From: Terriglobales bacterium
GTDB lineage: Bacteria; Acidobacteriota; Terriglobia; Terriglobales; Acidobacteriaceae
Direction of reading: 5' to 3'
DNA: 64,000 bases
Assembly (NCBI GenBank): GCA_016201265.1
Contig: JACQDD010000116.1
Span: forward strand, 1-64,000
Shown here: piece by piece, positions 1 to 64,000 of the stretch
How positions within the stretch are numbered: the first letter of the stretch is position 1
Layout of the letters: every line of letters begins with the position of its first letter
Made by a program: the position numbers and the translations under genes
Notes under the pieces: generated by a model
Seen by the model: only the letters and a program-made list of their open reading frames with translations
The model's database searches: none
Told to the model about the DNA's origin: nothing

Positions 1-23
1 CCTCGAGGGGCTTTGATCATTGT

Positions 24-49
24 GAGCTACGAGCTGCGAGCTACGAGCT
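24..49. repeat. GAGCTACGAGCT direct repeat
   Basis: The 12-mer GAGCTACGAGCT occurs twice, 14 bases apart. Related sequence recurs at 13072-13101 and 15203-15224, always between genes, so this is a short dispersed intergenic repeat. No function can be read from it. Confidence 0.6.
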
Positions 50-117
50 TGAACCGCCCCGCATGTTCTGGGTGAGAATGCCTTGGAGCGTCCCAGAGAG
101 AACGAAACGCGGTAGGG

Positions 118-175
118 GTCCTTCGACTCCGCAAGATGTTCACTTACGCGAACATCTTGCTCCGCTCAGGATGAC
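118..175. repeat. nested palindromic intergenic repeat
   Basis: A perfect 11-base inverted repeat (131-141 with 150-160, loop of 8) lies between CTTCGACTCC on the left and TCCGCTCAGGATGAC on the right. The flanks look like the two halves of one short repeat (CTTCGACTCCGCTCAGGATGAC) that has been opened by the hairpin. It sits downstream of the carbonic anhydrase gene and could also act as a weak terminator, though there is no T-run. Confidence 0.6.
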
Positions 176-206
176 AATTCTACAAGGGCGTCGCTGTTGC
201 TGACTG

Positions 207-722
207 CTACTTTCTCTCCATCAAATACGCATTCTTGTACCCCAGATAATTCTCTGCGTAACGCAGGATCATGTCTTCATCTTTCTTGTCGAGATGGCGG
301 CGGAATTTGCCGGGGGAGCCGACCCACAAAGAGTTCGGCTCGATGATGGTTTTCTCGGGAATCAAGGTACCAGCGCCGACGATTGAGCCTGCGCCCACGA
401 CGGCTCCGTTCAGGATGATCGAGCCCATGCCGATCAGGCAGCGGTCTTCGACTCTGCATCCGTGGAGCACAACGTTGTGGCCCACGGTGACATAGTCGCC
501 GACGTAAACACCGTACAACTCTTTCATGCCGTGCAGGATGCAGTTGTCCTGAATGTTGGAGGAGTGGCCGACGCGGATCTCATGCACGTCGCCACGCAGG
601 ACGGCGTTCATCCAGACGCTTGAGTGTTCGCCGACGATGACGTCGCCGATCAGTTGGGCGGAGTCGTCCACGTAGCACGTTTCGGGGAACTGGGGCGTGA
701 TGCTTTTGTAAGAGCGGATCAT
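207..722 (-). CDS. gamma-class carbonic anhydrase family protein
   Basis: Left-handed beta-helix (hexapeptide) protein of 171 residues, probably a trimeric zinc enzyme that interconverts CO2 and bicarbonate in the cytoplasm. The expected gamma-CA residues are visible: R43 and D45 in 'LRGDVHEIRVG', Q58 in 'NIQDNCILHG', and zinc ligands H64, H82 and H87 ('VGHNVVLHGC'). It lacks the acidic loop of the archaeal Cam enzyme, so it belongs to the shorter YrdA/PaaY-like group, in which activity is not always shown. The ORF-track start adds 29 residues of non-family sequence; I chose the ATG at 722 (MIRSYKS), where family similarity begins. No strong Shine-Dalgarno is visible. Confidence 0.9.
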   Translation of the reverse strand: MIRSYKSITPQFPETCYVDDSAQLIGDVIVGEHSSVWMNAVLRGDVHEIRVGHSSNIQDNCILHGMKELYGVYVGDYVTVGHNVVLHGCRVEDRCLIGMGSIILNGAVVGAGSIVGAGTLIPEKTIIEPNSLWVGSPGKFRRHLDKKDEDMILRYAENYLGYKNAYLMERK

Positions 723-1036
723 GAGCGGCGAACAGTCAACATACCACGGAGGGATTGCAGTAGTCAGATTGCAGACTGCAGAAGTGAAGAGCTGAACCAC
801 AGGGGCCACAGAGGAGCACGGGGAAGAGCGATGACCATGCGGTGACGGGAGTGTTTAAGGCCGGCTGGCCCCCGTTACTCGCCGACAGTCGCCTTGTGTT
901 TAGCGATCCCGGATGATGAATTCTAGATCGTGGTCGTGTGACGGCCCACTCGGAAACCATCGTCCCGAACCGCACAGCCCAGTTCCGCGATGCCGGTCGG
1001 GAGAGTTTATGAGATGGGCTGATGGGCTCTGAACTC
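723..1036. other. intergenic region between carbonic anhydrase and pilin
   Basis: No convincing gene. The overlapping minus-strand ORF (736-1113) runs antisense-frame into the pilin and has no recognisable content. Around 795-825 is the sequence ACCACAGGGGCCACAGAGGAGCAC, which resembles one arm of the long inverted repeats seen at 37939 and 16134, and so is probably a decayed copy. Confidence 0.5.
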
Positions 1037-1522
1037 CTACTGCACTTCGGGCAAGGCGAGGCAGGAATCGTGGTCGGCGATGGCGGCGCCGGTTGCATCG
1101 AAGTGGATGCCATCCATTTCGGTGGTGCAGAAGCTGCGGTTGCCGGTACCGGTCATGGGTACCGCCAAGGCGAAATACTGTTCGGCGGGAGGGGGTCCGA
1201 TGGCTGCCGCGCTGAAGTTGTAGCCGTCCTTGGCGCCCGCTGCCAGCACCGTGTCAATCAGGCAGGCGCTGGTCGCGTCCGGAGGGTTGCAGTTGGTGCC
1301 GCCTAACACGCTCAGGGTCGCCGCGTAACCCAAATCGTTGTGGGCCCAGTTGTAAGCGGTCATCGCCGTGTTGATGGTCTGGATGGAAGTGACGGCGGAG
1401 GATTCGTTGGCCGAGACACGAGCCTGCAACAGATTCGGAATGGCAATCGCGGCGACGATCAGGATGATCGCGACGACCGCCACCAGCTCGATCAGCGAGA
1501 AACCCTTCTGTCCGTTCTTCAT
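1037..1522 (-). CDS. pilA: type IV major pilin (PilA-like prepilin)
   Basis: Prepilin of 161 residues that would be processed by prepilin peptidase and polymerised into the type IV pilus fibre. A short basic leader (MKNGQKG) is followed directly by 'FSLIELVAVVAII', with the conserved glycine before the cleavage site and Glu at +5 of the mature protein, then a single hydrophobic helix to about residue 30. Cysteines in the C-terminal half could form the D-region disulfide. The start ATG has ACGGAG eight bases upstream. A sigma-54 type promoter lies about 105 bases upstream, the usual control of pilA by PilS/PilR. A type II secretion pseudopilin (GspG) is the main alternative, but the lone gene and sigma-54 site favour a pilin. 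Confidence 0.88.
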   Translation of the reverse strand: MKNGQKGFSLIELVAVVAIILIVAAIAIPNLLQARVSANESSAVTSIQTINTAMTAYNWAHNDLGYAATLSVLGGTNCNPPDATSACLIDTVLAAGAKDGYNFSAAAIGPPPAEQYFALAVPMTGTGNRSFCTTEMDGIHFDATGAAIADHDSCLALPEVQ

Positions 1523-2068
1523 GGCTTGAACTCCGTGTTACTGAAGTTACTTCCACGCGGCCAGGTCGTTCGGATCACTTGGGAGGAGGAAAACCAGTGA
1601 GGGGATTGCCGTGTACATTCCCAAAATGCAACCGGGGAGCCAGAGGGTTTTAGTTGATTTATCAATGGCTTACGAAGGGCAGGCCAATTGTCATGTGCAA
1701 GGTATTGCACATTGTTGAGGCGCTCGCGGGAGCAGCACGGTTTGAAAAGCGGGGATAGGGCGTAGCGAAACCCTAACCGCAAAAAGCGCAAAGGTTCGCC
1801 AAGGACGCGAAGAAAGGCTTGAACCACAGGGAGTACAAGAGATCACAGCGCCGAATCCTTCGCTGCCATCGGGCAGGAGAATGAAATCCCAGTTGTTTTC
1901 AGCGGTTCTCATGCACACTCGCCAGGGCTGGGCTCCTTCGCCCAATGGGAAACCGAACAAAATCAGTGTGCACAGGTCACATCCGGGTGCGGCGAAGGGT
2001 GATACAAAGCATGCCAGGTCTCCCCGACCGTCCTCCGAGTCCGAAGTGTCGGACGCAGGAGGATTCCC
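1523..2068. other. intergenic region between divergent pilin and receptor genes
   Basis: A 546-base non-coding stretch holding the pilin promoter. It also has a tight hairpin ATGTGCAA-GGTA-TTGCACAT (1693-1712) that could be an operator for either divergent gene. About 1765-1840 is a degenerate intergenic repeat (AACCGCAAAAAGCGCAAAGG ... AACCACAGGGAG). The ORFs 1691-1960 (-) and 1881-2132 / 1945-2322 (+) have no protein-like composition. Confidence 0.5.
1627..1643 (-). promoter_or_regulatory. sigma-54 (-24/-12) promoter for the pilin gene
   Basis: On the minus strand the sequence reads CTGGCTCCCCGGTTGCA. It matches the -24/-12 consensus (YTGGCAC-N5-TTGCW) at the invariant GG and GC, with exactly 10 bases between them. 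Transcription would begin near 1616, leaving a leader of about 95 bases before the pilin ATG. Pilin genes in Pseudomonas, Myxococcus and Geobacter are sigma-54 dependent, which supports the call. Confidence 0.65.
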
Positions 2069-5000
2069 ATGTTCGTTGGCAGGACGCGGCAGACCTTATC
2101 TCTTCTTGGCATTCCTTATTTGTTCATTCTGATTCTGCTCGGGGGCGGGGCGCGGGCGCAGGACGCTTCGACGGGGGCGTTGCGCGGGACGGTGGTGGAT
2201 GCGCAGGGCGCGGCCGTTACGGCGGCCGACATCGTGGCGATCCGCGTGGATACGGGGATCCGCTATCACGGGGCGACCGACGCGGAGGGGCGCTTCATTC
2301 TCGACCTGCTGCCGCCGGGTGAGTACTCGGCACGGGCGGAGGCGGAGGGCATGTTGCCGCAGAATTCTCCGCTGGTGCGGGTGGAGGTGGGCGCGGCGAC
2401 GGAATTGGCGTTCAAGCTGGCGGTGGCGGGCGGGAAGGAAATCGTGGCGGTCTCGGATGCGCCGCAGCTGGTTGAGACGCAGCCCAGTGCGGTTTCGGCG
2501 CTGGTGGATGAACGGGCGATTGGGGATTTGCCGCTGAACGGGCGGCGCTACACCGATCTTTCGCTGCTCGCGCCGGGAGTGACGCAGGATCCGCGCGGGC
2601 TGACTTCGACTTCGAATGGCGATCTGGCGTTTGGAGGGGTTCGCGGCTACCAGTCGAGCTACCTGGTGGATGGCGCCGACAATAACAACGGCTTCTTCGC
2701 GCAGGCGCGGGGACGATATCGCGCGCCCTATCAGTTTTCGAATGAGGTGGTGAAGGAGTTCCGCGTTTCTTCCAACACTTATGGCGCGGAACTCGGACGC
2801 GCGGGCGGAGCGGTGGTCAACGTGGTGACCAAGTCCGGCTCGAATCACTGGCACGGCACGGGGTTTTATTTTCTGCGTGACAGCGCGCTGGGAGCTAGCC
2901 CGGCGTTTGTCGGATTCAAGCCGAGCGATCGGCAGCACCAGTTTGGGGGCACGCTGGGCGGGCCGATCCGGCGCAACAAGGCGTTTTTCTTTGCGGGATA
3001 CGATCAACACATTTTTCGCGTGCCGGCGGTGGTGGAGTTTGCGGACGGCAACACCGTGGTGATCCCGAAGAAGGGGGACGAGCCGCTGCATCACGGGGAC
3101 TATGAGGAGTCGGACAAAGACCTGGTGTTCGCGGCGGCGGCGAAACTTTCGACCATGGGCGGGACGTTCCGGTCGCAGCTGCTGGGGAATAGCGGGTTCG
3201 TGAAGGTGGACTATTCGCTGAGCCCGCGTGAGTTTCTGACGGCGCGGGTGAGCACGTCGCGGTACCACGGGCAGAACAACGTGTTCTTCGATCCGGCGAG
3301 CCCGGTTACGAACTTCAGTATGAGCTCGAATGGGGAAGAAGACGTGAAGACGGAGAGCGCGTCGCTGTCGTTGCTGAGCGGACTGACGCCGAAGCTGACC
3401 AGCCACCTGCGGGCACAGTTTTCGCGCGACCTGCAGCAGTCGTTTGCCAACTCCAGCGACGTGCGGACCCGCATCTACAACGTGATTGAGGCCTTCGGGC
3501 AGTCGTCGATCCTGCCGCGGCAGACCCGGGAGCACCGTTTGCACCTGGCTGAGACCTTGAGCCTCAGAGGCGGCCGGCACGACTGGAAGTTCGGCGGCGA
3601 CGCGATGCTGACGTGGGACTACAACTACTTTCCGTCACTGTACGGCGGCGAGTACATCTACGACAACATCAGCGTGGATCCGTGGACGTTCAAGCCCATG
3701 CATGGGGGCATGGAGATCACGCCGCTGCGGGCCTGGGCGCACAATGTGCCGCGGTACTACATCCAGAATTTCGGGAGTCCGGTGTCGCATCCGGACAGCA
3801 ACGACTACTCGGCTTTCCTGCAAGACACGGTGCGGGTGACGGGGCGTTTGGCGGTGAGTCTGGGGGTGCGCTATGACCTGCAGACCTTCGGCAGCAAGGA
3901 TTTGGTGAACAATCCGCTGTGGGCGGGGTCAGGGAAGATGCCCGCGGATAAGAACAATGTCTCGCCGCGAGTGGGAGTGGCGTATTCGATCGGGGATCAG
4001 CGGCCGCTGGTGGTGCGGGGCGGATTTGGCATCTTCTATACGCGGCTGCCTCAGATCTATGAGTCGGCGGTGATCAACAACAATGGGCTTGCGAGGACGC
4101 ATCTTTTCCTGGACAACGCGGACACGACGCAGCACCAGATATTCCCAACGTATCCGAATGCGCTGGTGGCGTGCAGCCCGGGGCCAGCGCCGTGCGTGCC
4201 GCCGGACTCGCTGAAGCCGTACCTGACAAGCGATATCTCCGCTTTTGCGCCGAACTTTATTACGCCTAAAGTGCAGCAGGGAAACTTGAGCGTGGAGCGG
4301 GAGATCGCAGATCGTTTTGCCGCGGGCGTGTCGTATCTGTATGTGCATGGGGAAAATTTGATCCGGGCGCGGGATGTAAACCTGCCGGCGCCGACGGAGT
4401 ACAGCTATCCGATTTATGACTCGGCCGGGGAAAACTTCACCAGCTCCTACTACACGGTGGAATCGTTCTCGACGTGGCAGATGACGCAGAGCATGAGCTG
4501 TCCGTATCCGCCGTGCATCAACGACGTGGCGCGGCCGGTGCCGGAACTGAGCGCGATCAACCAGTTTGATAGTGCGGCGACGAGCATTTATCACGGGCTG
4601 ACGGCGTCGCTGCGGCGGCGCATGACGCACGGGTTCTATTTCCGGCTGGCGTACACCTGGGCACACGCGATCGACGACGGGCAGGATGCGCTGGTGGCGG
4701 GGCGTCCGGTGACAGTGCAGAACTCGTATGCGACACGGAGTGAGCGCGGGCCGAGCGTCACGGATCAGCGGCACCGGCTGTCGGTATCCTGGATTGCGGA
4801 GCCGCGTCCGTTTGGACGAGGGCAGGAGATTCTGGCGAAGATATTCAACGATTGGAAATTGGCGGGAGTGATGACGTTTGGGAGCGGACGTCCAGCCGAG
4901 GCGCGGGTGACGGGAGATCCCAATCGGGATGAAAATTCCAGCAACGACCGGTTGCCCGGGTATGGACGGAATGCGTTTCTGGGTCCGGACTACGCGACCA

Positions 5001-5272
5001 TGGACCTGCGGCTGACGCGGAAGATTCGTGTAACCGAGCGCTTGCGACTCGAACTAACGGCCGAGTCTTTCAACCTTTTCAATCGCGACAATCGGCGCTA
5101 CAGCCTGAGCGATGACGGATTTCTGAATGCGGCGGGGCAGTTCGTTGCGCTCGACCGGAAAGCGGGGGGGAGGGTCTATCCCGCGTATTATCAGCAACCT
5201 ACAAACTTTATGCGGGCGACAAGCGCGTATGCTCCGCGGCTGGTGCAGTTGGGGCTGCGGTTGGTCTTCTAA
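2069..5272 (+). CDS. Oar-like TonB-dependent receptor with carboxypeptidase-regulatory-like N-domain
   Basis: Outer-membrane beta-barrel receptor of 1067 residues. A signal peptide (hydrophobic stretch then 'GGGARAQDAS') is followed at about 32-115 by a carboxypeptidase-D regulatory-like fold ('GALRGTVVDAQGAAVTAADI'), a plug domain (about 120-260; 'LPLNGRRYTDLSLLAPGV', 'GGAVVNVVTKSGSN'), and a long barrel ending in a terminal Phe ('LGLRLVF'). This layout is the acidobacterial/myxobacterial Oar type, expanded in Terriglobia and thought to take up sugars, peptides or other large substrates. The substrate cannot be read here. The start is fixed by AGGAGG six bases before the ATG. It is monocistronic; the next gene is rpsU. 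Confidence 0.9.
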   Translation: MFVGRTRQTLSLLGIPYLFILILLGGGARAQDASTGALRGTVVDAQGAAVTAADIVAIRVDTGIRYHGATDAEGRFILDLLPPGEYSARAEAEGMLPQNSPLVRVEVGAATELAFKLAVAGGKEIVAVSDAPQLVETQPSAVSALVDERAIGDLPLNGRRYTDLSLLAPGVTQDPRGLTSTSNGDLAFGGVRGYQSSYLVDGADNNNGFFAQARGRYRAPYQFSNEVVKEFRVSSNTYGAELGRAGGAVVNVVTKSGSNHWHGTGFYFLRDSALGASPAFVGFKPSDRQHQFGGTLGGPIRRNKAFFFAGYDQHIFRVPAVVEFADGNTVVIPKKGDEPLHHGDYEESDKDLVFAAAAKLSTMGGTFRSQLLGNSGFVKVDYSLSPREFLTARVSTSRYHGQNNVFFDPASPVTNFSMSSNGEEDVKTESASLSLLSGLTPKLTSHLRAQFSRDLQQSFANSSDVRTRIYNVIEAFGQSSILPRQTREHRLHLAETLSLRGGRHDWKFGGDAMLTWDYNYFPSLYGGEYIYDNISVDPWTFKPMHGGMEITPLRAWAHNVPRYYIQNFGSPVSHPDSNDYSAFLQDTVRVTGRLAVSLGVRYDLQTFGSKDLVNNPLWAGSGKMPADKNNVSPRVGVAYSIGDQRPLVVRGGFGIFYTRLPQIYESAVINNNGLARTHLFLDNADTTQHQIFPTYPNALVACSPGPAPCVPPDSLKPYLTSDISAFAPNFITPKVQQGNLSVEREIADRFAAGVSYLYVHGENLIRARDVNLPAPTEYSYPIYDSAGENFTSSYYTVESFSTWQMTQSMSCPYPPCINDVARPVPELSAINQFDSAATSIYHGLTASLRRRMTHGFYFRLAYTWAHAIDDGQDALVAGRPVTVQNSYATRSERGPSVTDQRHRLSVSWIAEPRPFGRGQEILAKIFNDWKLAGVMTFGSGRPAEARVTGDPNRDENSSNDRLPGYGRNAFLGPDYATMDLRLTRKIRVTERLRLELTAESFNLFNRDNRRYSLSDDGFLNAAGQFVALDRKAGGRVYPAYYQQPTNFMRATSAYAPRLVQLGLRLVF

Positions 5273-5300
5273 ATAGGGGGCGGTTTTTTGTACATTCCGC

Positions 5301-5330
5301 TTGACTTAGGTGGCCGATGCTTGCCATAAC
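5301..5330 (+). promoter_or_regulatory. sigma-70 type promoter for rpsU
   Basis: TTGACT (5301-5306) and CATAAC (5325-5330) are separated by 18 bases, upstream of the rpsU start by about 40 bases. The -35 box is a 5/6 match and the -10 a 4/6 match. Confidence 0.5.
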
Positions 5331-5370
5331 TAACGGGTCCAGTTAGGACGAGTAGGGGGGTGTATTAAGT

Positions 5371-5568
5371 TTGGCTGAAGTCAGACTTCAAGAGGGCGAG
5401 TCGCTGGAGAATGCGCTTCGCCGCTTCAAGCGGAAGGTACAGACGGAAGACATCATCAAGGAAGTGAAACGTCACTCCTATTACCTGAAGCCGGGAGAAA
5501 AGAAGCGGGTGAAAGAAGCGCTGGCACGCAAGCGCAGCCGTAAGAAAGCGCGCAAGGAACAAGATTAA
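5371..5568 (+). CDS. rpsU: 30S ribosomal protein S21
   Basis: A 65-residue basic protein matching bS21 throughout: 'ESLENALRRFKRK' near the N-terminus, and a Lys/Arg-rich tail ('RKRSRKKARKEQD'). bS21 binds the small subunit near the anti-Shine-Dalgarno end of 16S rRNA and helps initiation. The start codon is TTG, preceded by an AGGGGGGUG Shine-Dalgarno-like stretch ten bases away; no in-frame ATG fits. It has its own promoter and a GC-rich terminator hairpin. Length is normal for the family. Confidence 0.95.
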   Translation: MAEVRLQEGESLENALRRFKRKVQTEDIIKEVKRHSYYLKPGEKKRVKEALARKRSRKKARKEQD

Positions 5569-5574
5569 GCCAAC

Positions 5575-5604
5575 CGGGCCGTCGCACTGTGGGGTGACGG
5601 CCCG
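5575..5604 (+). terminator. terminator hairpin after rpsU
   Basis: CGGGCCGTC (5575-5583) pairs with GACGGCCCG (5596-5604) across a 12-base loop, starting seven bases after the rpsU stop. The following TTCCTCTCC is only weakly T-rich, so this may be a partly Rho-assisted terminator. Confidence 0.6.
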
Positions 5605-5796
5605 TTCCTCTCCCACTCGCATTATTCTGCAGTGCAGGAATTCTTAAGTGCAGTAACCATGCGATGCACTTCGCATGGCGGGCCGAATCCAGGGTCAATA
5701 TGAGGGGGATGTAATCCCCTGCCCACGTCGTGAACCGGATCCTTCCCCATTCGGTCTCCGTGAAGAGCAGGGACGGGGAATGGAGCGCCTCTTCAC

Positions 5797-6102
5797 ATGG
5801 AATTCCAGGACAAGCAGTTGAAGTGTGTGGATTGCGGCACGGACTTCGTTTTTACGGCGGGTGAACAGCTGTTCTTCCATGACAAGCAGTTCAAGAACGA
5901 ACCGAAACGCTGCAAGAACTGCAAGGGAAAACGGGTCGCAGTGCTGGGATCTGGTCACGGGCAGTCCTACGCGAAAACGGAAACGCGGACGAACTGCTCG
6001 CAGTGCGGCAAAGAGACGACGGTACCGTTTCGTCCCAGCCAGGGGCGGCCGGTGTTGTGCCGGGAGTGCTTTCAGCAGAAACGGCAGATCGCAAGCGCCT
6101 GA
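5797..6102 (+). CDS. small double zinc-ribbon (CxxC-x17-CxxC) protein
   Basis: A 101-residue protein with two pairs of zinc knuckles: 'LKCVDCGTDFVF' with 'KRCKNCKGKR' in the first half, and 'TNCSQCGKETTVPF' with 'VLCRECFQQKR' in the second. This is the probable zinc-ribbon / CxxC-x17-CxxC arrangement common in deep-branching bacteria, thought to bind nucleic acid or protein. Its specific role is unknown. A GGAG motif lies about 14 bases before the ATG, which is longer than ideal. It follows rpsU but is separated by a terminator and a small hairpin (CCATGCGA/TCGCATGG, 5657-5678). Confidence 0.75.
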   Translation: MEFQDKQLKCVDCGTDFVFTAGEQLFFHDKQFKNEPKRCKNCKGKRVAVLGSGHGQSYAKTETRTNCSQCGKETTVPFRPSQGRPVLCRECFQQKRQIASA

Positions 6103-6142
6103 TCATCCTTAGAAGGGAAAGAGGAACGCGGCGAGACGGGTA

Positions 6143-6577
6143 CTAGCCCGCCTTGCGGGAGGGTTCCTGCGCCGCGGCGGCGGCGGAGATGCGCTGCCGA
6201 GTCTGCTTTGCGTCCTCGTGGCGGACGAGCAGGGCCTCGACCTGGCGCAGCAGAGCGCTGGTGCCCAGGGGTTTGATCAGCAGAGACTCGGAGTGGTCTT
6301 CCTCCCAATGTTCTCCGGAGGGGGGGTAGGCAGTGAGCAGGGCGGTGGCGGGATCATAGCTCTGGCGGCGCGCGGCTAAGATCACCTTCAGGCCGGCGTC
6401 TTCGGTTTCCATGCGCAAGTCGCTGATGACCATCTGGTAGGTGGCGGACTCCAGGCGGGAAAAGGCTTCGAGCGTGCTGGCCGCGGTTTCCACTTCAAAT
6501 CCATGGAATTCCAGGACGGCTTTCAGGGTCAGCAGGACGGCCAGATCGTCGTCCACGAGAAGAATGCGCCGTTTCAT
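6143..6577 (-). CDS. stand-alone response regulator receiver protein
   Basis: Single-domain CheY-like receiver of 144 residues. The acidic pocket (D9, D10 in 'LLVDDD'), phospho-acceptor D53 ('MVISDLRME'), the switch Thr in 'ALLTAY' and conserved Lys in 'LLIKPLG' are all present. There is no output domain; the C-terminus is an Arg/Ala-rich tail. No sensor kinase is adjacent, so its partner is unknown. The start at 6577 has AGAGGTG at good spacing; the longer ORF start (6613) lacks this and adds non-family residues. It converges with the zinc-ribbon gene. Confidence 0.88.
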   Translation of the reverse strand: MKRRILLVDDDLAVLLTLKAVLEFHGFEVETAASTLEAFSRLESATYQMVISDLRMETEDAGLKVILAARRQSYDPATALLTAYPPSGEHWEEDHSESLLIKPLGTSALLRQVEALLVRHEDAKQTRQRISAAAAAQEPSRKAG

Positions 6578-6680
6578 ATGCACCTCTGAGGCAAGCTGGG
6601 AGATGCAGAGCACTGCGGAATCGGTCCGCAGCTGCCGCCGGCCGCTTCAGGCCCCACACCCACTCAGTTAGTATAGAAGC

Positions 6681-8222
6681 GTGGCCAGCTTCTACATAGA
6701 GAATTTTGGCTGCCGCGCCACGCAGGCGGATGGGGCGGCGCTGGAAAGCCGGTTTCTGGAGCGCGGTCTGGAGCGCGCCCATGCCGCGCGCGACGCCGAA
6801 ATTGTCGTTCTCAACACCTGCACGGTGACCGCGGGCGCCGACAAGGATGCGCGCGCTTCGATTCGGAGAGTGCGGCGAGAGAATCCGGCGTGCCGCATAC
6901 TGGTAACGGGGTGTTACGCACAGCGCGCGCCGGAAGAACTGGCGGCGCTGCCGGGCGTCACCTGGGTAGTGGGGAATTCGCACAAGCACCTGGCGGCGGA
7001 GATCGCAACCTCTCCTGATTCTTCTTCCAAGGCCGGCTTTGTTCCACTGTCGCAACTTTCCAGCGAACGAGACAGCAACGTTATAGTGGGCGACATCTTC
7101 GCGCACACCGAACTGCTGGCGGCGCCGGTGTTTGAAGCGGCAAACGAGCGCACCCGGCCGAACCTCAAGGTGCAGGACGGATGTGACAATCGCTGCTCGT
7201 TCTGCGTGATTCCGTATGTGCGGGGCCAGAGCCGGTCGCTGCCGCTGGAGCGGGTGCTGGCTGAGGTGCGGGCGCTGGTAGGGGCGGGCTATCGGGAAGT
7301 GGTGATCTCGGGGATTAATTTGGGGAGATGGGGGAGAGACTTGCCGGTCGTTGGTCGTCCGTCGTTAGTCGTTGGCGAACCGGACCCAGGAGACTCTGTG
7401 GTGACGATGCGCGGCCAACAGCCACCGACGAATCGAGAACGACCAACGACTAACGACCACCGACTAGAGGGTCTTGTCCGCGCGATCCTGGAGGAGACGT
7501 CGCTCGAGAAGCTCAGGATCAGTTCTGTGGAGCCGATGGATTGGAGTGATGAGCTGATCGAGATGATGGCGAATTCTCATCGGATTGCCAAGCATGCGCA
7601 TGTGCCGCTGCAGTCGGCGAGTGATGCGGTGCTGCGGCGGATGCACCGCAAGTATCGGCCGTGGCATTACCGGGAGAAGATTTTGAAGATCCGGAAGGCC
7701 ATGCCCGAGGCGGCGATTGGGGCGGATGTCATGGTGGGATTTCCGGGCGAGACCGATGCGGAGTTTGCCGAGACGCGGCGCATGGTCGAAGAGTTGCCCT
7801 TTACCTACCTGCACGTATTCACGTATTCGGCACGGCCAGGAACGCCGGCTGCGGAACAGAGCGATCAGGTGCCGGTGGCGGTAGCGCGGGAGCGCAACCA
7901 AGTGTTGCGGGAGATTGCTGCTGCGAGGAAGGCGGCGTTTGTTCGATCGCAGTTGGGGATGATCGTACAAGCGATCACGCTGCGGTCAGGCGACGGGGAG
8001 TGCACCGAAGCGCTGACCGACAACTACCTGAAGATGAGAATTCCCGGACGGCTGGAAGCGAATCGCTGGATCGAGGTGCAGGTGGACGACGCCGAGGGCG
8101 AAGTGCTGGTGGGACGGGCGTGTGTGGGGGGCGCAGTCGGGCCGGAGAAGCAGACCGAAGTAACCCTGGAGAATACTCAGAAGTCCAACAAGTTCATTGA
8201 CCTGCAACCTTTTGCGGGCTAG
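6681..8222 (+). CDS. mtaB: MtaB-like tRNA methylthiotransferase with in-frame insertion
   Basis: Radical-SAM methylthiotransferase of 513 residues that probably adds a methylthio group to t6A37 of ANN-decoding tRNAs. N-terminal UPF0004 domain with its three Fe-S cysteines ('FGCRATQADG', 'NTCTVT', 'VTGCYAQ'), the radical-SAM triad in 'CDNRCSFCVIP', and a C-terminal TRAM-like region (from about 445). The family is usually 420-450 residues. Here about 41 extra residues (roughly 222-262, between 'GRWGRDL' and 'LVRAILEE') are encoded by a palindromic DNA repeat described separately. The start is GTG at 6681 (MASFYIENFGC), the only one upstream of the first Cys. First gene of a probable mtaB-fecR-like-rodA operon. 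Confidence 0.9.
   Translation: MASFYIENFGCRATQADGAALESRFLERGLERAHAARDAEIVVLNTCTVTAGADKDARASIRRVRRENPACRILVTGCYAQRAPEELAALPGVTWVVGNSHKHLAAEIATSPDSSSKAGFVPLSQLSSERDSNVIVGDIFAHTELLAAPVFEAANERTRPNLKVQDGCDNRCSFCVIPYVRGQSRSLPLERVLAEVRALVGAGYREVVISGINLGRWGRDLPVVGRPSLVVGEPDPGDSVVTMRGQQPPTNRERPTTNDHRLEGLVRAILEETSLEKLRISSVEPMDWSDELIEMMANSHRIAKHAHVPLQSASDAVLRRMHRKYRPWHYREKILKIRKAMPEAAIGADVMVGFPGETDAEFAETRRMVEELPFTYLHVFTYSARPGTPAAEQSDQVPVAVARERNQVLREIAAARKAAFVRSQLGMIVQAITLRSGDGECTEALTDNYLKMRIPGRLEANRWIEVQVDDAEGEVLVGRACVGGAVGPEKQTEVTLENTQKSNKFIDLQPFAG
7346..7468. repeat. palindromic repeat inserted in frame within mtaB
   Basis: GTCGTTAGTCGTTGG (7361-7375) is a perfect inverted repeat of CCAACGACTAACGAC (7443-7457), and the outer sequences repeat the same GGTCGTTGGTCGT theme. 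The whole unit is a multiple of three in effect, adds a low-complexity peptide (VVGRPSLVV...ERPTTNDHR), and interrupts a region conserved in MtaB proteins. This is the signature of a mobile palindromic element that has landed in a coding sequence without breaking it. Confidence 0.7.
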
Positions 8223-8223
8223 G

Positions 8224-8943
8224 ATGAGTCAAAACCTCAAGATTACGGGAGTGAGTTTGACCATGTCACAGACGGTGTTACGGTCTGTTCTGAGTATGGT
8301 GCTGGCGCTGCTGCTGCCAGGGCAGCTGCTTGCGGCAGACTCGGCATCGGCGATGCTGTACGCGAACGGCACGGCCTGGGTGAACGGCAGTTCGGTACCC
8401 AAGTCAGCGGCGGTGTTCGCCGGAGACATGGTGCAGACGCGGCCAGATTCTACCGCCCATATCAGCGCCAGCGGCTCGAGTGTGATGGTGCTGTCGGACT
8501 CACTGGTGAAGTTTCAGGGGCCAGCCGTGGAGATCGAGCACGGTGCCGTCCGTGTGTCCACCGCGCGCGGGCTGGAGACGCGGGCCGGCGAGGTGACGGT
8601 AAAGCCGGCGGGAAATTCCTGGACCGAGTTCCAGGTCACCGATGTTGACGGACAGGTACAGATTGCCGCCAACAAAGGCGACGTGACGATTCAGGATCAG
8701 CAAGGGACCACGACGCTGCAGCAGGGGCAGCAGACCACGCGCGACGATACCTCCAATCCGGAACAGAAAAAGAAGAGGAAGCGGCGCGGCGCCGGAGCTG
8801 CAACGGCGGCGGGCGGCGGAATCCTGAGTACGAGCACAGCGATCTACACCGGCATCGCGATTGTCGGCGGCATCACAACCTGGGTGCTGCTGCAACACGA
8901 TGAGCCGCTGAGTCCGGCTTGTCCCAACAATACCTGCCCATGA
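8224..8943 (+). CDS. FecR-like envelope protein of unknown function
   Basis: A 239-residue exported protein. After a signal peptide ('LALLLPGQLLAADS') comes a FecR-like beta domain (about 40-175): 'GTAWVNGSSVPKSAAVFAGDMVQT' and 'VKFQGPAVEIEHGAVRVST' are typical of the FecR/filamin-like fold. It ends with a basic stretch ('KKKRKRRGAG'), a Gly/Ala-rich segment and one probable membrane helix ('IYTGIAIVGGITTWVLL'). No sigma factor is nearby, so it is not an obvious FecIR regulator. It lies directly between mtaB and rodA, same strand, with short gaps. I chose ATG 8224; ATG 8263 with GGAGTGAG upstream is almost as good. Confidence 0.65.
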   Translation: MSQNLKITGVSLTMSQTVLRSVLSMVLALLLPGQLLAADSASAMLYANGTAWVNGSSVPKSAAVFAGDMVQTRPDSTAHISASGSSVMVLSDSLVKFQGPAVEIEHGAVRVSTARGLETRAGEVTVKPAGNSWTEFQVTDVDGQVQIAANKGDVTIQDQQGTTTLQQGQQTTRDDTSNPEQKKKRKRRGAGAATAAGGGILSTSTAIYTGIAIVGGITTWVLLQHDEPLSPACPNNTCP

Positions 8944-8967
8944 AGTGCCCGGTGAGCGACTGAAGCC

Positions 8968-10068
8968 ATGTCGCGCTATGTATCCTACCGAGATTTTGAC
9001 TGGGTCCTGATGGGATTCGTGCTCGTACTCTGCACGCTGGGCGTGCTGCAGATCCACAGCGCCACCGCGCACACCAAGTTTGCCGGCGCTCACATCAAGC
9101 AAGTCTACTGGGTGCTGGCGGGCGTAGGGGCAATGTTTCTGGTGAGCCTGGTGAACTATCAGGCGCTGCTGGAAAAAATCCATTGGATGTACGTCGCCTC
9201 GCTGGCCTCGCTGATTGCGGTGCTGCTATTCGGGCAGAAGTACCTGGGAGCGCGGCGCTGGATCAAGATGCCATGGAACGTGCATTTTCAGCCCTCGGAG
9301 TGGGTAAAGCTCATCCTGATTCTGGCGGTGGCCAAGTACTTTGCGGACCTTCACCAGCGGGAACTTTCCTGGTCGGACTTCGTCAAGGCGGGCGCGATCG
9401 TGGGCTTTCCCATGCTGATGGTGCTGGCGCAGCCGGATTTGGGCACCGCGCTCACCTACATTCCAGTCGCGGTGACGGCGCTTTTTCTGGGAGGATTGCG
9501 GCTGCGGCAAGCGCTGCCGGTCGTTCTCCTCGGCACTGCCATCGTGGCCGCAGTGTTTTTCTCGGATCGCGTCCACATCCTCAAGCCCTACCAGAAAGAG
9601 CGTTTGACGAGTTTTCTGAACCCGGATGCGGACCGCCAGGGCTCCGGGTACCAAGTTAATCAATCCCTGATTGCGGTGGGGTCGGGGGGAATCTGGGGAA
9701 GCAGCCAGGGATCGCAGACCCACCTGGCGTTTCTGCCGGTGCCGCAGACGGATTTTATTTTTGCGGCGTTTGCGGAAGAACACGGGTTTGTAGGAGCTCT
9801 TGGGGTTCTGCTGTTATACTTCATTGTGTTGATGCGTTTGACCCAGAACGCGCAAACGGCGCCCGACCGCGCCGGGACGTTTCTGGTGATGGGGGTGGTA
9901 GCTGTGCTTAGCTTCCACGTCCTGGTCAACGTCGGCATGGTGGTTGGCTTTATGCCGGTCACCGGAATACCTTTGCCGCTCATGAGCTACGGTGGGTCGT
10001 CCGTCCTGTTTATGTTTCTGGCGCTGGGGATGGTGATGAACGTCCGGATGCGCCGCTTCGTGAACTGA
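8968..10068 (+). CDS. rodA: rod-shape-determining SEDS peptidoglycan polymerase RodA
   Basis: Integral membrane glycosyltransferase of 366 residues with about ten membrane helices. It polymerises lipid II during side-wall elongation together with PBP2. Family motifs are clear: 'QPSEWVKL', 'LAQPDLGTALTY' (with the catalytic-region Asp), 'VGSGGIWG' and the C-terminal 'TGIPLPLMSYGGSSV'. Length fits RodA (about 370), and the 'FMPVTGIPLP' form is closer to RodA than to FtsW. Located 24 bases after the FecR-like gene and upstream of rng, echoing the mre-rod-rng neighbourhood of other bacteria. Confidence 0.93.
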   Translation: MSRYVSYRDFDWVLMGFVLVLCTLGVLQIHSATAHTKFAGAHIKQVYWVLAGVGAMFLVSLVNYQALLEKIHWMYVASLASLIAVLLFGQKYLGARRWIKMPWNVHFQPSEWVKLILILAVAKYFADLHQRELSWSDFVKAGAIVGFPMLMVLAQPDLGTALTYIPVAVTALFLGGLRLRQALPVVLLGTAIVAAVFFSDRVHILKPYQKERLTSFLNPDADRQGSGYQVNQSLIAVGSGGIWGSSQGSQTHLAFLPVPQTDFIFAAFAEEHGFVGALGVLLLYFIVLMRLTQNAQTAPDRAGTFLVMGVVAVLSFHVLVNVGMVVGFMPVTGIPLPLMSYGGSSVLFMFLALGMVMNVRMRRFVN

Positions 10069-10409
10069 GGCGGAAGGCGGAGAATTGGCGCCCTTGAGAA
10101 CGGCGCCATGAAACAAGATTACGAACGCCCTCGCGAAAAAGGAGGGCAAATCACCGGCGAAGTGAATGCCGGACAGGATTGAAGCCCGTCAGGCTTGGGT
10201 AACGGCCCCCTCAGAAATCTGAGAGAGCGGTCACAAACCTGACGCAGTGCATGACGCGATCAGTGCAGACGAGTTCTGAACGTTCACGGTTGTGCGGGTC
10301 CCTGAAGAGCTCCCGGGAACTTCCGGGCTAGTGCCAGGGACCGCGCTGAACGCCTCAATCCTTCCGACCACCTTCCACTTTGCTCCGGTGAAGAAAACCC
10401 GGAGTTTAC
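10069..10409. other. rodA-rng intergenic region
   Basis: A 341-base stretch without a convincing gene. It holds small inverted repeats (GCCCTC...GAGGGC at 10127-10147, AAGCCCGTCAGGCTT near 10181, CTCAGAAATCTGAG near 10212) that may end rodA transcription or fold in a long 5' leader for rng. E. coli RNase E autoregulates through its long leader, so a folded leader here would not be surprising. A possible 24-codon reading frame (10108-10182) has no supporting evidence. Confidence 0.4.
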
Positions 10410-13046
10410 ATGAACAAGGAATTGTATGTGTCGTCCACTCCTCACGAAACCAAAGTGGGGATTGTGGAAGATGATCAGCTTGCAGAAATTTACCTGGAAC
10501 TCGAAAACGAATACACCTTAGCGGGTTCCATCTATAAAGGCCGCGTGACGCGCGTGCTGCCCGGCATGCAGTCGGCCTTTGTGGACATTGGACTGGAACG
10601 GGACGCCTTCCTCTACGTTTCCGACTTCATGGATCTGGAGCAGCAGGACGAGGATCTGGACGAGGCGATTCCAGCCGGGCGTCCGCCGGAGGGTCGTTCG
10701 CAGCGGACTCCTGAACCGGCGATGCCAGCGATGGAGGTCCGAACCTCGGGCGCTGTGGAGGCCGAGAGCCAGACGGAAGATGGCGGGATCGAAGCGGTTT
10801 CGTCGGAAGCATCAAGCTCGGGCGGGGATTGGGTACGCGATCCGCGAGGATTTCGCGGGCGGCGGCGCCGCCGCGGACGTCGCCCCGAACGCCCCGAACG
10901 TGGAGAACGCGGCGGTGAGCGCGGGGAACGGGACCGCAATGGATCGGAGCCTCGGCCGGAGTCTCGGCCGGAGACGCGCTTTCAGCGTCCGCCAGCCCAG
11001 GACGCGCGGTCGGGACGCGACTATGATTACGGACCGCCACCGGGATATCAGCCCATCCTTCTTCCGGGCGAGTCTATCTCGAAGTACCGGCGGCAGGCAC
11101 AGGGTTCGGTCGCTCCAGCGGAAGCGCCGGCGCAGGAGCGGTCGTCGCCGGCTACGGTCGCAGGACGCTTTCCCGACGACGAACCAATGTTTGCCGCGGG
11201 AGAGGCGGAACCGCTCCGCGAACAGCATGAGCACGTGAGTGCGGCGGAGGGTTACGACGAGCCACAGGGAATCGTTTCCAGCGCAGCTTCGGAAGTGGTG
11301 GAGCTGGAGACTGGTGCGTCAGAGACGGCTTTGCCGGAGATCGCGCACGAGGCGGATTTCCGGGCCGCCATCCAGGTTCCGACTGCAGACCATATCGAGG
11401 AACAGGAGATCGAAGAGGAAGAAGCCGATCTCGACTCGTACGCGGAGGAACTGGAAGAAGATGCTGCGTTCGAGGAACTGGAAGAAGAGACGCGTGCAGC
11501 GGGAGAGTCAACCTCTACGGTTAGTTTGCAGGAGCCAGCGGCGGAACCGGTAGCCGAGGGTTTGAGTGCCGAGCCGGCCGAAGCCGCCGAGGGAGCTTCG
11601 GAAGCCGTCCTGGAAGAAGAAGAGATGGAGGCGGAGGAACTGGAACTGGAAGAGGCTCAGGAAGAAGCTGAGGCGCTTCTGGAAGCGGAGGCAATTGGCG
11701 CGGGCACGGTGGACGCCAGTGCCGAAGTACGAAGCTCGGCTCCAGAGGCGAGGTTGCAGCGGGCACCGCGTCCGGCGCCGGGGTTTGACCGGCGGCGCGG
11801 ACGCCGCGGGGGCCGGCGTTTCCACCGTCGCGAGAACACGGTTGTACCCCAGATCAGCGAACTGCTCAAGGAAGGGCAGGAGATCCTGGTGCAGATCGCC
11901 AAGGAACCGATCGGAAAGAAGGGCGCGCGCATTACCAGCCACATCGCCCTGCCGGGACGCTTTCTGGTGTACATGCCGACGGTGAATCACACCGGCGTGT
12001 CGCGCAAGATCGCTTCCGAGGAAGAACGGTTGCGGCTGAAGCGAATCATTCACAGCGAGCGGGAGAACGGGCACGGTGGCTTCATCGTGCGCACCGCCGC
12101 GCAGGGAGCGTCGGACGAGGAGCTGCGCGCCGATATCCGTTTCCTGAAGAATCTGTGGACCGAGATCAAGTCGCGGTCGGACAGCAGCAAGCCTCCGGCG
12201 TTGATCTACCACGACCTGAACGTAGTGGAGCGGGTTTTGCGCGACCAGGTAACCTCGGACTTCTCAGTCATCTGGGTGGACACGGAAACGGAATACGAGC
12301 GCATCCTGCGCTTTGCCAACCGTTTCCAGCCGGCGCTGGTGAAGCGGGTCAAGCTTTACACCAAGGAGACGCCGCTCTACGAGCAGTTCGGCCTGAACGA
12401 GGAACTCAACAAGGCGCTGAAGTCGAAGGTCTGGCTGAAGAGTGGCGGATACATCGTCATCAATCAGACCGAGGCGCTGGTGGCGATCGACGTGAACACC
12501 GGCAAGTACGTGGGCAAGACCGCCCGACTGGAAGACACAATCGTCAAGACCAACGTGGATGCGATCCGGGAGATCGTGCGGCAGATCCGGCTGCGCGACC
12601 TGGGCGGGATCATTGTGATTGATTTCATCGACATGGACGAACGCCGCAACCGGCAGAAAGTGATGCAGGCGCTGGAAGAGGCGTTGCGGTTGGATCGCGC
12701 GCCGTCGAAGGCGCTGCAGTTCAACGATTTCGGTCTGGTCGCGATTACACGCAAGCGGGTGAAGCAGTCGCTCGAACGCACGATTGGATCGCCGTGTCCG
12801 TATTGCCAGGCGACCGGGTTCGTGAAGTCAGTGAACACGGTCTGCAACGAGGTGTATGTCGAGATGCGGAAGATCTCGAAGCACCTGGAGCACAGCGACG
12901 TGATGCTGCGCGTGAATCCTGAGGTGGCGAAAGCGCTCAAGGCCAACAATGCGCGCTTGTTGAACGAAATGGAAGAACTGGTGAAGAAGACGATCATCGT
13001 GAAGTCCGATCCGGCGCTGCACCAGGAGCAGTTCGATATTCACTGA
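10410..13046 (+). CDS. rng: ribonuclease G/E with large insertion in the S1 domain
   Basis: Endoribonuclease of 878 residues; RNase G/E initiates mRNA decay and rRNA processing at AU-rich sites. The first half of the S1 RNA-binding domain is at about 35-75 ('SIYKGRVTRVLPGMQSAFVDIG'), and the second half resumes only at about 481 ('ILVQIAKEPIGKKGARITSHI'). The DNase-I-like catalytic core follows, with metal-binding Asp in 'VAIDVNTGKY' (about 691) and 'IVIDFIDMDERRN' (about 735), then the zinc-link 'CPYC' (about 796). The intervening 400 residues are low complexity: Arg/Gly/Glu-rich first, then strongly acidic. Typical RNase G is about 490 residues. Start ATG with CGGAG six bases upstream; a strong terminator follows. 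Confidence 0.92.
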   Translation: MNKELYVSSTPHETKVGIVEDDQLAEIYLELENEYTLAGSIYKGRVTRVLPGMQSAFVDIGLERDAFLYVSDFMDLEQQDEDLDEAIPAGRPPEGRSQRTPEPAMPAMEVRTSGAVEAESQTEDGGIEAVSSEASSSGGDWVRDPRGFRGRRRRRGRRPERPERGERGGERGERDRNGSEPRPESRPETRFQRPPAQDARSGRDYDYGPPPGYQPILLPGESISKYRRQAQGSVAPAEAPAQERSSPATVAGRFPDDEPMFAAGEAEPLREQHEHVSAAEGYDEPQGIVSSAASEVVELETGASETALPEIAHEADFRAAIQVPTADHIEEQEIEEEEADLDSYAEELEEDAAFEELEEETRAAGESTSTVSLQEPAAEPVAEGLSAEPAEAAEGASEAVLEEEEMEAEELELEEAQEEAEALLEAEAIGAGTVDASAEVRSSAPEARLQRAPRPAPGFDRRRGRRGGRRFHRRENTVVPQISELLKEGQEILVQIAKEPIGKKGARITSHIALPGRFLVYMPTVNHTGVSRKIASEEERLRLKRIIHSERENGHGGFIVRTAAQGASDEELRADIRFLKNLWTEIKSRSDSSKPPALIYHDLNVVERVLRDQVTSDFSVIWVDTETEYERILRFANRFQPALVKRVKLYTKETPLYEQFGLNEELNKALKSKVWLKSGGYIVINQTEALVAIDVNTGKYVGKTARLEDTIVKTNVDAIREIVRQIRLRDLGGIIVIDFIDMDERRNRQKVMQALEEALRLDRAPSKALQFNDFGLVAITRKRVKQSLERTIGSPCPYCQATGFVKSVNTVCNEVYVEMRKISKHLEHSDVMLRVNPEVAKALKANNARLLNEMEELVKKTIIVKSDPALHQEQFDIH

Positions 13047-13071
13047 GCGGATCGCTGCTGGCTACTGGCAG

Positions 13072-13101
13072 GCGCTGCGAGCTATGCGCTGCGAGCTACG
13101 A
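13072..13101. repeat. dispersed GCTGCGAGCTACGAG repeat
   Basis: GCGCTGCGAGCTATGCGCTGCGAGCTACGA contains two copies of GCGCTGCGAGCTA and is related to the repeat at 24-49. It lies just before the rng terminator. Confidence 0.5.
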
Positions 13102-13134
13102 GGGGACTCGTGAAAACGAGTCCCCCTTGTTTTG
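13102..13134 (+). terminator. rho-independent terminator of rng
   Basis: GGGGACTCG (13102-13110) pairs perfectly with CGAGTCCCC (13117-13125) over a TGAAAA loop, followed by CTTGTTTTG. Confidence 0.85.
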
Positions 13135-13162
13135 TGGCAGATGTGCGTTGTGATCGGGACTT

Positions 13163-13543
13163 CTAGATCCGCCCCTCGCGGACTCTTTGCAAAAAGTCCT
13201 GGGCTTCGGCGCGGGCTCGGGCCATCACCTTGGGGTCGTTGCGGTGTTCGAGGCCGATCTCGTCGAGCGCGATGTCAACGGCATCCTTGGGCTTGTAGCC
13301 GACCTTGATCAGTTTCATCACCCGCTTGGTGAACGATGGTTCGGTCGAGGTGTCTTCGATTTCCTTGCGCGGGACGGCGATCTCGCATACATGCTCACGG
13401 AACTTCAGCGAGGCCAGGCGGTCGTAGGCGCGTTTCGCTTCTGGATCGCTGAGGAACGTGGGGACTGGAAATTTCCAGGAACAATTCGAGCAACTCCAGC
13501 CGCCGCTTTCGGGGTCGTCAATCCAGATTAAAGTTGGCGTCAT
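13163..13543 (-). CDS. uncharacterised protein with Cys-x2-Cys motif
   Basis: A 126-residue soluble protein I do not recognise. The N-terminus carries 'GGWSCSNCSWKF', a likely half zinc knuckle, with a third Cys in 'REHVCEIAVPRKE'. The C-terminal half is helical and charged, and includes 'KVGYKPKDAVDIALDEIGLEHRNDP'. The start could be ATG 13543 or the GTG just before it; neither has a Shine-Dalgarno. Same strand as, and 61 bases downstream of, the next unknown gene, so possibly co-transcribed with it. Confidence 0.6.
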   Translation of the reverse strand: MTPTLIWIDDPESGGWSCSNCSWKFPVPTFLSDPEAKRAYDRLASLKFREHVCEIAVPRKEIEDTSTEPSFTKRVMKLIKVGYKPKDAVDIALDEIGLEHRNDPKVMARARAEAQDFLQRVREGRI

Positions 13544-13604
13544 CACAACCGTTCACAGGCTGGTTGCTTCATGATCTGCCAGAACGCTCGATTGCGCAAA
13601 CGGC

Positions 13605-15068
13605 CTAGGCTTGCGCCAGGATCTTGACGACCTGATCGGTGCGTTCGCGGAGTTTCTCGAGTGAGCCGCGGAGAGCCTCGCTTCGGGCCTGCATGTCGTC
13701 CTGTTGGCTAATCTGCAGGGCCAGCCGGTCCACGGCTTCCGAGAGCCGTTTCGCGAGGTCAAGGAGAACCACCAGAGAGTCGGCGTGCAACTTCCAGATG
13801 GAGGGGGAATTCTGGGAACGCTTGAACTCTTCCATTTCGGTGGTCATGCGGGCAGAAACGGCCACCGTGCGGAGCAACATGCGGGCGACATCGGCGCGCG
13901 GGCTGGCTTCCTCCAGATAGTCGGCGGTATAGGCCTCGACTTCGGCCGGGCTGAGCATCAGGTTGAAGTAGCGCATGGGCACGATCTGGCGGAACTTGGG
14001 ATCGGCGACGCGCACAAAGATGCGGATGGACTCTTCCACTCGGCGCAATTTCGCTTCTTCGATGGAGAGCGACTGGGGAGTCATGGCGGCGGGAACGAAC
14101 TTGGGGGCGCGCGCGGGTGCAGCGGCGGCGCCTCCGGCTCCGACGGAGTGAGCGGCAGTCGCGGGCCGAGGCGCGCGGCGGAGGGGTGGCCTTCGCTCCA
14201 ATTCTTTTTTCAGCTTGGAGACGCGGCGGAATTTTTCCAGGGCAGCAGCGTAGTCCACCTTGAGCAGTTCGTTCTCGTTCAGGGCGGCGACATGCTCAAC
14301 GGTGACTTCGACACCGTCCACCGTGCTGAGGATGCTGCCGCCGAGTTCTTCGAGCCGGTGGGCAAAATCCTTGATCTCGTTGGCGGCGGCGGAAAAGAGT
14401 GTGTCGAAACGGTCCCCGAACGCGGCATTGTAAGGCGCGAGTGTGGCCAGCACGCCGGGGTGATAGAACGAATCGCCCAGAGAGGCCTTCAGTTCGCGGA
14501 CGCGGGGAATGATGCCGGAATCCATGAGGGCATTGAAATCCTGGAAATGATTGGCTTCGTCGAGCAAGGGGCCGAATTCGCGCAGCCGTTGCACGTGTTG
14601 CTCCGGAAGAATAGGGGCCTCGGACTCGGACAGAATCTCAAGCAGCGCAATTTCAAAAGGCGAGAGGGGGAGCGATCCATCGAGACCGTAACCACTCCGT
14701 TCCCACTGGCCGGGAACGCGAGGATGCCGGAAGAGGAACGTGGCCACCAGGTCGGTCTTGTCGCGATTGGCGCCGGAATCGTCGCGGTGGCGGGCAAAGT
14801 AGCGCAGGAGAGCCTCGGCCACTTCGGGATCGAGGGCAGAGGGCATGCCGAGACGCAGGATGGCAGGAGTGACCGCCATATCCAGGAGCTGGATCCAGAC
14901 GTGGATGTGGTCCAGGGTGCGGCGGACGTCGTCGGTATGCCCGATGGCCTCAGGCGTGAGTTCTGCGGGCGTGGGAATCTCTCCGCCCAGGTGGTCGCCC
15001 ATGAGGCGCTGGTAAAAGCTCTGGACGGTCGCCAGCAGGGCTAATTCCCATTTCGGATCCTCTGCCAA
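13605..15068 (-). CDS. uncharacterised 487-residue helical protein
   Basis: A large soluble protein I cannot assign. It is rich in predicted helix, has no signal peptide or membrane segment, and has an Ala/Pro/Arg-rich linker at about 290-335 ('RRAPRPATAAHSVGAGG') dividing an N-terminal region of about 290 residues from a C-terminal helical one. The last 50 residues look coiled-coil-like ('LQISQQDDMQARSEALRGSL'). The start is TTG at 15068, supported by GAAGGAGAGG four bases upstream, a very strong Shine-Dalgarno that decides the start. The length, codon use and RBS make it a real gene; function is unknown. Confidence 0.7.
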   Translation of the reverse strand: MAEDPKWELALLATVQSFYQRLMGDHLGGEIPTPAELTPEAIGHTDDVRRTLDHIHVWIQLLDMAVTPAILRLGMPSALDPEVAEALLRYFARHRDDSGANRDKTDLVATFLFRHPRVPGQWERSGYGLDGSLPLSPFEIALLEILSESEAPILPEQHVQRLREFGPLLDEANHFQDFNALMDSGIIPRVRELKASLGDSFYHPGVLATLAPYNAAFGDRFDTLFSAAANEIKDFAHRLEELGGSILSTVDGVEVTVEHVAALNENELLKVDYAAALEKFRRVSKLKKELERRPPLRRAPRPATAAHSVGAGGAAAAPARAPKFVPAAMTPQSLSIEEAKLRRVEESIRIFVRVADPKFRQIVPMRYFNLMLSPAEVEAYTADYLEEASPRADVARMLLRTVAVSARMTTEMEEFKRSQNSPSIWKLHADSLVVLLDLAKRLSEAVDRLALQISQQDDMQARSEALRGSLEKLRERTDQVVKILAQA

Positions 15069-15202
15069 ACCCTCTCCTTCGGAGGCAAGGTTCCCAGTTG
15101 TCTTCTAAAGGGTTAGCCCTAGTAAAACCGAAAGCGGAACCCGGCGCAATTGGTTACGTGGTTACGGAAGTGACAGCACGGAAGACAGTAGTCGGTAGTC
15201 AG

Positions 15203-15224
15203 GAGTCAGCTACGAGCTACGAGC
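15203..15224. repeat. dispersed CAGCTACGAGCTACGAG repeat
   Basis: GAGTCAGCTACGAGCTACGAGC, related to repeats at 24-49 and 13072-13101. It is followed by a short run of AAGCCC/AGCCC copies (15230-15262) up to the purU stop codon. Confidence 0.5.
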
Positions 15225-15260
15225 CGGGCCCCAAGCCCAAAGCCCAGAGCCTAAAGCCCA

Positions 15261-16118
15261 CTACTGAAACACCACGGTCTTGTTCCCATACAGCAAAACC
15301 CGGTTTTCGACGTGCCAGCGGACGGCGCGGGAGAGGACGACTTTTTCGATGTCGCGGCCTTTCTGGATCAGGTCGTCGATGGTGTCGCGGTGGTAGATGC
15401 GGACTACGTCCTGCTCGATGATGGGCCCGTCGTCGAGCACTTCGGTAACGTAGTGGGCAGTGGCGCCGATGAGTTTGACCCCCCGCTGAAAGGCTTGGTG
15501 GTAAGGCCGGGAACCGATGAACGCCGGAAGGAAAGAGTGGTGGATATTGATAAGGTTCTGGGAACCGACGGCGGCAGTCAACTCGGTCGAGAGCACCTGC
15601 ATGTAGCGCGCGAGCACGACCAGGTTGCACTGATGCTCGCGGATCAGCGCGAGCTGTTTCTGTTCGGCTTCGCGCTTGTTGTCTTTCGTGACCAGCACGA
15701 CGAAGTAGGGGACGTGGTAGAAGTCGGCGATGCGCTGATTGTCAGGATGGTTGGAAAGAATGAGCGGAATCTCGCAGCGGAGTTCGCCGCTCTGGTGGCG
15801 GTAGAGCAGGTCCTGAAGGCAGTGGTCGTACTTGGAGACGAAGATCGCGAGCCGCGGCCGGTCGGTCGAGTGGGCAAGGCGCCAGTCCATTTGGAATTCG
15901 GTGGCGATGGGGGCGAAACGCTCGGCAAATTGCGCGAGGTCAAAATCGAATTCCGAGGGGTCGAACTCGACGCGGGTGAGAAAAAGATTCGATTCTTCGT
16001 CTCCGTGCTCGTCGGCGAACAGGATGTTGCCGTTGTGGTGAAAAATGAAATCGGCGATGGAGGCGACCACGCCCTTGCGGTCGGGACAGGAGACGAGAAG
16101 GATGGCGGAGTTGCGCAT
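15261..16118 (-). CDS. purU: formyltetrahydrofolate deformylase
   Basis: Cytosolic hydrolase of 285 residues that releases formate from 10-formyl-tetrahydrofolate, balancing the one-carbon pool and feeding PurT. N-terminal ACT domain (about 1-80, 'SAILLVSCPDRKGVVASI') and a C-terminal formyltransferase-fold domain with 'NIHHSFLPAF' (the Asn-His catalytic pair), 'YHQAFQRGVKLIGATAHYV' and 'LDDGPIIEQDV'. The ORF-track start at 16214 reads backwards through an intergenic inverted repeat; the true ATG is at 16118 (MRNSAILLVS). Downstream on the same strand of two FAD oxidoreductases and near a GcvT-family gene, which also uses folate. Confidence 0.92.
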   Translation of the reverse strand: MRNSAILLVSCPDRKGVVASIADFIFHHNGNILFADEHGDEESNLFLTRVEFDPSEFDFDLAQFAERFAPIATEFQMDWRLAHSTDRPRLAIFVSKYDHCLQDLLYRHQSGELRCEIPLILSNHPDNQRIADFYHVPYFVVLVTKDNKREAEQKQLALIREHQCNLVVLARYMQVLSTELTAAVGSQNLINIHHSFLPAFIGSRPYHQAFQRGVKLIGATAHYVTEVLDDGPIIEQDVVRIYHRDTIDDLIQKGRDIEKVVLSRAVRWHVENRVLLYGNKTVVFQ

Positions 16119-16133
16119 AGGTGAATTGGGTTG

Positions 16134-16208
16134 CCTTGGTGAACCTTCGTGCCCTTCGTGGTTAAGAAGAACCGGGAAACCACAAAGGACACGAAGGATC
16201 ACGAAGGA
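16134..16208. repeat. long inverted repeat (CCTTCGTG family), copy 1
   Basis: CCTTGGTGAACCTTCGTGCCCTTCGTGGTT is followed after about 13 bases by AACCACAAAGGACACGAAGGATCACGAAGG, its near-perfect reverse complement. It lies between purU and the FAD gene. The same family occurs at 19548 and 29073. The arms contain internal direct repeats of CCTTCGTG. Confidence 0.85.
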
Positions 16209-16254
16209 AGACAATGGTTGCCAGCGAGGGCGCCCGCGCTACCTTTTCAAGTCG

Positions 16255-17862
16255 CTACTTCTTCAAAGCCTGGGCGATCTCGCGGGCGGCGTTGGCGCCG
16301 GAGCCGCCGGTTAATCCCGTCCCGGGATGGGTGCCGTTGCCGCACAGATACAGCTTGTCGATTGGCGTCTGATAGCGTGCCCAATCGAGCAGCGGCCGCA
16401 TGGTAAAGAACTGATCGAGAGCAAGTTCGCCGTGAAAAATATGGCCGCCGGTGAGACCGTAAGTCTCTTCGAAATCTTTGGGTGTAATGATCTGGTGGCG
16501 GAGGATCTTCTGCGGGAGCGTGGGGGCGTACTGCGTGATCGTTTTCACGACTGCTTCACCGAGAGCCGTCCGCTGGCTTTCCCAATCGGAATTTCTTAGT
16601 TTGTAGGGCGCATACTGCATGTAAATGGACATCACGTGCTGGCCTGCCGGCGCGAGCGACGGATCGGTGAGCGAAGGGAACGTGATCTCAAGGTAAGGCT
16701 GACGGGAGAAGTTGCCGTACTTTGATTCGTCGAAAGCGCGCTCCAGGTAATCAATTTCGGGGCTGATCTGAATCCGGCCTTTCAGCAGGTCGCCGTTGCC
16801 CTTGGCTTTGAGTGCCGGGAAGTCGGGCAGACCCGAGAGCGCCAGATTGATCTTCGCGACCGTTCCCAGGGAGCGATAGTTCTTGATTTTCTGGACGAAG
16901 TCGGGGGCGAGGTGCGTGGGATCGACCAGGCGCATCAGAGTGCGTTTGGGGTCGGCGTTCGAGACAACGGCCTTGGCGGATATTTCTTCCCCGGATGCCA
17001 GCACGACCCCGGTGGCGACGCCGTCCTTGACGCGGATCTCGGCGACATCGGCGTTGGTACGAATTTCGGCGCCCGCTTGCTTTGCAACCGCGGCCATGGC
17101 TTGCGTGACGGAACCCGCGCCTCCGGTGGCGAATTGTACGGTCCCGACCGGAGTCGGATCGGCGGCGGCGCGCAACAGTAGAACCAGGGCGCTGCCCGCC
17201 GACCACGGTCCCAGGAAAGTTCCGAAGATACCGCGGGCGGCGACCGTGGCGCGCAGGGGTTCGGTGTCGAAGAACTCGGCGGCCAGATCGGCGACGGCCA
17301 TCGGTCCCCAACGCAGGAAACGGTACATGTCTTTTTTGCCGAGATTGCGGATGGAGCGCCCGGTTTTCAGCATTCCCCAGAGATCGCCGGTCGAGGGGTT
17401 GTCGATATTGGGCGGCGTGAGCGCGAGCGCTTCGCCGATGACCTTGCCGATTTTGGCCAGCGCGTTGCCGAAATCAGCATATCCGGCAGCGTCTTTCTGC
17501 GACCATTGCGAGATTTCCTGCGCGGCCTTCTTCGTGTCGGAGTAAAGAATCAGCGCCCGTCCATCCGGCTGCAGAGAAACGGTGCTCACGTCCGGAGTGG
17601 TCCGCTTGAGCCCGTGCCGCTCCAACTGCATGTCGCGCACAACGTCGGCGCGGAGAGAACCGGTGTTATGCACCAGAGTGGAACAGCGGAAGCCGGGATG
17701 AAATTCTTCGGTGACGGCGGCGCCGCCGACCTGGGCGCGGCGCTCGAGCACCAGCGGCTTGAATCCGGCTTTGGCGAGATAGAAGGCGGTGACCAGTCCG
17801 TTATGTCCGCCGCCGATGATGATCACATCGCGTGTTTCGGCCATGGTCTTTGTTTCGGACAT
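16255..17862 (-). CDS. FAD-dependent oxidoreductase, phytoene-desaturase/PYROXD2-like
   Basis: Flavoprotein of 535 residues. The N-terminal Rossmann motif 'VIIIGGGHNGLVTAFYLAKAGFK' binds FAD, followed by the 'GGAAVTEEFHPGFR' segment typical of carotenoid-desaturase-like amine oxidase relatives; the C-terminal flavin motif is 'LYLCGNGTHPGTGLTGGSG'. The substrate is unknown; these are often misnamed phytoene dehydrogenases. It is paralogous to the upstream gene and translationally coupled to it: the upstream TGA and this ATG share a base (TGATG). The two probably work together, perhaps as a heteromer. No carotenoid gene is nearby. Confidence 0.85.
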   Translation of the reverse strand: MSETKTMAETRDVIIIGGGHNGLVTAFYLAKAGFKPLVLERRAQVGGAAVTEEFHPGFRCSTLVHNTGSLRADVVRDMQLERHGLKRTTPDVSTVSLQPDGRALILYSDTKKAAQEISQWSQKDAAGYADFGNALAKIGKVIGEALALTPPNIDNPSTGDLWGMLKTGRSIRNLGKKDMYRFLRWGPMAVADLAAEFFDTEPLRATVAARGIFGTFLGPWSAGSALVLLLRAAADPTPVGTVQFATGGAGSVTQAMAAVAKQAGAEIRTNADVAEIRVKDGVATGVVLASGEEISAKAVVSNADPKRTLMRLVDPTHLAPDFVQKIKNYRSLGTVAKINLALSGLPDFPALKAKGNGDLLKGRIQISPEIDYLERAFDESKYGNFSRQPYLEITFPSLTDPSLAPAGQHVMSIYMQYAPYKLRNSDWESQRTALGEAVVKTITQYAPTLPQKILRHQIITPKDFEETYGLTGGHIFHGELALDQFFTMRPLLDWARYQTPIDKLYLCGNGTHPGTGLTGGSGANAAREIAQALKK

Positions 17863-19385
17863 CAGGCAGCCTTCCCGTCTTTCAGAATCTCAAGCGCCGC
17901 CAGGCGTCCGTTGGCGCCCATGATGCCGCCGCCGGGATGCGTTGCTGATCCGCACATGTAGAGATTCTTGATTGGCGTGCGATACCGTGCCCAGCCGGGC
18001 ACTGGCCGCAGGGTCACCACCTGGCGATGCAGGATGATGTCCTTGATGTTGGGTGCGTGCTCGGCAATGGTGTTGACCACGGTGTCGCCGAACTTTTCTT
18101 TTTCCGTATCCCAGTCGAGGCCGGGCGCCAGCTTGTAGGGCGCGTACTGCACGAAGCAGGAAAGGACGTGCTTGCCCGGCGGCGCCAGGGAAGGATCGGT
18201 CAGCGTGGGAATGACCATGTCAATGTAAGGCCGCGTGGACCAGTGGCCGTACTTGGCTTCGTCGTAAGCCTTCTCCATGTAGTCCACAGCCGGAGAGATG
18301 GACATGGCGCCGCGCAGGTGAGCACCTACGCCGGGCAGGCACTTGAAGTTGGGCAGCGCATCGAGCGCCATGTTGACTTTGCCGGAAGAGCCGCGGAATT
18401 TGTAGCGCCTTACTCCTTCCATGAATTCGTCGGGCAGATGGCCGGGCTCGATCATCTTGACGAAGGTGAGGCGCGGATCGACGCTGGAGGAAACGACGTC
18501 GGCGTAGATCTCGTCACCATTCTCGAGAACCACACCGGTGGCGCGGCCGTTCTTGACCAGGATTTTGGCAATGGGCGCCTGGGTGCGGATTTCAGCTCCG
18601 GCTTCGCGGGCAGCGTCGGCAATGGCGTTCGAGATGGCGCCGGTGCCGCCGCGCGCGAATCCCCAGGCGCGGAAGGCGCCGTCAATCTCGCCCATGTAGT
18701 GGTGCAGCAGAACGTAGGCCGTGCCCGGGGAGCGCACACCGAGAAACGTCCCGATGATGCCCGACGCCGACATAGTGGCCTTGAGCACATCGGTCTCGAA
18801 CCACTGGTCGAGGAAGTCCACGGCGCTCATGGTCATGAGCTGGACCTGGTTGTACTTGTCCCCGCTCGCCATGCCCTGAAAGCGGCGGCCGATGAAAAAC
18901 AGCTTCATCAGTTCGCGCGGATTGAGCGTGGTTGGATCAGGGGGGACCATGCTCAGGATCGGCTTCACGAAGCGGCACATGGCCTGCATCGCTTTGCCGA
19001 ATTCGTCGTAGGCTTCGGCGTCGATGCGCGAGTGGCGGGCGATCTCGCGATGCGTCTTGCCGTGATCGTTCACGCGCCACAGATAGTCGCCACTGGGCAT
19101 GGGGGTGAAGGTGCCGTCGAGCGGCAGGATTTCCAGGCCGTGGCGGGGGAGGTCGAGGTCGCGGATGATCTCCGGCCGGAGCAGTGAGACCACGTACGAG
19201 CACACTGAGAACTTGAATCCTGGATAGACCTCTTCCGTGCAGGCGGCCCCGCCCAGCACGTAGCGGCGCTCGAGCACCAGCACTTTCTTCCCGGCTTTGG
19301 CCAGGTAGGCGGCGTTCACCAGACCGTTGTGGCCTCCGCCGATGACGATGACGTCGTACTTCTTACCGTTCGCAACTGCGGGCAT
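17862..19385 (-). CDS. FAD-dependent oxidoreductase, paralogue of the downstream gene
   Basis: Flavoprotein of 507 residues with N-terminal 'VIVIGGGHNGLVNAAYLAKAGKK', 'LGGAACTEEVYPGFK', a middle substrate domain, and C-terminal 'NLYMCGSATHPGGGIMGANG'. It belongs to the same PYROXD2/phytoene-desaturase-like family as the next gene and shares the same motifs in the same order, but the two sequences diverge in the middle domain, as expected of an old duplication. First gene of the minus-strand unit that continues into its paralogue and possibly purU. Divergent from the GcvT-like gene across a 263-base gap holding a long inverted repeat. Confidence 0.85.
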   Translation of the reverse strand: MPAVANGKKYDVIVIGGGHNGLVNAAYLAKAGKKVLVLERRYVLGGAACTEEVYPGFKFSVCSYVVSLLRPEIIRDLDLPRHGLEILPLDGTFTPMPSGDYLWRVNDHGKTHREIARHSRIDAEAYDEFGKAMQAMCRFVKPILSMVPPDPTTLNPRELMKLFFIGRRFQGMASGDKYNQVQLMTMSAVDFLDQWFETDVLKATMSASGIIGTFLGVRSPGTAYVLLHHYMGEIDGAFRAWGFARGGTGAISNAIADAAREAGAEIRTQAPIAKILVKNGRATGVVLENGDEIYADVVSSSVDPRLTFVKMIEPGHLPDEFMEGVRRYKFRGSSGKVNMALDALPNFKCLPGVGAHLRGAMSISPAVDYMEKAYDEAKYGHWSTRPYIDMVIPTLTDPSLAPPGKHVLSCFVQYAPYKLAPGLDWDTEKEKFGDTVVNTIAEHAPNIKDIILHRQVVTLRPVPGWARYRTPIKNLYMCGSATHPGGGIMGANGRLAALEILKDGKAA

Positions 19386-19547
19386 AGTTCGATCCAGACG
19401 GGCAGGGAACTGCGACGAAAAATGACTCGCTATTCTATCGAGAAACTATCTGTTTGTCTCTATACTTACGCGTTGTGTCTGACTCCGGGTCAATGCATTT
19501 CGCCGCTTGCTGAGGAGTGGTGGGACTGCATATAATCCGGCGTTCGG

Positions 19548-19630
19548 GTTTCCTTCGTGATCCTTCGTGTCCTTTGTGGTTAAGAGAAAAGCGGAAACCA
19601 CGAAGGACACGAAGGTTACACGAAGGAAAC
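19548..19630. repeat. long inverted repeat (CCTTCGTG family), copy 2
   Basis: GTTTCCTTCGTGATCCTTCGTGTCCTTTGTGGTT (19548-19581) and AAACCACGAAGGACACGAAGGTTACACGAAGGAAAC (19595-19630) form a nearly perfect 34-base stem with a 13-base loop. It is the best conserved copy in the window. The ORF track runs the GcvT frame straight through it, which is an artefact. Confidence 0.9.
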
Positions 19631-19648
19631 CATCGCGCGAGGTTGGCC

Positions 19649-20845
19649 TTGCCTGTCGGAACTGCGTTTCACGAGAGAACGTTTGCTCTCTGCCACAGCC
19701 TGAACTACCGGGAATGGTCGGGATACTACACCGTCAGCGTGTATGAAGTACACCACGAGCACGAGTACAACGCCATCCGCAACGCGTGCGCGCTGATTGA
19801 TATTTCGCCGCTCTACAAATACCTGGTTACAGGCAAGGACGCGACCAAGCTGGTGAACCGCATCGTCACGCGCGACATCAACAAGGTCGCGGTCGGGCAG
19901 GTCATTTATTGCTGCTGGTGCGATGAAGACGGCAAGGTCGTTGACGACGGAACGATCACCCGGCTTGAAGAAAACAAGTATCGCTGGACGGCTGCTGATC
20001 CGAGCCTGCGCTGGTTCCGGCAGAACGGTCTGAACATGGATGTCCAGATCGAGGACATCTCGGAGCAGACGGCGGCGCTGGCGCTGCAGGGGCCGACTTC
20101 GGCGAAGTTACTCAAGACCGTTTCCGATGCCGACATTACCAACCTGAAGTATTTCCGCAAGACCAGCGGCAAGATCGCTGGCGTGCCGGTGGATATTTCG
20201 CGCACTGGATATACCGGCGACCTCGGCTACGAAATCTGGATGCCGTGGAATGACGCGGTCAAGGTGTGGGATGAGCTGATGGCCAAGGGCAAGCAGTTCG
20301 ATATCCACGCGGCGGGAATGCTGGCGCTGGATGTGTCGCGTGTCGAGGCGGGGCTGCTGCTGATCGAAGTGGATTACAGCAGCTCGAAGAAGGCGCTGAT
20401 TGCGTCGCAGAAGTACTCACCCTACGAGTTGGGCTTCGGGAAGATGGTGCATCTCGACAAAGAGAACTTCATTGGGAAGCGGGCGCTGGCGCGGGACAAC
20501 AAGAATGGCGTGGCCAGGCACCTTGTTGGCCTGGAAGTGGATTGGGTGGAAGTGGAAGAACAGTTCGACAAGTTTGGATTGTCGCCGGCGGCGCCGAGCC
20601 AGGCGTCGCGCGTGGCTGTGCCCGTCTATTCGGGAGACCGGCAAGTGGGGAAGGCGACGACTACCGCTTTTTCACCGCTATTGAAGAAGTTGATTGCGCT
20701 TGCGAGCGTAAGCATCGAGTATTCAAAACCCGGCACCAAGCTGCAGATGGAGTTGACCATCGAAGCGCAGCGGCGGAAAACGACCGCGACGGTGGTGCCG
20801 CTGCCGTTTTTCAATCCGAAGCGGAAGACGGCGACGCCGGTTTAA
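19649..20845 (+). CDS. GcvT-family aminomethyltransferase (folate-dependent)
   Basis: A 398-residue GcvT-fold protein. Tetrahydrofolate-binding features include 'ALIDISPLYKYLVTGKDA', 'LALQGPTSAKLL', the conserved 'SRTGYTGDLGYEIW' with the folate-contacting acidic residues, and a C-terminal barrel ('GFGKMVHLDKENFIGKRAL'). It would move a one-carbon unit from an amine onto tetrahydrofolate. No GcvH or GcvP is adjacent, so it may be a stand-alone demethylating enzyme rather than the glycine cleavage T-protein. Start chosen as TTG 19649 with GAGG six bases upstream, where family similarity begins; the ORF-track start lies beyond an inverted repeat. Confidence 0.85.
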   Translation: MPVGTAFHERTFALCHSLNYREWSGYYTVSVYEVHHEHEYNAIRNACALIDISPLYKYLVTGKDATKLVNRIVTRDINKVAVGQVIYCCWCDEDGKVVDDGTITRLEENKYRWTAADPSLRWFRQNGLNMDVQIEDISEQTAALALQGPTSAKLLKTVSDADITNLKYFRKTSGKIAGVPVDISRTGYTGDLGYEIWMPWNDAVKVWDELMAKGKQFDIHAAGMLALDVSRVEAGLLLIEVDYSSSKKALIASQKYSPYELGFGKMVHLDKENFIGKRALARDNKNGVARHLVGLEVDWVEVEEQFDKFGLSPAAPSQASRVAVPVYSGDRQVGKATTTAFSPLLKKLIALASVSIEYSKPGTKLQMELTIEAQRRKTTATVVPLPFFNPKRKTATPV

Positions 20846-20954
20846 CATTCCTTGCACCAGGGAATCCGGAATAGAGGCTTCGCGGAAGAATGAAGGGTTC
20901 GGCGCGTCCGTGAGCGCCGAAGGTGGCTGATTGGATCGGGGCGAGAGTAAAGAG

Positions 20955-21410
20955 ATGGCGTTGTCCATTCACGACAATTTACTGGTCTCTTACGAGGTTC
21001 AGTGCGAAGCGCGGACCATCATGCTTCGTACCGAATATCGTGTCGCAAACAAGCCGACGGAATTCACAAACGTCGTTTTCGAGGGCGTTCAGGGCTATCG
21101 CTTCCAGAATGATGCATTCGGAAACATCATTCTCGGCTTGGAAACCGTACCAGTGGAACAGGTCTTGACGGAATACAGTGCTGAAATATCAGAGTCATAC
21201 CGCATGGCTGGATCCCCTGGTCCTTGGGCTGCGAATCTCGGCTCGGCCCCGGCATACCTACATGCGCAAGGGGTAAAAGGGTTCATCCTATCTTCGTCAT
21301 ACGGCTTCTCCGGCTGGGTTCTCGCAAAAGAGATTTCTATTCTTTACGCCGAACAGGGCATTCCAGCAGATCGCCCGCAAGGGGACATCCCCGTCAATCC
21401 ATCCCATTAA
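20955..21410 (+). CDS. uncharacterised 151-residue protein
   Basis: I do not recognise this protein. It has no signal peptide or membrane helix, is moderately acidic, and contains 'TEFTNVVFEGVQGYRFQND' and 'GFILSSSYGFSGWVLAKEI'. Base composition is less GC-rich than its neighbours, hinting at more recent arrival. Start chosen as ATG 20955; the upstream TTG adds eight residues. It stands alone, convergent with the desaturase. The size and composition resemble small immunity-type proteins, but nothing nearby looks like a toxin, so that is only a guess. Confidence 0.5.
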   Translation: MALSIHDNLLVSYEVQCEARTIMLRTEYRVANKPTEFTNVVFEGVQGYRFQNDAFGNIILGLETVPVEQVLTEYSAEISESYRMAGSPGPWAANLGSAPAYLHAQGVKGFILSSSYGFSGWVLAKEISILYAEQGIPADRPQGDIPVNPSH

Positions 21411-21444
21411 CTATGGCGGCAGCTTGCTGCTTCTCCTCTGACAA

Positions 21445-21472
21445 GTCGGCCGTGACTTGAACTCTGGCCGAC
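21445..21472. terminator. possible terminator between convergent genes
   Basis: GTCGGCC (21445-21451) pairs with GGCCGAC (21466-21472) over a 14-base loop just before the convergent desaturase stop. There is no T-run on either side, so termination is uncertain. Confidence 0.3.
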
Positions 21473-21473
21473 G

Positions 21474-22325
21474 CTATGTTGCGGCTTTCGCTGCTATGCT
21501 TCGCGCGGCGGGTAGCTTGACGTCCCAGGCGAGGCCGACTGTCCGCAGGGCGGAGATTCCGTACCAATTCAGATCGAACTCGTACCAGGCCAGGCCATGA
21601 CGAGCGGACTGCGGGTGGGCGTGATGGTTGTTGTGCCAGCCTTCACCGAAGCTCAACATCGCAACCCAGAAGTTGTTCGTGGAAGTGTCTCCGGTGAGAA
21701 ACCGGCGCGATCCCCACATGTGGGTGGCAGAGTTCACGAGATAAGTGGCGTGGAGGCCGACCACGGTCCGCAAAAAGACACCCCACATCAGATAGCGCCA
21801 ACCGCCCACAACAAGAACCGCGACCGCCAGAATGACCATGGGCACCCAGTGCCACTTGCTGATCCAGATCATGAACTTGTCTTTGCGGAGATCGGGGACG
21901 TAGGGCAGAAGTTCGGTTGTCTTGTTGTGTATCGCGTCGCCGGTAATGATCCAGCCCATGTGGGCCCAGAATCCGCCGTCGCGGGGAGAATGCGGATCGC
22001 CCTCTTTGTCGGAATTCTGATGATGGAGGCGATGAGTCGCCACCCAGCCAATCGGACCACCTTGCAGGGCCAGGGTGCCGCAGACGGTCAGACAGTATTC
22101 CATCCACTTGGGTGTCTTATAGCCACGGTGCGTGAGCAACCGGTGGAATCCCATGCCAATGCCAAGACTCTCCGCGATCCACCACATCAAAAGGGCGAAC
22201 ACCAGCGCTTTCCAGCTGAACATGAAGAGCGCAACGATGGCGCAGACGTGGAATAGCCCCAAGAACAGAGTGATGGTCAGATTGATGGGCTGGGTGAAAG
22301 TCTTATCGCGGGTGAAGATGCTCAT
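21474..22325 (-). CDS. acyl-CoA/acyl-lipid delta-9 fatty acid desaturase
   Basis: Membrane di-iron desaturase of 283 residues that introduces a cis double bond into acyl chains, adjusting membrane fluidity. All three histidine boxes are present: 'HRLLTH' (about 62), 'HRLHHQ' (about 98) and 'HNNHH' (about 236), separated by pairs of hydrophobic helices. This is the short bacterial stearoyl-CoA desaturase type without a cytochrome b5 domain. Last gene of a minus-strand run that also holds two amino-acid permeases, though a 127-base gap suggests its own promoter. Confidence 0.92.
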   Translation of the reverse strand: MSIFTRDKTFTQPINLTITLFLGLFHVCAIVALFMFSWKALVFALLMWWIAESLGIGMGFHRLLTHRGYKTPKWMEYCLTVCGTLALQGGPIGWVATHRLHHQNSDKEGDPHSPRDGGFWAHMGWIITGDAIHNKTTELLPYVPDLRKDKFMIWISKWHWVPMVILAVAVLVVGGWRYLMWGVFLRTVVGLHATYLVNSATHMWGSRRFLTGDTSTNNFWVAMLSFGEGWHNNHHAHPQSARHGLAWYEFDLNWYGISALRTVGLAWDVKLPAARSIAAKAAT

Positions 22326-22452
22326 TCCGATAGTTTTTCGAGGGCCGAGTGCGATTGGAACACGAAGCCGAGGGACTTTTTGTAATACCTACGTAATTGT
22401 TGCTGGACCTGGCGGAAATGCGCGCCGCGGGCGTGCCGACAGAGTCCGAGCG

Positions 22453-23916
22453 CTATTGCTGCGTGCGACCCGCTCTTCGTTTCCCCGCCCAATACAGCCA
22501 CATTCCAACTAACAGCAGCGCGCCGCAGCCGCCGACGATTTTGAAAACGGCGAGGGGCTTGTTCGGTTCGTCCGGCGGCGGCAAGACTGACACGGCGATG
22601 GTCAGTACCGTGGTCACGAGGCCCACGATCGACACCGCATAGGCCACCGGCTTGCCGCCGGGGACGCGGATTACGTCCGATCCCGCGGGCTCCCCTTGCA
22701 ACTTGAACATGGCGGCGAACAGGTACAAGTACGGAATGAAATACGTGATCACGCCCATGCTGACCAGCACGTCATAGGCGCCCTTGATGCTGGTGCCAGC
22801 TTGTCCGAGAAAAATGAACACCGCGCCGAAGACGAACTGTGTAAGCAGTCCGACCCACGGAGTCTTCCAGCGCGGATGCAGCGCGCCGAACGCCGGGGGC
22901 AGAAAACGATCGATGCCGGCCACATATGGCAGCCGCGCCACGGCCGCCAGATAGGCGCCGGCCGCGCCTATGTTGCTCAGGGTGATCAGAAACGCGGCGA
23001 AAGGGACCACACCTTCGAACCCAATGCGGTGGGCGGTGCTGGAGATGGCCTGCATCAGGCCCTGCAAGTTGCCGACTTCGGAAGCGGGCAGCGCCAGCAA
23101 CACACCAATGGTGCCCGCGATGTAGCAAAGCGTCACGGTAACGCCACCGATGAACAGCGCCCACGGAATGGTGCGGCGAGCGTTCTTGATTTCATCCCCC
23201 ATGAGGGACGCGGTCTCACAACCGGCGAAGGCGTAGGTCAGCACCGACCAGAATATGATGTCGTTGAGATGAGTACGGGGGGTCATGGAGTGAAACGTGA
23301 ACGACGTAGCGGCGCCATAGCGATGCCAGGCCACCGCCCCCATCGCGATGATGATGCCGACCGGAATCCACATGGCGAGCGCGCCCAGGTTGTGCAACCA
23401 CGTGCCAACGTCGAGGCCGAACAGATTCAGCAGCGTTGCTACCGCCAGCGCCAGTAGCGAGAAAACGATGAAGAAGGTAGTGTTGCCGGAAAGATGTGCC
23501 CAGGAATCGTGCCGGATGTAGAGCGCGTTGCTGGCGGCAAAATAGAGCACGGCGGGGAAGTAGGGAAGATTGCAGGTCCAGTACGTCCAGGCAGTGATGA
23601 ACCCGGAGAAATCGCCGAAGGCACGTTTCGTCCAGACGTAGATGCCGCCCTCATTCGGATAGCGCGAAGAAAGTTCGATGACCGAGAGCGCCAGCGGCGT
23701 GTAAAAGACCAGCCAGGCGCCGATCCAGATGACGATCGAACTCGGCCCCGCGGCCGCGGCCGTAGCAATCCAGCGCAGGCTGATGCCGGTGACTACGTAG
23801 AACAGCAGCAGGTCGCGGAATCCCATGACCCGCTTGGGGCGGTTGGGGTCTTGGGCCTCGGCGACGGAGATGCCGGTTCCGCCGACAGCGATGGGTTCTG
23901 GCCCTGGGTCACTCAC
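22453..23916 (-). CDS. APC-superfamily amino acid permease
   Basis: Twelve-helix transporter of 487 residues from the amino acid-polyamine-organocation superfamily. Helix-1 region 'GFRDLLLFYVVTGISLRWIA' shows the unwound-helix glycines less clearly than its neighbour, and 'SSRYPNEGGIYVWTKRAFG' is the conserved segment after helix 2. The substrate cannot be decided. Seventy-five bases downstream of another APC permease on the same strand; the two are only distantly alike, so this is a pairing rather than a recent duplication. Confidence 0.85.
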   Translation of the reverse strand: MSDPGPEPIAVGGTGISVAEAQDPNRPKRVMGFRDLLLFYVVTGISLRWIATAAAAGPSSIVIWIGAWLVFYTPLALSVIELSSRYPNEGGIYVWTKRAFGDFSGFITAWTYWTCNLPYFPAVLYFAASNALYIRHDSWAHLSGNTTFFIVFSLLALAVATLLNLFGLDVGTWLHNLGALAMWIPVGIIIAMGAVAWHRYGAATSFTFHSMTPRTHLNDIIFWSVLTYAFAGCETASLMGDEIKNARRTIPWALFIGGVTVTLCYIAGTIGVLLALPASEVGNLQGLMQAISSTAHRIGFEGVVPFAAFLITLSNIGAAGAYLAAVARLPYVAGIDRFLPPAFGALHPRWKTPWVGLLTQFVFGAVFIFLGQAGTSIKGAYDVLVSMGVITYFIPYLYLFAAMFKLQGEPAGSDVIRVPGGKPVAYAVSIVGLVTTVLTIAVSVLPPPDEPNKPLAVFKIVGGCGALLLVGMWLYWAGKRRAGRTQQ

Positions 23917-23991
23917 GCGCGAGGGTCTCTTCGCCGGTGAAATGGCGAGGGGTAAGGATTGCAGAGAGTCACAGGATCGGCAAGGTGAATT

Positions 23992-25422
23992 TCAGGCGCC
24001 GAGTCTGACGCGGCTCTTGCGCTTCCAGTAGAGATATCCCGGCACGCCAATCAGCACGATCGCCGTTCCCCAGAAAGCCTCGGTGGGGCGGGTGAAGATG
24101 GTGTTGAGCGTCCAGCCGGCGCCGACGAGCACGTAGATCGCGGGGAGCCAGGGGTATCCGGTGCAGCGGTAGGGGCGAGGAATGTCCGGCCGTTTCCAGC
24201 GCAACACGAACAGGCCGATGACGGTGAGGGTGTAGGAAAGCACCATGCCGTAGATGACGTAGGTGTAAAGCTGGTCATAGCGGCCGCTCAGGGTGAGCAG
24301 CGCCGCCCAGATGCCTTGGCCGATCAGGCTGAAGGCGGGCGTGCGCCACTTGGGATGGATGAGGGCCATGCGTTTGAAGAAGACACCGTCCTGCGCCATG
24401 GCGAGGTACACGCGCGCGCCGGAGAGAGTGCAGGTGGCCGCAGCGCTGAAACAGGAAACGGCAATCATCGCTGAGAGCCAGACGGCGGCCCCGGGCGAGA
24501 ACAGGGCAGCAGCGGTGGCGTGCGCGATGGTTTCGTACTTCGCGACCTCGCGCAGTGGCATCGCGTACACGTAGGTCATGTTCATGGCGAGATAGATTGC
24601 GCCCACCGCGAGCACGCCCAAAACCATGGCCAGAGGCACGTTGCGCCGAGGGTCTTTGACTTCGCCGGCGACCCAGGTGATGTACACCCAGCCGTCGTAG
24701 GCCCAGAAAACGGCGATTAACCCCACGCCCAGTGCTGAGATCAGCTGCCCCGGGCTCAGGCCCATACTGACGCCACCCGGCGAGTGGGCAGTGAAGTTCG
24801 ACCAGTGTCCCTTGCCGATGGCGAATCCAAGGACAACGAAAGCGGCCATGGCGGAGAACTTGGTCCAGGTGGAAACGTTTTGCAGAAGCGCGCCCCAGCG
24901 CAGTCCCACCACGTTGACGTAGGTGAGGATGACGATCAATGCCAGTCCAACCAGGTGAGCGCGGGTAAAGACGATGCCGGCCAGGGAAAAGATCACGTGC
25001 TCCTTCGAAATGACCGGGATGATGTTCCCCATGTAAGCGGCGGAGGCAACCGAGAGCGCGGCGATGGTGCCGCCGTTGGCCACGGCAAACAGCATCCACC
25101 CGTAAAGAAAAGCGACTAGATCTCCATAGGCTTCGCGCAGGTAGATGTATTGCCCGCCCGAATCAGGGAACATGGACCCGAGCTCGGCGAAGGCGACGCA
25201 GGCACAGAGAGAGATCACTCCGCCCAGAACCCAGACCAGGAAAAACCAGACCGGATGGGGCAAGGGGCCGGCAATGTCCTTGGCGGTGAGAAAAATCGAG
25301 GAGCCGATAATGCCGCTCACCAACAGCAGCACGGAGTCGAGCAGACTTAGTCCCCGGACCAGACTAGGCTGCGGGCTGGGCGTTTCGCTCGGCACGGTTT
25401 CGGGAACGGGAGTTGTGCTCAT
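23992..25422 (-). CDS. APC-superfamily amino acid permease (LAT-like)
   Basis: Twelve-helix permease of 476 residues. 'GLSLLDSVLLLVSGIIGSSIF' is the classic first helix with the G-x-I-G-S-x-I substrate motif, and 'AELGSMFPDSGGQYIYLREAYG' follows as in the LAT/YfnA group. The protein ends in a basic tail ('YWKRKSRVRLGA'). Probably imports or exchanges neutral or branched amino acids, inferred from the subgroup only. A 20-base gap separates it from the upstream 56-residue zinc-ribbon gene, suggesting co-transcription with that gene. Confidence 0.88.
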   Translation of the reverse strand: MSTTPVPETVPSETPSPQPSLVRGLSLLDSVLLLVSGIIGSSIFLTAKDIAGPLPHPVWFFLVWVLGGVISLCACVAFAELGSMFPDSGGQYIYLREAYGDLVAFLYGWMLFAVANGGTIAALSVASAAYMGNIIPVISKEHVIFSLAGIVFTRAHLVGLALIVILTYVNVVGLRWGALLQNVSTWTKFSAMAAFVVLGFAIGKGHWSNFTAHSPGGVSMGLSPGQLISALGVGLIAVFWAYDGWVYITWVAGEVKDPRRNVPLAMVLGVLAVGAIYLAMNMTYVYAMPLREVAKYETIAHATAAALFSPGAAVWLSAMIAVSCFSAAATCTLSGARVYLAMAQDGVFFKRMALIHPKWRTPAFSLIGQGIWAALLTLSGRYDQLYTYVIYGMVLSYTLTVIGLFVLRWKRPDIPRPYRCTGYPWLPAIYVLVGAGWTLNTIFTRPTEAFWGTAIVLIGVPGYLYWKRKSRVRLGA

Positions 25423-25442
25423 CGGTTCAGTCGTCTGTTTGA

Positions 25443-25613
25443 TTAACCCATGCCCAGTTCGTCAGGAGATTCCAGCGGAGTGCCGCAGCGGCGGCAGATG
25501 ACGGCAGAGCAATCGCCACAGGTCAGTGGATCTTCGACTTCGACGGCGCAGACAGGACAGTACAGGATCTCGGGGGATTTCCTTTCGGCGGGAGCCTTCT
25601 CCTGGCTGTCCAT
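25443..25613 (-). CDS. 56-residue zinc-ribbon protein (not in ORF track)
   Basis: Reading the minus strand from ATG 25613 to TAA 25443 gives 56 residues beginning MDSQEKAPAE. It carries three metal-binding pairs: 'LYCPVC', 'LTCGDC' and 'VICRRC', an arrangement like a small treble-clef or rubredoxin-type zinc ribbon. It was below the track's length cut-off. The cysteine spacing, its fit in the gap between two same-strand genes, and the 20-base distance to the permease support it as real. No clear Shine-Dalgarno is visible. Function unknown; such proteins usually mediate protein or nucleic-acid contacts. Confidence 0.7.
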   Translation of the reverse strand: MDSQEKAPAERKSPEILYCPVCAVEVEDPLTCGDCSAVICRRCGTPLESPDELGMG

Positions 25614-25673
25614 GAGCAGGAAACTCTAGCACAGTTTGCTGGGCGGGCGCGGTGCGCAATCTTGGGGAATCTT

Positions 25674-26399
25674 CTACTCGTTGCGCCTGCGCAGGATGAG
25701 GTCGCCTTCGGTCGGCGGCAGGGAGAAAGGAAACTCCCAGACCTTGTCGGTCATCCGAACGCGGAGAATGAAGTCTTCGCGGCTCTTCCAGGAGCCGAGC
25801 CACTTATTCTTGGTGCTGAAGAAGACCCAGCCATGGGCTTCAGGGTTGCCGGGCGTCAGAATGGCGGGTTCCAGGCTCTGTGTGCTGAGGAACTCGATGA
25901 ACTCGGCAACCTCTTTCTGAAATTCCCGCGCGCGTGTGGTCTTCTCCTCGGTTAGTTCGGGGTGTTTCTTGATTTCGCGCCCGGTGTCGAAGACCAGCGT
26001 ATCCACATCGTTCTGCATTCTGGTGGAGAACTCGGTGGGATCCAGGTAGCCCTCGCTCACGTTGTGATGGCGGAGGAACTGCATGGTCAAGTCGGCCGGG
26101 AATTCGAATTTGCCCGAACCGGTGTAAGTCACACTCATGTACACGCCGAGGGGTTTGTAGAGACGGCGCTGGCTCTTGGCGAGTTCCTGGGAATCCATGA
26201 GGAGAGTCATGTCCAGGTTTTCGCCGGCGAAGCGCCAGCGGTAGCGGCCGTCGTCCCCGCGCTGGAATTCGCAACCGGGCGCGTTTGCGGTCCAGCGTAC
26301 GGCGGGAAGTTGCTTCTTCTTTGCGTAGCCAGGGGCTGCGGCGAGGACCACGCAGAGGGCAAGGGCGAGTCTTCGTTGCGAAAAACAGGGGCGTGGCAT
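25674..26399 (-). CDS. exported protein of unknown function
   Basis: A 241-residue protein with a clear signal peptide ('RRLALALCVVLAAAPGYAKKK'). The mature part is mixed alpha/beta and has no motif I recognise; features include 'MQNDVDTLVFDTGREIKKHPELTEEKT' and 'GWVFFSTKNKWLGSW'. It ends 'DLILRRRNE'. Start chosen at ATG 26399 because the signal peptide begins there; the ORF-track start adds 28 residues with no such feature. Divergent from the next plus-strand gene. Probably periplasmic. Confidence 0.65.
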   Translation of the reverse strand: MPRPCFSQRRLALALCVVLAAAPGYAKKKQLPAVRWTANAPGCEFQRGDDGRYRWRFAGENLDMTLLMDSQELAKSQRRLYKPLGVYMSVTYTGSGKFEFPADLTMQFLRHHNVSEGYLDPTEFSTRMQNDVDTLVFDTGREIKKHPELTEEKTTRAREFQKEVAEFIEFLSTQSLEPAILTPGNPEAHGWVFFSTKNKWLGSWKSREDFILRVRMTDKVWEFPFSLPPTEGDLILRRRNE

Positions 26400-26514
26400 A
26401 GGTACGGAATAATGCTGACGCCAGAGTACTGATCGGAGCGAGATCGGGCAAGGGAAGCGGGAAGGGCTTTGGGTGGTCCCCATGACCTGTTACCATGCCG
26501 GAAGGCGGAAGCGC

Positions 26515-26967
26515 ATGACAGCATTCCTTTGGACCGTGGTGATCCTGATGGCGGCAGCGCTGCTGGCGGAGATCCTCGCGTTCGTGGGGATGGCGTTGGT
26601 GGCGAGGCGCGCGGGGCGCCGGGCGGAGCAAATCAAACAGCAAGTCGCTGAGAGGCTGGTGCCCTCTGTTCGTCTGGTGAAGGAAGTGAAGTCATCACTG
26701 CAACTTCGGGCGGAAACCATAAGCCGCGACAGCCAGGAAATCGGAGCGCTTCTGGCAAATCGCTTCCGTTCGGTTCAGGCCGTCTACCTCGACACTGGCC
26801 GCCGCGCGGAGCGTATTCGTCTTCGCCTCGTTGAAGGCGTACAGACCGTGGAGCAACAACGGCGGACCCGCGGACTCTATCGCGAGGTCGTGGAACCAAT
26901 GCAGGCCGCCAGCCGGGTGTTTCGTGGATTGAAGATCGCACTGTGGCTGCTGCGCCGAGTGGCCTGA
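26515..26967 (+). CDS. small membrane-anchored coiled-coil protein
   Basis: A 150-residue protein with one N-terminal membrane helix ('AFLWTVVILMAAALLAEILAFVGMALV') followed by a long charged helical region likely to form a coiled coil ('RRAGRRAEQIKQQVAERL ... RRAERIRLRLVEG'). It resembles DUF948-type membrane proteins in layout, but I cannot assign it firmly. Start at ATG 26515 is supported by GGAAGGCGGAAG just upstream. Confidence 0.6.
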   Translation: MTAFLWTVVILMAAALLAEILAFVGMALVARRAGRRAEQIKQQVAERLVPSVRLVKEVKSSLQLRAETISRDSQEIGALLANRFRSVQAVYLDTGRRAERIRLRLVEGVQTVEQQRRTRGLYREVVEPMQAASRVFRGLKIALWLLRRVA

Positions 26968-27021
26968 AAGCATCGGCAGTATTACCTTGCTGACTCACCG
27001 ATCGTCTCGATCCCCAGCAAA

Positions 27022-28002
27022 CTACTTGTCAATCAAGATATCGGAGTAGCTCACCATCCAGCGTGACAGCGGCGTGTTGATCTTGGCCCATTGCTTGAAG
27101 TCGTAGAAGTTGCGGTACGTCCAGCGCATCTTCCAGACGGCGAGGGAGTTCTCGGAGGCGTTCGCCGGGCGTGAGAGCAGATAGCCGAGTTCCTGCAGGT
27201 AGTCTCCGACAAGCCGTTCGAACCATATGAGCTGGTCCGGAGGGAACTTTTCTTTCCATCGGCCGACCGGAGTGAAGTGGCCCTCTTTCAGGTCTTCCTT
27301 GAACGAGGTCAGCGGCTTCTTGACCGAGCCGACGCTGGCTTCCTGGATGCGAGCGTAGTCGAGGTCGTGCTGGAGAAACGCGCCGATTTTCTTTAGGGGA
27401 GATTCTGGCCGCTCCACTAGTTCCTCGTAGCGCACTTCCATGTATCTGGGACCGAGCATGGTTCCGTATTTGCGCCCCTTACGCACGATCCACTCCCAGT
27501 AGAGTCCGGCCGCCAGCAGACTGCGTTTCTTGTCCCAGGGGAGCGGGCGGCTCCATTGGCGTTTATCGAGCGAGAGGGCCACGTCGCGCGCATCGCGGAT
27601 GATGTGGATGAATCGTGCGTCGGGAAAATCGCGGCTGATGCGGAACATGTGAGGGATGTTGGTGGGCGTGGAATCAATCCAGCGGTCGACCCCCTGCTTG
27701 CGCGCCACGTCCTCCATCACGATACGGATGAAGTCGCTGCCATTGCTGCATTCGGCCATGATTCGGGCTTCGATTTCGTTGGCCACGAGACCGGATACGG
27801 CGAACGCTTTGCTCCGCAGCCACTCCTGCATCATTTTCTTTTTGTTCGCCGTGGAACTGAGATCGCCGAAGATGGGCTCCAACACGTCAAAGACGTTCAT
27901 CTGGGTGTGGAAACGGGCAAAGCCTCCCGCGGAAAGCAGAAGGTGGTAGAGAAAGCTCGTTCCCGAACGGGGACAGCCAACGATGAAGACCGGAGGTCTC
28001 AT
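27022..28002 (-). CDS. sulfotransferase family protein
   Basis: A 326-residue PAPS-dependent sulfotransferase. The 5'-phosphosulfate loop is 'IVGCPRSGTSFLYHLL' at the N-terminus, and the 3'-phosphate site is 'IHIIRDARDVALSLDKRQW' near residue 135. It would transfer sulfate from PAPS to a hydroxyl or amine, possibly on a lipid or surface sugar; the acceptor is unknown. Similar to the Sulfotransfer_3 family. Start placed at ATG 28002 so the nucleotide loop follows immediately; a GTG nine codons upstream is possible. Stand-alone gene. Confidence 0.85.
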   Translation of the reverse strand: MRPPVFIVGCPRSGTSFLYHLLLSAGGFARFHTQMNVFDVLEPIFGDLSSTANKKKMMQEWLRSKAFAVSGLVANEIEARIMAECSNGSDFIRIVMEDVARKQGVDRWIDSTPTNIPHMFRISRDFPDARFIHIIRDARDVALSLDKRQWSRPLPWDKKRSLLAAGLYWEWIVRKGRKYGTMLGPRYMEVRYEELVERPESPLKKIGAFLQHDLDYARIQEASVGSVKKPLTSFKEDLKEGHFTPVGRWKEKFPPDQLIWFERLVGDYLQELGYLLSRPANASENSLAVWKMRWTYRNFYDFKQWAKINTPLSRWMVSYSDILIDK

Positions 28003-28225
28003 GGGTGCGGAGATCAGCAGTTTGCCCACACCGAGAACGTGCGCGCCGGAGGGATGCTGATTCTGATCGCGAACAGCCAGTGTATCGCTTTTGCTTCGGA
28101 AGCGTCAGGAACGGGTGCCGGGCGGAATCAAGGACGCAAAGAGTGGAGTGGGGATGCAGTTGGCTGCGGACAAGCGCTCTGTGGCCAAATCAACGGAGCC
28201 AGATATGTTAGATTGAAATCAGTGT

Positions 28226-28301
28226 GGGCGCGTAGCTCAGGTGGTAGAGCAACGCCCTTTTAAGGCGTGGGTCGCAGGTTCGAATCCTGCCGCGCTCACC
28301 A
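28226..28301 (+). tRNA. tRNA-Lys (anticodon TTT)
   Basis: A complete cloverleaf can be folded: acceptor GGGCGCG/CGCGCTC with one G-U, D-stem GCTC/GAGC, anticodon stem ACGCC/GGCGT with loop CTTTTAA, T-arm GCAGG-TTCGAAT-CCTGC. The anticodon TTT reads lysine codons. The CCA end is encoded (28299-28301). A terminator hairpin follows 20 bases downstream. Confidence 0.97.
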
Positions 28302-28321
28302 AAAAGGATTGTCAGCAAAAA

Positions 28322-28349
28322 TGGGCCTCCCAGAGAGGCCCAAGATTTT
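28322..28349 (+). terminator. terminator after tRNA-Lys
   Basis: TGGGCCTC (28322-28329) pairs with GAGGCCCA (28335-28342) across a five-base loop, followed by AGATTTTG. Confidence 0.75.
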
Positions 28350-28385
28350 GTACAAGGATTGTGCAAGAACAGAAGCAGATTTCTA

Positions 28386-29048
28386 ATGACGACCATTCAC
28401 TGCCAGGCCCTGCTGTTTGACATGGACGGTGTGCTGGTGGATTCCACGCATGCGGTAGCGCGGGTGTGGCATCAATGGGCGGTCGAACGCGGATTTGATC
28501 CGGAGAAAGTCGTCCAGGCGGCGCATGGGCGGCCGAGTCTGGACACGGTGCGGGACTTTCTGCCCAACGCTGATAGTCACGCCGAGAATCTCGAAGTCGA
28601 GCGGCGGGAGGTCGAAGATCTGGAAGGCGTGGTTGCGATGCCCGGTGCGCAGGCGCTAGTGAAAGGCCTGCCTGCCGGGCGCTGGACGGTGGTCACGTCG
28701 GCGACGCGTCCGCTGGCGGAGGTTCGGTTGCGGGCGGCGGGGCTGACGGTCCTGCCAAGCCTGATTACCGCAGGTGACAGCCAGCACGGCAAGCCACATC
28801 CGGAGCCTTATCAGAAAGCGGCGGCCCGGCTGGGCTATGCCGCTTCCGACTGCGTGGTAGTGGAAGATGCGCCCGCCGGAATCCAGGCGGGAAAAGCGGC
28901 GGGCGCCCGGGTGATTGCGTTTCCTACGACCTCGAACCGCGGCGAACTGGAAAAGGCGGGCGCGGATTGGGTGGTGCGCAACTGCGCTGACATCTCGGCT
29001 GCGTTTGATGGAAGCAGTCTGGTTCTGAAGCTCGCGCTGCACGCTTAG
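28386..29048 (+). CDS. HAD-superfamily phosphatase (sugar/glycerol phosphatase-like)
   Basis: A 220-residue haloacid dehalogenase hydrolase that would dephosphorylate a small sugar phosphate. The four motifs are visible: 'FDMDGVLVDS' with the nucleophilic and acid Asp, 'VVTSATRP' (motif II Thr/Ser), 'HGKPHPEPY' (motif III Lys), and 'VVVEDAPAGIQAG' (motif IV Asp). A helical cap lies at about 20-85. The pattern suits the Gpp/DOG-phosphatase or beta-phosphoglucomutase subgroup. Start at ATG 28386; the upstream ORF start is in the tRNA terminator region. Stand-alone. Confidence 0.88.
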   Translation: MTTIHCQALLFDMDGVLVDSTHAVARVWHQWAVERGFDPEKVVQAAHGRPSLDTVRDFLPNADSHAENLEVERREVEDLEGVVAMPGAQALVKGLPAGRWTVVTSATRPLAEVRLRAAGLTVLPSLITAGDSQHGKPHPEPYQKAAARLGYAASDCVVVEDAPAGIQAGKAAGARVIAFPTTSNRGELEKAGADWVVRNCADISAAFDGSSLVLKLALHA

Positions 29049-29072
29049 ATTTCTTCGCGAGCCGGAGGGCCC

Positions 29073-29148
29073 TCCTTCGTGACCCTTCGTGTCCTTAGTG
29101 GTTGAGAAGAAAGCCTAAACCACGAAGGACACAAAGTCCCACGAAGGA
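29073..29148. repeat. long inverted repeat (CCTTCGTG family), copy 3
   Basis: TCCTTCGTGACCCTTCGTGTCCTTAGTGGTT and AACCACGAAGGACACAAAGTCCCACGAAGGA are arms of a stem with a short loop. It is the most diverged of the three copies and lies between the HAD phosphatase and the transhydrogenase promoter. Confidence 0.85.
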
Positions 29149-29186
29149 AAACCCTAACCTGCACCACTGCAATCTTGCAAAAGTCA

Positions 29187-29216
29187 TTTACGCGCGCCTG
29201 TCCACTCAACTAGAAT
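29187..29216 (+). promoter_or_regulatory. sigma-70 type promoter for the pnt operon
   Basis: TTTACG (29187-29192) and TAGAAT (29211-29216) are 18 bases apart and about 95 bases upstream of the first pnt gene. The -10 box is a 5/6 match. Confidence 0.45.
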
Positions 29217-29312
29217 CCTCAGTTCCTCAGAATCGGCCTGCCGGCGCAAAGATCAAGCGCGTCTGGCGGCGGGTCGTGTCGATGTCCAGAATCGCGGAAC
29301 AGGCGGGGCCTC

Positions 29313-30485
29313 GTGATTATTGGTGTTGCGAAGGAAAGTTATCCAGGTGAACGGCGGGTTGCGCTGGTGCCGGCGGTGCTGCCGACGCTGACCAAGGCTG
29401 GCTTCGAGGTTCACGTGCAGGCCGGGGCGGGAATCGAAGCCGGATATCCCGATTCCCAGTATGCCGACAAGGGCGCGAAGATCGTGGCCGAGCGGCAGGC
29501 GGTGTTTTCCGCAGCCGACATCGTCGTGCAGGTTCTCTGTTACGGCTCTAACGACATCACCGGTAAAGAGGATGTGCCGCTGTATCACCGCGATCAGATC
29601 CTGATCGGATTCCTGCGTCCGTTCGGAGCCGCCGAAGTGGTGCAGGACATCGCCCGTGCGGGGGTTACTTCGTTCGCCGTGGAACTGATGCCACGCACCA
29701 CCCGCGCGCAAAGCATGGACGCGCTCTCTTCGATGGCTACCATCTGCGGATACAAGGCGGTGCTGGTGGCGGCCACCTCGCATCTGCGCATTTTCCCTAT
29801 GCTGACCACCGCAGCGGGAACGATTACCCCGGCGCGTGTGTTTGTCATTGGGGCGGGCGTTGCCGGACTGCAGGCGATTGCCACGGCGCGGCGGCTGGGT
29901 GCGGTGATCTCGGCCTATGATCTGCGTCCCGCCGCTAAGGAGCAGGTGCAGAGTCTGGGCGGGCGCTTTGTCGAGCTTCCGATTGAAGCGAAAGACGCGC
30001 AGGATGCCCGCGGATATGCCCGCGCGCAGGATGAAGATTTCTACCGCCGCCAGCGCGAACTCCTGGGCAAGGTTGTGCAGGAAAGCGACGTGGTCATCAC
30101 GGCGGCGGTGATTCCGGGAAAGAAATCGCCGGTGCTGGTGACCGAGGACATGGTGAAGGGTATGGCGCCGGGTTCGGTGATCCTCGACCTGGCGGCCGAG
30201 CGCGGCGGCAATTGTGAGCTGACGGAACGAGGGAAGACCGTCGTCAAGCACGGGGTGACCATCATCGGAGCCATCAATCTCGCCACCGGGGCTCCGTATC
30301 ACGCCAGCCAGCTGTATGCGCGCAACATGACGGCCTTCCTGACTCACCTGATCAAAGATCAAAAGCTGAATTTGAACCTCGAGGATGAGATTGTCCGCGA
30401 GACGCTCGTGACGCGGGGCGGAGAGATCGTCAACCCGCGGGTACGCGAGTTTTTTGCCTTGCCGGCGCTGGTCACACAGAGCTGA
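29313..30485 (+). CDS. pntA: NAD(P) transhydrogenase subunit alpha, part 1
   Basis: The 390-residue NAD(H)-binding domain I of proton-translocating transhydrogenase, which drives hydride transfer from NADH to NADP+ using the proton gradient and so supplies NADPH. It belongs to the alanine dehydrogenase/PNT-N family: 'MIIGVAKESYPGERRVALVP' at the start, 'MPRTTRAQSMDALSSMATI', and the NAD-binding 'VFVIGAGVAGLQAIATARRLGAVISAYD'. The membrane part is on the next gene, the split arrangement seen in many bacteria. GTG start with GGCGGGG upstream. First gene of a three-gene operon. Confidence 0.95.
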   Translation: MIIGVAKESYPGERRVALVPAVLPTLTKAGFEVHVQAGAGIEAGYPDSQYADKGAKIVAERQAVFSAADIVVQVLCYGSNDITGKEDVPLYHRDQILIGFLRPFGAAEVVQDIARAGVTSFAVELMPRTTRAQSMDALSSMATICGYKAVLVAATSHLRIFPMLTTAAGTITPARVFVIGAGVAGLQAIATARRLGAVISAYDLRPAAKEQVQSLGGRFVELPIEAKDAQDARGYARAQDEDFYRRQRELLGKVVQESDVVITAAVIPGKKSPVLVTEDMVKGMAPGSVILDLAAERGGNCELTERGKTVVKHGVTIIGAINLATGAPYHASQLYARNMTAFLTHLIKDQKLNLNLEDEIVRETLVTRGGEIVNPRVREFFALPALVTQS

Positions 30486-30509
30486 CGCGGCGCTTCGACC
30501 GGAGGAAAG

Positions 30510-30815
30510 ATGGCCAGCAGTTCGAACCTGATCAATGCACTCTTCATTTTTGTGCTGGCGGGATTCATCGGATTTGAAGTGATCCGGCGAGTTTCGCCCC
30601 TGCTGCATACCCCCTTGATGTCGCTCACCAACGCCCTGGATGCGATCGCGGTCGTGGGCGCCATTGTGCTGGTGGGCGAGCACAAGAGCACGCTCTCGGC
30701 TGCGCTCGGATTCATCGCGGTGATCGCGGCCACGAGCAACATCGTGGGTGGCTTCCTCATCACGGATCGCATGTTGCGCATGTTCAAATCCAGCCGTCCA
30801 GCGGCCAAACCATGA
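30510..30815 (+). CDS. NAD(P) transhydrogenase subunit alpha, part 2
   Basis: A 101-residue membrane subunit with three to four helices ('LINALFIFVLAGFIGFEVIRRVSPLLHTPLMSLTNA' contains the conserved region). It supplies part of the proton channel and corresponds to the C-terminal membrane part of E. coli PntA, often called PntAb or PntA2. It ends 'MFKSSRPAAKP' and overlaps the pntB start by four bases (ATGA). AGGA-type Shine-Dalgarno (GGAGGAAAG) before the ATG. Confidence 0.93.
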   Translation: MASSSNLINALFIFVLAGFIGFEVIRRVSPLLHTPLMSLTNALDAIAVVGAIVLVGEHKSTLSAALGFIAVIAATSNIVGGFLITDRMLRMFKSSRPAAKP

Positions 30816-32209
30816 CAGCGGAACTCGCCGGGAGTCAAATCGTCATCGAAGTCGTCTACCTGATCGCGAGCGTGCTGTTCATCCTTTCGCTGAAGTGGAT
30901 GAGTTCGCCGACCAGCGCGCGCCACGGCATCTGGGCGGGCGAAGTGGGCATGCTGCTGGCCATCTGCGGCACGCTCCTCCAGCACGGAATTATCGACTAC
31001 CGGCTGATTGCCATCGCGCTGACGCTGGGTACGATCATCGGCATCCCGTTGGGACGCGTCGCCATGACGGCGGTGCCGCAGCGAACCGCGCTCAGCCATG
31101 CTTTCGGTGCGTTGTGCGTGACGCTGGTCGGGTCGGCCGAATTTTATCTACGGGCACCGGACATTTCCCGCTTCCTGATGTCGGTGCTGTCGGTAGAGGT
31201 GATCCTCGGCGGGCTGACCGTTACCGGGAGCTTGATGGCTGCCGGCAAACTGCAGGAAATTCTGCCGCAGCGGCCGCTGACCTACAAAGGGCAGAACTTC
31301 GTCAACTTCCTGCTGCTCGCGGTTGCCCTGGGGATCGCCGTCTACCTGGTGCTGCATCCGGACGCCAGGGGCTTGTTCCCGTTCATGATCCTGATCGCAC
31401 TGGCCTTCGGTGTTTTGCTGATTATCCCGATCGGCGGCGCGGATATGCCGACGGTCATCTCGCTGTTGAACGGATACGCCGGATTGTCGGCGGCAGCCAT
31501 GGGTTTCGTGCTCGACAGCAAGCTGCTGATCATTGCGGGTGCGCTCGACGGATCGTCGGGTTTGATCCTGTCGATCATTATGTCGAAGGCGATGAACCGA
31601 TCCTTCACGAACGTGCTATTCGGAGCGTTCGGGCAGGTACAGGGCGCGGCGGCGGCGGGGCAGGAAGAAAAACCTGTGCGCAGCGCGACCGCTGAGGAGG
31701 CGGCAGCGATTCTTTCGGCGGCCAACAAAGTGATCGTGGTCCCTGGCTACGGCATGGCGGTGGCGCAGGCGCAGCACAAAGTGCGCGAACTTTATGACGC
31801 GCTCACCAAGCGGGGCGTGGAGGTGCGCTTCGCGATTCACCCCGTCGCCGGGCGTATGCCGGGTCATATGAACGTGCTGTTGGCGGAAGCCGATATTCCT
31901 TACGACCGCCTGATCGAAATGGACGAGATCAACGGCGACTTTCCGCAGACCGATGTTGCGCTCGTCATTGGCGCTAACGACGTGACCAATCCCGCGGCGC
32001 GCACGGACACGACCAGTCCCATCTATGGCATGCCGATCCTCGATGTGGACAAAGCTCACACGGTGATGGTCATCAAGCGGAGCATGAATCCCGGCTTTGC
32101 CGGTATTGATAACCCGCTTTACTATCTGGATAACAACCTGATGCTTTTCGGCGATGCCAAGGCGTTCGTGGGGAGCATCGTGCGGGAACTCAGCGGCGGG
32201 CACGGATAA
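30812..32209 (+). CDS. pntB: NAD(P) transhydrogenase subunit beta
   Basis: A 465-residue subunit with about eight to nine membrane helices, then the NADP(H)-binding domain III ('VIVVPGYGMAVAQAQHKVREL', 'GRMPGHMNVLLAEADIPYD', 'GANDVTNPAARTDTTSPIYGMPI'). The membrane region contains the conserved 'IPIGGADMPTVISLLNGYAGL'. It completes the transhydrogenase with the two genes upstream and is coupled to them by a four-base overlap. All expected motifs are intact. Confidence 0.96.
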   Translation: MTAELAGSQIVIEVVYLIASVLFILSLKWMSSPTSARHGIWAGEVGMLLAICGTLLQHGIIDYRLIAIALTLGTIIGIPLGRVAMTAVPQRTALSHAFGALCVTLVGSAEFYLRAPDISRFLMSVLSVEVILGGLTVTGSLMAAGKLQEILPQRPLTYKGQNFVNFLLLAVALGIAVYLVLHPDARGLFPFMILIALAFGVLLIIPIGGADMPTVISLLNGYAGLSAAAMGFVLDSKLLIIAGALDGSSGLILSIIMSKAMNRSFTNVLFGAFGQVQGAAAAGQEEKPVRSATAEEAAAILSAANKVIVVPGYGMAVAQAQHKVRELYDALTKRGVEVRFAIHPVAGRMPGHMNVLLAEADIPYDRLIEMDEINGDFPQTDVALVIGANDVTNPAARTDTTSPIYGMPILDVDKAHTVMVIKRSMNPGFAGIDNPLYYLDNNLMLFGDAKAFVGSIVRELSGGHG

Positions 32210-32334
32210 GACGCTAGTCTATCTTCAGCGGCCCACAGGGATAGGAATCGAGCGGGATCGTTACAGGCAGAAAAAATGGCGGGCAGCAAACCAAGCGAGG
32301 GGAAGCTTCGCATGAGCTGCGGCCCGCTCTTCGA

Positions 32335-32577
32335 TCAGGCAGCCTTTTTCATCTGACGAAGCTTGGCCCAGCGCGCTTTCTGAGCAAGAGAAATTCTCCT
32401 GCGCCCTGCAGCAGAGAGAACGCGCTTGGTCCGGCCCTGTCCTCCGGCATAAGACCCACTCTGGCCTCGCGTAAGCTTTTCCAGGACGGAAATAGCCTCC
32501 GCCAGCTTATCAACCTGTTTTTGCGCGTCCCGGCGATCCTCGCGGAGCCGGGCCAGCGCCTTAGCAATGTTTGTCAT
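32335..32577 (-). CDS. small basic protein with SAAGRRRISLAQKARWAK motif
   Basis: An 80-residue protein with an N-terminal helical heptad-like region ('LREDRRDAQKQVDKLAEAIS') and a basic C-terminal motif ending 'AQKARWAKLRQMKKAA'. The same kind of tail, with R-R-x-I-x-x-A-Q-x-A-R-W-A-K, is familiar to me from many short acidobacterial proteins and may contact nucleic acid; this is recollection, not proof. A GAGGGGG stretch precedes the ATG. An ACTACA/TGTAGT inverted repeat (about 32597-32616) lies upstream and might be an operator. Confidence 0.65.
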   Translation of the reverse strand: MTNIAKALARLREDRRDAQKQVDKLAEAISVLEKLTRGQSGSYAGGQGRTKRVLSAAGRRRISLAQKARWAKLRQMKKAA

Positions 32578-32715
32578 GGAGACCCCCTCGGGTAACTACA
32601 GAGAACATTGTAGTGATAACTTCGGACTTATACCATATCTTTAGCCCGCCCGGAAAGGCTTCTTACCTTATTTGGAGAAAAAGCGGTGGCGGTGGCGGCA
32701 GCCCCGGGGAGGGGT

Positions 32716-33462
32716 TCAGCCCAACGCTGGCAGCGATCCGGAAGAGCCGAAGAGAAAGAAGGTCCCCACGGCCAGACTGTAAATGGCGGTGAGGGCGGTG
32801 ACCACAAACTGAAATCGCGGCAAGCGCGAACTGAAGCCGAAAAGACCCACGGCCAACGCGGTCATGACCGTGTTCATGATGAGCAGACCGGCGATAAACA
32901 TCACCAGGCCGAGGAATCCCTTTTCGAGCCCGCCAAGATTGGCCGCGAGCAGGAAAATCGCCAGTTGGCTGGGGGTTTCGGCGCCGAGTCCGTGGACCAC
33001 ACCAATCAGGAGGACCGATTTCGCGCTGTAGTTCCACCCGGCCTTTGCCGGCGCCGGAATTTCGTGGTCATGCCCGTAGCTCTTCAGTTTCCAGCGCAAC
33101 CAGCGAAGCGCGTGGGCAATCAGGTGAAAGCGGCTGCGAGGGGCGGGGTTTCCGCGGGCGAGAGATCCGAGAACGTACACCCCCAAGACCAGCAGGGTGA
33201 GGCCCACCAGCCGTTCGGCGATGCGATCCATGCCGTGAGGCAGCGAGAGTTGAAGCAGGATGGCCGCGCTGCCCAGCACGGCCACGGTGGCGGCGTGTCC
33301 CAGGGCATAGAGCAAGCCAAGGCGCATGCCGCGCCAGCGATCGGTTTGCACGCTGGTGATGTCGGAAATGGCAGCAATGTGGTCGTAATCGAAGCCGTGG
33401 TGGAAACCCAGGACCGCAGCAGAAATCAGCGCGAGTTGGAGACCATTCGTCAAGTCGGTCAT
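32716..33462 (-). CDS. nickel/cobalt transporter (NicO/NiCoT-like) permease
   Basis: A 248-residue membrane protein with six to seven helices. The helix-1 region 'LGFHHGFDYDHIAAISDITS' carries the H-x-x-x-D-H pattern typical of NiCoT/NicO and UreH-type nickel or cobalt transporters, and 'LLIGVVHGLGAETPSQL' is the second conserved segment. It probably moves Ni2+ or Co2+ across the inner membrane. No urease or hydrogenase gene is present here. The loop 'YGHDHEIPAPAKAGW' adds further possible metal-binding residues. Confidence 0.8.
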   Translation of the reverse strand: MTDLTNGLQLALISAAVLGFHHGFDYDHIAAISDITSVQTDRWRGMRLGLLYALGHAATVAVLGSAAILLQLSLPHGMDRIAERLVGLTLLVLGVYVLGSLARGNPAPRSRFHLIAHALRWLRWKLKSYGHDHEIPAPAKAGWNYSAKSVLLIGVVHGLGAETPSQLAIFLLAANLGGLEKGFLGLVMFIAGLLIMNTVMTALAVGLFGFSSRLPRFQFVVTALTAIYSLAVGTFFLFGSSGSLPALG

Positions 33463-33733
33463 GGATGGTCGTGCGCCACAGCCCCCACGAATCGTTCATT
33501 GTTCCACACGCAGCCGGGAATCGGAAAGGTCGATCGGGCAGCGAGATTTGTTGAGGCGCAATTCGGGCATGTTTGCGACCGCGACCTTGAGTGCTTCGTT
33601 GCAGATTACCGGCGCGTCCTGCCGGCGCGCGATGTTGCTACCCCGCAGCGTGGAGCCAGCCTAAAATCAGTTAACCCCCTGCCGCTCGAAACCAGCTACA
33701 ATAACGGCAATTTCCCGCAAAACGGAGGTCGCT

Positions 33734-35392
33734 GTGAAGCGCAAGCATGTCTGTGGTGCTTTTGCAATTTTGACGTGTTTCCTGGTTCTGGTTTCGAGTT
33801 CCCAGGCACAGGAGCCCTCGAGTCCTGCTCGCGTCGGGCTCGTTCAGGATTGGACTCAGCACCATCTTATATTCAGCCGCGATGGGCTGATGAAGCATCC
33901 GGGCCTGCTCTATAGCGAGCCCCGTATTGCCCAGCAGGCAGCGCAGCGCTGGGGGACCCTCCGTCCGCAGATGCTGCCTAGCGTTAACACGACTGGCTCC
34001 GTAGTCGCTCCACAACGCGACTGGAACGTGTCCCTGGGGGCTGGACGCCTTGCTCGGAATATGTTTCCGGCAAAGTATTCCTTTGATCCTGGGGCGGCTC
34101 CAAGTTGCGCCAATGACTATGTGGTGTTTGGCCTGAGCCGCGTCGGAGCGGCCAACCAAGCCAATCTTGTGGCTTTCAATAATCTCTACGCAGGGACCAC
34201 TCCAACGGGTCTTTGTGGCACCGCCCCGACCTTCTTCTTCGCCTACAACATCAGCACGGTAGCGGCGGGCAGGATTCTGAACTCGCCCGCTCTTTCGCTC
34301 GACGGCAAGAAGATTGCGTTTGTCGAGAGCGGTAATATCAGCGGAGTAGCCACCTCGATCTTTCATGTTGTCACGTGGGCGAGTGGTCCGGGAAACGGCA
34401 CTTCGGCTACGGCGCCTGCTGTTCCGGGTGTAGGCAATAGTGCCAGCATGACGAGTCTGGCATTCGCGGCGGCGCTGGATACCCGTTCCTCTCCGTGGGT
34501 GGACTATGACAGCGATACCGCCTATGTCGGGGCGGATGATGGCAAAATCTACAAAATTACCGGGGTATTTAAGGGGACGCCAACGCTTGCCGGTGCTCCC
34601 TGGCCGGTCACGATCAGCCTGAATGTCCGCGCCTCCACCCCCGTTCTAGACAGCGTATTGGGGCTGGTCATGGTGGGATCTCAGAACGGGACGTTCTATT
34701 CGATCAACGCGACAACGGGGGCCGTCAATTCGCTGGTGGTCGGCGCCAGCGGTGGCACGAACCCTGGCATCCTGGCGGCGCCGATTGTGGACGTGACCAA
34801 CGGTACCAGCTTTGTGGTCAGCGCCAACGACGGCACCTCGGGCGTACTGGTGGAAGTGGATACCGCTACCATGACGCAACTGGCCAAAGCACGGATTGGC
34901 TTGGCGTCCAAGTCCGGTACGGCGGTCAGTCTGTTTCAACCGGCGTTCAGCGACGATTACTTCATTGATCCCTCCATCGGCGTAGCTCGGCTGTGCGGAA
35001 CTGGATCCGCGGACATCACGCCGTGGCAATATTCTTTTGGTTTCACCGGAACAGTCATGGATACGACGCCGGTGTTTTCTGAACAGCTCCTGACCTCGAC
35101 CGCGGCGCGCTGCACTGGTTGGACCGAATTCTTCAACCCGTTTGTCGCCGAAGGCACCGATTTCTTCTTTTTCGGATTGACCGTCGACTGCGGCGGCGCG
35201 GGAACCTCCGGCTGCGTCGTGGCCCGCACCAACGACGATTTGATTCCCGCCGTTACCGCGGACATTGCCGGCGGACCGAGCGGTATTGTGGTGGACAATT
35301 ACAGTACCGCCGTGCAGGCCTCCAGTATCTATTTCAGTGGGGCGCTGACACCCAACCTCGCCTACAAGTTGACGCAGGACGGGTTGAATTAG
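33734..35392 (+). CDS. secreted PQQ/beta-propeller-like protein
   Basis: A 552-residue exported protein. It has a signal peptide ('AFAILTCFLVLVSSSQAQ') and then repeated blades with 'YVGADDGKIYKITGVFKG', 'VMVGSQNGTFYSINATTGAVNSL' and 'VVSANDGTSGVLVEVDTAT' patterns, typical of PQQ-dehydrogenase-like or WD-type propellers. No catalytic or cofactor residues can be assigned. The GTG start is decided by ACGGAGGTCGCT immediately upstream. A strong bidirectional terminator follows. Likely a surface or periplasmic binding protein. Confidence 0.75.
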   Translation: MKRKHVCGAFAILTCFLVLVSSSQAQEPSSPARVGLVQDWTQHHLIFSRDGLMKHPGLLYSEPRIAQQAAQRWGTLRPQMLPSVNTTGSVVAPQRDWNVSLGAGRLARNMFPAKYSFDPGAAPSCANDYVVFGLSRVGAANQANLVAFNNLYAGTTPTGLCGTAPTFFFAYNISTVAAGRILNSPALSLDGKKIAFVESGNISGVATSIFHVVTWASGPGNGTSATAPAVPGVGNSASMTSLAFAAALDTRSSPWVDYDSDTAYVGADDGKIYKITGVFKGTPTLAGAPWPVTISLNVRASTPVLDSVLGLVMVGSQNGTFYSINATTGAVNSLVVGASGGTNPGILAAPIVDVTNGTSFVVSANDGTSGVLVEVDTATMTQLAKARIGLASKSGTAVSLFQPAFSDDYFIDPSIGVARLCGTGSADITPWQYSFGFTGTVMDTTPVFSEQLLTSTAARCTGWTEFFNPFVAEGTDFFFFGLTVDCGGAGTSGCVVARTNDDLIPAVTADIAGGPSGIVVDNYSTAVQASSIYFSGALTPNLAYKLTQDGLN

Positions 35393-35407
35393 AGCGAAGC
35401 ACAAAAA

Positions 35408-35455
35408 GCCCGGCTGCGGATTCCTCGGTTAGAGAAACGCGCAGCCGGGCCTTTT
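35408..35455. terminator. bidirectional terminator between convergent genes
   Basis: GCCCGGCTGCG (35408-35418) and CGCAGCCGGGC (35440-35450) form an 11-base perfect stem, with CTTTT on the plus-strand side and AAAAAG before the left arm, so it can serve both the propeller gene (+) and the membrane protein gene (-). Confidence 0.85.
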
Positions 35456-35481
35456 CCACTGGCGGAAAACAGGCCGCAGGA

Positions 35482-36153
35482 CTATTCCGTCGCGATCTGC
35501 CAACCTTTGTTGCCCTTCAGCAGCGCTACCGTGACTTTCGTGGGAGCGGCGTGATAGAAGTTGGCGCCGTACTTGTCGATGAGCGTCGAGCGGTCCCAGG
35601 TATTGAAAGCCTTAACCGCTGGCCCGGCAGCATCAAGCAAGTCGCCGGCCTTGTTTGTCTCCCACTTCCAGGTATATTCGACGGTCGCCTTGGACGGAGT
35701 CAGCATCGTGATCTTGCCGACCTCCACCAGTCTTCGTTGGGCGAGCGGAACCGCGTACTCGTCGTTGCCGTCCTTGTTCTTCGACTTCTTCACGCCGACA
35801 ATCTCCGTGAGGAAGGTCTCCCCCTGGGGAGTCAAGGAAATCGGCGTTTTCCCGCCTGTTTCCTTGCCCATCTTGACGTAGCCTGCCTTCTCCAACAGGC
35901 GATAGTGCGGGTCGCGCGTTTTCTCCGCTACGCTGCCTTTGAGGAGTCCGGTCTGGAAACGCAGCGTGGGCTGACCCTGGCCATCGAGACTGGCCAGAAC
36001 CACCGGAGCGGCCTCGGCGGTGGTCAGTACTTTTCTGCTCTCGACGACAAAATAAAGCGCGACACCCACCACGGCGACGATCAGCGACACGATGAGAAGC
36101 AGCGGGACGATCGACGAGGTCTTTTTTTCCAACTCAATCTCTTGCTCGAACAT
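35482..36153 (-). CDS. single-pass membrane protein of unknown function
   Basis: A 223-residue protein with one membrane helix near the N-terminus ('SIVPLLLIVSLIVAVVGVALYFVVES') and a large extracytoplasmic domain ('HYRLLEKAGYVKMGKETGGKTPISLTPQG' ... 'KVTVALLKGNKGWQIATE'). The 'PHYRLLEKAGYV' and 'ISLTPQGE' parts are winged-helix-like in flavour, but I cannot name the family. Start placed at ATG 36153 because GGAGG lies eight bases upstream; the ORF-track start lacks this. Confidence 0.65.
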   Translation of the reverse strand: MFEQEIELEKKTSSIVPLLLIVSLIVAVVGVALYFVVESRKVLTTAEAAPVVLASLDGQGQPTLRFQTGLLKGSVAEKTRDPHYRLLEKAGYVKMGKETGGKTPISLTPQGETFLTEIVGVKKSKNKDGNDEYAVPLAQRRLVEVGKITMLTPSKATVEYTWKWETNKAGDLLDAAGPAVKAFNTWDRSTLIDKYGANFYHAAPTKVTVALLKGNKGWQIATE

Positions 36154-36431
36154 GGCATCCTCCAGCAGATCGGGCTTCGGCGGATAATACCGCAACTTGC
36201 CTCCCATTTTCCGCTTCCGCCTTCCAATGCCCAGTGACGTAGCTCACAGCACAGTGTTGGAAAGATCACCGGGGTCAATCGCCCTGCGCTCTCCATCTTG
36301 CAAATGGTTTGCAAGGCATTTCACCTGCGCCCGACCAAGGCGGAGTTGTTATCCCCGTAAGTAATTGATGGTAAATAGGTTACGTAGAAGGCAAAGCTGG
36401 AAGATGAATTGCGCATCTGGATGCGGAAGCA

Positions 36432-36908
36432 GTGTCTCTAGCTAGCCGCATGAGAAGCGCGATGATCCGAAAGACGGTAGCAACGGCCCTGGTTGGGCTC
36501 AGTGGAGTGCTGGGGTGGAGCGCGACCGCGTACCCGTCGCGCGTCAATCCGAAACAGCCCGCCCTTACCCAGTGGGAAGAGCAGTTGCGCCGCATGCCCG
36601 CGCACATCTCCGAATTTTCTCCGGTGGCGGAACCGATGGCGCTGCCCCGATGCGGGGACGTCCGCCCGCCCGAGGCTCTGGTTACACCCGACCCGTTGTT
36701 GCAGTTGGAGGACGAGAACCTGCGGGTGCGCGTGAGCTTCATTGTGGGTTCCGACGGGCGCGTCCACAGTCCTTTCATCCTGGACAGCGGGGGAGCGCGA
36801 GAAGATCAGGTGGTGCTGCGCGCAATCCGTCGCTGGCGCTATCGTCCGGCGCTCTGCAACGGGGTTCCGACCGATTCCGAAGCCCGCGTACAATTCGGCA
36901 TCCGCTAG
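36432..36908 (+). CDS. exported TonB C-terminal-domain protein
   Basis: A 158-residue protein with an N-terminal hydrophobic signal ('TVATALVGLSGVLGWSATAYP') and a C-terminal TonB-like domain ('LRVRVSFIVGSDGRVHSPFILDSGGAREDQVVLRAIRRWRYRPAL'). The Pro-rich periplasmic linker and inner-membrane anchor of true TonB are absent or reduced. It may act as an energy-transducer relative or as a periplasmic interaction module. Start uncertain among GTG 36432, ATG 36450 and ATG 36462; CGGAAG favours the first. The following gene starts 38 bases on. Confidence 0.7.
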   Translation: MSLASRMRSAMIRKTVATALVGLSGVLGWSATAYPSRVNPKQPALTQWEEQLRRMPAHISEFSPVAEPMALPRCGDVRPPEALVTPDPLLQLEDENLRVRVSFIVGSDGRVHSPFILDSGGAREDQVVLRAIRRWRYRPALCNGVPTDSEARVQFGIR

Positions 36909-36946
36909 AGGGCGGATTCTCCTACAATGGCAGCGGTGAGGTTGCC

Positions 36947-37879
36947 TTGAATCCAGAAAACCCGAAGTCTTCGGACCCGGCTGACGAGCAGAGCGGGATT
37001 GTGCGGGAGAATCTCGAACTTGAAGAATTCTTTCAGCGGCTGCCGGCCAATTTTCGTTGGCCGAAGCCGAGCGCCGAGGCGGTGGCGGCTGCGGTGGAAG
37101 CCATCCAGCGCATGTCGGGCGGGAGTGGAGTGGACGAAGCGATGGCCGATCGCGGCGCTGAGATGGAAAGCGCCTGCGCAGGCTGCGGCCAACCGGTCGC
37201 GCCCGGGGCGCGCTTTTGCTCGGGCTGCGGCGCAGCGGCAGAGGGAGCGCCGTCGCAAGTCGGTCATGCAGCGTCGCGGGGCGGCGGACAGCACCATTAT
37301 CACCATCACTACCATCACTTCGTTCCGGCGCAAGGAAGCGGATCGGGTGCGCTGCCGGTGGAATCGGCAACGTCCGCACCGCGAGGTAAGGCTTCCAGTT
37401 CGGCAAGCAGCAGCTCCGGCAACAGCCGGACGGAAATCGCCGCGCGCCAAGTAGTGCAGGACTGGGCCCAGGCATGCAACATCAAGCATCTGGATGACCT
37501 GCTGGAGCTCTACGCGGCCGATGCCACGGTCATCCGCGCCAGCCTGCCTCCGGTGCGCAGCCTGCCGGCGATCCGGGAATTTCTGTTCTCTCTGCTCGAA
37601 GCCGGACTGGGCGACGTGGAAATGGAGTCGCTGCGCACCGACGTGATGGGCGAAGTGGCGCTGGATCTCGGCCGCTGCAAGATGCTGGTGCCGGTGGCGA
37701 TGGGCAAGCGCAGGGAAGAGCGCGGAAAATATCTGATCGTGCTGGTGCGGCAGCCGGCGGGGACGTGGAAGATTCTGGCGGATTGCTGGTCGAGTGATTT
37801 GGTGCTGAGCGCCGCGCCGGTGCCCGAACCCAACCGCAAGGGAAGCGAGCCCAGCGGGCCGACCCGCAAGGTTCGTTGA
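36947..37879 (+). CDS. zinc-ribbon, His-rich, NTF2-like fusion protein
   Basis: A 310-residue protein in three parts: an N-terminal helical region, a zinc ribbon ('ACAGCGQPVAPGARFCSGCG', about 68-87), a His-rich stretch ('HHYHHHYHHF', about 114-123) with a Ser-rich linker, and a C-terminal SnoaL/DUF4440-like NTF2-fold domain ('VVQDWAQACNIKHLDDLLELYAADATVI' ... 'WKILADCWSS'). The NTF2-like half often binds small ligands; the His cluster could bind metal. No single function can be assigned. Start chosen as TTG 36947 with GTGAGG five bases upstream; the track's longer ORF lies in a shadow frame of the previous gene. Confidence 0.75.
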   Translation: MNPENPKSSDPADEQSGIVRENLELEEFFQRLPANFRWPKPSAEAVAAAVEAIQRMSGGSGVDEAMADRGAEMESACAGCGQPVAPGARFCSGCGAAAEGAPSQVGHAASRGGGQHHYHHHYHHFVPAQGSGSGALPVESATSAPRGKASSSASSSSGNSRTEIAARQVVQDWAQACNIKHLDDLLELYAADATVIRASLPPVRSLPAIREFLFSLLEAGLGDVEMESLRTDVMGEVALDLGRCKMLVPVAMGKRREERGKYLIVLVRQPAGTWKILADCWSSDLVLSAAPVPEPNRKGSEPSGPTRKVR

Positions 37880-37938
37880 ACCGCTTCCGAGTTCGAAGGT
37901 TGAGAGCACCTGCTCCTTGCGGAGAGTCACGGCGGATC

Positions 37939-38099
37939 TCTCACCACAGAGACACAGAGGCACAGAGAAAAGCAACTCCATCAAAATGAATTTTGTCTGC
38001 GATCCGTCTTCTTGGATTGCCAACATCCAAGAAGAACGTAATGCAAAGCGAGAGATCCTACGCTTTTTTTCTCTGTGCCTCTGTGTCTCTGTGGTGAGA
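37939..38099. repeat. large palindromic element (CACAGAG family)
   Basis: TCTCACCACAGAGACACAGAGGCACAGAG (37939-37967) is a perfect 29-base inverted repeat of 38071-38099, enclosing about 103 bases. Inside is a second inverted repeat, CTTCTTGGAT (38008-38017) with ATCCAAGAAG (38025-38034). The unit has the form of a miniature inverted-repeat transposable element but shows no coding sequence. It lies between the fusion gene and the terminator of the minor-pilin operon. Confidence 0.9.
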
Positions 38100-38137
38100 A
38101 ATCGGCGAGTTGCGAATCCGGCGATGCAAAAAACAAA

Positions 38138-38164
38138 AGCCCCGATCCTTGCGGGATCGGGGCT
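38138..38164 (-). terminator. rho-independent terminator of the minor-pilin operon
   Basis: On the minus strand AGCCCCGATCC-CGCAA-GGATCGGGGCT is followed by TTTTGTTTTTT. An 11-base perfect stem with a strong T-run, 24 bases after the stop of the last operon gene. Confidence 0.93.
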
Positions 38165-38187
38165 GGTTGGTTCGTGGAGTTGACGGT

Positions 38188-41148
38188 TTACTTGTCGCGG
38201 ACGGCAAAGAGCTGGCGATAGCCGAGCGTGTCCACGTCCTTGAACGCTGGAGTTCCGGGCGGGAGACCTTCGGGCGTCGCGAAGTCCGGGTCAAAGACGT
38301 AGTTACGAACCGGCGGCCGATACACCGCGTACGTACAGCACTTGAACGCGCCGGTGTTGTAGGTGGAATAGTAGAGGCTGACCAGCGAACCCTCGTAGTT
38401 CAGGTTGACACCGTTCCAGCTCTCGAGGAAGCGCAGGAAGTTGTGCACGCCTCCATCGGTGCCGAAGCCGAAGTTGGTGCCGCTCTCCCAGTTGGGGAAG
38501 GGGAAATTCATATTCTTTCCGGCGGCGATGGCGACGCGGTAGTAGGTGGTGGCAGCCGGGCGGGTGTCTGCGACCGTCGGCGTAGCGGTCATGCTGATCC
38601 GGTCGTACCATTGGTTGGAGAGAATCGTGACCGCATCTGCGATCACTGCGGCATTGGCATGCTTACTGATAACGTCATTGCCGCCTGCCCAGATCGGATC
38701 GGTCGCGTCGCTGTTGTAGTTGCCCTGGATGTATACGGGATTCTCCGAGGCAACGGTGAAGCCACCAATCAGGGGTTTGGCGGCCGTGACCAGGTCCTTT
38801 CTCACCGGTACGTTCCCCAGTGCACCATCCACAAGTTTCAGTCCGTGGCGAGCGCCGCTCACCCAGTTCTTGCGCGCCGTCGTGCTGCAGGTGTTGATGC
38901 GCGGAGAATACGGATTGTCCGGCGCCGCAGCCAGGATCGCGGCGTTGATGTTGCCGATGTTAGGGGCGGCGGTGTTGTAGAAGCCGAGTCCCATGTTCTT
39001 TGCGCCGAAGCTGTCCAGCAAACCGCTCTGGTTGACATCTTCCGGAGACAGTGTCTTGCCAGCAGGGATGGGATCGAGGACGCCGTCGGGAGCGCCGGCC
39101 GCAGTTGCGCGGTTAATCGAATCCTCCAGGCCGGAGTCGCCGGTTTTTACGTTGGCAGCGTTGGGGTTGGGCAACATGCCCCGGCGATCGGAGAAATAGA
39201 GGACCCAACCATTCTGGACCGCGAAGTCAACATTTGGGCCGATGGCGCCAAACCCTGCCGTACCCCACAGCCATTGTTTCAGGTTGCCGACGTCAATTTC
39301 GACGGCGTTCATCACGCCGTTCGCGGTGCAAGAGTTGGTGTTGGGGGCAATTTGTTTGATGTCGCGGGGTTCGCCTTCGCGGGCATCGTAGAAGTTGATC
39401 GGATACCAGTTGGTCCGGGTGACTGAACTGGCTTGTGAGAAATCCCCATAGAGCACACTTGCGGTGGTCGCATCGGTCTGGAGTTCCGCCGGTCTGGGTG
39501 CCGGTGTGGGGTTCATGCAACCGGCGCCTGCTAGATCCGCGGCCTGGGCGCCCACCATTCCATTTACCGTTCCGTTGGCATTGCGATCCGCCGGTTGCTG
39601 CAGAATCAGGATCGCGTTGGGATGCACCGGGTTGGTTCCAACGGCTGGAGCGTTGTTTCCAGAAAGAGTAGGAGGTGTGGTGCCGCGCGCGAATCCCAGT
39701 TCCAGCCACTCGCGAGTGACCGGTATCCAGTCTCCGGCGGTGTTGCGATATTCGACGCGCAAGTAGCCGTCAAGCAGGTTCCAGGTGCCGGATCCGGCTG
39801 GCGGGAGCAGAGGAGCGGCGACGGGAGCGATTGGAACCAGAGTTTGATTAGCACCCGCTGCTGCCGGTTGATTGGGCCAGTCCAACGGGATGGCCGCTTG
39901 GTTTGCATTGGTCAGGCAAGCGGCGATACCGGTTGTGTCTCTGTTGAACAGACCCACCACCGTGCTGCCTTCCGCGAAATATGTTCTGCGGGTTGCGGGT
40001 AGCCCCGCGATTGGTACCGGTACACCCCGGGTGTAATCGGGGCCCGGATTCGCGACGTTGGCCAGGCGGACATCGGTCGGTTGCGCTCCGCCCGGGAACT
40101 CGGCAGGATCGTCGGCAAGCAACACATGGATCTGGGCCAGGTTGTATTCGCGCGATTGGCTCAGTCCCACGCTGTCAGTCGGCTGCGGACGTCGAATGAT
40201 CTCAAAGGGGAAAGTCGTTCCATTGACAAAGGGGAGCGCGAGATTCTTGGCGCCGGTGCCGCCGGTATTGCCGTAGTTGCCGTCAATGATCTTGGAGTTG
40301 TAGGTGCTCAAGGAAATCGAGGGCCAGGAGGCATTTTGACTGGACTGGGGCGGTTTTCCGCCCATGCCGGTGACGCTGCCTTCGGTCAGGGCAATGGCGC
40401 GGCAAGCCGGTTTCGCGCCGTCACAACCCTGGGAGGCAGTCGGGATCAGAACCGTGCCGGTGTTGTTGTACGAACTGGACGCCAATCCGTTCGGCAGATT
40501 CTGGCGGACCACGTTGCCGAAGGCGGTGAGTTTGTCGTGGAAGGTCAGCTGGGCGCTGTTCGCGACACCCACATACAAGTCGCCATTGGTGTGTACCCGG
40601 CCGGCAAAGTTGAGATTGGGGCTGGCGTAGAAGCCGACGTCGCTGTCGGAGAACACACCGAACTGGAACACGGGAATGAGCGCGACCTGGGCGGTGCGCA
40701 TCATGCTGACTTCCTGGCCACCGGTCTGGGCCGCGGTCACCAGCATGGTCACGGGGACGATCTGGGCATACAAGTCCTTGTTCGGCCCGGACTGGATCTG
40801 ACCGTAGTTGTTTTTCGGCAGGGGAGCGGTGCAGCCCGTGGTCGGCCGCACGTCATAGTCTTTCCAGGTGACGCCGGCGATATAGGGCTGTTTGGAACTC
40901 AGGGCGCAGATGTCGCCGGGTTGGGGCGACTGCACGCTCTTGAACATGGCCGACAGATCGGAAGTCATGTTCTCGATCGCGCCTTCGGCATTGTGGTAGG
41001 CGACGTTGTTCTGCAGATCAGCGCCACCCACTTTGCCTTCGGTGTTGACCATCATCATCAGACCGATGGCGATGCCCGACAGCAGCAGCAGCAGCAGCAA
41101 CGTCGCAATCAGCGTGAATCCCTGTGAAGTTAGTCTCATGCGCCTCAT
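38188..41148 (-). CDS. giant PilX/GspK-like minor pilin or pilus-tip protein
   Basis: A 986-residue exported protein. Its N-terminus 'LTSQGFTLIATLLLLLLLSGIAIG' is a type III (prepilin) signal, with Gly before the cleavage site but Ala rather than Glu at mature position +5, the hallmark of PilX/GspK tip pilins. The remaining 950 residues are a Thr/Asn/Gly-rich exoprotein with scattered Cys and no recognised domain; the usual PilX is about 170 residues. No PilY1 gene is present in the window, so this may combine tip and adhesin roles. Start at ATG 41148 with GAGGAG nine bases upstream; ATG 41139 is possible. Last gene of the operon. Confidence 0.75.
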   Translation of the reverse strand: MRRMRLTSQGFTLIATLLLLLLLSGIAIGLMMMVNTEGKVGGADLQNNVAYHNAEGAIENMTSDLSAMFKSVQSPQPGDICALSSKQPYIAGVTWKDYDVRPTTGCTAPLPKNNYGQIQSGPNKDLYAQIVPVTMLVTAAQTGGQEVSMMRTAQVALIPVFQFGVFSDSDVGFYASPNLNFAGRVHTNGDLYVGVANSAQLTFHDKLTAFGNVVRQNLPNGLASSSYNNTGTVLIPTASQGCDGAKPACRAIALTEGSVTGMGGKPPQSSQNASWPSISLSTYNSKIIDGNYGNTGGTGAKNLALPFVNGTTFPFEIIRRPQPTDSVGLSQSREYNLAQIHVLLADDPAEFPGGAQPTDVRLANVANPGPDYTRGVPVPIAGLPATRRTYFAEGSTVVGLFNRDTTGIAACLTNANQAAIPLDWPNQPAAAGANQTLVPIAPVAAPLLPPAGSGTWNLLDGYLRVEYRNTAGDWIPVTREWLELGFARGTTPPTLSGNNAPAVGTNPVHPNAILILQQPADRNANGTVNGMVGAQAADLAGAGCMNPTPAPRPAELQTDATTASVLYGDFSQASSVTRTNWYPINFYDAREGEPRDIKQIAPNTNSCTANGVMNAVEIDVGNLKQWLWGTAGFGAIGPNVDFAVQNGWVLYFSDRRGMLPNPNAANVKTGDSGLEDSINRATAAGAPDGVLDPIPAGKTLSPEDVNQSGLLDSFGAKNMGLGFYNTAAPNIGNINAAILAAAPDNPYSPRINTCSTTARKNWVSGARHGLKLVDGALGNVPVRKDLVTAAKPLIGGFTVASENPVYIQGNYNSDATDPIWAGGNDVISKHANAAVIADAVTILSNQWYDRISMTATPTVADTRPAATTYYRVAIAAGKNMNFPFPNWESGTNFGFGTDGGVHNFLRFLESWNGVNLNYEGSLVSLYYSTYNTGAFKCCTYAVYRPPVRNYVFDPDFATPEGLPPGTPAFKDVDTLGYRQLFAVRDK
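41081..41098. repeat. AGC trinucleotide repeat in prepilin helix
   Basis: Six tandem AGC units (GCT on the coding strand) encode the poly-Leu part of the membrane helix of the PilX-like protein. Length changes would stay in frame, altering helix length by one residue each. Confidence 0.8.
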
Positions 41149-41202
41149 CGTGTGACTCCTCGTTTGTCTCCCCATGTCCTGATTCCTGCCTTGCGCGGCC
41201 GC

Positions 41203-42357
41203 CTATTTCACCGGATAGTCGTTTTTGAACGTCAGATCGCGGGCGCTGACGGAAGTCTGCAAATCCAGCCCCTGATACCCCTTGGCCCCGTGAAGCGTGC
41301 TGGCCATGCTCATGTGCTTGATGTTGATCTTGGTGATTTGGTTGGGGGTCATGTTCTGGGAAGCGCCCCCATCCTTCTGGTCGGTCAGCATAGTCCCGGT
41401 ATCGAAGTTGTAGAGGTCATAGCTAAACTGGAGGAAGGAGACGTTTTCCGCCACCGGCACCGGGGAATGTCCACTGACCTGGCGCATCAGACGCGGGGGT
41501 GTGATGGTGTTGTCGATGTAGTAGGTAGTGACGTTAATCCTGTTTCCAGAACCGGTGGAGTTGACAGGAATGTTCCCGATGCTGCCGGCTGCGGCCGCGG
41601 GCTGGTTCATGCGCAAGGGGTCGCCGGCGGCAAAAGCTACGTCGTAAATGCCGCCTCCACGTGGATTGACATTCGTCACTTCCCCGATCACGGTCGAAGT
41701 TGTGGCCCCGACGCCGGCCCCGATCGCCATGCTGAATAAGACCAGGTCCCCGGGAGTGAGCCCGATGACCGTGTCATTCAGCGCCTGCGGCGCCGTGAGC
41801 GGTGGCGGGACGATACAAGTTACGGGCAGAGGATTGGGCAGCGCGAATTGGACCACGGTGTTGCTGGAAACGGTCGCTTTGTAGCAGTTGAGCAAAAAGT
41901 TGGTGTCGGTATTGACCACGGTGATGACGTCGGTCGGACCTGCCGCGGCGTTGAGCGTGGGGCCGAACTTCCATCCCGGAATGAGCCCGTAGAGGTACGG
42001 CACATTGACGCCACTGACCAGTTGAGTGGGATAGGCCACGGCGCCGCCGTTGATGTAGCACTTGGGAATCTGATCGCAGCCATACACGGGAACCTGAGTA
42101 CCCGCTCCCGAAGGCAGCGCAATCTGAACGTTATTGCCCATGCCGGCGCCGGCCATACTGGTGTCCTTGGTCAGCATGTTGGCGGCGGCGCGAAAATCCT
42201 GCTGCATTTCCGCGCGCTGGGAAACGGTCCAGGTGGCGCCCAAGCCTTTGCTGAACAGTTGCACGGCCGCGGCCATGACTATGGTGCCCAGAGCCATGGC
42301 GATCATCACTTCCAGCAAGCTGAAACCTTGGTGGCGAACTGTGGATCGGCGGCGCAT
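41203..42357 (-). CDS. PilW-like minor pilin
   Basis: A 384-residue prepilin. 'RHQGFSLLEVMIAMALGTIVMAA' gives the cleavage Gly, Phe+1 and Glu+5, and the helix. The large C-terminal domain (about 350 residues) is typical of PilW/ComGF relatives and of the PilW family in Acidobacteria. Start at ATG 42357, preceded by GGGGGAG; the longer ORF start is less likely. Part of the four-gene minor-pilin operon, 10 bases after the PilV-like gene stop. Minor pilins prime and cap type IV pilus assembly. Confidence 0.8.
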   Translation of the reverse strand: MRRRSTVRHQGFSLLEVMIAMALGTIVMAAAVQLFSKGLGATWTVSQRAEMQQDFRAAANMLTKDTSMAGAGMGNNVQIALPSGAGTQVPVYGCDQIPKCYINGGAVAYPTQLVSGVNVPYLYGLIPGWKFGPTLNAAAGPTDVITVVNTDTNFLLNCYKATVSSNTVVQFALPNPLPVTCIVPPPLTAPQALNDTVIGLTPGDLVLFSMAIGAGVGATTSTVIGEVTNVNPRGGGIYDVAFAAGDPLRMNQPAAAAGSIGNIPVNSTGSGNRINVTTYYIDNTITPPRLMRQVSGHSPVPVAENVSFLQFSYDLYNFDTGTMLTDQKDGGASQNMTPNQITKINIKHMSMASTLHGAKGYQGLDLQTSVSARDLTFKNDYPVK

Positions 42358-42367
42358 ACTCCCCCCT

Positions 42368-42958
42368 TTACCGGAACTGCGAAACAAACGTAGTAAGAAC
42401 ATAGGATTTCGCCACCCGCATCCGAGGCGTGTTGTACTGGATGGTGATATTGATTGCGCGCAACGTAGGGACCACGTTGCCGTTGACGTCGGTCACGGGC
42501 TGAATCTGGATCTGGCGTTGATAGTTCGACAAGGGAAGCTTGATGTCATCCGAGTTTCCGTAAATTCCGTCCGGACCGGGCTCGGTTAGAGTCTGCATAG
42601 TGCCGCCAGAGATATCGTCGGCGGTGCCGAGGATGCCGTCGGCTCCGGGCGTGTACACCTTTTGATAGTTGTTCAGGAAGATGCCACCGTCGGCGACGTT
42701 CTGGATGGCGCTCCATTGCAACTGGGCGGTATTGCGGGCGGTCACGATGCTCTCGAGGGCTTCGTTGGCCAACTGCTTGGCGATCATGTCCTGCTGCGAG
42801 TCCTGGGTGGCAGCCATCGCCATGCCGAAGACGCCGAGAAGGCTGACCAGGCCGATGGTGAGCACGGCCATCGAGATGACCACTTCGATCATCGAAAACC
42901 CGAGCTCCGGTCTGCGGTGAACGAGAATGTTTTTGCGGGCGATTACTGTCGTTGCCAA
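42368..42958 (-). CDS. PilV-like minor pilin
   Basis: A 196-residue prepilin with a longer leader (about 20 residues, 'IARKNILVHRRPELG') and 'FSMIEVVISMAVLTIGLVSLLGV' giving Glu+5 and the hydrophobic helix, as in PilV. The start is a TTG at 42958, decided by an excellent AGGAGGTACGGT Shine-Dalgarno; it overlaps the end of the FimU-like gene by 16 bases, so translation is probably coupled. The ORF-track start lies deep in the upstream gene and lacks an RBS. Confidence 0.8.
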   Translation of the reverse strand: MATTVIARKNILVHRRPELGFSMIEVVISMAVLTIGLVSLLGVFGMAMAATQDSQQDMIAKQLANEALESIVTARNTAQLQWSAIQNVADGGIFLNNYQKVYTPGADGILGTADDISGGTMQTLTEPGPDGIYGNSDDIKLPLSNYQRQIQIQPVTDVNGNVVPTLRAINITIQYNTPRMRVAKSYVLTTFVSQFR

Positions 42959-43605
42959 ACCGTACCTCCTGCGCCATTGTTGTACAGCCGCCATCCGCGA
43001 ATGCGTCCGGTGGCTCCCCAGACGGTGAGCGCGCGGGAACTCAAGAGCTCTCCCGGTCGCGCGATGTAAACCACACCGTTGTTAAGGTTGCCCATGCACT
43101 GTCCGGCCAGGCCGACGTCATCCTGGGCGGAACCGTCCGGGCAAAAATAGATCGCCTTCTTTCCACCCACTCCGGCGCCCTGACCGGTGTAGCCAAAATC
43201 AATGGCCACCATGCCCGTTCCGAAGCTGTCCGGAGTTTGCGAGCTGGCGGTGGGGATGCCGGATTCGTTGCTGAAACGCACATCCGTCGGGATCTGGTAG
43301 GTCACGGCCTTGAGGGCACCCTGGAATCCTGCGAACGTCGGGGCGACGGTGACCGTATGTGGGTTCGAGCCGTTGTCGAAAGTCACCACGTAGGACGTGC
43401 GCTGCGCCACCGCATTGTCGCGCGCCTGACGCATGGCGGACAGAACGATGTTGTAAGAATTGACGACACGCTGTTGCTTCAGCACCGGTTGCAGGCTCAT
43501 GAACGTGACCGACGCCATCATGAGTATGATCGCCATTACAATGGCCATTTCCAGCAGGCTGAATCCGCTGGTCCCACGCGATGGGTTGGTTCGCAGACTT
43601 TTCAT
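42943..43605 (-). CDS. FimU/GspH-like minor pilin
   Basis: A 220-residue prepilin. 'RGTSGFSLLEMAIVMAIILMMASVTFM' has the cleavage Gly and Glu+5; 'NIVLSAMRQARDNAVAQRTSYVVTF' is typical of the GspH/FimT-like fold. First gene of the minor-pilin operon. Start placed at ATG 43605, giving a 13-residue leader, although there is a possible start at 43641; neither Shine-Dalgarno is strong. A good sigma-70 promoter lies about 110 bases upstream. Confidence 0.8.
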   Translation of the reverse strand: MKSLRTNPSRGTSGFSLLEMAIVMAIILMMASVTFMSLQPVLKQQRVVNSYNIVLSAMRQARDNAVAQRTSYVVTFDNGSNPHTVTVAPTFAGFQGALKAVTYQIPTDVRFSNESGIPTASSQTPDSFGTGMVAIDFGYTGQGAGVGGKKAIYFCPDGSAQDDVGLAGQCMGNLNNGVVYIARPGELLSSRALTVWGATGRIRGWRLYNNGAGGTVWQRQ

Positions 43606-43716
43606 AGCGTTGCCGGAAACTACCGCTCCTGTGTGGTGCATGCAAAAAAGTCAGCAGCCCAGGCGGCAGAGCAATCCTGTGTGGACGGCCCCAACCAGCC
43701 AGGCCAAACTATGTTG

Positions 43717-43745
43717 ATGGTAGGAACTGTAGGAACATGCGTCAA
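43717..43745 (-). promoter_or_regulatory. sigma-70 type promoter of the minor-pilin operon
   Basis: On the minus strand TTGACG and TACCAT are exactly 17 bases apart, about 110 bases upstream of the first minor-pilin gene. The boxes match 5/6 and 4/6 of consensus. Confidence 0.6.
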
Positions 43746-43814
43746 AGTACGGAGGTACAGCGCACCTTCGTACACTGTCCTTCGGTGATGTAATCGGCTG
43801 CAGTTACGAACGTG

Positions 43815-44228
43815 CTATGCGGAAGAGGCCTGCGAGTAGGCGGCGGGCTTGGCAGCACCGCGCCGGGTGCTGGGAACGTAAGCACAAGAGCGAAAGTCAT
43901 AGTGCTCGGTCAGGCAATCGCCGCAGAGGTGAATTTGATGAACGCGGCATTGGATGACGGGTTCATCTTTTCCGCAGCGATCGCAATTCGCTTTGCGCGG
44001 CCGCTTCCCGGGCGCAGGCGAATTCGCCGCGGGCGCTCCTCCGAGGGAGCGCGCTTTGATGTAGAGCGCGCCGGCGATCAACAGGAGGCCAGTCGAGAAG
44101 AGCACGGCGCCCGCGCACAACATGGTCCGGTCGGTGTCAGGGCCGAAGGCGGCAGGCATAAAGCAGAGACCGACGAATGCGATGAGCGAACCGACTGCGA
44201 TTAGCCACGTACCGGTTTTCGCCGCCAT
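43815..44228 (-). CDS. two-helix membrane protein with Cys/His C-terminal domain
   Basis: A 137-residue protein with two hydrophobic helices ('WLIAVGSLIAFVGLCFMPAAF' and 'MLCAGAVLFSTGLLLIAGALYI') followed by a soluble Cys/His cluster ('NCDRCGKDEPVIQCRVHQIHLCGDCLTEHYDF') that resembles a B-box-like zinc-binding module. Function unknown. Its start is uncertain; ATG 44228 (MAAKTG) is chosen over ATG 44258. It stands between the minor-pilin operon and the divergent PilZ gene. Confidence 0.6.
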   Translation of the reverse strand: MAAKTGTWLIAVGSLIAFVGLCFMPAAFGPDTDRTMLCAGAVLFSTGLLLIAGALYIKARSLGGAPAANSPAPGKRPRKANCDRCGKDEPVIQCRVHQIHLCGDCLTEHYDFRSCAYVPSTRRGAAKPAAYSQASSA

Positions 44229-44303
44229 GCCAGTGGGTCCTGGTTGTGAGATCTGCATGCAGAAAAATTCTTGAACGCAGAGCCAGCTTAGACCCCGAGG
44301 CGA

Positions 44304-44336
44304 GGAAACTCCAGATGACTAAAGTTTCCAGATGAC
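44304..44336. repeat. overlapping direct and inverted repeats upstream of PilZ gene
   Basis: CCAGATGAC occurs at 44311 and 44328, and GGAAACT (44304-44310) is inverted at AGTTTCC (44323-44329). The arrangement sits about 50 bases upstream of the REC-PilZ-PilZ start and could be a regulator-binding site for one of the divergent genes. Confidence 0.45.
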
Positions 44337-44384
44337 ACAGGTAACTTGTCGGTGGTATCGGTGCGCACCTAGGATGCTGACATC

Positions 44385-45482
44385 ATGGATCTGCGTGTTC
44401 TGGTCGTGTGCCCGGACCAGGACTCGGCGAACTTGCTGAGTCTTGTCCTGGGCGAAATGGGGATGACGACGGAGCACACGCCCTCGATCGCGCGCGGTCT
44501 GGAGCGCTTGAACGAAGAGCAGTTCGACGCGGTCATCCTGGACTACCGGGCGGATCAAAGTTCCGAGGAATTCCTGGCGAAGTTGCGGCATACCCCAAAG
44601 AGCCGCAATACGCTGCTGATCGCGATTGTCGACGGCGAGTTCAGCGCCCGCCCGGTATTTGGTCTGGGTGCCAATTTCGTTCTCTACCGGCCCCTTTCTC
44701 CGGAACGCACCCGGCTTAGTTTGCGGGCCGCGCGCGGCCTGATGCGCCGTGAACGCCGCCGGACCCCGCGCATTCCCGTGAACTCGCCGGTTAGCGTTGC
44801 TTATCCTGGCGCCGAGGAAGGGCGCGCCACCTTGGTGGACTTGAGCGATGGCGGGACCGCGGTGCGCAGCGGGAGTACGCTTCCGCCCGCATGCAAGGTC
44901 TATTTTCAGTTTGCACTTCCCGGCCAAGAGCAGGCCGTGCGGTTATCGGGAGAGGTGGCTTGGCAGGATGCCAGCGGCCGAACCGGGATTCGTTTCGTAG
45001 ACGTGCCGCAGGCATCGCGCCGGCTCATGCACGCCTGGCTGCTGCAAAACAGTTTTCGCCAGACTCGAAACCAGCCAGGGCCGCCGGTCGCGCCGGTACC
45101 GCGCGCGGATCGTGAGACCAAGCCGGGAAAGAGTACCGATTTGGGTGGCAATCGTCGAGGAGAGCGCCGTTTCCCCTGCAAACTGGGCGCTGAAGTCTAT
45201 CGTCTGGGGAGCAACGTTCCCAATCGCTGCACCCTCTCCGACATCAGTGAAGGCGGATGCTATGTCGAGATGCCGTCCCCGCTCACCGGACTGACCGGTT
45301 TGGAGATCGTGGTTCGTACTCCGGAAATGAAGCTGAAGATTCGGGGGAAAGTGCTCGCGGTGCACCCTGGTTTCGGTATGGGAGTGAGTTTTATCTTCGA
45401 CGATGCTACCGAACGGGAAGAAATGTTGCGCCTACTGGCGCTGCTCGCTGCCGGACCTTCGCTGGACGAACTGCCGCGCTAG
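44385..45482 (+). CDS. receiver-like protein with two PilZ domains
   Basis: A 365-residue protein. N-terminal CheY-like fold (about 1-120; '[10 protein letters not shown]', 'AVILDYRAD' with a possible phospho-Asp, but the usual switch Thr/Lys are weak). It is followed by a first PilZ domain (about 122-210; '[12 protein letters not shown]' and '[11 protein letters not shown]') and a second one (about 255-355; '[12 protein letters not shown]' and '[11 protein letters not shown]'). Both retain the RxxxR and D/NxSxxG motifs that bind c-di-GMP. It may link a phosphorelay or degenerate receiver with c-di-GMP sensing, for pilus motility or polysaccharide. It overlaps the convergent UDP-xylose synthase gene by four bases. 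Confidence 0.85.
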
Positions 45483-46438
45483 CGAGGTGCGCTGTCCTTC
45501 TCCTGCACTGCCTTGCGAAAGTACTCCAAAGAAAGTTTGAGCCCACTCTCGAGATCTACTTTCGGTTCCCAGCTCAGCAACCGCCTGGCCTTCGAAATAT
45601 CAGGACACCGCTGCTTGGGGTCATCCTGCGGCAAGGGTTCGAGCTGGATCTTGCTCGCCGAACCGGTGACCGCAATAACCTTCTTGGCGCACTCCAGGAT
45701 CGTAAACTCGGTCGGGTTTCCGATATTCACCGGATCGTGTTCCGAAGACCGCGAGAGGCGAACGATGCCGTCGATCTCGTCGTTGACATAGCAGAAGCTG
45801 CGCGTCTGACTGCCATCGCCATACACTGTCAGATTCTCTCCCCGCAGGGCCTGGCACATGAAGTTGGGAACTACGCGGCCGTCGTTGATCTGCATGCGCG
45901 GCCCATAGGTGTTGAAGATGCGCAGAATGCGGGTGTCCACTTGGTGGTAACGGTGGTAGGCCATGGTCACGGCTTCGGAGAAACGCTTGGCCTCGTCATA
46001 GACGGAGCGAGGGCCGATCGGGTTGACGTGTCCCCAATAGGTTTCTGTTTGTGGATGCACGAGCGGATCGCCGTAGCACTCGGAGGTCGAAGCCATCATG
46101 AATTTGGCCCCGTGTCGCCGCGCCAATTCGAGGGATTCGAAGGTGCCGTAGGAACCGACACGAAGGGTCTCGATTCCGTGCGCGGCGTAGTCCACAGGGC
46201 TAGCCGGACTGGCGAAGTGAAAGACGTAATCCACCGCGCCGCACAGGAGCGGATTGCAGACATCCTGCTGGAGAAACTCGAAGCGGGAGTCGGTGCGCAG
46301 ATGCTCAATATTGGAGAGCCGCCCCGTCAAAAGATTGTCGGCGGCCACAACCATACAGCCGTCACCCAGCAGGGCATCGCATAAATGAGAACCGAGAAAG
46401 CCCGCTCCCCCGGTGACTAGCGCGCGCGCAGGTTTCAT
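45479..46438 (-). CDS. UDP-glucuronate decarboxylase (UDP-xylose synthase)
   Basis: SDR-type enzyme of 319 residues that converts UDP-glucuronate to UDP-xylose. NAD-binding '[15 protein letters not shown]', the substrate-binding '[14 protein letters not shown]', and active-site '[12 protein letters not shown]' (YxxxK) are all present. The '[15 protein letters not shown]' segment is characteristic of the UXS/dTDP-glucose dehydratase-like group. Its neighbour is the UDP-glucose dehydrogenase that makes its substrate, which strongly supports the assignment. The product would feed surface polysaccharide or glycan synthesis. Confidence 0.9.
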
Positions 46439-46443
46439 GAGCT

Positions 46444-47853
46444 TTAGGGGCGCTCCCTTTTGTTAGTCCGGATTCCGGCGGGCAGATCCTCGGTCAAGGC
46501 CGCCGGACGTCCCACACTGTAGTAGGAGAGGCCGTGCGTGGCCATGACCGCGGGATCGTACAGGTTTCGCCCGTCGATCACGATGGGATACTTCAGCAGC
46601 TTGCGTAGGCGATCCAGATCGAGAGAAGCGAACTCCTCCCACTCGGTGAGGATCAGCAGAGCGTCCGCGCCGCTGGCCGCCTCGTAAGGCCCGGCGGCAT
46701 ATTCGACGCTGGAGTTCAGCGCCTCTTTGGCTCGATCCATGGCGGCGGGATCGTACGCGCAGATGCGGCAGCCCTCGCGCAACAGTTCCTGGACGAGCAG
46801 CATGGCGGGCGACTCGCGGATGTCGTCGGTTCCGCCTTTGAAGGCGAGTCCGAGAACGCCCAGACGCTTGCCGCGGAACGTCCAGAGGACGCCGCGCACT
46901 TTGCGCAGGAAACGGTGGCGCTGGTCTTCGTTGATGCGGATGACTTCGTCGAGCAGCCGAAAGTCATAGCCGCACTCTTTGGCCACGGCGCGGAAGGCCA
47001 TCAGGTCTTTGGGAAAACAGGAGCCGCCGTAGCCGATCCCGGGATTCAGGAACCGGGGCCCGATGCGAGAGTCGGCGCCGATGCCGTCGCACACCTGGTG
47101 TACGTTCGCGCCCACCGACTCGCAGATCGAGGCAACCGCATTGATGAAGGAGATCTTCATGGCCAGAAACGCATTGGAAGCGTGTTTGATCAGTTCCGCG
47201 CTCTTGGTGCTGGTGATGATCAGGCGCGGCGGCACCTGGGCGCGGTCGGGGCGCGGAATGGCATCGCTCCGGGAGTAGTAGGCACCGCTGGTCAGCGGTG
47301 CGTAGATCTCGCGCAGAACCTCCGCGCAGCGTTCACTCTCCACTCCTACCACGATGCGGTCGGGATAAAGGAAGTCGGTCACGGCCGTTCCTTCGCGCAG
47401 GAATTCGGGGTTCGAGGCAATGTCGAACGAAGAGGGCTCGGCCCCGTTTCGGATGACAACAGTGCGGATCCACTGGCTGGTGTAAACCGGAACCGTGCTC
47501 TTCTCGACGACCACCTTGTAACTGTCCACCGCGCCCGAAATTTCACGCGCCACCGATTCCACGTAGGACAGGTCGGCCTCTCCACGGTCGGTGGGTGGGG
47601 TTCCGACCGCGATGAAGATTGCCTGGCACTCCCGTACCGCTGCCTGCAGATCGCCCGAGAACTTGATGCGCTGTCCACGATGACGGGCCAGCAGTTCGGG
47701 CAGAAATCGCTCATGAATCGGAACGTTTCCGGTGCGCAGGGCGGCCAGTTTCTGCTCGTCGTTATCGACGAGGACGACTTCATGTCCCAGGTCCGCAAAA
47801 CAGGCTCCGGTGACCAGACCCACATAACCGGAACCCACCAAGGCGATGCGCAT
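46444..47853 (-). CDS. UDP-glucose 6-dehydrogenase
   Basis: A 469-residue NAD-dependent enzyme that oxidises UDP-glucose twice to UDP-glucuronate. Rossmann motif '[21 protein letters not shown]' at the N-terminus, catalytic Cys in '[14 protein letters not shown]', and a C-terminal NAD domain ('[19 protein letters not shown]'). Start at ATG 47853, supported by AGGAGAAGG; the ORF-track extension of 12 residues is removed. Just upstream, and on the same strand, of the decarboxylase, with a five-base gap: a two-gene operon for UDP-xylose. Confidence 0.93.
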
Positions 47854-48000
47854 ACGAAACCTTCTCCTTGCCCCATTGGGCATGCCCAATTCGCCGGGGG
47901 TACGAAATATTTACTTTAGCAGTATTTGTGAAGTCGCTGGCGCCCCAGGGGTAAATACCTGTGAGTCGCGGGCAAAAACGGGAATTGAAACATCACAGAA

Positions 48001-48025
48001 GCGGGTGACCGGGGTCACCGCCCGC
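48001..48025 (+). promoter_or_regulatory. strong hairpin before a small membrane-protein gene
   Basis: GCGGGTGACC-GGGG-TCACCGCCCGC forms a ten-base-pair stem with one bulged base, about 40 bases upstream of the 42-residue ORF. It is not followed by a T-run, so it is more likely a leader structure than a terminator. Confidence 0.4.
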
Positions 48026-48064
48026 GGTGTCCAGCAGATTCAGAATGCAGGCTGGGAGGGATCT

Positions 48065-48193
48065 ATGCCCATCCTGATGGTAGCCCTGATTGCGCTGGCC
48101 GCCTTCGGCCTGATTGGCGTGATGCTGGCCCTGGCGGTCACGCTCGAACAGAAGAAGAGTAACGGGAAACCGGGCGCTGGCAAAGTTGCGTGA
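48065..48193 (+). CDS. 42-residue single-helix membrane protein
   Basis: A small ORF, MPILMVALIALAAFGLIG..., with one hydrophobic helix and a short basic tail ('KKSNGKPGAGKVA'). It was buried in a longer ORF in the track (47846-48193), whose upstream part is antisense to UDP-glucose dehydrogenase. GGGAGGG lies five bases before the ATG, a strong Shine-Dalgarno that supports a real gene. Similar short membrane peptides accompany larger transporters or act as regulators; no partner is evident. Confidence 0.5.
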   Translation: MPILMVALIALAAFGLIGVMLALAVTLEQKKSNGKPGAGKVA

Positions 48194-48259
48194 GGTTGGG
48201 CTCTTACCCCCAAAAGCCCTTGCTCCGGGCCCAGCCTTCGCTCTCGCAGGAGTCAAGAG

Positions 48260-49495
48260 CTAAGGGCCAGTTCCACCCTGCGCCTCGACGAGAAATTCTT
48301 TGCCCTTGCTCTCCGGTCCCAAGCCAACCACGACCGTCAGCAGAATGATGTTCGCGATCTCGAACCCGGCCAGAGCCCAGGAGTAACCGAGGCGGTCCCG
48401 CAGAGCGTACTCCACGGTATTTACGGGCGAGGCGACCAGAATCCCCAGCTGATACGTCAGACCCGGAATCAGGCCGCGCACCGCTGCCGGAGATAGTTCA
48501 TTCAAGTGGGCCGGTATGATCCCCCACGCCCCCTGTACTCCCACCTGCATCAGGAACGCACCCAGCGCCAGCACTCCCAGACTGCCTCCGAAGGCCCAGA
48601 GCGGGATCACGCACAGGGAAAGCAGAGCGGCCGTCACCAGGCTGCGCCGTCGCCCGATGCGCTCCGAGAGTTGGCCGAAGATCACCGCTCCCAGCAAGGA
48701 TCCGACGTTATACAAGATGGCGATGTTGGCCACCGTCGAGGTGGAAAAGCCGTGCGTAGATTTCAGGAAATGCGGGTAGAGATCCTGGGTCCCGTGCGAC
48801 AGAAAATGCATACAACTCATCATTCCGACCAGGTAGAGGAACAGCTTCCAATGTGAGGCAGCGGTGCTGACGATGGAGCGAAATTCCGGCATGCGCTGCT
48901 GTTTCCAGGCCTCTGACTCCGTCACCTTGTAGCGGATGTAGAAGGCCAGCAGCGCGGGCAGACCGCCTACCCAGAACATGGCGCGCCAGCCCCACAGCGG
49001 CAGGACGACTTTGGCCGCCACCGCGGCCAGAAGATAACCGCAGGAGTAACCGGACTGCACGATTCCGGAGATCGTGCCCCTCCACTTGGAGGGCACGCTT
49101 TCCATAGCGAGCGAAGCGCCAACACCCCACTCTCCGCCCATGCCGATGCCGTAGATCGTGCGCAGAATGAGGAATACCGTGTAGTTCGGGGCAAAGCCGC
49201 AGAGCAGTTCCACGACGGAAAAGAACACCACGTTCGCCATGAGCGGGGTGCGGCGTCCGTAGCGGTCGGCGAGCAGGCCGAAGATAAGCGCACCCACCGG
49301 ACGCATAGCCAGCGTAGCCGCAGTCGTGAAGATGATCTTCGCGGGCGGAACGTGGAACTGCGCTGCCAGCACGTCCACCAGGAAAACCAGCACGAAGAAA
49401 TCGAAGGCGTCGAGGGTCCACCCGAGAAAACTGGCGCTGACGGCATGCGACTGCTTGGAGGTCAGGGGGAAGCGCGAAGGTTGGGCCGCTGTCAT
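48260..49495 (-). CDS. MFS transporter (sialic/aromatic acid-proton symporter type)
   Basis: Twelve-helix major facilitator of 411 residues. Conserved features are 'GWTLDAFDFFVLVFLVDVLA' with the family's D-x-x-D pair, 'GLLADRYGRRTPLMANV' (motif between helices 2 and 3), 'GIGMGGEWGVGASLAMES', and 'QLSERIGRRRSLV'. This pattern is found in the sialate/NanT-like and AAHS groups of organic-acid symporters, which import sugar acids or aromatic acids. Substrate not assigned. Divergent from a TonB receptor gene across 190 bases, which may share substrate. Confidence 0.88.
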   Translation of the reverse strand: MTAAQPSRFPLTSKQSHAVSASFLGWTLDAFDFFVLVFLVDVLAAQFHVPPAKIIFTTAATLAMRPVGALIFGLLADRYGRRTPLMANVVFFSVVELLCGFAPNYTVFLILRTIYGIGMGGEWGVGASLAMESVPSKWRGTISGIVQSGYSCGYLLAAVAAKVVLPLWGWRAMFWVGGLPALLAFYIRYKVTESEAWKQQRMPEFRSIVSTAASHWKLFLYLVGMMSCMHFLSHGTQDLYPHFLKSTHGFSTSTVANIAILYNVGSLLGAVIFGQLSERIGRRRSLVTAALLSLCVIPLWAFGGSLGVLALGAFLMQVGVQGAWGIIPAHLNELSPAAVRGLIPGLTYQLGILVASPVNTVEYALRDRLGYSWALAGFEIANIILLTVVVGLGPESKGKEFLVEAQGGTGP

Positions 49496-49606
49496 TTCGG
49501 GCGATAGGAACGAACGGGCAGCATTCTATTGCTTCGGAACCTCCGCGTCATCCGTGAAACAGCGTGTGGTAGGTCAGCCAGCGCCAAAAGTCCTGTCCAT
49601 CGGTTT

Positions 49607-49635
49607 CGGGGCTTGCGAGCGCAGCCAAGTATAAT
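49607..49635 (+). promoter_or_regulatory. possible promoter for the second TonB receptor
   Basis: A perfect -10 box, TATAAT (49630-49635), lies about 50 bases upstream of the receptor start. No good -35 is visible at 16-18 bases (CGGGGC), so the promoter may depend on an activator or an ECF factor. Confidence 0.4.
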
Positions 49636-49686
49636 TGCAGTAATTTGACGGACAGCGCACTTCCCCGGCGCATCTAAAAGAAACAG

Positions 49687-52035
49687 GTGAATCGTACCCT
49701 CTCCAACGCCGGAGTCCTGGTGATAATCCTGCTCGCGTGGCCGTTGGGCTCGGCAGCGCAGGATCGTTCCGGCGAACTGCATCTTTCGGTCGCCGATTCC
49801 TCGGGTGCGGCCTTGGCGGCCCATGGCACGCTGATCAGCCAGGCCAACCACTTTGAGCTGAGTTTCGACACCAGCCCGACCGGCGAATACACTGCCAAGA
49901 AGCTGCCGCTGGGCAGCTACAAGTTGAGCCTGGAGCAAGCCGGCTTTGCTCCGTATGGCGCCCTGATTGAAATCCGCTCGGAACTGCCGCTGAAATTCTC
50001 GGCCGCCATGGTGGTGGCCACTGTAACCCAGACGGTCAACGTGCAGGATTCCGACACGCTGCTGGACACGATCAACATCGGCAACAGCTATCAGCTTGGC
50101 GCCGCCGTGCTGCGCGACTGGACGGCAACGGTTCCAGGACGGCAGGCCATTGACGTCGTACAAGCCCAGCCGGGCTGGCTGCTGGAGGCGAATGGGGTGC
50201 TGCATCCCCGGGGCGCCGAATACGACACACAGTATGTGGTAGACGGACTGCCGGTCCTGAACAATCGCTCGCCGGCGATATCTGCTTCCCTGGACCTGGA
50301 GGACGTGCAGTCGGTGAAGGTTTACACCTCCGGGATTCCCGCTGAGTTTGGCCGCAAGGTCGGGGGAGTGGTTGAAACCACCACGGAGCGAAATCCGGGG
50401 CGCGGTCTCCACGGCACGGTGATCCTGGGCGGAGGCAGCTTTGGCACCGGAAACGGTTACCTCGGAACAAGCTACTACAATGGCCGCAACGTATTTGGGC
50501 TGAGTGTGGAAGGGGCGCGCACCGGCCGTTTTCTCGATCCACCGGTGACGGAGAACTTCACCAATCGCGCCACCGTGGCCGGCGGCAAAGGAAGCTTTGA
50601 GCGGGACCTGACCGACAACGACCGGCTGCGCTTTTCCGTCACCTTCAATCGCTCCGGTCTTCTTGTCCCCAATGAACTCTTGCAGCAGGAAAACGGGCAG
50701 CGGCAGGACCGTAACAACCGGGAGATCTCAGGCCAAGTCGCCTATCAGCACACTTTTTCCTCCAACGTGATGGCTACGGTACAGGGACGGGTGCGGGACC
50801 TGCAGGCTGGACTGGTTTCCAACCCGCTGGCGACGCCGATCGAGGTGTTTCAGGACCGCGGGTTCCGGGAAGGCTATTTGAGCGCGACCGTCGCCGCTGC
50901 CTCCAAGCATCACGAATTGAAGGCGGGTGTGGACACAATCGCCAGCTCTGTTTATGAAAGATTCTCGTACCACATCACCAGGACCGAGATTAACGGCCAT
51001 CCGATTTTCGATCCTTCGACGCCACTGGATTTCGCATTTCACGACTCGGGGTACGACCGCGAGCAGGCGGTTTTCGTGCAGGACGCCGCGCACTTCGGCA
51101 ACCTGACTGTGAGCGCGGGAATTCGATTCGACCACTATCGTGTGCGGGTAGAGGAATCGGCCTGGAGTCCGCGTGTCGGCTTTGCCTGGTACGTGCCGAA
51201 GCTGGGCGTAGTGTTTCGCGGATCGTACGACCGGGTCTTCGGCACTCCCGCAATCGAGAACCTGTTGCTGAGTGCGTCGGCAAAAGTGCGCACGCTGGAC
51301 GAGGAAGTGTCACAGTTGCCGCTGCGGCCGGCGCGCGGCAACTATTACGAGTTAGGCGCTACCAAGGAACTGTTCCGCAAAGCGCACGTTTCGGCCAATG
51401 TCTTCCGGCGGAACATCCGCAATTTTGCCGACGATGATGTGCTGCTGAACACCGGCGTCAGCTTTCCGATCGCGATCCGCTCCGCGGATGTCTACGGGAT
51501 AGAAAGTCAACTCAGCCTGCCCCAGTGGGGACCGGTCACGGCGTGGGTCAGCTACTCTTACCAGGTTGCCGCGGTCCAGCTGCCGGTGGTTGGCGGGCTG
51601 TTTCTGGGTGAGGATGCCGCCGATGAGCTCAATTCTCATGAGCGTACCTGGAACTCCCAGGACCAACGGCACACCGCGCACGGGCAGGTGCGCTATCAGC
51701 CCTGGTCACGGTTCTGGATGGCCCTCGGCGCGTCGTACGGAACGGGGCTGCCGGTAGAACTGAGCGGGGAAGACCTCTCCACGCTGATTGCTCAGTTCGG
51801 TCCGGAGGTAGTGGACCGTGTGAACCTGGACGCAGGCCGGGTGAAGCCGTCGCTGACGGTCGATCTCTCGGCGGCGGTGGATCTGTACCGGAAAGAATCG
51901 CGCGCCCTGCGGTTGCAAGGCGACATCCGCAACCTGAATGACCGGCTGAACGTGATTAACTTCGCCAGCGTGTTTTCAGGCACTGCGATTGGCGCGCCGC
52001 GGGCGTTTTCTATGCGGCTGCGGTTTGAATATTGA
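49687..52035 (+). CDS. TonB-dependent receptor
   Basis: Outer-membrane receptor of 782 residues. Signal peptide ('VLVIILLAWPLGSAAQD'), a short carboxypeptidase-like N-domain (about 28-95, 'SPTGEYTAKKLPLGSYKLSLEQAGFAPYG'), a plug ('ASLDLEDVQSVKVYTSGIPAEFGRKVGGVVETTT'), and a beta-barrel that ends in an aromatic residue ('RAFSMRLRFEY'). It is shorter than the Oar-like receptor and closer to a classical TonB receptor length. GTG start at 49687 with AAGAAACAG upstream, a weak Shine-Dalgarno. Divergent from the MFS gene; substrate unknown. Confidence 0.87.
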   Translation: MNRTLSNAGVLVIILLAWPLGSAAQDRSGELHLSVADSSGAALAAHGTLISQANHFELSFDTSPTGEYTAKKLPLGSYKLSLEQAGFAPYGALIEIRSELPLKFSAAMVVATVTQTVNVQDSDTLLDTINIGNSYQLGAAVLRDWTATVPGRQAIDVVQAQPGWLLEANGVLHPRGAEYDTQYVVDGLPVLNNRSPAISASLDLEDVQSVKVYTSGIPAEFGRKVGGVVETTTERNPGRGLHGTVILGGGSFGTGNGYLGTSYYNGRNVFGLSVEGARTGRFLDPPVTENFTNRATVAGGKGSFERDLTDNDRLRFSVTFNRSGLLVPNELLQQENGQRQDRNNREISGQVAYQHTFSSNVMATVQGRVRDLQAGLVSNPLATPIEVFQDRGFREGYLSATVAAASKHHELKAGVDTIASSVYERFSYHITRTEINGHPIFDPSTPLDFAFHDSGYDREQAVFVQDAAHFGNLTVSAGIRFDHYRVRVEESAWSPRVGFAWYVPKLGVVFRGSYDRVFGTPAIENLLLSASAKVRTLDEEVSQLPLRPARGNYYELGATKELFRKAHVSANVFRRNIRNFADDDVLLNTGVSFPIAIRSADVYGIESQLSLPQWGPVTAWVSYSYQVAAVQLPVVGGLFLGEDAADELNSHERTWNSQDQRHTAHGQVRYQPWSRFWMALGASYGTGLPVELSGEDLSTLIAQFGPEVVDRVNLDAGRVKPSLTVDLSAAVDLYRKESRALRLQGDIRNLNDRLNVINFASVFSGTAIGAPRAFSMRLRFEY

Positions 52036-52157
52036 GGGCTCTTTCCGAAGTCCGCACCTCCAGATCTGGGAGACAGCAAACAAAGGTCCCAGAATATGCA
52101 AACAGTTGCAGACTTAGAAAAAGTGGTGCCGTTGCGAAAAGTTACATGCTATAAGAA

Positions 52158-52178
52158 AACCAGCATAAAAAGCTGGTT
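52158..52178 (+). other. small hairpin in leader of propeller gene
   Basis: AACCAGC (52158-52164) pairs with GCTGGTT (52172-52178) over an A-rich loop, about 95 bases before the next gene. It is followed by further GC-rich sequence with weak pairing. This may be the leader of that gene or a weak terminator of the receptor gene; it is not followed by a T-run. Confidence 0.3.
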
Positions 52179-52271
52179 AGCCGCTCTAGTCCTGTCTCTC
52201 CCCCGGCGCTAAAACTGCTATCTCCCAGGCGAGGCCTGCCTGGCCTATTTCTGTTTTGGAGGTAACGGCTG

Positions 52272-54479
52272 ATGACGTGCCATTTCTCATCCAGGGGGAC
52301 GGTGATGGTGGACCCTAGCGCTTGCTTGCGCTCCGCTGGGGCGAACCGCTCGAAGTCCGCCCGCATAATCTTTTCTGCTGCGCTGCTTCTGTGCCTGGCC
52401 TTGGTTTCGACTTCCTTCGCGCAAGCTCCGTTTCCGACCAGCCTCGGGGATAACGCCCGCACCGCGGCCAACACCACGGAGACGCTCCTTTCCCCAAGCA
52501 ACGTCAACAAGAACGACTTCGGACGCCTGTTCAGCTTCCCCACCGACTACGTGGCCCAGGCGCAGCCGCTCTATGTCCCGAACGTGGACATCCCGGGTAA
52601 GGGAGTGCACAACGTCGTGTATGTGGTCACGATGAAAGATACGGTGTACGCCTTCGACGCAGAAAGCAACACGGGCGATAGCGCGACGCCCTTGTGGAGC
52701 GTGAACTTCACCGACCCGGCCAATGGTATTACGACCGCCAGCGGCACGAACCTTCCCTGCGGCAACGAGGGGGGATTCCTCGAAGAGGGAATCCTGGCCA
52801 CCCCGGCCATCGATGTCGCGACGAACACGATGTATCTCGTCGCCAAGACGGACGATAACGGGACGGTCGTGCACCGCTTGCATGCACTGGATATCGCTAC
52901 CGGACAAGAAAAGCTTGGCGGCCCGGTCGTTCTTAGCGCTACCAGCACCAGCAATGCCGGGCATGTGACCGTCTTCAACAGCCTGCACCAGAAGAACCGT
53001 CCTGGGGAGTTGTTGATGAACGGCGGCGTGTATCTGGGTTTCGGTTCGAATGGATGCAACGACAGCAACACAGGATGGGTTCTCGCCTATGACGCCACCA
53101 CGTTGCAGCAGACGGGAATCTTCAATACGAATCCCGACCATGGGCTGACTTCCATCTGGCAGTCGGGCGGCGGCTTGGCGGCCGACGATGCCGGGAACCT
53201 CTACCCGTTAACGTCGGAAGGAAAGTTCGATGTCGATACTGGCGGGCAAGGCTACACCGAGGCCGTCCTCAAGCTTTCCGGGAGTTCGCTGGACCTGACC
53301 GACTACTTCATTCCGTGGGATGTGGCGTTTATCAACGCCCACGACATGGACTTGAGTGGCGGTTCACCGGTGGTGCTGCCGGATCAGGGCGGTCCGTTTC
53401 CCCATGTCCTCGTTGCCTCCGGCAAGCAGGGCACGATCTACGTCCTGAATCGCGACAACCTGGGAATGTACGCCCCCAATGACAGCCAGATCATCCAGGA
53501 ATTGGCAGGTGTCATTGGCTCCATGCGAGGCGCTCCCGCGTACTGGGACAGCAAGTTGTATTTCAGCGCGAAGGCCGACCCGCTGAAGGTGTTTTCGGTC
53601 TCGGGCGGGATGTTGTCCCCGGCTCCCGTCGTCCAGACATCCGCGAAGCTTACCGGAGCACACACTCCTGCCATTTCCGCCAACGGCAACACGGACGGGG
53701 TGGTCTGGGTGATCAATGGCGGTGGGCTCTTTGCCTACGATGCCATCACGCTGAAAATGCTTTACAACTCGAAGCAACTTGCGCGCGACGCCCTGCCCAC
53801 GGTCGGGCATTTCGCGACTCAAACCGTGGCCAATGGCAGGGTGTACGTCGCGACCCGGACTTCGCTGGAAGTTTACGGGCTCTTTCATTACATGTCCGTG
53901 GCCTCCGGAGGCGGTCAGAGCGCAACCGTCGCAACCGCTTTGCCCGCACCCATCGAGGTCCAGGCGCTGCACGCTTATACGAACCTGCCCTTTCCCGGAA
54001 TGACGGTCACCTTCAGTGATGGTGGGAAGGGCGGCGTATTCAACCCGCCGTCTGCACTAACCGACGACAGCGGCATTGCCGCCACAACCTACACGTTGCC
54101 GACGAAGTCTGGTGCGTACACGCTAACCGCGTCGGCGACAGGCTTCGGCAACCTGACCACCACCGCGACCGCGTTGCCCGGACCTCCCGTCCTCATAGTT
54201 AGCGGCGGAGGGAACAAGCAAACCGGCCCCGCTGGTTCTGTTCTCCCCGTCCCCCTCGCCGCCAAAGTGCAGGATGCCTACAAGAACGGGGTGCCCGGCA
54301 TTACCGTCACCTTTGACGACAGTGGACAAGGAGGCGTCCTGACCCCAACTTCCGCGGTCACCGATGCATTCGGAAAAGCGCGCACGACCTACCAACTGCC
54401 CAGCATCCCGGGCACGTACAAGGTCAAGGCCAGTACCCCCGGTCTCAAGACGTTCAAATTTACCGAAACCGCGCAGTAA
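52272..54479 (+). CDS. secreted beta-propeller protein with C-terminal Ig-like domains
   Basis: A 735-residue exported protein. Signal peptide ('RIIFSAALLLCLALVSTSFAQA'), then a PQQ/outer-membrane-type propeller with 'VYAFDAESNTGDSATPLWSVNF', 'HALDIATGQEKLGG' and 'IYVLNRDNLGMY' blades up to about residue 540. Two Ig-like (Big_1/filamin-like) repeats follow: 'FPGMTVTFSDGGKGGVFNPPSALTDDSG' and 'VPGITVTFDDSGQGGVLTPTSAVTDAFG' with 'TTYTLPTKSGAYTLTASA' ends. Likely a surface adhesin or matrix protein. Start could be ATG 52272 (GGAGG upstream) or ATG 52305 (GGGGG). A perfect-palindrome terminator follows. Confidence 0.8.
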   Translation: MTCHFSSRGTVMVDPSACLRSAGANRSKSARIIFSAALLLCLALVSTSFAQAPFPTSLGDNARTAANTTETLLSPSNVNKNDFGRLFSFPTDYVAQAQPLYVPNVDIPGKGVHNVVYVVTMKDTVYAFDAESNTGDSATPLWSVNFTDPANGITTASGTNLPCGNEGGFLEEGILATPAIDVATNTMYLVAKTDDNGTVVHRLHALDIATGQEKLGGPVVLSATSTSNAGHVTVFNSLHQKNRPGELLMNGGVYLGFGSNGCNDSNTGWVLAYDATTLQQTGIFNTNPDHGLTSIWQSGGGLAADDAGNLYPLTSEGKFDVDTGGQGYTEAVLKLSGSSLDLTDYFIPWDVAFINAHDMDLSGGSPVVLPDQGGPFPHVLVASGKQGTIYVLNRDNLGMYAPNDSQIIQELAGVIGSMRGAPAYWDSKLYFSAKADPLKVFSVSGGMLSPAPVVQTSAKLTGAHTPAISANGNTDGVVWVINGGGLFAYDAITLKMLYNSKQLARDALPTVGHFATQTVANGRVYVATRTSLEVYGLFHYMSVASGGGQSATVATALPAPIEVQALHAYTNLPFPGMTVTFSDGGKGGVFNPPSALTDDSGIAATTYTLPTKSGAYTLTASATGFGNLTTTATALPGPPVLIVSGGGNKQTGPAGSVLPVPLAAKVQDAYKNGVPGITVTFDDSGQGGVLTPTSAVTDAFGKARTTYQLPSIPGTYKVKASTPGLKTFKFTETAQ

Positions 54480-54502
54480 ACAGCCGTTCTGCAACCCTAA
54501 TG

Positions 54503-54530
54503 ACAAAGGCCGCTCGCGAGCGGCCTTTGT
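54503..54530. terminator. perfect 28-base palindrome terminator
   Basis: ACAAAGGCCGCTCG and its exact complement form a 14-base-pair hairpin with no loop in the strict palindrome (about ten pairs once a loop is opened), followed by CTTTG. It lies 24 bases after the propeller gene stop and can work on both strands. Confidence 0.8.
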
Positions 54531-54648
54531 CTTTGAATCCGAAGTCACAAGTGTCTCCCGATTGACTTCCCCCCCGATTCGCGGGAGACTCGGCTAGAAG
54601 CCTGCTTCTATCGCGCCACGCTCGGCAGGCCTACCGGGACATCCAGCT

Positions 54649-55923
54649 ATGCTCCCGCAACCCATGTCGTGGTCGGAGCCGCGAGAAGACGATCCGAATC
54701 CGCTCGCCCAGACGGACCTAGCCCAGGCGCTCGAGCACCAGATTGCCGCCGGTTTTCCGCCCGGTCTGGCTCTCGACCTGGTGCTCAACGAACTGGTGGT
54801 GCGGGCGGCCACGGCGACGCGGGCTAGTGCCGCAGCCTTAGCGCTCCGGCGCGGCGAAGAAATGGTTTGTCGCGCCGCCACCGGAGAGCATGCTCCCGAC
54901 CTCGGAATCCCGTTGAATACCAGCGATGGCGTGTCCGGCGCCTGTCTGCGCACGCGCCAGTCCCAGCTTTGCCTCGATACCGAAACCGACCCGCGCGTGG
55001 ACGCCGCCACCTGCCGCCGCCTGGGGATTCGTTCCATGCTCGTCGTCCCCGTCCTGGAGAGCGAGGAACTGGTCGGGGTGCTGGAGGTGTTTTCCACCAA
55101 CCCCGCGGAGTTTGTGGAGAGCGACCAGAATCTGCTGGAAATCTTTGCCCGCGAGTGTGCCCGGATCCGGCGGGCAGCGCTCGCACTGGATCAGCGCCCG
55201 GCCGCGGCGCTCCAAACCGAACGGCCCCTGCTGCCGTTCTCGAGGGGCTTCGCTTTACCGGAGCAGAAAACTCGCGCTCCGTATGAGATCTGGACGCTGG
55301 CTTTGGGAACCCTGGCCATTCTGTTGACCATCGCGCTGAGTTTCATGATCGGCTCCCGCATCGGATGGCTGGGCCGGTCGTCGTCCGGGGCGCGCAGCCC
55401 AACGGCTGCGCCCGCCGTCGAACCGACGCAAATGCCCGCTCCGCAAACTGCCGCCGCGAAGCAGTCGCCCGGGAGTTCGGGACCAACCACGAAGTCTTCG
55501 CCCGCGTCCAATGCCGGCGGACTGGTCGTTTACGAGCAGGGAAAGGTAATTTTCCGGATGAAGCCCGCGCCCCCGCAGACGGCTGCAGAGCCGGCCGCGC
55601 CCGGGTCCGGGGAAGCAACTCCCGGCGGAATTGCGCGCGTCTGGCTGGCCGCGGATCTGGCCGAAAGCCGTCTCCGTCATCGCATCGAGCCGCAGTATCC
55701 GGCCGAGGCGCTGGCCGCCCATCGTACCGGAGAGGTCGTCCTGGAAGTGCTGGTCGGTGAGGACGGCGCCGTGGCTTCGATGCGCGAGGTGAGTGGCGAT
55801 CCTCTGCTGGCGGCGGCCGCCGCCGATGCCGTCCGCACCTGGCGCTATGAGCCTTACCGCGTGCAGGGTCGTCCGGCCGAGTTCCAGACTGATGTGACCC
55901 TCAAGTTCTCGCTGCCGGACTAG
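54649..55923 (+). CDS. GAF domain - membrane helix - TonB C-terminal fusion
   Basis: A 424-residue protein joining a cytoplasmic GAF-like sensor (about 35-180; 'ALRRGEEMVCRAATGEHAPDLG', 'CRRLGIRSMLVVPVLESEELVGVLEVFS'), one membrane helix (about 219-241; 'IWTLALGTLAILLTIALSFMIG'), a Pro/Ala-rich periplasmic linker (about 245-320), and a TonB C-terminal domain ('RLRHRIEPQYPAEALAAHRTGEVVLEVLVGEDGAV' ... 'VRTWRYEPYRVQGRP'). It would put a small-molecule or redox sensor inside and an energy-transducer-like domain outside. ExbB/ExbD are not adjacent. A plausible signalling or regulated energy coupler. Confidence 0.85.
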   Translation: MLPQPMSWSEPREDDPNPLAQTDLAQALEHQIAAGFPPGLALDLVLNELVVRAATATRASAAALALRRGEEMVCRAATGEHAPDLGIPLNTSDGVSGACLRTRQSQLCLDTETDPRVDAATCRRLGIRSMLVVPVLESEELVGVLEVFSTNPAEFVESDQNLLEIFARECARIRRAALALDQRPAAALQTERPLLPFSRGFALPEQKTRAPYEIWTLALGTLAILLTIALSFMIGSRIGWLGRSSSGARSPTAAPAVEPTQMPAPQTAAAKQSPGSSGPTTKSSPASNAGGLVVYEQGKVIFRMKPAPPQTAAEPAAPGSGEATPGGIARVWLAADLAESRLRHRIEPQYPAEALAAHRTGEVVLEVLVGEDGAVASMREVSGDPLLAAAAADAVRTWRYEPYRVQGRPAEFQTDVTLKFSLPD

Positions 55924-55980
55924 CGGACCCAACCTCGAGACGCGGGGCTTTTTAGGTCCGATTACTGTAACTTGCTATCT

Positions 55981-56015
55981 GCCTGATTGTCAGGCAAGAT
56001 GTATATTCAGGCAAG
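55981..56015 (+). promoter_or_regulatory. repeat-containing operator region of the TA operon
   Basis: GCCTGA-TTG-TCAGGC (55981-55995) is an inverted repeat, and TCAGGCAAG occurs at 55990 and again at 56007, 17 bases apart. It ends just before the GGAG of the antitoxin gene. AbrB-type antitoxins commonly repress their own operon by binding such repeats. Confidence 0.5.
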
Positions 56016-56028
56016 GAGCACATCTACC

Positions 56029-56313
56029 GTGGAATCAGCAAAGGTTGGGAAACGGGGTGCGGTCATTGTTCCTGCAAGACTCCGCAAGCGCTTCGGGATT
56101 GAAGAAGGCACTCTGGTGACTGCCGAAGAAACGGAGGACGGCATCCTGATTCGCCCCGCCGTGGTCGTCCCCGTGGAGCGTTATAGTCCGGAACGCAAAG
56201 CAGAATTCCTGCTCTCGACGGCGACCAGTCCTTCCGACTACCGCCGGGCCCGCAAGCAAGTGGAGAAGCTCGGCCTGGATCCGGATTCCGTTCCCCATCA
56301 TCGGCCGGAATAA
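56029..56313 (+). CDS. AbrB/SpoVT-type antitoxin
   Basis: A 94-residue protein with an N-terminal swapped-hairpin AbrB DNA-binding domain ('SAKVGKRGAVIVPARLRKRFGIEEGTLVTAEETEDG'). The C-terminal part (about 45-94) would wrap and block the PIN toxin. Start chosen as GTG 56029, where family sequence begins and GGAG is ten bases upstream; the track start adds 14 residues through the operator repeats. Its stop codon is immediately followed by the toxin ATG (TAAATG), so the two are co-translated. Confidence 0.85.
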   Translation: MESAKVGKRGAVIVPARLRKRFGIEEGTLVTAEETEDGILIRPAVVVPVERYSPERKAEFLLSTATSPSDYRRARKQVEKLGLDPDSVPHHRPE

Positions 56314-56712
56314 ATGGATCGGCTATTTCTTGACGCCAATGTTTTATTTTCGGCGGCTTATCGGCCCGATGCCGGGTTGCTGCAACTCTGGAAGCTTCCG
56401 GATGCAGCGCTCTGCGCGTCCCACTATGCGGTCGAGGAAGCGAGAATCAATCTGGCGGAGCCGGACCAGCGCCTGCGGCTGGCGCAGCTGACAAAGCGTC
56501 TGTCCTTTTTCGATGCCATACATGGCAAATTGCCCCGAGAAATCTCGCTGCCTGAGAAGGATGTTCCTATCATGCTGTCGGCAATTGAGGCGCGGGCAAC
56601 GCATCTGTTGACCGGCGATTTTCGCCACTTCGGCCGATATTTCGGCAGGAGAATTGGGGGCGTCCTCATCCTGCCTCCAGCGGCCTATCTGAGCAGCCGT
56701 CGCGCCACCTAG
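56314..56712 (+). CDS. PIN-domain toxin (VapC-like RNase)
   Basis: A 132-residue PIN-domain ribonuclease. The acidic catalytic residues are visible: Asp in 'LFLDANVLF', Glu in 'AVEEARINL', Asp in 'LPEKDVPIM' and Asp in 'LLTGDFRHFG'. Together with the AbrB-type partner it forms a type II toxin-antitoxin module; the RNA target is unknown. It begins directly after the antitoxin stop codon. Confidence 0.88.
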   Translation: MDRLFLDANVLFSAAYRPDAGLLQLWKLPDAALCASHYAVEEARINLAEPDQRLRLAQLTKRLSFFDAIHGKLPREISLPEKDVPIMLSAIEARATHLLTGDFRHFGRYFGRRIGGVLILPPAAYLSSRRAT

Positions 56713-56748
56713 ACAACGGTCTGCTCGTCGTCGAAAACATTTTCTAAC

Positions 56749-57576
56749 CTACGAAAACGCCAGTTCCTTCGCCCGCTGCACGGCTTTCACCACGGCCTTG
56801 ATCAACGTCACACGCAGCTTGCCTTCTTCCAGTTCCATGATGCCATCAATGGTGCAGCCTGCCGGCGTGGTGACGGCGTCTTTCAGCAGCGCCGGATGAT
56901 CGCCGGTTTCGAGCACAACTCTAGCAGCCCCGAGTGTGGTCTGGGCGGCCAGCAGAGTTGAGACATCGCGCGGCAGGCCGACCTTCACGCCCGCCTCTGC
57001 CAGCGACTCGAGAATGATGTAGATATACGCCGGGCCGCTGGCTGAGAGCCCGGTCACCGCGTCCATGTGCTTTTCATCAACGATCACGGTGCGCCCCACC
57101 GCATCAAAAAACTTCGCCGCCGTATCCAGATGATGCTTCTGTGCGAAGCGTCCCTTGCAGAGCGCGGTCATCCCCGCACCCAGCACGCAAGGCGTGTTCG
57201 GCATGGCGCGCACCACCGGTACTTCGTTTTCCAGTCCGCGCTCGATCATTTCTGTCGGAACCGAAGCCGCGACGGAAATCAGCAACTGGTTGCGATTCAC
57301 GTGCGCACGGATCTCGCGGACCACATCCACGACCACCTGCGGCTTGACGCAGATAAAAATAATGTCGGCATCGCGCACCGCCTCGAGATTGTCGGTCCCG
57401 GCGTGGACCTTCAGCTTGTCTTTGAGCGCCCGCGCGCGCTCGGGATGCGCCACCGTGGTCCACGTCTGCGCGGGCGAGAGCGAGCCATCGCGCAAAAGCG
57501 CCTGCAACAGGATTCCACCGATCTTGCCGGCGCCCAGCACCGCCACTTTCTTCTTGGGAGTGACACCTCGGCCCAT
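56749..57576 (-). CDS. proC: pyrroline-5-carboxylate reductase
   Basis: A 275-residue NAD(P)H-dependent enzyme that makes proline from delta-1-pyrroline-5-carboxylate. Rossmann motif 'VAVLGAGKIGGILLQALL' at the N-terminus, 'VRAMPNTPCVLGAG' and the C-terminal dimerisation segment 'SASGPAYIYIILESLAEAGVKVGL' are all typical. Start at ATG 57576 with AGGAG seven bases upstream; the longer ORF adds 22 residues without support. Convergent with the toxin gene and downstream of the lhgO-like gene on the same strand. Confidence 0.94.
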   Translation of the reverse strand: MGRGVTPKKKVAVLGAGKIGGILLQALLRDGSLSPAQTWTTVAHPERARALKDKLKVHAGTDNLEAVRDADIIFICVKPQVVVDVVREIRAHVNRNQLLISVAASVPTEMIERGLENEVPVVRAMPNTPCVLGAGMTALCKGRFAQKHHLDTAAKFFDAVGRTVIVDEKHMDAVTGLSASGPAYIYIILESLAEAGVKVGLPRDVSTLLAAQTTLGAARVVLETGDHPALLKDAVTTPAGCTIDGIMELEEGKLRVTLIKAVVKAVQRAKELAFS

Positions 57577-57654
57577 ATTGTTTCTCCTGACAGTATGATG
57601 GTGAGTTTCCAGACTACACCACGAGGATCGCTTTTGCGGCAACGCAACGCGAGG

Positions 57655-58857
57655 TTAGTTCTGCAAAAATTGCATCGGAACGATCTTCAAAATTTCTCGT
57701 CCGATGGGCAGTGACGCGGTCGCTGCCGGTGACGGCACATTGAGCACGTGCAGGAAGCGGTCCCGGGGCACGAACTGGAAATCATCCACCAGGTTGCCGT
57801 CCGGTGCCAGTGCCATCGCCCGCACGCCCGATCCGCCCGGCACCAGATCCTCGGCGCGAACCTCGGGCAGTAGTTGCTGCAGCGAACGTACGAAGGCGCT
57901 TTTTTGCAGCGAGCGCCGATACTCCGCCAGACCGTATCGCCACTGCCGGCGGGCCATCTTGCGAAAGCCCCGATACGTGAGTGTGGCCATCGCCTCTCCG
58001 AACTTGAAATCCGTGCGCTTGTATCCTTCACGCCGCAGCGCGAGTACCGCGTTGGGACCGGCATCCACCGTCCCGGAAATACGCCGCGTGAAATGCACAC
58101 CGAGAAATGGGAAAGACGGGTCGGGCGCCGGATAAATCAGGTTTCTTACCAATCCGGCTCGCGCCGGGATCAGGTCGTAGTATTCACCGCGAAAGGGCAC
58201 GATCATGACTTCCGGATCATGCCCTGCCAGACGCGCGATCTGGTCGCTGTACAGCCCGGCGCAGTTGACCACGTAGCGCGCCGGGAAGTCTCCGGCTCGC
58301 GTCTGGATGACGGTCTCGCTGGTGGAATTGCGAAAGCCCAAAACCCCGGCGCCAGTTTTCAGTTCTGCTCCGCGCGACACGGCGATCTCCGCATACTTCC
58401 GAGCCACGTGCGCGTAATCCGTAATTCCGGTGGAGGGCACCTTGAGCGCCTGCACTCCAGCCGCGTGCGGCTCGATCTCCCGCATCGCCTCGGGCGTCAG
58501 CAGTTCGAGTCCGGCCAGACCGTTGGCCTCTCCGCGTTGCCGCAGGCCCTCCAGCCGCGCAGCTTCTTCGGAGTTGGTGGCGACGATCAGTTTGCCGCAT
58601 ACTTCGTGCGGAATGCCGTGCCGCGCGCAGAACTCCACCATCTCGCGCGCGCCCTCGACACACAGCCGCGCCTTCAACGATCCAGGCTTGTAGTACACCC
58701 CGCTGTGGATGACGCCGCTGTTGTGTCCCGTCTGGTGCTGCGCCACGCCGTTTTCTTTTTCCAGGATCAGCAGCCGCAAGTGAGGGAACTGCTCGCTCGC
58801 CTGCATGGCAACCGAAAGGCCGACAATCCCGCCGCCGATGATTGCGATGTCATGCAT
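57655..58857 (-). CDS. lhgO: L-2-hydroxyglutarate oxidase-like FAD enzyme
   Basis: A 400-residue flavoprotein of the DAO family that oxidises L-2-hydroxyglutarate to 2-oxoglutarate. FAD motif 'IAIIGGGIVGLSVAMQASEQF' at the N-terminus; 'HQTGHNSGVIHSGVYYKPGS', 'PFRGEYYDLIP' and 'FLGVHFTRRI' are LhgO signatures. It may detoxify L-2-HG from side reactions. Start at ATG 58857; the upstream ORF extension is AT-rich repeat sequence. Separated by 78 bases from proC and possibly co-transcribed. Confidence 0.9.
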   Translation of the reverse strand: MHDIAIIGGGIVGLSVAMQASEQFPHLRLLILEKENGVAQHQTGHNSGVIHSGVYYKPGSLKARLCVEGAREMVEFCARHGIPHEVCGKLIVATNSEEAARLEGLRQRGEANGLAGLELLTPEAMREIEPHAAGVQALKVPSTGITDYAHVARKYAEIAVSRGAELKTGAGVLGFRNSTSETVIQTRAGDFPARYVVNCAGLYSDQIARLAGHDPEVMIVPFRGEYYDLIPARAGLVRNLIYPAPDPSFPFLGVHFTRRISGTVDAGPNAVLALRREGYKRTDFKFGEAMATLTYRGFRKMARRQWRYGLAEYRRSLQKSAFVRSLQQLLPEVRAEDLVPGGSGVRAMALAPDGNLVDDFQFVPRDRFLHVLNVPSPAATASLPIGREILKIVPMQFLQN

Positions 58858-58862
58858 GGGAT

Positions 58863-58896
58863 TGGTAATTTTGTAATTTGGTAATTGTGTAATTTC
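58863..58896. repeat. AT-rich direct repeat upstream of lhgO
   Basis: TGGTAATTTTGTAATT and TGGTAATTGTGTAATT follow each other directly. On the minus strand they give ACCAAATTACAAAATTACC just before the lhgO start. This is strikingly AT-rich for the region. Confidence 0.6.
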
Positions 58897-58964
58897 AAAC
58901 CGCTGGCGCCAGCTTTCGATAGTACCGCATCGTGGGTGATGTGGGGACGGGCGGGGTGGTGTGG

Positions 58965-58986
58965 GGACGGGCGCCCTCGCCCGTCC
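58965..58986. repeat. GGACGGGCG hairpin repeat
   Basis: GGACGGGCG-CCCT-CGCCCGTCC, a nine-base perfect stem with four-base loop. The sequence GTGGGGACGGGCG also occurs as a direct copy at about 58941, so the unit is repeated. Confidence 0.7.
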
Positions 58987-58988
58987 AA

Positions 58989-59005
58989 GCCGAGCGTAGC
59001 TCGGC
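58989..59005. repeat. GCCGAGC-GTA-GCTCGGC hairpin
   Basis: A seven-base perfect stem with three-base loop, directly after the previous hairpin. Either may stop transcription from flanking genes, but no T-run is present. Confidence 0.6.
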
Positions 59006-59095
59006 AGCGCTTGCACAAGCAGCTATCTCAACCTGACGTACAAACAAAGGGCGCGGATCGCTCAGCGCCCCAAACTACGGATTACCAAATCTCTT

Positions 59096-62000
59096 CTAGT
59101 TCACAATCAGTGTGACCGTATTGGAGAGCGTTACCGTGCTATCGGTCGCCGTTACGCCGATGTTGTTGTATGTTCCGGGGAGCGTTGCCGGGTTCAGCGT
59201 CTCCTTTGCCGAGCCGGACTTCGTCGCGTCTGCCTGTGCGGTTGCTGTAATGGTGGCCGAGGCCGGAAGTCCCGGAGCCACGGTCGGAGCCGTGTACACA
59301 CCGTTGCTGTCAATCGTGCCGTTGGCAGGAGAACCTACGACCGCCCAGGTCACATTCTGGTTCGTGGAGTTGTTGACCGTCGCGGTAAACTGCGCGGTTT
59401 GAGCGGGCCAACCGTCGGCCACATTGTTCGGGAACAGACTTGACGGCTGTCCTGCTTTGAGGACCACGGTCACCGAAATCGGCGGCGGTGGCGGCGGGCC
59501 TGAGCTTCCCCCTCCGCAGGCTACCAGCAGTCCGATCAAAGCCAGGGAGAAGCACAAGACTGCCACGGCGTGTTGCCGGCGCATTCTCCGTCCCATAATT
59601 CCAACCATCACTACACCGGCGATCGGCACGGAGAAGGGCAGCCAGGGATTGCGATGATCGGAATTGCGATTGCTCGCGCGGCGGTTTAGGTTTCCGGGTC
59701 CCTGGTTGGGGCCGGTGCTCGAGATGGTCAGCTGGATGGTTTGTGTTCCGGGGGTCCCAGCCTTAATTACGGAGGAGGGAGCGAAGTTGCAAGCTGTCAG
59801 CGCGGGAAGGTTGCTACACGAGAGGTTCACGTCGCTGACAAAAGTTAGCCCGGTAGGCGAGGCTGTGAAGGTGTAGTTCTGTGTTGTCTGTCCGGAGAGC
59901 ACCTGGTGCGAACCTCCACCGGTCCACGAGAAATCCGGCAACGTCACCGTCAGGGTGAAGTTCGTCGTCTTGGGTGCGGGCGCTCCCAGCGTGTTCGCCG
60001 AGATCGTCACCGGGTAATTGTTCGGGACAATGTTGGCCGGCACACTCACAGTCACCGACGCATTTACCGGGCTGCCCGATGTGGGATTCACATTGGCAGA
60101 CGGCAAGAAGTTGCAGGTCGCACCCGCCGTAATTACCGTGCCTTGGCAGGTGAGCGTGACCGTGCCCGAGAAAGACCCCGCCGCCGTCACTTGGAAGCTC
60201 GTGCTATTAGAGATTCCACCTTGGGGAGCCGTGACCGGCGGCAGTGGAGGCGGCGTCAATCCGAAATCCACCACGTGCAGCGTGATCGGCGCATCGTGGG
60301 TGGTGTTGTCGAGGCCGACCGCGTGCGCGTTGAAACTGTAGTCGCCAACGACTCCGCCGGCGGTCACGGTGTACGTCCCGCCACCCGGCGCAGGCACCTG
60401 CGTCGGAGTCAGCGTGCAAGTCGCCGGAGGCGCCGTCGAGCCCGCCGTGCAGCTCAGGTTGATGGCGTTGTTGTAGCCGCCCTGCACGGCCAAGGTGCCG
60501 TTGAAGATGGCGGTCTGGGGGGTGGGGAATACGGCCTGGGGCGAGTCGGAGATCACATTGGTGAAATCCGGGGCCACAGCCAGGGCGAACTCCCAGATGC
60601 CGCGGCCGTACGTCGAAACGCGCAATTTCTTTGTGCCGCCGAAGTTGAACAGCCGGATAGCCGTAACTGCTACGTTGGGCAGATAGCCTGTAGCCCCGGG
60701 CTGGGCATCAGGTCCGACTTCGGTCCAACTCACTCCGGAAGTGGGGCTCTGGAAGACGCCTACGTCTGTACCCGCGTAAACGATACCCGAGTCCACCAGC
60801 AGGGCATTGACGGGCGAGTCCGGCAGGCCATTCGCCGTGCTGCCAAAAGGCGCCCAGTTTGTTCCCGCGTTGATGGTTTTCCAGATGTGGGTCCCGGTGC
60901 CGAGAAAACCCATGATCCCGACATAAGCGGTTTGGCCGGTGGCGTCACTCTTGTCCACTGCCGCCGAGGAGATCACGTAATTGTTCGGATTGATCGTGCC
61001 GCTTGGACCGTTGAAGGTTCGATTCGTGAACTGCGCGGGTCCACCGGCGGCATTGGTAGTGGCCCAGACTTCACCCGCCACAAACCCATTGTTCGGGCCG
61101 CTCCCCTCAGTGGTGGCGTAGACAACATTAGAGAAGCCACCGCTCTTTGGTCCGCCAGCCGCCAACCCGCGCACCAGGTCCACCTGTCCCCCCTGTCCGG
61201 GACAAGTGATAACTCCATCAAAGGTATTGCTGAGAGCCACGAAGCCCGTGCCGGTGGTCGAACCTCTCCAAACCCGACACGTGCCGACCAGCATTTCGCC
61301 GGAGTTCTGCGGATCCAAAATGTAAGGTGTGTAAAACGCGCCTTCGTCCCCAGAGAGCGTTGTTGATGTGACAATCTGGTTGTTGAAGAATGTGATCGGA
61401 TCGCAGCCGAACCCCGAATTACAAACCCCGATTTGTACGAAGGTGTAGGCCGTAAACCATTGGAGAGGGTTGTCGGGATTGATTTCGTTATAGCCCCCGT
61501 CGCCGAAGTTGGCGGTCTGCCACGCGGCACTGCTCGTCGCGGTTGCAGTGGCTGGGGAGCCATTGTCCTGGGTGCCGCCCAGGACAGTGTTTTGGTCAGT
61601 CGGATGGATCGAAAAGGACACAAACTGGGTGAGTGATCCCAGCGTGCCAGTATTCAAGTTCTCGAAGCCGACGCCTGCCGACGTGTTGGGCGCGGTGCAG
61701 GTGCCGGACTTGAGTCCTGTGAATCCGTCCAGTGCGCGGTAAACACCGCCATCGTTGCCAAAGTACATCACAGCCTTTCCGCCGATGACGCGGAAGTCGA
61801 GGCCGTGTTCATCCGGGTGAACGTGAGCAATGTTCGCAATCGGGTTGCAACCGTAAACGTGCGTCAGGTTGACCCAATCCGCGCCGATCCCGGCGTCGAG
61901 CGTCAAGCAGGATGTCCCGCCACTCGCCAGCTTGCACTTGTACAGGTTAACTGTGCCAGCATACAAATCGGTGCCAGTGCCGTCGGGAACTGCCGCAATT

Positions 62001-63292
62001 TCGAGGTTGTAAAAGGCTTGGGCCGTCCCGCAGGAGGCTTCGCCCGGGGGGCCGCCCTGACTGCAGTTCGTAATCCCGTTATCCAGGATTCTCTGCCAGC
62101 TCCCTCCGCCATTGGTGGATTTCCAGATACCTTGATCACCGTCTCCGGGGTCCACAAACCAGAAATACATCTCGTTTCGCAACGGAACGACCGCGAACTG
62201 TCCCCGGTACATGGGGCACGTGTTAGTAGCGTTGGAACCACTCGGGCAGTTGGTCAAAGTCAGCAGGGTACCTGGCTGCGTGGTCATCCGGGTCCAGGTT
62301 GTGCCGTTGGTCGAGGTGTAAACGCCATGCCAACGGATGGCGGCGAAGTAAGCGCCCGCGCCGCCATTTGCTTTTGCGTTGAAAACTATGTCGGTAGAGT
62401 TGCTACTCACGGTGCCGTCTGTGGGGACCTCGTACGTCCACGTACTGCCCCCATCCGTCGAGGCATAAACGCCGCGTTTGCTGGAAGACGTGAAGTTGCC
62501 TTCGTCGAATCCTTCGGGGGTAAACCCAACCGCCGCCACCACAGTGTTCATCAACCCCGTAGTCGTTCCCCACGCCATGTTGGATACGCCCAGGCCGGCG
62601 AGAGAAAGGGTTCCACCACTGGCGGTCGAGATCAGGTTCCAGTTCGCGCCACCATCAGTGGAGCGCAGGAACCCGAGGCCGTAGTAGTTGGCGAGAGCGT
62701 TGTTGGCCTCTCCGGTACCGACCAGAAGCACGCTCCCGTCGGGCTTGATCGAGATTGCACCGACGGCAAGGGCCGCCTGTTGGTCGGTGAGCGGAGTCCA
62801 CGTGACGTCGGCCGGGTTGGCTGTCGCCGCATTCGCGGATCTCCAGACGCCTCCAAAAGCACCGCCCACGTACACGGTGTTCCCATTCGGGTCTGTCGGG
62901 TCCATCGCCACTGACGTGATCCGGCCAGTGACATTGCCGTAGCTCTGACCCGGCCACGTGGCCAGCGGTGCCGGTCCGAGCGGAACCCAGTTGGTGACAG
63001 CAGGAGCGTCCGGCGCAGCGGCACCGGCTTTGGCGGCCGCCGCTTCGCGTAGCGCGCGCATGGCCATCTTGTGTTGATGCGCCTTGAGGCGAAGCGCCGC
63101 CGCCGATTTTCCATTCGGCGCCTCACGGCCACGCATCATCCACTGGTCCCTCAGGTCAGGACGATCCCTATCTTTCTCTTCGATCGGGTCATACGGCGAC
63201 TTCATCTTCGATCCCTGGCCGAAGGCGTTCGTGAAAGAGAAAGTTAAGGCAAAGAGGGAGGCGAGCAGGAAACGCACACTGCGGCTGGTCAT
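59096..63292 (-). CDS. giant secreted beta-propeller protein with Ig-like domains and internal hydrophobic hairpin
   Basis: A 1398-residue exported protein. Signal peptide ('RFLLASLFALTFSFTNAFGQ'), then BNR/sortilin-type propeller repeats from about 95 to 900 ('GNVTGRITSVAMDPTDPNG', 'YVGGAFGGVWRSANAAT', 'GFLRSTDGGANWNLIS'). Several Ig-like or fibronectin-like repeats follow to about 1200 ('GGISNSTSFQVTAAGSFSGTVTLTCQG'). At about 1220-1265 two hydrophobic segments flank a basic loop and end in a lipobox-like 'LLVACGGGS'. A final Ig-like domain closes the protein. Probably a surface or matrix protein with propeller binding sites. A sigma-70-like promoter with perfect TTGACA lies upstream. Confidence 0.82.
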   Translation of the reverse strand: MTSRSVRFLLASLFALTFSFTNAFGQGSKMKSPYDPIEEKDRDRPDLRDQWMMRGREAPNGKSAAALRLKAHQHKMAMRALREAAAAKAGAAAPDAPAVTNWVPLGPAPLATWPGQSYGNVTGRITSVAMDPTDPNGNTVYVGGAFGGVWRSANAATANPADVTWTPLTDQQAALAVGAISIKPDGSVLLVGTGEANNALANYYGLGFLRSTDGGANWNLISTASGGTLSLAGLGVSNMAWGTTTGLMNTVVAAVGFTPEGFDEGNFTSSSKRGVYASTDGGSTWTYEVPTDGTVSSNSTDIVFNAKANGGAGAYFAAIRWHGVYTSTNGTTWTRMTTQPGTLLTLTNCPSGSNATNTCPMYRGQFAVVPLRNEMYFWFVDPGDGDQGIWKSTNGGGSWQRILDNGITNCSQGGPPGEASCGTAQAFYNLEIAAVPDGTGTDLYAGTVNLYKCKLASGGTSCLTLDAGIGADWVNLTHVYGCNPIANIAHVHPDEHGLDFRVIGGKAVMYFGNDGGVYRALDGFTGLKSGTCTAPNTSAGVGFENLNTGTLGSLTQFVSFSIHPTDQNTVLGGTQDNGSPATATATSSAAWQTANFGDGGYNEINPDNPLQWFTAYTFVQIGVCNSGFGCDPITFFNNQIVTSTTLSGDEGAFYTPYILDPQNSGEMLVGTCRVWRGSTTGTGFVALSNTFDGVITCPGQGGQVDLVRGLAAGGPKSGGFSNVVYATTEGSGPNNGFVAGEVWATTNAAGGPAQFTNRTFNGPSGTINPNNYVISSAAVDKSDATGQTAYVGIMGFLGTGTHIWKTINAGTNWAPFGSTANGLPDSPVNALLVDSGIVYAGTDVGVFQSPTSGVSWTEVGPDAQPGATGYLPNVAVTAIRLFNFGGTKKLRVSTYGRGIWEFALAVAPDFTNVISDSPQAVFPTPQTAIFNGTLAVQGGYNNAINLSCTAGSTAPPATCTLTPTQVPAPGGGTYTVTAGGVVGDYSFNAHAVGLDNTTHDAPITLHVVDFGLTPPPLPPVTAPQGGISNSTSFQVTAAGSFSGTVTLTCQGTVITAGATCNFLPSANVNPTSGSPVNASVTVSVPANIVPNNYPVTISANTLGAPAPKTTNFTLTVTLPDFSWTGGGSHQVLSGQTTQNYTFTASPTGLTFVSDVNLSCSNLPALTACNFAPSSVIKAGTPGTQTIQLTISSTGPNQGPGNLNRRASNRNSDHRNPWLPFSVPIAGVVMVGIMGRRMRRQHAVAVLCFSLALIGLLVACGGGSSGPPPPPPISVTVVLKAGQPSSLFPNNVADGWPAQTAQFTATVNNSTNQNVTWAVVGSPANGTIDSNGVYTAPTVAPGLPASATITATAQADATKSGSAKETLNPATLPGTYNNIGVTATDSTVTLSNTVTLIVN

Positions 63293-63321
63293 ATACGTAT
63301 GTTTCTTGAAGACTTTCGGTC

Positions 63322-63351
63322 ACACTACTAGGGAGTGTCGTAGAGTGTCAA
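63322..63351 (-). promoter_or_regulatory. sigma-70 type promoter of the giant propeller gene
   Basis: On the minus strand TTGACA (63351-63346) and TAGTGT (63327-63322) are 18 bases apart, giving a leader of about 25 bases before the ATG. The -35 is perfect and the -10 is weak. Confidence 0.45.
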
Positions 63352-63469
63352 TGGCAAAGACAGTTTGGAGGCCGCCTTGGCGTCTTTTGAGTTAACCGCT
63401 ACGAATTCGGCTTCCGCGGCTCGCTTTGGAACGGGGCAGCGCTCAGGGCGAGCCGCGGCAGCATTCACC

Positions 63470-64000
63470 TCACTGCAAAGTCCAGAGGGGAACGGTCAAT
63501 TTCGGCGAAAGTTGTGGATCAAGAATGAAACCTGAACCCACGCCAGGGTGGCTAATCTCCCCCACGTTGGTACGCGCCGAGGCATAAGCGCCGCCTTGAT
63601 CCCCGAAGTGCTCAATCACACACTGGTAGAAGGCCGAATAAGCGATGAAGTTGTAGATTTCATAGTCGAGGTAATCGATCTGGCCGGTGTCATAGAGGAA
63701 CTGAATGATGGCGAAAGTAGCCACCCTGATGTCAATCGGGACGAGTGGATAACCATTCGGGTTGAACATGTACGTCCCATGTTTTGACCGAGAAAGGCCA
63801 ACAATCAAATGGGCTCCACCTGAGACTGGCACCGCGGGCGACGGATCGAAGTATTCGCTTGCATCGAGTACCGTCCCCTCATGGGCGGCTGTGTAGAAGC
63901 TATACGCCGAATAGTCGTTCGTATTGGTGCTGTAGGTGTTTGGGGCGAGGGTCGGCGCCGCAATCAGGACTGCAGACCGTTCATTGTCCAGCGGGTGTGA
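63470..64000 (-). CDS. partial CDS of unknown protein, cut by the window edge
   Basis: The minus strand is open from the window end through to the TAG/TAA stop region at 63470, giving 176 visible residues; the N-terminus lies outside. The track reports only the last 120 residues from an internal GTG. Visible sequence includes 'AVLIAAPTLAPNTYSTNTND', 'LIVGLSRSKHGTYMFNPNG' and 'YDTGQIDYLDYEIYNFIAY'. It is rich in Tyr, Asn and Asp. I do not recognise the family. It lies on the same strand as the giant propeller gene and upstream of it. Confidence 0.6.
   Translation of the reverse strand, partial: SHPLDNERSAVLIAAPTLAPNTYSTNTNDYSAYSFYTAAHEGTVLDASEYFDPSPAVPVSGGAHLIVGLSRSKHGTYMFNPNGYPLVPIDIRVATFAIIQFLYDTGQIDYLDYEIYNFIAYSAFYQCVIEHFGDQGGAYASARTNVGEISHPGVGSGFILDPQLSPKLTVPLWTLQ

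Follow-up and report, generated by a model that had tools for sequence, protein, structure and literature searches.

A palindromic heptad element in frame within acidobacterial mtaB, at a loop that relatives fill with unrelated palindromes

How does a gene for an ancient tRNA-modifying enzyme come to carry, within its reading frame, a stretch that is palindromic as DNA? The question is raised by mtaB, the gene for the tRNA t6A37 methylthiotransferase, in the genome of a soil acidobacterium of the Terriglobales (2.93 Mb; a fragmented MAG, 76% complete), of which we analyzed one stretch of 64,000 nucleotides, here called the window. The gene occupies positions 6681-8222 of the forward strand as a single open reading frame of 513 codons, uninterrupted across the palindromic segment, and its product scores 390.9 bits against the curated MtaB model TIGR01579 (cut-off 357.05). 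A preliminary description, made from the sequence alone, held that about 41 residues interrupt MtaB at a 15-base perfect inverted repeat, with the frame kept on both sides, and all of this stands, the segment that we delimit (7344-7466, forward strand) lying within 2 nt of the one first proposed (7346-7468).

The segment, at what we call site B, comprises codons 222-262 of mtaB, the 41 codons between the motifs GRWGRDL and (E)GLVRAIL, as delimited in alignments of 60 and of 25 relatives, and it stands in for a loop of six codons in those relatives in which the site is empty; about six of the 41 codons represent the ancestral linker, and the net gain is 35 residues. Its left arm (7347-7373, forward strand) is built of four GTCGTTN heptads (GTCGTTG GTCGTCC GTCGTTA GTCGTT), with GGC after them at the edge of the loop; its right arm (7438-7464, reverse strand), encoding the peptide ERPTTNDHR, is built of four inverse heptads (AACGACC AACGACT AACGACC ACCGAC); and the 64-nt hairpin loop between them (7374-7437) is not common to other copies of the element, sharing 7-mers with them no more than shuffles do. 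The perfect inverted repeat, located by pattern search, lies within these arms, its first copy, GTCGTTAGTCGTTGG, at 7361-7375 on the forward strand and the second, the exact reverse complement of the first, at 7443-7457 on the reverse strand. Allowing up to two mismatches, GTCGTTAGTCGTTGG has two matches in the window, versus 0.06 expected, and 20 Markov shuffles of the window produced just one 15-bp inverted repeat within 120 nt. Longer, imperfect arms can also be drawn, 7347-7376 pairing with 7421-7450 and 7354-7375 with 7443-7464. The encoded peptide (VVGRPSLVVG ... ERPTTNDHRL) had been described as of low complexity; it is not so in the strict sense, and it is better described as derived from the heptads. 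The hairpin energy of the segment is modestly better than that of shuffles (z of -2.2 as DNA and -2.3 as RNA), and because the gain is modest we do not argue for an RNA role; Rfam has no match within positions 5000-10000 of the window.

An AlphaFold model of the protein, built from 34 sequences, has a well-folded core (mean pLDDT 77, pTM 0.74) and matches, by structure comparison, the MtaB of Bacillus subtilis (9a6d) and MiaB (7mjw). Confidence falls below a pLDDT of 50 at residues 116-129, in a second site, A, the linker between the N-terminal and the radical-SAM domains (7005-7082, forward strand, defined by comparison of relatives' mtaB), and at residues 226-256, in site B. In the MiaB structure 7mjv the equivalent of site B is a short loop between chain residues 221 and 232, and thus the insert probably forms an exposed, disordered loop of MtaB. 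We would expect the enzyme to stay active with its insert, and the insert peptide itself to have no selected function. Elsewhere in the window, an open reading frame at 10410-13046, RNase E/G-like as judged by eye from its translation, appears to have some 400 acidic and arginine-rich residues of low complexity inserted near its N-terminal S1 part.

We now have a rich set of relatives in which the fate of site B can be followed, 84 MtaB rows in which the site could be read, including some near-copies, one genome being present in two collections. In 27 of these rows, deep branches of the Acidobacteriota among them, the site is empty, the stretch from GRDL to the strand KLRISSVE measuring exactly 20 residues, and these rows represent the ancestral loop. 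Most of the other rows hold heptad inserts, of at least five families or mosaics of these. GTCGTT palindromes are found in this genome and in L002/L124, L114, and L115; TCAGYY arrays in further relatives; TCRGAC palindromes in L008, L016, and L027; CGGCTT palindromes in L015, L035, and L057; TTCGCT elements in L058 and L060; and mosaics joining a left part of the TCAGCT kind to an AACGAC right arm in L003, L005, L010, and L023. In L001/L117 a TCAGCT array adjoins a complete GTCGTT palindrome, in what looks like a nested insertion. Sixteen rows fall outside these classes, some being GC-rich or decayed. Short GC-rich palindromic inserts (GGGCGGGCGCCCTCGCCCGCC) are seen at site B in L007 and L018, apparently yet another family. 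Insert lengths vary from roughly 10 to 50 codons, and the sequences are unrelated. In the genus, every genome whose site B could be read has an insert of some kind there, and the right-arm peptide RPTTNDQRL recurs in many species. Wherever it can be read, the frame is kept across the insert; the frameshifts that occur in mtaB of a few relatives' MAGs lie elsewhere in the gene. In one same-genus MAG (L133, G015:C54), frameshifts are seen near residues 149-168, perhaps through assembly error.

The comparison with relatives, which the preliminary description had proposed as a check, thus returns either no segment or a different palindrome at the same place. As the position is the same, the families are different, and the outgroup is empty, the simplest reading of these alignments is that site B has been filled repeatedly and independently. 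On a tree of 78 MtaB cores, from which both insert regions were excluded, the family labels need 36 changes, the five GTCGTT rows needing 5, and the families are distributed in a way that does not fit the tree; the MtaB closest to ours is 86% identical over the core. An alternative reading would be replacement, in place, of one family by another.

Site A tells a similar story through a different set of sequences. No palindrome is present there in this genome, and several same-genus species carry in-frame palindromes of the CCCACCCTTTCGCAAAGAACGCGAAAGAGTGGGGCACCC type (twice in L127), other inserts being a TCGGAC palindrome (L123), an AACGAC arm (L138), and a GTCATCCTGAGC element (L140). The last of these belongs to a dispersed family: a GTCATCCTGAGC-type repeat is seen at 157-184 of the window, and a variant lies inside the loop of the heptad element L180. 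All of the 34 period-7 arrays within mtaB are at site A (13) or at site B (21), and their density, 34 in 84 kb of mtaB, may be set against 24 in the surrounding 513 kb. The CCCACCCTTTCGCAAAGAACGCGAAAGAGTGGGGCACCC-type palindromes are of the kind that stands beside a RAYT gene in this genome, which has two RAYT (Y1_Tnp) loci, L111 (G000:C198) and L112 (G000:C134); the open reading frame at L111:1465-2028 encodes a HENPVRRG motif and has short palindrome matches on both sides. The type is present in multiple copies in the genus, 22 of the 24 genomes having a match; the exact CCCACCCTTTCGCAAAGAACGCGAAAGAGTGGGGCACCC pattern has no match in this genome, whose copies have a shorter stem. REPs of the RAYT type thus do enter mtaB in this genus.

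A second gene presents a comparable case. In the same genome, thiE (Pfam TMP-TENI; L153:2534-3190, or G000:C158:10534-11190, reverse strand) contains an in-frame array of AGCGACY heptads, while at that site the thiE genes of most same-genus relatives carry an ACTGAGA array and those of five species carry neither. The empty sites already hold a GAGAACT-like seed (for example, GAGAACTCC in L231), and the arrays of different families have the same phase and the same 3' anchor, CTCGC, the shared phase giving a hint of heptad turnover in place. In thiE, then, as in mtaB, one site has been filled recurrently.

The element in mtaB is one of many. With one mismatch allowed, the GTCGTTAGTCGTTGG 15-mer has 42 matches in the genome, versus 0 for the reversed control, so the palindrome is far from unique, and the matches group into about 28 elements. 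Their architecture, as read from 30 copies in this genome and the same genus, is fixed: two to five GTCGTTN heptads, NGC, a loop of 4-111 nt, GCN, and two to five AACGACN heptads, with arms mostly of three or four, so that tandem 7-nt units of the heptamer-repeat kind are present in the elements. Within the heptad, the first six positions show 87-99% conservation, and the seventh is free, with counts of G 179, A 104, C 74, and T 11. Terminal inverted repeats of the MITE kind are formed by 26 of 28 adjacent array pairs, the other two being same-strand neighbors, and all 26 have the polarity GTCGTT...AACGAC, none the opposite. The loops of different copies are unrelated, having no more 7-mers in common than shuffled loops, and arms paired within an element resemble each other no more closely than arms taken from different elements do, with no co-variation between an element's own arms. 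No target-site duplication was detected in the listed elements (score of 21 versus a shuffle mean of 16, with 123 of 500 shuffles as high), and no GTAG tag recurs at the ends of the 30 copies. In sampled genome stretches, period-7 arrays occur at 23.2 per 100 kb, an absolute rate inflated by the choice of stretches around heptad matches, versus 0-3.3 for periods 5, 6, and 8-13 and 0.3 for Markov sequences; the same period-7 peak is seen in a neutral sample, made up of mtaB loci from other Acidobacteriota (10.5 versus 0.3-2.5 for other periods). Arrays of the GTCGTTNGTCGTTNGTCG type are present in 23 of 24 same-genus genomes, with the control near 0, and a second heptad family, TCAGCTN, is present in 22 of 24. 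Across the phylum GTCGTT arrays were found in only 15 of 396 Acidobacteriota genomes sampled, and pure long tandems of the same heptads are seen in distant families.

Copies of the element are mostly intergenic, and among the approximately 28 the only ones within credible genes are the one in mtaB and a solo arm in thiE. Open frames across six other copies (L146, L148, L151, L155, L157, and L161) have no Pfam match and look antisense or spurious, and an M20 peptidase match at L159 is downstream of the heptad element there. Heptad elements are not enriched in open frames (1.9 of 6 versus 2.2 in shuffles), and because they are not unusually rich in these, we ascribe survival in frame to selection.

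The reading that we favor, and consider very probable, is that what we see is a copy of a palindromic element, dispersed and without a transposase, which entered mtaB in an ancestor and survives in a tolerant loop. Such an element would consist of an arbitrary loop flanked on either side by about four GTCGTTN heptads, the two arrays being in inverse orientation; its length would have preserved the reading frame when it inserted into a loop at the surface of the radical SAM domain; and, as this loop would tolerate added residues, copies there would survive selection and be read as disordered peptide, most others lasting only between genes. The site B loop, the second linker of MtaB, and one loop of ThiE would then have been filled many times over by unrelated families in sister lineages. 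Neither a RAYT flank nor a target-site duplication nor a polymorphic insertion was found, and we therefore infer the mobility of the element from its distribution; copies could move by hairpin or single-strand copying, or by seeding followed by heptad expansion. Copy-and-paste of a fixed sequence is not visible, as the loops are unrelated and the arms within an element are no more alike, and neither is repair of one arm from the other, as an element's own arms resemble each other no more than they do foreign arms. The six constant heptad positions may be kept by protein binding, by hairpin movement combined with loop decay, or by heptad turnover.

The closest contender, which we regard as unlikely though deserving of attention, holds that nothing has been transposed: a short native seed in a tolerant loop would expand locally by slippage in steps of 7 nt, template switching would create the second arm, and the same heptads would recur through genome-wide seeds or a polymerase bias. 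The strict period with its one free position, the unrelated loops, the several heptad families per genus, the GAGAACT-like seeds in empty thiE sites (GAGAACTCC) with the common phase and CTCGC anchor of the arrays there, and the pure long tandems in distant families are all as slippage would have them. However, the same hexamer, with a free seventh base, recurs at dozens of unlinked positions and does so in 23 of the 24 genomes, the polarity is fixed in 26 of 26 inverted pairs, with common NGC...GCN loop edges, and the arms of an element lack the extra mutual similarity that local template switching would be expected to give them. Movement of heptad hairpins as REPs by the Y1 tyrosine transposases of the genome appears improbable. 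Two RAYT loci are indeed present, and palindromes of the kind adjoining them do enter mtaB in relatives at site A, but the RAYT genes are flanked by palindromes of a different make (CCCACCCT..GGGTGGG), neither of the two loci has heptads, no enzyme has been linked to the heptads, and the heptad elements have no GTAG tag.

We consider it more improbable still that selection maintains the insert as a conserved domain of acidobacterial MtaB. The occupancy of every readable site B in the genus and the recurrence of RPTTNDQRL would fit such a domain, but the inserts are unrelated in sequence and length, 27 rows have none, the segment is modeled with low confidence, and the recurring RL pair coincides with the residues that start the helix in empty relatives, so that its conservation is to be expected. 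An error of assembly or sequencing, or a pseudogene in decay, may be suspected in a fragmented and incomplete MAG some of whose relatives have frameshifts in mtaB, but we give this hardly any credence: independent genomes have GTCGTT palindromes at the same site with frames intact, which already contradicts an artefact, and the relatives' frameshifts are located elsewhere in the gene.

Among known systems, the mtaB element works like the Rickettsia palindromic elements (RPEs), judging by their published descriptions, and we do not claim membership. RPEs are dispersed palindromes of approximately 100-150 bp, with several families per lineage, that are found in frame in conserved enzymes and add 30-50 residues (PMC10969869, PMC3733652). 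The resemblance, proposed in the preliminary description, holds for an in-frame palindrome in a conserved protein gene, and it fails in two respects. In Rickettsia conorii, about half of the copies of RPE families are inside open reading frames (PMC10969869), while most heptad copies lie between genes, and the peptide encoded along an RPE is conserved within its family, whereas here the heptad arms alone are shared and the loop is arbitrary. RPE-4 and RPE-6 have CGTC ends and short stems (PMC3733652). The GTAG/CGTC REPs with RAYTs described by Di Nocera and colleagues (2013) are multi-copy, mostly extragenic palindromes of many bacteria beyond Rickettsia, some of them in frame in genes for DNA repair and RNA modification, for example at about the same recB site in two Xanthomonas species (PMC3733652). 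The relatives' inserts at site A fit the REP kind. The heptad elements, in contrast to these hairpins of 5-13 bp, have arms of two to five heptads, loops of 4-111 nt, and no adjoining transposase, and CGTC REPs in particular are defined by a CGTC tag, a stem of 8-9 bp, and a loop of 4-5 nt (PMC3733652), dimensions that heptad stems and loops do not share. Another example is the TAACTGA heptamer tandem repeats of Beggiatoaceae and Cyanobacteria, likewise scattered, with a 7-nt period and no known mechanism of spread (PMC4679880). There the repeats run in direct orientation, one genome having 169 direct sets and a single indirect one (PMC4679880), unlike the arrays here, which are paired in inverse orientation and leave one base of each heptad free. 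Foldback elements of Drosophila, Galileo and FB, are similar in form, with long inverted repeats of short units around a variable middle (PMC3573991), but they are eukaryotic and kilobase-sized, and the analogy is one of form, with no homology claimed. In the open-access literature we found no description of heptad palindromes in Acidobacteriota, which is weak evidence of absence. It is conceivable, if somewhat doubtful, that heptad palindromes make up a bacterial class of their own, foldback-like and with no dedicated transposase, in which only the heptad code of the arms is spread or maintained around arbitrary loops, and whose families of different heptads replace each other at tolerant sites, so that loops of housekeeping enzymes would be rewritten repeatedly.

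Overall, of the suggestion that mobile repeats generate new protein segments, the creation of protein sequence by dispersed in-frame palindromes is well supported, with thiE as a second case, and mobility is what the distribution points to. In-frame palindromes were known already; what appears to be new is the heptad palindromes, with an unusually rich comparative series. In a single alignment, with empty sites as controls, selfish palindromes are seen turning into protein sequence: unrelated families have filled one loop of an ancient tRNA-modifying enzyme many times and left the rest of the protein intact. The heptad arms prompt one to ask by what means short hairpins without a transposase are spread, and the mtaB and thiE genes of this genus offer a ready system for asking whether peptides so gained are neutral or exapted.
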